Below, one piece after another: positions 1-12,573 of a stretch of 12,573 bases of DNA. The stretch is taken from assembly GCA_028718265.1 (NCBI GenBank), contig JAQUMG010000030.1:1-12573 (forward strand), given 5' to 3'. Every line of letters starts with the position of its first letter. The first letter of the stretch is position 1. The position numbers were made by a program, and so were the translations under genes. The notes below the pieces were generated by a model that made no database searches, was not told where the DNA came from, and saw only the letters and a program-made list of their open reading frames with translations. The stretch comes from Candidatus Omnitrophota bacterium. Lineage in GTDB: Bacteria > Omnitrophota > Koll11 > JAHIPI01.

Positions 1-498
1 AGTGATAATATCGTAGGAATAAAACAGGTTTCTCCGGATGTTCAGATACTCTATTCGCAGGACGGGAAGAGCGGAATGGCTCCATTGGTTGCAGTTCGGC
101 AACTTGGGCAGGGTCGCGTGGGTTATTTGAGCGCTTGCGGAAATAATAACGATTTTTTTCAATTGGCCAAAAGAATGATTTTCTGGTGCGCAAAAAAGGA
201 GAGCGCAATCACCCAGTTAAACACGGATACTCCGGACACTTTTATTTATTTATACCCAAAGATAAAAACGGTACTTCTCTATAACATGAATCCCGAACAA
301 CGGAAAGTTCAAGTGAGTGTAGACCCTTCACTGCTGGGTATCCAGAGGAATGAAGACTGCGTTCTTCGCGATGGCATAACCGGCGAGGTTCTTGGTTCGG
401 TTTCGGCCGCTCAATTGACAGAAGGGTTTTCGTTAGACCTCTTGCCGTGGACATTCCGCTTGGTTGAGGTAAATAAGAAAGGAGGGGCGGAGAAATGA
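1..498 (+). CDS. C-terminal fragment of a probable glycosidase-like / GATase-like-fold protein
   Basis: The reading frame is already open at base 1, so this is the last 165 residues of a larger protein whose start lies outside the window; the internal ATG at 76 is probably not the true start. The early part contains a hydrophobic strand followed by a Gly-Gln-Gly-Arg-Val turn and another strand (about bases 76-140). This resembles the glutamine-amidotransferase-like (beta-galactosidase trimerisation) domain of GH42-type enzymes. It is followed by a beta-rich tail (about 230-475) like their C-terminal beta-sandwich, with an 'I-T-G-E-V-L' segment. The catalytic part is missing, so substrate and activity cannot be judged. 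The stop overlaps the next start (ATGA, 495-498), indicating translational coupling with the secreted LamG protein. The family call is by resemblance only; another large carbohydrate-active or ThuA-like protein is possible. Confidence 0.6.
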   Translation, partial: SDNIVGIKQVSPDVQILYSQDGKSGMAPLVAVRQLGQGRVGYLSACGNNNDFFQLAKRMIFWCAKKESAITQLNTDTPDTFIYLYPKIKTVLLYNMNPEQRKVQVSVDPSLLGIQRNEDCVLRDGITGEVLGSVSAAQLTEGFSLDLLPWTFRLVEVNKKGGAEK

Positions 499-1217
499 AG
501 CGGTTACTTCTGGCAGTAATTTTGGCGGTTATATTAAACGTTGTTAATGCTTACGGTGAAGACCTTGGCTGGTGGCATTTTAATGAGACCGAAGGCAGTC
601 AGGCAAAGGACTCCAGTAGTTACAACACTCCGGGGGCGATTGTTGGAAGTGACTATAAATGGGTTAAAGGAATTTTTGACGGCGCACTTTTTCTGGACAG
701 CAACAGCTACTTAACCATGGACTGCCCAAAAGATGGACATCTTGATTTTGATGCTGGTCAGAACTTTACCATCACTCTTCTGGTTAAGGGTGAGAGGATG
801 CAACCAGGGTTTGGAGGTTACGGTCTGGTGTCAAAAAAAACCGGCATGAGCACTGATTCTGGCTTTGACCTTTCTTACAACGGAGGAAATCTGCGTTATG
901 AAATTGCTGATGTGAGTGGAGCCAGAGAAGCTTTTTATATTAAAGGTCTCGCGGATGGATGGCACTATATCGCTTTTGGCAGGTCAGGAGAGGTGATGTT
1001 CGTCCGAATCTACACCCTTTCCAACGGAAAAGTCCAAATGGTTGAAGACACAAAGACCAAGACTGCCGGCAGCCTGGCAAATAACCAGGATTTTAGGGTA
1101 AACATCTCCGGGTGGCCGTCTTTCAAGATTACCTTAGATGAATTGCGGGTGCGCGACGAGGATGCACGAGGCAGTCTGCAGTCTGAAGCGGAACAATGCT
1201 TTGGAATACGTCACTGA
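495..1217 (+). CDS. Secreted LamG / concanavalin A-like lectin domain protein
   Basis: This 240-residue protein starts with a clear signal peptide: Lys2-Arg3, a long hydrophobic run to about residue 17, and a Val-Asn-Ala site favouring cleavage after Ala19. The mature part is a single LamG-type (concanavalin A-like jelly-roll) domain. The typical opening 'W-x-F-N-E-x-x-G-x-x-x-x-D-S-S' is present, then 'G-x-F-D-G-A-L-F-L-D' near residues 60-67 and a 'L-D-E-L-R-V' strand near residues 214-219. Such domains usually bind carbohydrate or act as structural modules; no catalytic residues can be assigned. The start is well supported by a perfect AAGGAGG Shine-Dalgarno at 479-485, nine bases before an ATG that overlaps the upstream stop. 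It is probably exported and accessory to the glycosidase-like gene ahead of it. A distant hydrolase of the same fold cannot be excluded. Confidence 0.8.
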   Translation: MKRLLLAVILAVILNVVNAYGEDLGWWHFNETEGSQAKDSSSYNTPGAIVGSDYKWVKGIFDGALFLDSNSYLTMDCPKDGHLDFDAGQNFTITLLVKGERMQPGFGGYGLVSKKTGMSTDSGFDLSYNGGNLRYEIADVSGAREAFYIKGLADGWHYIAFGRSGEVMFVRIYTLSNGKVQMVEDTKTKTAGSLANNQDFRVNISGWPSFKITLDELRVRDEDARGSLQSEAEQCFGIRH

Positions 1218-1232
1218 TCATTTTCGAAATTT

Positions 1233-1237
1233 GGAAG
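1233..1237 (+). promoter_or_regulatory. Shine-Dalgarno GGAAG that bears on the start choice of the downstream dehydrogenase
   Basis: GGAAG lies only three bases before the ATG at 1241 but nine bases before the in-frame ATG at 1247. Normal spacing favours 1247, which also puts the protein start right at Met-Lys-Lys-Ile-Lys, the usual lead into the first Rossmann strand. Confidence 0.5.
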
Positions 1238-1240
1238 TAA

Positions 1241-2260
1241 ATGACGATGAAAAAAATAAAAACCGGAATAATAGGGGTGGGCGGCGGGAAGGGTTTTATT
1301 GATGTTTTGCGTGAAAGCGGAAAGGCCGACGTAATCGCTGTCTGCGATATTTACAAACAGCGGGCCGAAGAGACCGCCGAAGAGAAACAAATTCCGCACT
1401 GGTTTGAAGATTACCGCCGGATGCTTGAACTCAAAGAACTGGATCTGGTTATAGTGAGGACTGATGATAAGAACCACGCTCCAATTTCCCTGGCTTCTCT
1501 GAGCGCCGGAAAAGACGTTTTAGTGGAAAAACCTATGGCTATCGCTATGGAAGAATTAGAGGCGATGGTTAAAAAGGTGGAAGAGACCAAGAAAATTTTG
1601 ATGGTCAACTACATTTTAAGATATAACCCTATCTGCCAATTGGTAAAGCGCCATGCCGACAAAGTAATGTTCGGTAAAATATTTTACATTCAGCGAGAAT
1701 ATCTTCATAACCTAGATAAAGAAGGCATATTAACCGGAACCTGGCGAGCCCAGAAGGATGGGAATCACACTCCGATTACCGGTGGCGGCTGCCATGCCAT
1801 TGATGCTTTCCGCTGGATTCTTGAAGATGAAGCCGAAGAGGTCTTTGCCTATGGAAATAAGATGTCTTATTCCCAGAAGGAATTTCCGTCCCCGGATAGC
1901 ATCGTCGCCCTGATCAAGTTCAAAAAAGGAACCATCGGCAAGATACATGCTTCTTTTGGCTGCATTTTAAAATATTACGATGATTTACAGGTAATGGGGA
2001 CTGAGGGGTCCTTTGTCGGCAATAAGTTTTACTACTCCACCAAAGAAGAGGAGGCAGTAAGTACCAACCTTAACTATCCCGGCCATCCCTACCAGCCCTT
2101 GGTTAAAGACCTGCTTGATTCCATAATCGAAAGGAAGTCTCCGCCGATAGATGTTTACGATGGTGCCAATGCTTCGTCTGTTGCTCTTGCCATAATGGAA
2201 TCGCTGAGCGCAGGCAAGCCGGTAAGGCCAAGAGTCTTCGTGCCGAGAAGAGGAAAATAA
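1241..2260 (+). CDS. Gfo/Idh/MocA family NAD(P)-dependent oxidoreductase
   Basis: This is a cytosolic two-domain dehydrogenase of 339 residues, the usual length for the family. These enzymes oxidise or reduce a hydroxyl group of sugars, inositols or sugar acids with NAD(P). The N-terminal Rossmann fold opens with 'G-I-I-G-V-G-G-G' (residues 9-16). An acidic residue follows the second strand (Cys35-Asp36), as is common for NAD binding. The hallmark Glu97-Lys98-Pro99 motif carries the catalytic lysine, and the C-terminal half has 'G-G-G-C-H-x-x-D' (181-188) with the probable catalytic His185 or Asp188. The true start may be ATG 1247, two codons later. The stop codon shares one base with the next start (TAATG, 2258-2262), so it is coupled to URO-D-like protein A. 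The substrate cannot be read from the sequence; a sugar released by this locus is likely. Confidence 0.93.
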   Translation: MTMKKIKTGIIGVGGGKGFIDVLRESGKADVIAVCDIYKQRAEETAEEKQIPHWFEDYRRMLELKELDLVIVRTDDKNHAPISLASLSAGKDVLVEKPMAIAMEELEAMVKKVEETKKILMVNYILRYNPICQLVKRHADKVMFGKIFYIQREYLHNLDKEGILTGTWRAQKDGNHTPITGGGCHAIDAFRWILEDEAEEVFAYGNKMSYSQKEFPSPDSIVALIKFKKGTIGKIHASFGCILKYYDDLQVMGTEGSFVGNKFYYSTKEEEAVSTNLNYPGHPYQPLVKDLLDSIIERKSPPIDVYDGANASSVALAIMESLSAGKPVRPRVFVPRRGK

Positions 2261-3408
2261 TGAAATCAACTGACTACCAGAAAGATTTTGCAGAGCTAAG
2301 AAATAATTTGGAACGTTTGGCCGAGAGTCATAAGGATATAATCGCCGAAAGAAAAGAACGGCTGGTTAAGGCCGAAAACTATCAGGAACCGGACCGGGTT
2401 CCGGTAGTATGCAGGCATGCAATAGACTGGTGGTTGCAGGAGAAGAAAATATCTTGGACTTCGTTTATCCACGACGCCGGTTTGCAAATCAGGGAAGGGA
2501 TTAAACTGGGTATTTACAATTTTAAGGAATTTGGTGCTGATATAGACCTACCTTCCGGTTGCGAGTCGGGAATAAACGTCGGCACCGAGGTGGTCGAATC
2601 TTCTGTCTTGGGCTGCCGCATAAAATATACCGAGGACGACTATCCCTGGCTTGACCTTACCTGGACGCCCATCTCCTCCCCCCAGGAAATCAAAGATTAT
2701 CTGGTGCCGGAGGAGGCAGAACTTGAACACCTGGGGGTAATGCCCCAGATTAAAAAATTAGTTACCGATGACCACGGCTATGGATTTAAAATAAATGGAA
2801 TAACCAACGGCGAAGGACCTTTTGAAATGTGCTGTTTTGCATATGGAACGAATAATTTCCTGCTTCTGCTCAAGGAAGACTCTTTTCTGGCAAAAGAACT
2901 ACTGGAGAAGATGACCCAATTAAGAATAAGGCAGGGAAAGATATTCAAGAGGTGGTTTGACCGATACAATGTTACGGTGGGCGAAAACAATATCGATATG
3001 ATTTCACCGAACCAGTTTGCCGAATTTGTTTTTCCTTATGACCGAAAGATATTCGAAGCCTTTCCGGAAGACATCCCTTGCTGGCATACCGACGCCTGTG
3101 CCGACCGCATTCTGGAACTGATACCCGAATATAAAATCAAGTTCTTTGAAGTAAGCGATACCACAAACTTGAAGTTGGCAAAAGAAAAACTTTCCCCCCA
3201 CCGGATAGTATTGACCGGCAACCTCCCACAGCGGCTCTTTGTCGTTGGGACAAAAGAAGAGATGGAAAGAGAAGTGATCAAATGTATTGAAGCAGCCGCT
3301 TCCGGCGGCGGATACATCTTGACTCCCAATTCACTTATGCGGGATGCGAAGAAAGAGAACATGAAAGCAATGATAGATGCGGTTAAAAAATATGGAAAGT
3401 ATCTATGA
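2260..3408 (+). CDS. URO-D-like (uroporphyrinogen decarboxylase / methyltransferase superfamily) protein A, divergent
   Basis: This 382-residue cytosolic protein has the URO-D TIM-barrel pattern. The 'Y-Q-E-P-D-R-V-P' signature is at residues 41-48, 'C-W-H-T-D' at 274-278, and the closing 'S-G-G-G-Y-I-L' at 348-354. The superfamily contains heme-pathway decarboxylases and corrinoid-linked methyltransferases such as MtaA and CmuA, which bind zinc through an H-x-C...C set. Here His276 and Asp278 occupy the first pair, but the segment after GGGYIL reads T-P-N-S, with no cysteine, unlike the two paralogues downstream. It also carries about 33 extra, charged, probably helical N-terminal residues before the usual family start. 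It is coupled to the Gfo/Idh/MocA gene by a one-base overlap. Absence of heme-synthesis genes argues against a true HemE. The actual reaction is unknown. Confidence 0.85.
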   Translation: MKSTDYQKDFAELRNNLERLAESHKDIIAERKERLVKAENYQEPDRVPVVCRHAIDWWLQEKKISWTSFIHDAGLQIREGIKLGIYNFKEFGADIDLPSGCESGINVGTEVVESSVLGCRIKYTEDDYPWLDLTWTPISSPQEIKDYLVPEEAELEHLGVMPQIKKLVTDDHGYGFKINGITNGEGPFEMCCFAYGTNNFLLLLKEDSFLAKELLEKMTQLRIRQGKIFKRWFDRYNVTVGENNIDMISPNQFAEFVFPYDRKIFEAFPEDIPCWHTDACADRILELIPEYKIKFFEVSDTTNLKLAKEKLSPHRIVLTGNLPQRLFVVGTKEEMEREVIKCIEAAASGGGYILTPNSLMRDAKKENMKAMIDAVKKYGKYL

Positions 3409-3442
3409 TATACACTTGTAAAATAGTTAAAGGAAGTTCACT

Positions 3443-3727
3443 ATGTTTGAAATTAGAAAAAAGCGGTTCCAAAACATCCGGCTGATAGAAAATAACGTAT
3501 CCCGGTTTGAAAAGAAGATTTGGGTTCGTAATTATTACCCAGGCCATCTCCTCTATTCTTTCGGTCATTATCCTTCCCGAAAAGTTTATATTCCGGGAGA
3601 AAAGGACTTTCAGATTCACCTGAATTCGCCCTGCCAGAGTCTGCTTACCGGGGAAATTGTTTCTGATGTTTCCGTTCCCGTAAATTCTTTTTTCCTCTTA
3701 AAACCGGAACAATATGCCGAGTGCTAA
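3443..3727 (+). CDS. Small unrecognised protein (94 aa), beta-rich
   Basis: I do not recognise this gene. It has a good Shine-Dalgarno (AAAGGAAG around 3429-3436, about eight bases before the ATG) and ends 14 bases inside the next gene, an arrangement typical of a real coupled gene. There is no signal peptide and no membrane segment. The N-terminal 30 residues are basic; the rest alternates hydrophobic and polar residues and ends with 'L-T-G-E-I-V' and 'V-P-V-N-S-F-F-L-L-K', suggesting a small beta-sandwich. That tail loosely recalls the C-terminal accessory domains of glycosidases, including the end of the partial gene at the window start. It could be a stand-alone accessory domain or the remnant of a larger enzyme. 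Confidence 0.6.
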   Translation: MFEIRKKRFQNIRLIENNVSRFEKKIWVRNYYPGHLLYSFGHYPSRKVYIPGEKDFQIHLNSPCQSLLTGEIVSDVSVPVNSFFLLKPEQYAEC

Positions 3728-5021
3728 AGGACATTCAATTATGACCGAAGTGGCGCTTTCCGTCCTGTCTGAAAGGATGGCGGCGGTTTGGAGTAAAGAG
3801 CGAGAGAAACTCATTCGTGAGTACTGCCTGTACCCGGATTGGTTTCACGCATCCAGATCTCAAGAGCTGGAGAAATACATGTTTTTTTATCAAAATGAGA
3901 AGAGAGAATTTCATTATTTACCCAGAGAAACGGTAATTGGGAATAAGAAACGCTGTACCGCCGCTTTCATCTTTTTACTGAAAAAAATTGCATTAAATTT
4001 AAAGAAGAACGAGATTTCCAAGGCAGCCAAATATGCCGGAGTTTTGGCCCATTTTTTTGAGGACTCCGCCGGTTGCCAGCATAGCCTGGAAGGACCGATG
4101 GGATTTAACATACCCTTTGGTGTTCCCTATCCTTTGGTAATGCAATTATTTCCCGCGCCGGTGGAGAAAAGATATGTTCCGGCTCAAATGATTCTTTCGC
4201 AACTTAAGGAACCGGAGTTATCCATAACCGGTTATAAACCCCTTTTGCTTGGTGCTTCACCAACAGAAGCGGCTTTTCACCTCTATGAGCGGTACTGGGA
4301 TGTGTTGAGGACTTCGCGGGCAAACGTGGTGAGAGTGATTAATGGTTTCTATTCCGATAACAACGAAGAAATGAACGGCGCATTGAAAGTGATGCTAAAA
4401 GAGGGTGCCCGGGTAATTGCCGACTCTTTTTATACGGCCATTTGTCTCGGAAAAGGATATTTTGAATCGGAGGCCGTAAAGAAATTACAAGAGGTCCACT
4501 TGGAAAACCTTACCCCGTTGTATCGTCCCTGGTACACGCCAATGCCAAAAGTGTATGGTCATAACTGCCTGATTAAAAATTGTAATCTCAACGAAAATTT
4601 CCAGCCGGTTCCTCTGACCCTCTTGATGAAAAAAGATAAGGAGTCGACCCAAGTTACTTTTAAAAACGGACTTGGAACCGGAGGCGGGTTCGATTTCAAG
4701 AAAGACCAGGGTTTTAATTACAAAATCGGATACGATATCCCGCGGGGTATTTTCAGCCAGTTCAAGGTGATAGCCGGATTGAATGCACTCTTAAAGAATG
4801 AAGGCAGGTTTAATTTGCAGATACATTGGAATGGCGAAATAGCCTATAGTACCGGCGTAATCTCCGGTGAAGAGCTGGCTAATGAGGCAATCGTAGACGT
4901 TTCTAAAGGAGGCATTTTAGACCTGGTCTTCAGGAAAATCGGTTCCGGCTATCCGGAAGTTCATGTTGTCTGGGGCAATCCGGCTCTGATACGCAGCAGG
5001 AACGCCCCGATATGGAGATAA
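3714..5021 (+). CDS. Zinc phospholipase C / S1-P1 nuclease-like protein with C-terminal NPCBM-like domain
   Basis: This 435-residue protein appears to have two parts. Residues 1 to about 260 are helical and show a metal-ligand pattern like zinc-dependent phospholipase C and S1/P1 nucleases. His7 lies close to the N-terminus, followed by Asp42 (in Y-P-D-W), His67, and the diagnostic H-x3-D-x5-H at His113, Asp117 and His123. In that family the zinc cluster hydrolyses phosphodiester or phosphomonoester bonds. Residues about 296-428 match the NPCBM carbohydrate-binding module pattern: a glycine-rich 'G-L-G-T-G-G-G-F' strand, 'F-S-Q-F-K-V-I-A-G-L', 'W-N-G-E-I-A-Y-S-T-G-V' and a closing strand. There is no signal peptide, which is odd for both domains. 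The upstream gene overlaps by 14 bases. ATG 3741 is an alternative start but would remove His7. The catalytic assignment is inferred. Confidence 0.65.
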   Translation: MPSAKGHSIMTEVALSVLSERMAAVWSKEREKLIREYCLYPDWFHASRSQELEKYMFFYQNEKREFHYLPRETVIGNKKRCTAAFIFLLKKIALNLKKNEISKAAKYAGVLAHFFEDSAGCQHSLEGPMGFNIPFGVPYPLVMQLFPAPVEKRYVPAQMILSQLKEPELSITGYKPLLLGASPTEAAFHLYERYWDVLRTSRANVVRVINGFYSDNNEEMNGALKVMLKEGARVIADSFYTAICLGKGYFESEAVKKLQEVHLENLTPLYRPWYTPMPKVYGHNCLIKNCNLNENFQPVPLTLLMKKDKESTQVTFKNGLGTGGGFDFKKDQGFNYKIGYDIPRGIFSQFKVIAGLNALLKNEGRFNLQIHWNGEIAYSTGVISGEELANEAIVDVSKGGILDLVFRKIGSGYPEVHVVWGNPALIRSRNAPIWR

Positions 5022-5029
5022 GGAGATAA

Positions 5030-5818
5030 ATGGCAAAAATATTTTTTCTCGGTACCGCTTCCGGAGTACCGACCGAAAATAGATATTGCGGTTCGACCCT
5101 CGTTTCCATAAACAGAGATCTATATCTTTTAGACGGCGGTGAACCCTGTTCCGCCTCTTTAGTTAGAGCAAACATCGACTATAACCGGATAAGAAGCATT
5201 TTTATATCGCATATGCATGTAGACCATTTTGGAGGAATTCCACTTCTCATTCAGGTTATGCAACTTAAAGGAAAATGCGGGCAGAGAAAATCTGACCTCA
5301 AACTGTTTGTGCCCCACGAGGGTATTAGCGGTATAAAAGAGTATCTGAAAGCGCTTTATTTGGTTGATGAACTATTGCCATTTAAACTGAAGATTATTTC
5401 CATAAAAGATAACCCAGTATACAGGGATAATAATCTAAAAATTTATACTCATACCAACAAGCATCTTGGATGGTGGGAAAAAGAGACAATCGCAAAAAAA
5501 TATCCAAAATTAAGAGGGAGTTCTTATTCTTTTGTGATACAGGCCAAAGGCAAAAAAATAGTCTATTCCGGTGACATTAAAGAGGTGCACGAGTTGGAAC
5601 CGTTGATGGAAAAAGCGGATTTACTTATCTTAGAAATGGCCCACGTCCTACCGGAAGAAATTTTCAAATTTTTGGCAGATAAAGCTGTGGCCAAAATTGT
5701 CTGCAACCATATACACCCGGATTGGAACGATAAGGATGACGAATATCAGAAACTTGGCCAAGAACATCTTGGAAAAAGATTCTGCATAGCGTATGATGGA
5801 ATGGAAATAGACATCTGA
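5030..5818 (+). CDS. Metallo-beta-lactamase-fold hydrolase, RNase Z-like
   Basis: This 262-residue cytosolic hydrolase begins 'F-L-G-T-A-S-G-V-P-T' like RNase Z and related phosphodiesterases. It has the full metal-binding set: His61-x-His63-x-Asp65-His66 (bases 5210-5227), Asp182 in 'S-G-D', and a C-terminal His227 in 'N-H-I-H-P'. His205 in 'E-M-A-H' is another candidate catalytic residue. RNase Z trims tRNA 3' ends, but the fold also serves as lactonase, phosphodiesterase and phosphonate-ester hydrolase. The position directly between a PLC-like gene and a GH130 phosphorylase makes a sugar-ester, lactone or phosphodiester substrate more likely than tRNA; this is inference. The start has an AAGGAG Shine-Dalgarno at 5020-5025 and the gap from the previous gene is only eight bases. 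Confidence 0.88.
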   Translation: MAKIFFLGTASGVPTENRYCGSTLVSINRDLYLLDGGEPCSASLVRANIDYNRIRSIFISHMHVDHFGGIPLLIQVMQLKGKCGQRKSDLKLFVPHEGISGIKEYLKALYLVDELLPFKLKIISIKDNPVYRDNNLKIYTHTNKHLGWWEKETIAKKYPKLRGSSYSFVIQAKGKKIVYSGDIKEVHELEPLMEKADLLILEMAHVLPEEIFKFLADKAVAKIVCNHIHPDWNDKDDEYQKLGQEHLGKRFCIAYDGMEIDI

Positions 5819-5851
5819 TTTTATTGGAAAACCATAGAGTGGAGGAGGAAA

Positions 5852-6772
5852 ATGTCTGAACACCAACCATGCAGTCGGATATTGAAAAGATATAAGGGCA
5901 ATCCGATTATTACCCCAAGAGACCTGCCGGGCGCCGGCGCCATTTACAATTGCGGTGCAACCATGTTCCGGGGCAAGTATTTACTCTTACTGTCAACCTA
6001 TGATTGCAACACCATTGCCAGCATGCATGTTGCCACCAGCGAAGACGGGGCCAGTTTTAAAATTCGAGAAAAATCGTTTATTGAAACCAGTACCGATCCG
6101 GAATTCAAGGAATATGACGGTTGGACCATTGACCCGAGAATCACAAAAATTGGCGATGTCTATTACATTGTTTACCCTGCGTATTCACGTAACGGCGTGG
6201 TGGGAATGCTGGGGAAGACAATAGATTTTGAGAAATTCGAAAGGATTGACATTATTTCACTGCCGGATAATAGATGTCCGGTGCTTTTTCCGGAAAAGAT
6301 AAACGGGCGGTATGTCCGGCTTGACCGGCCGGTGGGACAGGTGCGGCCCGGCCAGATATGGATTTCTTACTCGCCGGACCTCGTTCACTGGGGACACCAC
6401 AGGTTGTTAATGGACTTTGGGAGAGACGTGTGGAATAAACTTAAAATCGGTCCTTGCGCGCCACCGATTAAAACCGAAAAAGGCTGGCTGATGATTTATC
6501 ACGGCGTATGCGAGTGGGGCAGTATATATTCTCTTGGTTGCGCCCTCTTGGATTTGGAAAATCCCGCTAAAATAATTGGAATGGCGCCGGGGTATATTCT
6601 CACTCCGGAAGAACCGTATGAAATTTCGGGCCGTGTTTCCAATGTTGTTTTTTCCGCCGGCGCCGTTGTTGATGAAAAAACAGGAGAACTGAAAATATAT
6701 TACGGGGCTGCGGACACCTGCATTGGGCTGGCCACTGCTCCTTTAATGGAATTAGTGGAAGCATGTTTGTGA
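5852..6772 (+). CDS. GH130 family glycoside phosphorylase (beta-mannoside phosphorylase type)
   Basis: This 306-residue cytosolic five-bladed propeller enzyme has GH130 landmarks in order. The N-terminal 'R-Y-x-G-N-P-I-I-T-P' is followed by 'W-T-I-D-P-R-I-T' with the presumed catalytic Asp94. Next come 'V-R-L-D-R-P' (155-160), 'W-N-K-L-K-I-G' (194-200), 'G-W-L-M-I-Y-H-G-V' (211-219) and the closing 'Y-Y-G-A-A-D-T' with Asp288. Family members mostly split beta-1,4- or beta-1,2-mannosides with phosphate to give mannose 1-phosphate; a minority are hydrolases that lack the basic phosphate pocket. The basic residues Arg159 and Lys198 sit where phosphate-binding residues are expected, which favours a phosphorylase, but 'LDRP' replaces the more usual 'HRP', so the exact substrate is uncertain. 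A strong GGAGGAGG Shine-Dalgarno (5841-5848) supports the start and suggests high translation within the operon. Confidence 0.9.
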   Translation: MSEHQPCSRILKRYKGNPIITPRDLPGAGAIYNCGATMFRGKYLLLLSTYDCNTIASMHVATSEDGASFKIREKSFIETSTDPEFKEYDGWTIDPRITKIGDVYYIVYPAYSRNGVVGMLGKTIDFEKFERIDIISLPDNRCPVLFPEKINGRYVRLDRPVGQVRPGQIWISYSPDLVHWGHHRLLMDFGRDVWNKLKIGPCAPPIKTEKGWLMIYHGVCEWGSIYSLGCALLDLENPAKIIGMAPGYILTPEEPYEISGRVSNVVFSAGAVVDEKTGELKIYYGAADTCIGLATAPLMELVEACL

Positions 6773-6811
6773 TAAAGATTTTCTGGAAAAATACGTAAAA
6801 ATCGATTAGAT

Positions 6812-7855
6812 ATGACCCGTCGGGAAAGAGTTAAGAGGGCAATAGAACATAAGCCGGTTGATAAGATACCCAAAGGCGAGTTAAGTATAGACAAAGAGTT
6901 ACAGATAAGGCTCCTGGCCAACGGAACATTAAATGATGATTTTCAAGACGAGGTAAAGGTAAGAAATCTCTTGAACATGGACCTTGTCTTTGAGTACTTG
7001 GACAACCCGCCTGACAGGGTTGTAGAAAAAACAAAAGACGGGTTTGAGATAAAAGAAGATATTTTTGGGCAAAAATATCTTCAAGGGAACAATAATATAA
7101 AAACAATTTCTCATCCTGTTGCTGATATTGTTCAAGCCAAAAATTACGAATTTATCCCCTTGTTGAATTTCCGAACCGAAAGAATCAAGCGTTTGAAAAA
7201 AGAGACGGATTTTTTTATCTTCGGTCAATTGGATGGCGGGTTTAACGGAGCATATCCCTTTTTTGGCTTGGAGAATTTCCTTGTTTATTCTAAAACCAAT
7301 CCTGAAGAGATTGAAAAGTTTATCTGGAGGGCCATCGAGTACTACATTGAAAAGGCAAGCGTTTACGGAAAACTGGCGGATGGAATTATGATTGGTGATG
7401 ACATGGCGGACAACCACGGTACGATTATGTCTCCTTCTGACTTAAGAAAACTTGTTTTTCCGCCAATGAAACATGAAGTGGAATGTTTAAAAAAGAGACT
7501 GAATATCCCCGTATTCTTGCATTGCGACGGAAATATTAATGAAATTATGAATGATATCGTATGGATGGGTTTTGACGGTGTTCATAGTCTTCAGCCTTCT
7601 GCGGGAATGGACATTGGAAAAGTTAAAAAGGAATTCGGGGACAGGTTGTGCTTAATGGGTAATGTAGACTTAAACTATCTTCTTCCGTTTGGCAAACCAG
7701 AAGATATCAGAAGACAAACAATCTGGCTTGTTGAAGAGATTGGAAAAGGAAGCGGTTACATACTTTCTACCTGTAACATTCTGACAAAGGATATTCCGGC
7801 GGAAAACGTTTTGGCCATGTATAACACCGCAGAAAAAATATTTCATAAAAAATGA
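6812..7855 (+). CDS. URO-D-like (MtaA/CmuA-type methyltransferase superfamily) protein B
   Basis: This 347-residue cytosolic TIM-barrel protein starts with the canonical 'M-T-R-R-E-R-V-x-x-A-I-E-H-K' of URO-D-like methyltransferases. Family features follow: 'F-L-H-C-D-G' at 235-240, 'M-G-N-V-D' at 282-286, and 'G-S-G-Y-I-L-S-T-C-N' at 313-322. His237, Asp239 and Cys321 are positioned like the zinc ligands of MtaA-type enzymes, which move a methyl group between a methylated corrinoid and a thiol; that equivalence is inferred from motif position. It follows the GH130 gene by 39 bases and has no good Shine-Dalgarno, so it may depend on readthrough from upstream. No corrinoid-binding protein is present nearby. 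A decarboxylase role in heme synthesis is unlikely in this company. Confidence 0.87.
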   Translation: MTRRERVKRAIEHKPVDKIPKGELSIDKELQIRLLANGTLNDDFQDEVKVRNLLNMDLVFEYLDNPPDRVVEKTKDGFEIKEDIFGQKYLQGNNNIKTISHPVADIVQAKNYEFIPLLNFRTERIKRLKKETDFFIFGQLDGGFNGAYPFFGLENFLVYSKTNPEEIEKFIWRAIEYYIEKASVYGKLADGIMIGDDMADNHGTIMSPSDLRKLVFPPMKHEVECLKKRLNIPVFLHCDGNINEIMNDIVWMGFDGVHSLQPSAGMDIGKVKKEFGDRLCLMGNVDLNYLLPFGKPEDIRRQTIWLVEEIGKGSGYILSTCNILTKDIPAENVLAMYNTAEKIFHKK

Positions 7856-7909
7856 TTTATTTACCAACAATTACTCAGCCAGAGTGATTTTAAATTTCAG
7901 CATAAGAAA

Positions 7910-9015
7910 ATGACCCATAAAGAACGGTTTGTCGCTGCGTTAAACCACAGGGAGCCGGATAAAGTTCCTTTTGATTTTGGAGGTCATCAGTCCGGAATTC
8001 ACAAGATCGCTTATGGCAGGCTGAATGATTATTTGGGAATTGACATAAAAGCGATTGAAATCAACGAAAAAGTTCAACAACTGGCAGAAATAGACGAAAA
8101 CATATTAAGACGGCTTAAGGTTGACTCTCGTTATGTATATCCCGCAACTAAGATATTACAGGAAGATAATCCTTATGTTGATGCATGGGGCGTAAAAAGA
8201 TTGATGCCGGAAGGTGGATTATACTACGATATGATTAAAAATCTGCTTTCTTCTGCAGACATTAAAGAAATAGAAGAGTACAAGGGTCCGGTCGCAGAGG
8301 AATTGGGAATAACAAAAGAACTGGCGGAAAAAGGGAACTATCTTTATGAAAATACGAACTATGCCTTAGTCACTACCTTTCCTGGAATATTTGAAAAATC
8401 ATGGGAGTTGAGAGGTGTTGAAAATATTTTGATGGATATAGCATTGAATCAAAAACTGGTTGAAACGCTTTTTGATAAGGTGTTGGAAATAGAAATTAAA
8501 TTGTATGAAAAATTGCTTGGTTTTATAGGTAAATTTCTTAACCTGGTTATGTTTACCGAAGATTTAGGTCACGAAGATGGTCTTTTAGTTTCCCCGCAAT
8601 TTTATCGAAAAGTTCTTAAGCCGCGACAGAAGGAATTAATTAAAACAATCAAGCGATACAGCAACGCTAAAGTGGCCATACATTCTGATGGCGCCATCCG
8701 TTCCTTGCTTGAAGATTTTATTGAGATCGGAATAGATGTAATTAACCCGGTGCAAGCCGGGGCTAAAGATATGAACACCAAAAGCTTAAAAAGAGATTTT
8801 GGCGAGAATTATGTTTCTGGGGAGGCATAGACACCCCAAAAGTATTACCTTTTGGTTCTCCGAAAGAGGTAAAAGATGAGGTGAAAAGAAGAATTGACGA
8901 ATTGGCTTCCGGAGGTGGTTATATAGTTGCTTCCTGTCATAACATTCAAGCGGACGTTCCACCGGAAAATATTATGGCGATGTGGGAAGTTCTGCAGGAA
9001 TATGGAAAATATTGA
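7910..9015 (+). pseudogene. URO-D-like protein C, interrupted by a one-base frameshift
   Basis: The first frame runs 306 residues from ATG 7910 to a TAG at 8828. It has the standard opening 'M-T-H-K-E-R-F-x-x-A-L-N-H-R-E-P-D-K-V-P' and the metal motif His258-Ser-Asp260-Gly, and it stops just after 'F-G-E-N-Y-V'. The -1 frame then continues without a break to TGA 9013-9015, giving 'F-W-G-G-I-D-T', 'V-L-P-F-G-S-P-K-E-V' and 'G-G-G-Y-I-V-A-S-C-H-N-I-Q', exactly the missing C-terminus of this family. One extra T in the run at 8814-8816 would restore a protein of about 368 residues with the expected cysteine. It is either a recent inactivating deletion or a sequencing error in a homopolymer. The intact form would be a closer match to typical URO-D-like methyltransferases than protein A. 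There is no clear Shine-Dalgarno before the start. Confidence 0.88.
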
Positions 9016-9046
9016 AATATATTGTTTTGTCATTTCTTTAATGGCA

Positions 9047-9056
9047 GGGCGCGCCC
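9047..9056. repeat. Perfect 10-bp GC palindrome before the solute-binding protein gene
   Basis: GGGCGCGCCC reads the same on both strands and stands out in an otherwise AT-rich gap of 53 bases. It ends just before the AGGGGG Shine-Dalgarno of the next gene. It has no loop and no T-tract, so it is not an intrinsic terminator. It could be part of a protein-binding site or could be chance. Confidence 0.4.
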
Positions 9057-9068
9057 AGGGGGAAGAAA

Positions 9069-10397
9069 ATGAATAAACCTAACTGGAAGTGGATTTTTTG
9101 TCCGGTTTTGCTCTCTTTATTACTCATGGGTTGCACCAACAAAAAAGTTGGTTCCGCGAAAGAGACAACGATTACATTTGCTTCGGTTTATAACCCTTCC
9201 GATGCAGGAATTAAAATAATCGAAAAATCCCTGGATGAATTTGAAAAGGGAAACCCTCAAATAAAGATTAAAAGACTCTGGTTGTCGCCCAACTACAGAG
9301 ATTATTCCCAAAAGTTGCTGACCATGTTTGCCGGAAGCACCTCTCCTGATATTTTCAGGGTAGCGCCAGACATGCTTCCTCAGTTTATCCAAAAAGAAGC
9401 TCTGCTTCCCTTGGATGGATACGTCGAAAAAAGCAAAACCATTTTCTTAAAAGACTTTTTCCCTCAGGTACTGTATAAGTACCAGTTTGATGGAAAAGAA
9501 TTCGGAAAAGGCTCTATCTATGGATTTGGTACTGATTGGTCTCCGGATTTTGCCCTGTTCTACAACAAAGACCTTTTTGATAAAGCAGGCCTTTCTTATC
9601 CTACCAAAAGTTTTTCTTGGGAGGAGTATCTGGAGGTAGCCAAAAAATTGACTATAAGGGATAAAAATGGTCGGGCGACGCAGTTTGGAACTCTACTTCC
9701 CCGTCTGGATCTGCTTATTTTGCAGAATGGAGGAGAAATTTTTTCGCCGGATGGCAGGAAGTGTCTGTTGGATAGGCCGGAGACAACGGAAGCAATCCAA
9801 TTTTTATATGATTTGCGTAATAAATACCAAGCAGCTCCTTCTTTGAGTGAAGAGGCAACGGTTGACGAAATAAACTTCTTTGCCGCGGGTAAATTAGCGA
9901 TGTTTTTTTCGGGAAGATACCTTGTTTCCGATGTACAGCGGATTGCCGGGAATAAGCTTCGTTGGTCAGTAGCCCCTTCTTTACACAAAAAGAAAAGGGT
10001 CAACATGATAACTGGACCGTGCGGCTGGGCAATTTCCTCAAAATCTGCGCACCCCAAAGAGGCTTTCAATCTTCTGGAATATCTGGTGGCCGGAAAAGGT
10101 GAACTAAAACTGGCTGAAATCGGCTATAACATACCGGTAATCAAAAAGGTTGCCTACTCCGATGCCTTCTTGACCAATTTGACGCACCCCCAAGGAATAA
10201 ATAAGTTATTTCTTGAAGAAGCTGAATATAGCTTTTCCAGCCCACTCAATTTTTACGTACCCACAGAACGATGGAGGCAGATTATGGATGACGAAATAGA
10301 ATTAGTCTATTTGAATAAGAAGACGCCTTCAGGAGCCGCCAAAGATATGGCCAGCCGAATAAACGATCTGATTATTTCCCAGATTCAGAAGAAATGA
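9069..10397 (+). CDS. ABC transporter sugar-type extracellular solute-binding lipoprotein (family 1)
   Basis: This 442-residue protein has a lipoprotein signal peptide: a hydrophobic run ending in Leu-Met-Gly-Cys, with Cys22 as the lipidated residue. The mature part follows the MalE-like family 1 pattern: 'T-I-T-F-A' as first strand, 'F-E-K-G-N-P-Q-I-K-I' near 74-83, 'S-P-D-I-F-R-V' in the early third, and 'A-L-F-Y-N-K-D-L-F-D-K-A-G-L' in the middle, where this family is most conserved. Such proteins capture oligosaccharides or glycosides and hand them to two permeases and an ATPase. None of those is in the window: the next two genes are propellers, so the membrane components must be elsewhere. 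An AGGGGG Shine-Dalgarno (9057-9062) lies six bases before ATG, and the stop overlaps the next start by ATGA. Confidence 0.93.
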   Translation: MNKPNWKWIFCPVLLSLLLMGCTNKKVGSAKETTITFASVYNPSDAGIKIIEKSLDEFEKGNPQIKIKRLWLSPNYRDYSQKLLTMFAGSTSPDIFRVAPDMLPQFIQKEALLPLDGYVEKSKTIFLKDFFPQVLYKYQFDGKEFGKGSIYGFGTDWSPDFALFYNKDLFDKAGLSYPTKSFSWEEYLEVAKKLTIRDKNGRATQFGTLLPRLDLLILQNGGEIFSPDGRKCLLDRPETTEAIQFLYDLRNKYQAAPSLSEEATVDEINFFAAGKLAMFFSGRYLVSDVQRIAGNKLRWSVAPSLHKKKRVNMITGPCGWAISSKSAHPKEAFNLLEYLVAGKGELKLAEIGYNIPVIKKVAYSDAFLTNLTHPQGINKLFLEEAEYSFSSPLNFYVPTERWRQIMDDEIELVYLNKKTPSGAAKDMASRINDLIISQIQKK

Positions 10398-11581
10398 AAA
10401 AGATGAAGTCGGTTATTTTTAAAGAACTGCCAGTCCACGACACCTGTTGGTCCATCACCACCGGCAGAGACGGAAACATCTATGTCGGAGTTTGCGGAGA
10501 ATTGACCGGCGGTTTGAGTGTTTTTATCGTTAGATATGATCCGGTAAAGGAAACGACCGATTATCTTCTGGAGGTAGGTCCGACCTTGAGCGAGCCGTCG
10601 GACAATAGCCGGGCTCCGATTTCTAAAATCCACTATTGTTTACTTCCGGGAAGCGGCGGAAAATTATATTGTGCCACCCATTATTCTGGACCACCCCTTG
10701 GTCATCCTATCTGGCGGCCCTGGCATACCTGGGACGACCCGGAGTACATGGCCTCCGGTTTCCATATCTTTACCTTTGACCCAAAAAACGAAAGGGTGGA
10801 AGATTTTGGCGTAATGAGTCCGAACGAAGGCAGCCGGGCAATGGCCCTGGCTGAAAAGAGGGGCTTTTTATACGGCATCACCTGGCCGCGAAATCATTTT
10901 TATGTCTTTGATATTAGAAACAGGAAGTACAAAGACATAGGTAGGATAGGAGACATCAATCCCCAGGTCATCTGGGTGGATTTGGAAGAAAATGGATACA
11001 CCGTGGATGATTTGGGCTGCGTTGTCAAATATGATGCTGATGCGGCCCGATTGGTAAATCTGAACGTCAAAGTTCCCAAAGACCCGCAAGTTCTCTCGGA
11101 AGCCAGAAGCGTTTATGACGCCATTCCTTCGCCGGACGGTAGAAGCATATATGGGGTGACCTGGAATCTGGAAACAGTTCTTTTTGCCGAAAGGTTGTTT
11201 CGCTTTGATTCTGAGGAATGCCGGATTTACGACCTGGGGCCGGCACGCGGAAAAGAAAAACTGGACCATGTTGGCGGACTTATCTTCGGAGATGATGGTT
11301 ACCTCTATTATGCGGTATCCAAAAAGGATAAAAAGAGAAGATTATCATATCGGATGTATTTGTATAGGATGGATGTCGACACCCTAAAAAAGGAAGAGAT
11401 CTGTCCTTTTGATGACGGGGCCTGGCATTCGGAATATATTGCCAAAGCAACCAAGGATTTTGCCGGCAACCTTTATTTTGCTGATACAAACAACCGGCCG
11501 GAAAGAATATACGTTTACACTCCTGAAGGTTACGGCAAGGACTTTAAGCCAAGATGGCCGCTGGTCAGAAGTTGGGGTTAA
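10394..11581 (+). CDS. Cytosolic beta-propeller-like protein (propeller 1), function unknown
   Basis: This 395-residue protein lacks a signal peptide and shows repeated blade-like units. 'D-G-N-I-Y-V-G-V' occurs near residue 26, 'R-G-F-L-Y-G-I-T-W' near 156, 'D-G-R-S-I-Y-G-V-T-W' near 248, 'D-G-Y-L-Y-Y-A-V' near 301 and 'A-G-N-L-Y-F-A-D-T' near 357. Several are followed by a 'F-x-F-D' type strand. This is the signature of a six- to eight-bladed propeller. Blade 2 carries an unusual His/Trp/Pro-rich insertion (residues 95-116, with His96, His104 and His111) that might form a metal or substrate site. Its start overlaps the solute-binding protein stop, so it is translationally coupled to sugar uptake. 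Possible roles are a sugar lyase, isomerase or scaffold; no specific family can be named from sequence alone. Confidence 0.75.
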   Translation: MKKMKSVIFKELPVHDTCWSITTGRDGNIYVGVCGELTGGLSVFIVRYDPVKETTDYLLEVGPTLSEPSDNSRAPISKIHYCLLPGSGGKLYCATHYSGPPLGHPIWRPWHTWDDPEYMASGFHIFTFDPKNERVEDFGVMSPNEGSRAMALAEKRGFLYGITWPRNHFYVFDIRNRKYKDIGRIGDINPQVIWVDLEENGYTVDDLGCVVKYDADAARLVNLNVKVPKDPQVLSEARSVYDAIPSPDGRSIYGVTWNLETVLFAERLFRFDSEECRIYDLGPARGKEKLDHVGGLIFGDDGYLYYAVSKKDKKRRLSYRMYLYRMDVDTLKKEEICPFDDGAWHSEYIAKATKDFAGNLYFADTNNRPERIYVYTPEGYGKDFKPRWPLVRSWG

Positions 11582-11582
11582 G

Positions 11583-12573
11583 ATGCCGATTAAAAAAGAG
11601 ACATTGCGTAAACGAAAGTGGCCCTTACCGTCGTTTCCGATTGGCAGCGAAGTATTCAGAAAAGAAGGACATGGGTCGTCAGTCGTTTTTTATGACGAAG
11701 GTGGAAGAAAATTGATACCAAAAAGAGGAAAGAAGTATTCCGCTGTTCCCTATCCTGAAAATTATCCGGAATCCTGCTATCTTTCAGAAGGCAGCGTTGC
11801 GGCTATTCCGCTACCTTTTCCTCCGGGAGAATGCGCCGTTACTTCTTTAGTTAAAGATGACAAAGGAAAAATTTTTGGCGCTACCACCGGAGAAAAATCT
11901 CACCTCTTTTCCTATGATTCAGCGCAAAATTCTTTCGTAGAATTGGGGAAAATTGCTAACAATTGTCTGAAGGCATCCCTGGCAATTTCTTCCGATGGCA
12001 AGCTTTTCATAGCCACTAAACTAACCTCCGGGGAAGGTTGTATCTATTTTTTTGATTCCAACAAAACTTCTTTCAGAATAAAAAAACTGGTTTGTCCGAT
12101 AAAAGGCGAAGGAGTATCTACTTTGGCGATAGATAACAACTTACGCCTTCTCTATGGATTAAGCAGTAAAACCGGAACGTTCTTCCTTTGCGATTTAAAG
12201 AAAGGTTTGGTTGAATCAAAGGGTCCGGTCGACAAAAACTATCTTTTTTCCGAGACCTTAATTGTTTCCGGCAACGGAGATGTTTTCGGCGGAGCACGTT
12301 GGACACAACTATTCAGGTATAGGCCGAAAGGAGATTGTCTGACCATTCTGGAAACCAGGGCACCGGTAATCAAGGGCAGAGAGATGTATAACCGGATAGA
12401 AGATTTGCTTTGGGATGAAAAAACTGGTTCTATCTACGGTGGTACTTCTGCCGACGGTATTCTTTTTCGTTTCTTTCCAGACGAAGAAAGGATGGTCTCT
12501 ATCGGAAAGGTGTTGAACCAACCACGTATCCGTTGTCTGACAATCGGAAAAGACGGTTGTATTTACGGAATCG
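11583..12573 (+). CDS. Beta-propeller-like protein (propeller 2), cut by the window end
   Basis: An open frame starts at ATG 11583, one base after the previous stop, and is still open at the window end, giving 330 visible residues. A GGGG stretch at 11574-11577 may serve as ribosome-binding site. The N-terminus is basic and not a signal peptide. From about residue 86 there are at least five blade-like repeats of about 45-50 residues: 'K-G-K-I-F-G-A-T-T' (94), 'D-G-K-L-F-I-A-T' (138), 'L-R-L-L-Y-G-L-S-S' (187), 'N-G-D-V-F-G-G-A' (231), 'T-G-S-I-Y-G-G-T-S' (281), with another starting 'D-G-C-I-Y-G' (324). Each is usually followed by an aromatic 'L-F-x-Y/F' strand. It shares the Tyr/Phe-Gly-x-Thr blade motif with propeller 1, suggesting common ancestry or paired function. 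The specific function is unknown. Confidence 0.8.
   Translation, partial: MPIKKETLRKRKWPLPSFPIGSEVFRKEGHGSSVVFYDEGGRKLIPKRGKKYSAVPYPENYPESCYLSEGSVAAIPLPFPPGECAVTSLVKDDKGKIFGATTGEKSHLFSYDSAQNSFVELGKIANNCLKASLAISSDGKLFIATKLTSGEGCIYFFDSNKTSFRIKKLVCPIKGEGVSTLAIDNNLRLLYGLSSKTGTFFLCDLKKGLVESKGPVDKNYLFSETLIVSGNGDVFGGARWTQLFRYRPKGDCLTILETRAPVIKGREMYNRIEDLLWDEKTGSIYGGTSADGILFRFFPDEERMVSIGKVLNQPRIRCLTIGKDGCIYGI

Follow-up and report, generated by a model that had tools for sequence, protein, structure and literature searches.

A sugar operon from a Candidatus Omnitrophota bacterium encodes three URO-D-superfamily proteins, candidate corrinoid-dependent sugar O-demethylases

The window analyzed here is a 12,573-nucleotide stretch of contig JAQUMG010000030.1 (GenBank assembly GCA_028718265.1) from a Candidatus Omnitrophota bacterium. 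One tight operon in the window combines genes for a sugar-binding protein, a GH130 mannosyl phosphorylase, and a Gfo/Idh dehydrogenase with those for three URO-D-superfamily proteins. The operon begins with the Gfo/Idh/MocA oxidoreductase (1241..2260; Pfam PF01408, E 1.9e-23), whose stop overlaps the start of URO-D1 (2260..3408; 382 aa; PF01208, E 4.7e-31). These are followed by a 94-aa ORF of no family (3443..3727), a protein with a C-terminal NPCBM domain (3714..5021; PF08305, E 6.8e-8), and a metallo-beta-lactamase-fold hydrolase that is RNase Z-like and scores under the NCBIfam cut-offs (5030..5818; PF12706, E 1.6e-14). The GH130 mannosyl phosphorylase (5852..6772; PF04041, E 6.9e-52), URO-D2 (6812..7855; 347 aa; PF01208, E 2.2e-26), the split URO-D3 (7910..9014; PF01208, E 7.4e-8), and an ABC-type solute-binding protein, probably for sugar (9069..10397; PF01547, E 1.5e-35), complete the set. 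All lie on the + strand with spacing of no more than 55 bp (with 9014 taken as the end of URO-D3), and the start of several genes overlaps the stop of the gene before, which bears out the transcription unit proposed in the first-pass annotation. A scan for promoters and terminators performed at chance level (15 terminator-like sites in the window, with 14.6 expected by chance). The protein encoded at 495-1217 matches PF07953 at a score barely over the cut-off (24.6 vs. 23.8), and we read it as having a lectin-like fold and no more.

The GH130 protein scores 176.8 bits against PF04041 (gathering score 26) and does not reach the NCBIfam equivalog cut-offs. In a PDB sequence search, the closest solved proteins are TM1225, UHGB_MP, and the beta-1,4-mannooligosaccharide phosphorylase 5ayd. 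The best PDB sequence matches of the Gfo/Idh protein are 9m3d and 7xr9 (DgpA); DgpA proteins are glycoside oxidases. The operon resembles mannan/N-glycan loci with GH38 and GH130, given that its GH130 is near UHGB_MP and that GH38 occurs in related loci (see below), and differs from them in the addition of several URO-Ds.

The three URO-D paralogues are indeed mutually dissimilar, as had been noticed at first pass. The identity is 24% over 226 aa for URO-D1 and URO-D2 and 25% over 304 aa for URO-D2 and URO-D3, and URO-D1 and URO-D3 share an 18-aa match only. URO-D3 is not a single open frame: the ORF stops at 8830 and the C-terminal part continues in another frame to 9014, which points to either a frameshift in the gene or an indel in the assembly. 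The URO-D barrel fold is the one shared by corrinoid methyltransferases of the UroD superfamily. By sequence, the best PDB match of URO-D1 is CdmB (9rui, E 2.4e-10). Its structure model has a pLDDT of 83.5, and the alignment places H276-x-D278 at the metal-site position, with an Asn close to the third-ligand position. The best Foldseek match of URO-D2 is MtaA (4ay8, E 2.1e-15). CdmB is absent among the structure matches listed for URO-D1 and URO-D2, and the structure libraries do not separate HemE-like from MtaA-like proteins (Z scores are tied for URO-D2, and HemE comes first for URO-D1).

Despite the Foldseek match to MtaA, membership of the soluble coenzyme M methyltransferase-like group (SCMT/Mlp; MtaA/MtbA and the type 1 mlp clusters) was rejected. 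URO-D1 and URO-D2 score 29-75 bits against the MtaA, MtbA, and Mlp models of NCBIfam (cut-offs 235-600), and URO-D2 is on a separate branch of the tree. Residues His237-Asp239-Cys321 of URO-D2 align to the His-Cys-Cys of MtaA, so that D239 replaces a Cys, giving a pattern of His plus Cys/carboxylate at the predicted metal site. Such a Cys-to-carboxylate swap has been described for O-methyltransferases (PMC10418091). Across the URO-D2 alignment, H237 and D239 are invariant in 21 rows and C321 is found in 15 of 20 rows; Glu23 and Asp197 are also invariant.

In the tree, the URO-D2 clade (support 98/91) spans Bacillota, Planctomycetota, spirochaetes, and archaea. It shares a branch (100/97) with a sister clade of URO-Ds, 10 of whose 15 loci have a corrinoid protein, an activase (RACE), or a folate methyltransferase (MeTr) within 8 kb, bearing in mind that the sister clade is what the search patterns reach, because those patterns were taken from the URO-D2 clade itself. 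URO-D2 thus groups with operon-linked corrinoid methyltransferases (MTI). All 15 sister-clade rows share the G-E, DD-A, and H-x-D-G positions, which also occur in the URO-D2-type rows, except that L033_8, L006_6, and L009_2 differ at one or more of them. URO-D1 and URO-D3 are poorly placed in the tree, less firmly than URO-D2.

We compared the surroundings of 36 URO-D2-type loci (L001-L030, L032-L034, L039, L051, and L052), setting aside those of the sister or a distant type (L031, L035-L038, and L040-L050) and one whose match is short and lies where the contig ends (L053). Neighbors were labeled by BLAST to clusters named via a few Pfam-scanned members. Another URO-D was present in 22 of these loci, a GH38 alpha-mannosidase in 16, ABC permeases in 12, Gfo in four, and mannose-6-phosphate isomerase in two; D-lyxose isomerase was found in 3 of 79 scanned neighbors. 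The expected recurrence of the neighborhood therefore holds in part: URO-Ds are associated with sugar catabolism across phyla, whereas the exact combination of GH130, Gfo, and URO-D is rare. When the ORFs of the window and all fetched loci were searched with a profile of 120 GH130 homologues, the sole match was the GH130 of the window itself, and GH130 is absent from the best 25 of 115 Pfam families in the neighbor tally (79 of 162 neighbors scanned). On these grounds, the idea that a GH130 neighborhood recurs widely was rejected; from contigs of identical length, we infer that GH130 and URO-D2 may recur together on two further contigs.

In corrinoid systems, the genes for the corrinoid protein and the activase are usually, if not necessarily, in the operon of the methyltransferase. 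As the first-pass annotation had remarked, this is not the case here: Pfam detected no B12-binding or RACE domain in the scanned ORFs of the window. Similarly, a corrinoid, RACE, or MeTr gene was found within 8 kb in none of the 36 URO-D2-type loci, a count that could miss a corrinoid or activase gene of diverged sequence and for which several contigs stop short of 8 kb.

The suggestion that the partner is encoded elsewhere fits what we found in the genomes of relatives. Among 31 genomes with the sugar-type clade, PF02607 was present in 30 (in each case with a match in an open frame of <400 aa) and RACE in 30, compared with 9 of 14 and 1 of 14 control genomes, respectively. These counts drew on 38 of 53 loci, in 37 genomes (L015 has the strain name of L013); L026, L033, L036, L037, L040, L043-L045, and L047-L053 lie outside them. 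In eight of the 31 genomes, the corrinoid protein and RACE form a pair beside which no corrinoid-type methyltransferase was found, and neither MttB nor MtaB was found in 14 of the 31. The Christensenella chromosome has 19 URO-D matches and a single corrinoid protein next to a single RACE; the 20 kb read around this pair showed no URO-D, MttB, or MtaB. Faecalicatena orotica, in which one URO-D2-clade protein is encoded at L024:7965-9056, has the corrinoid protein at L061:7850-8491 and RACE at L061:8637-11072, followed by cbiMNQ, cbiK, and cbiD. Both of the two scanned proteins of this kind (hereafter, "hub" proteins) have both B12 domains.

RACE also tracks URO-D number, scored as matches per genome that are lower bounds, and in which a gene may count twice because matches are stretches. 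Within one family, RACE was present in 25 of 25 genomes with at least three URO-D matches vs. 61 of 125 others, and within one phylum in 26 of 31 with at least four vs. 40 of 168 others. With a cut of at least seven, the values were 10/10 vs. 76/140 (p 0.005) for the family and 22/25 vs. 44/174 (p 1.8e-9) for the phylum; all three thresholds were picked after the tables had been seen. Dropping weak PF14574 matches (a cut set by hand at about E 1e-40, which removes 20 and 9 genomes) gave 25/25 vs. 41/125 and 26/31 vs. 31/168.

The known UroD-superfamily methyltransferases of corrinoid O-demethylases and a dehalogenase (MtvB, OdmB, VdmB, MtoB, and CdmB) share the URO-D fold with the proteins studied here, and the carboxylate in the metal site described for O-methyltransferases is matched in URO-D2. 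The present URO-Ds would likewise be expected to work with a corrinoid protein and RACE. Those enzymes act on haloalkane or methoxyaromatic substrates, whereas the present URO-Ds are in sugar operons. The Cdm gene cluster includes its own corrinoid protein, whereas the pair is not in the operon here and is found elsewhere in relatives. CdmB also indicates that zinc is not needed by every UroD-superfamily corrinoid methyltransferase.

On balance, we lean toward the view that the URO-Ds are corrinoid-dependent sugar O-demethylases, "spokes" that depend on one distantly encoded B12-protein hub. The URO-Ds, most surely URO-D2, would act as methyltransferase-I and take O-methyl groups off imported methylated mannose-type sugars or glycosides. 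The ether oxygen would be held by the putative metal site, which is His-Asp-Cys in URO-D2, and the methyl group would pass to the Co(I) center of a small corrinoid protein. A distant locus, presumably also in the genome from which the window derives, would encode that protein together with RACE, its ATP-dependent reductive activase, and both would serve many URO-Ds. The demethylated sugar would next be handled by the GH130 phosphorylase and the dehydrogenase. Methyl removal within a glycan pathway, as first proposed, thus gains from the position of URO-D2 as sister to URO-Ds that are often in corrinoid/activase operons, and loses from the rarity of the GH130/Gfo/URO-D set and the less firm placement of URO-D1 and URO-D3.

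Other readings must be weighed against this one. The Pfam URO-D domain and the fold would suit ordinary uroporphyrinogen decarboxylases of the heme pathway, a role that we rejected and consider extremely improbable: two of the proteins score 27.9 and 28.1 bits against the hemE equivalog of NCBIfam and the third has no match (cut-off 302.95 bits), related genomes have from 4 to at least 41 copies, and the context is a sugar operon. It is also unlikely, in our judgment, that the sugar-operon URO-Ds are not methyltransferases at all and that the barrel was recruited for corrinoid-free isomerization, elimination, or decarboxylation of sugars. The variable third metal ligand and the lack of a detected corrinoid gene at all 36 loci are in keeping with such a role, as is planctomycete genome G247, in which 38 non-heme URO-Ds and no RACE were found; RACE was also not found in four other URO-D-rich planctomycete genomes. 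Arguing against it are a sister clade that shares the active-site positions and sits in corrinoid operons, the near-constant presence of RACE in genomes with the sugar-type clade, and the hub pairs that have no corrinoid-type methyltransferase of their own.

A further option keeps the corrinoid chemistry and changes the methyl donor to the aglycone of a plant glycoside (e.g., a methoxylated phenol), so that glycosidases and a DgpA-like dehydrogenase merely strip the sugar. The sequence match of URO-D1 to CdmB and that of the Gfo/Idh protein to DgpA point this way, and the UroD O-demethylases MtvB, OdmB, and VdmB act on methoxylated aromatics, or "MACs" (PMC13222342). Mannose enzymes recur as neighbors (GH38, mannose-6-phosphate isomerase, D-lyxose isomerase, and the GH130 of the window), and several different URO-Ds per locus fit several methyl positions of a glycan; both argue for a sugar donor, and we doubt the aglycone reading.

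Glycans of algae, mosses, and molluscs include methylated sugars; Chlorella N-glycans, with 3-O- and 3,6-di-O-methyl-mannose, are an example of O-methylated oligomannose. The literature that we searched contained one sugar demethylase route: a cytochrome P450 reportedly demethylates the 6-O-methyl-galactose of porphyran aerobically (PMC10033563). Like the URO-Ds on our reading, this P450 takes a methyl ether off a sugar; it is a monooxygenase that yields formaldehyde, and the scanned window ORFs showed no P450 domain. In the open literature, which our search covered incompletely, we found no report of corrinoid demethylation of sugars, nor of loci with URO-Ds alongside mannosidases; a single listed paper mentioning both GH38 and uroporphyrinogen deals with other genes. 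If the URO-Ds act as proposed, which we consider the most likely case, they would provide an oxygen-free, B12-dependent route to methylated sugars of a kind absent from the literature that we searched.

The sugar-demethylase idea is directly testable in isolates such as F. orotica. We more tentatively suggest, as a possibility short of even likelihood, that bacterial and archaeal anaerobes from several phyla feed on O-methylated oligomannose glycans by means of banks of URO-Ds in many sugar operons, all docking on one shared corrinoid protein and activase, with the methyl groups entering one-carbon metabolism. If true, this would explain the tens of "uroporphyrinogen decarboxylase" genes in some gut and sediment anaerobes and assign a role to a large group of misnamed proteins. 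One B12 protein would then serve many partners, and glycan decay would be tied to B12 and one-carbon metabolism.

By ORF calling, the window is a single tightly packed operon, with all genes on the plus strand and intergenic gaps of at most 55 bp. It encodes, in order, a protein cut at its N-terminal end, a lectin-like protein, a Gfo/Idh dehydrogenase, URO-D1 (2260–3408), a 94-aa ORF, an NPCBM protein, a metallo-hydrolase, a GH130 phosphorylase (5852–6772), URO-D2 (6812–7855), URO-D3 (7910–9014), a solute-binding protein and, adjoining each other downstream (10394–12572), two proteins without a Pfam family. The three URO-D-superfamily proteins show pairwise likeness of ~24%–25% or lower and occupy separate branches of the superfamily tree; HemE identity was ruled out, as all fall below NCBI's cut-off. 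URO-D3 spans two frames: the first ORF terminates at 8830 and the C-terminal part continues in another frame to 9014, the C-terminal URO-D motif being retained in that downstream frame (8810–9014). With a single contig at hand, this is either a real frameshift or an assembly indel.

An IQ-TREE phylogeny (LG+C20) of 84 rows places URO-D2 in a clade of 23 rows (support 98/91), whose sister is a clade of 11 rows (99/96) from Clostridium, Pelotomaculum, Deltaproteobacteria, and others; the branch joining the two has support 100/97. A corrinoid protein, its reductive activase (RACE), or a folate methyltransferase (MeTr) was detected within 8 kb at 10 of 15 sister-clade loci versus none of 30 loci of the URO-D2 type (none of 36 on recount). 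Both groups have the G-E, DD-A, and H-x-D-G positions in common, with few exceptions. The branch position of URO-D1 varies from tree to tree and URO-D3 is present only in a FastTree tree; our conclusions are drawn without either placement.

Patterns from the URO-D2 family recovered 53 loci in named genomes, including the 36 of URO-D2 type. Within 8 kb, these 36 have another URO-D (22 loci), a GH38 alpha-mannosidase (16), ABC sugar permeases (12), Gfo/Idh (four), or mannose-6-phosphate isomerase (two); D-lyxose isomerase accounts for three of 79 neighbor proteins scanned. A GH130 profile search of the examined loci gave no matches. When checked for recurrence, as the first-pass annotation suggested, a neighborhood of URO-D and sugar genes is found repeatedly, with GH38 as partner instead of GH130. 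Of the seven nearest URO-D2 homologues, however, two lie on contigs (13,514 and 5,394 bp) equal in size and source to those of GH130 homologues; with shifted lengths, two or more such size matches arose in only 79 of 50,000 trials, so near kin probably do repeat the GH130 and URO-D2 pairing. At three loci (L007, L018, and L008), on MAG contigs of which two are archaeal and one is from Bacteroidales, URO-D2-type genes adjoin a neutral-ceramidase-like protein (PF04734, assigned from its L007 member); GH38 is absent from these contigs.

The same annotation had offered as one reading that the operon degrades methylated sugars or glycosides, the URO-D-like proteins removing methyls with a corrinoid partner encoded elsewhere, unless the chemistry is new. 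Relatives fit a partner encoded elsewhere: among 31 searched genomes with URO-D2-type loci, the PF02607 corrinoid protein is present in 30 (missing in G017) and RACE (PF14574) in 30 (missing in G028), or 36 of 37 each with six sister-clade genomes added. URO-D matches range from four to at least 41 per genome, and neither MttB nor MtaB, both corrinoid-type methyltransferases, was found in 14 of the 31.

We examined 20 loci for a putative hub, meaning a corrinoid protein and RACE encoded at a distance that many URO-Ds would share. In eight genomes (L054, L055, L057, L058, L059, L061, L062, and L063), the two genes adjoin in a stretch, sometimes on a short contig, without URO-D, MttB, or MtaB. 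The remaining 12 depart from this pattern. L066 has the pair on a contig of just 3.5 kb, MtaB adjoins RACE in L060 and L065, a URO-D lies close by in L056, L067 is a complete URO-D/MeTr/corrinoid/RACE operon (the only one of the 20 loci in which MeTr was seen), and L064 and L068–L073 have one of the two genes only, except L072, which by BLAST label has neither. The Christensenella chromosome shows this most clearly, with 19 URO-D matches, a single corrinoid protein that carries both B12 domains, one adjoining RACE, and no MttB or MtaB found. Downstream from the pair in Faecalicatena orotica (L061, 7850–16459) come cbiM, cbiN, cbiQ, an ABC ATPase, cbiK, and cbiD, of which cbiMNQ serve cobalt uptake and cbiK and cbiD corrin synthesis; CbiQ also lies downstream from the pair in L056 (8583–17584).

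Since RACE is by no means rare among these groups, comparisons were made within each. In F. orotica's family (RACE in 86 of 150 genomes), it occurs in 25 of 25 genomes with at least three URO-D matches versus 61 of 125 others (Fisher p 1.9e-7, kinship uncorrected), several of the 25 being lifted to three by mlp-type clusters, in which URO-Ds lie beside RACE; with at least seven matches, the counts are 10 of 10 versus 76 of 140 (p 0.005, kinship uncorrected). Across 199 genomes from the phylum of a Sedimentisphaerales genome, RACE occurs in 26 of the 31 that have four or more matches versus 40 of 168 others (p 3.0e-10), and in 22 of 25 with at least seven versus 44 of 174 (p 1.8e-9), both kinship uncorrected. 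Exceptions matter to this association. The planctomycete G247 (L150–L161) has 38 non-HemE URO-Ds, some flanked by MttB-family and MetF genes; its sole PF02607 protein is MetH-sized, and no RACE was found in its genome. Since one B12 domain is described as able to serve both betaine demethylation and methionine synthesis in aerobic bacteria (PMC12478193), MetH is a conceivable methyl carrier here. Does G247 represent a second, activase-free mode?

URO-D2 would be a methyltransferase I whose substrates are the methyl ethers on mannose-type glycans that the cell imports, and URO-D1 and URO-D3 may share this role, less certainly; our guess is that the methyl would finally pass to tetrahydrofolate. 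The choice of substrate draws on GH130 kinship, GH38 recurrence in relatives, and the natural occurrence of O-methylated oligomannose N-glycans. Among named solved enzymes, the window GH130 is closest to UHGB_MP and a beta-1,4-mannooligosaccharide phosphorylase, and some homologues are named mannosyl-N-acetylglucosamine phosphorylase; such N-glycans are described from Chlorella (PMC6344472), and O-methylated glycans are mentioned for mosses and molluscs too. As a rival reading, the DgpA-like window dehydrogenase would also permit a glycoside whose aglycone is methoxylated.

The open-access literature searched yielded no experiments on any URO-D2-clade member. Fold and site are both compatible with demethylation, neither decisively, and with the partner genes and neighborhoods of relatives the proposal survives its own checks, on relatives' data. 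What is new here is that the URO-D2 clade is sister to enzymes of corrinoid operons, together with the proposed hub-and-spoke layout, in which many URO-Ds would be the spokes.
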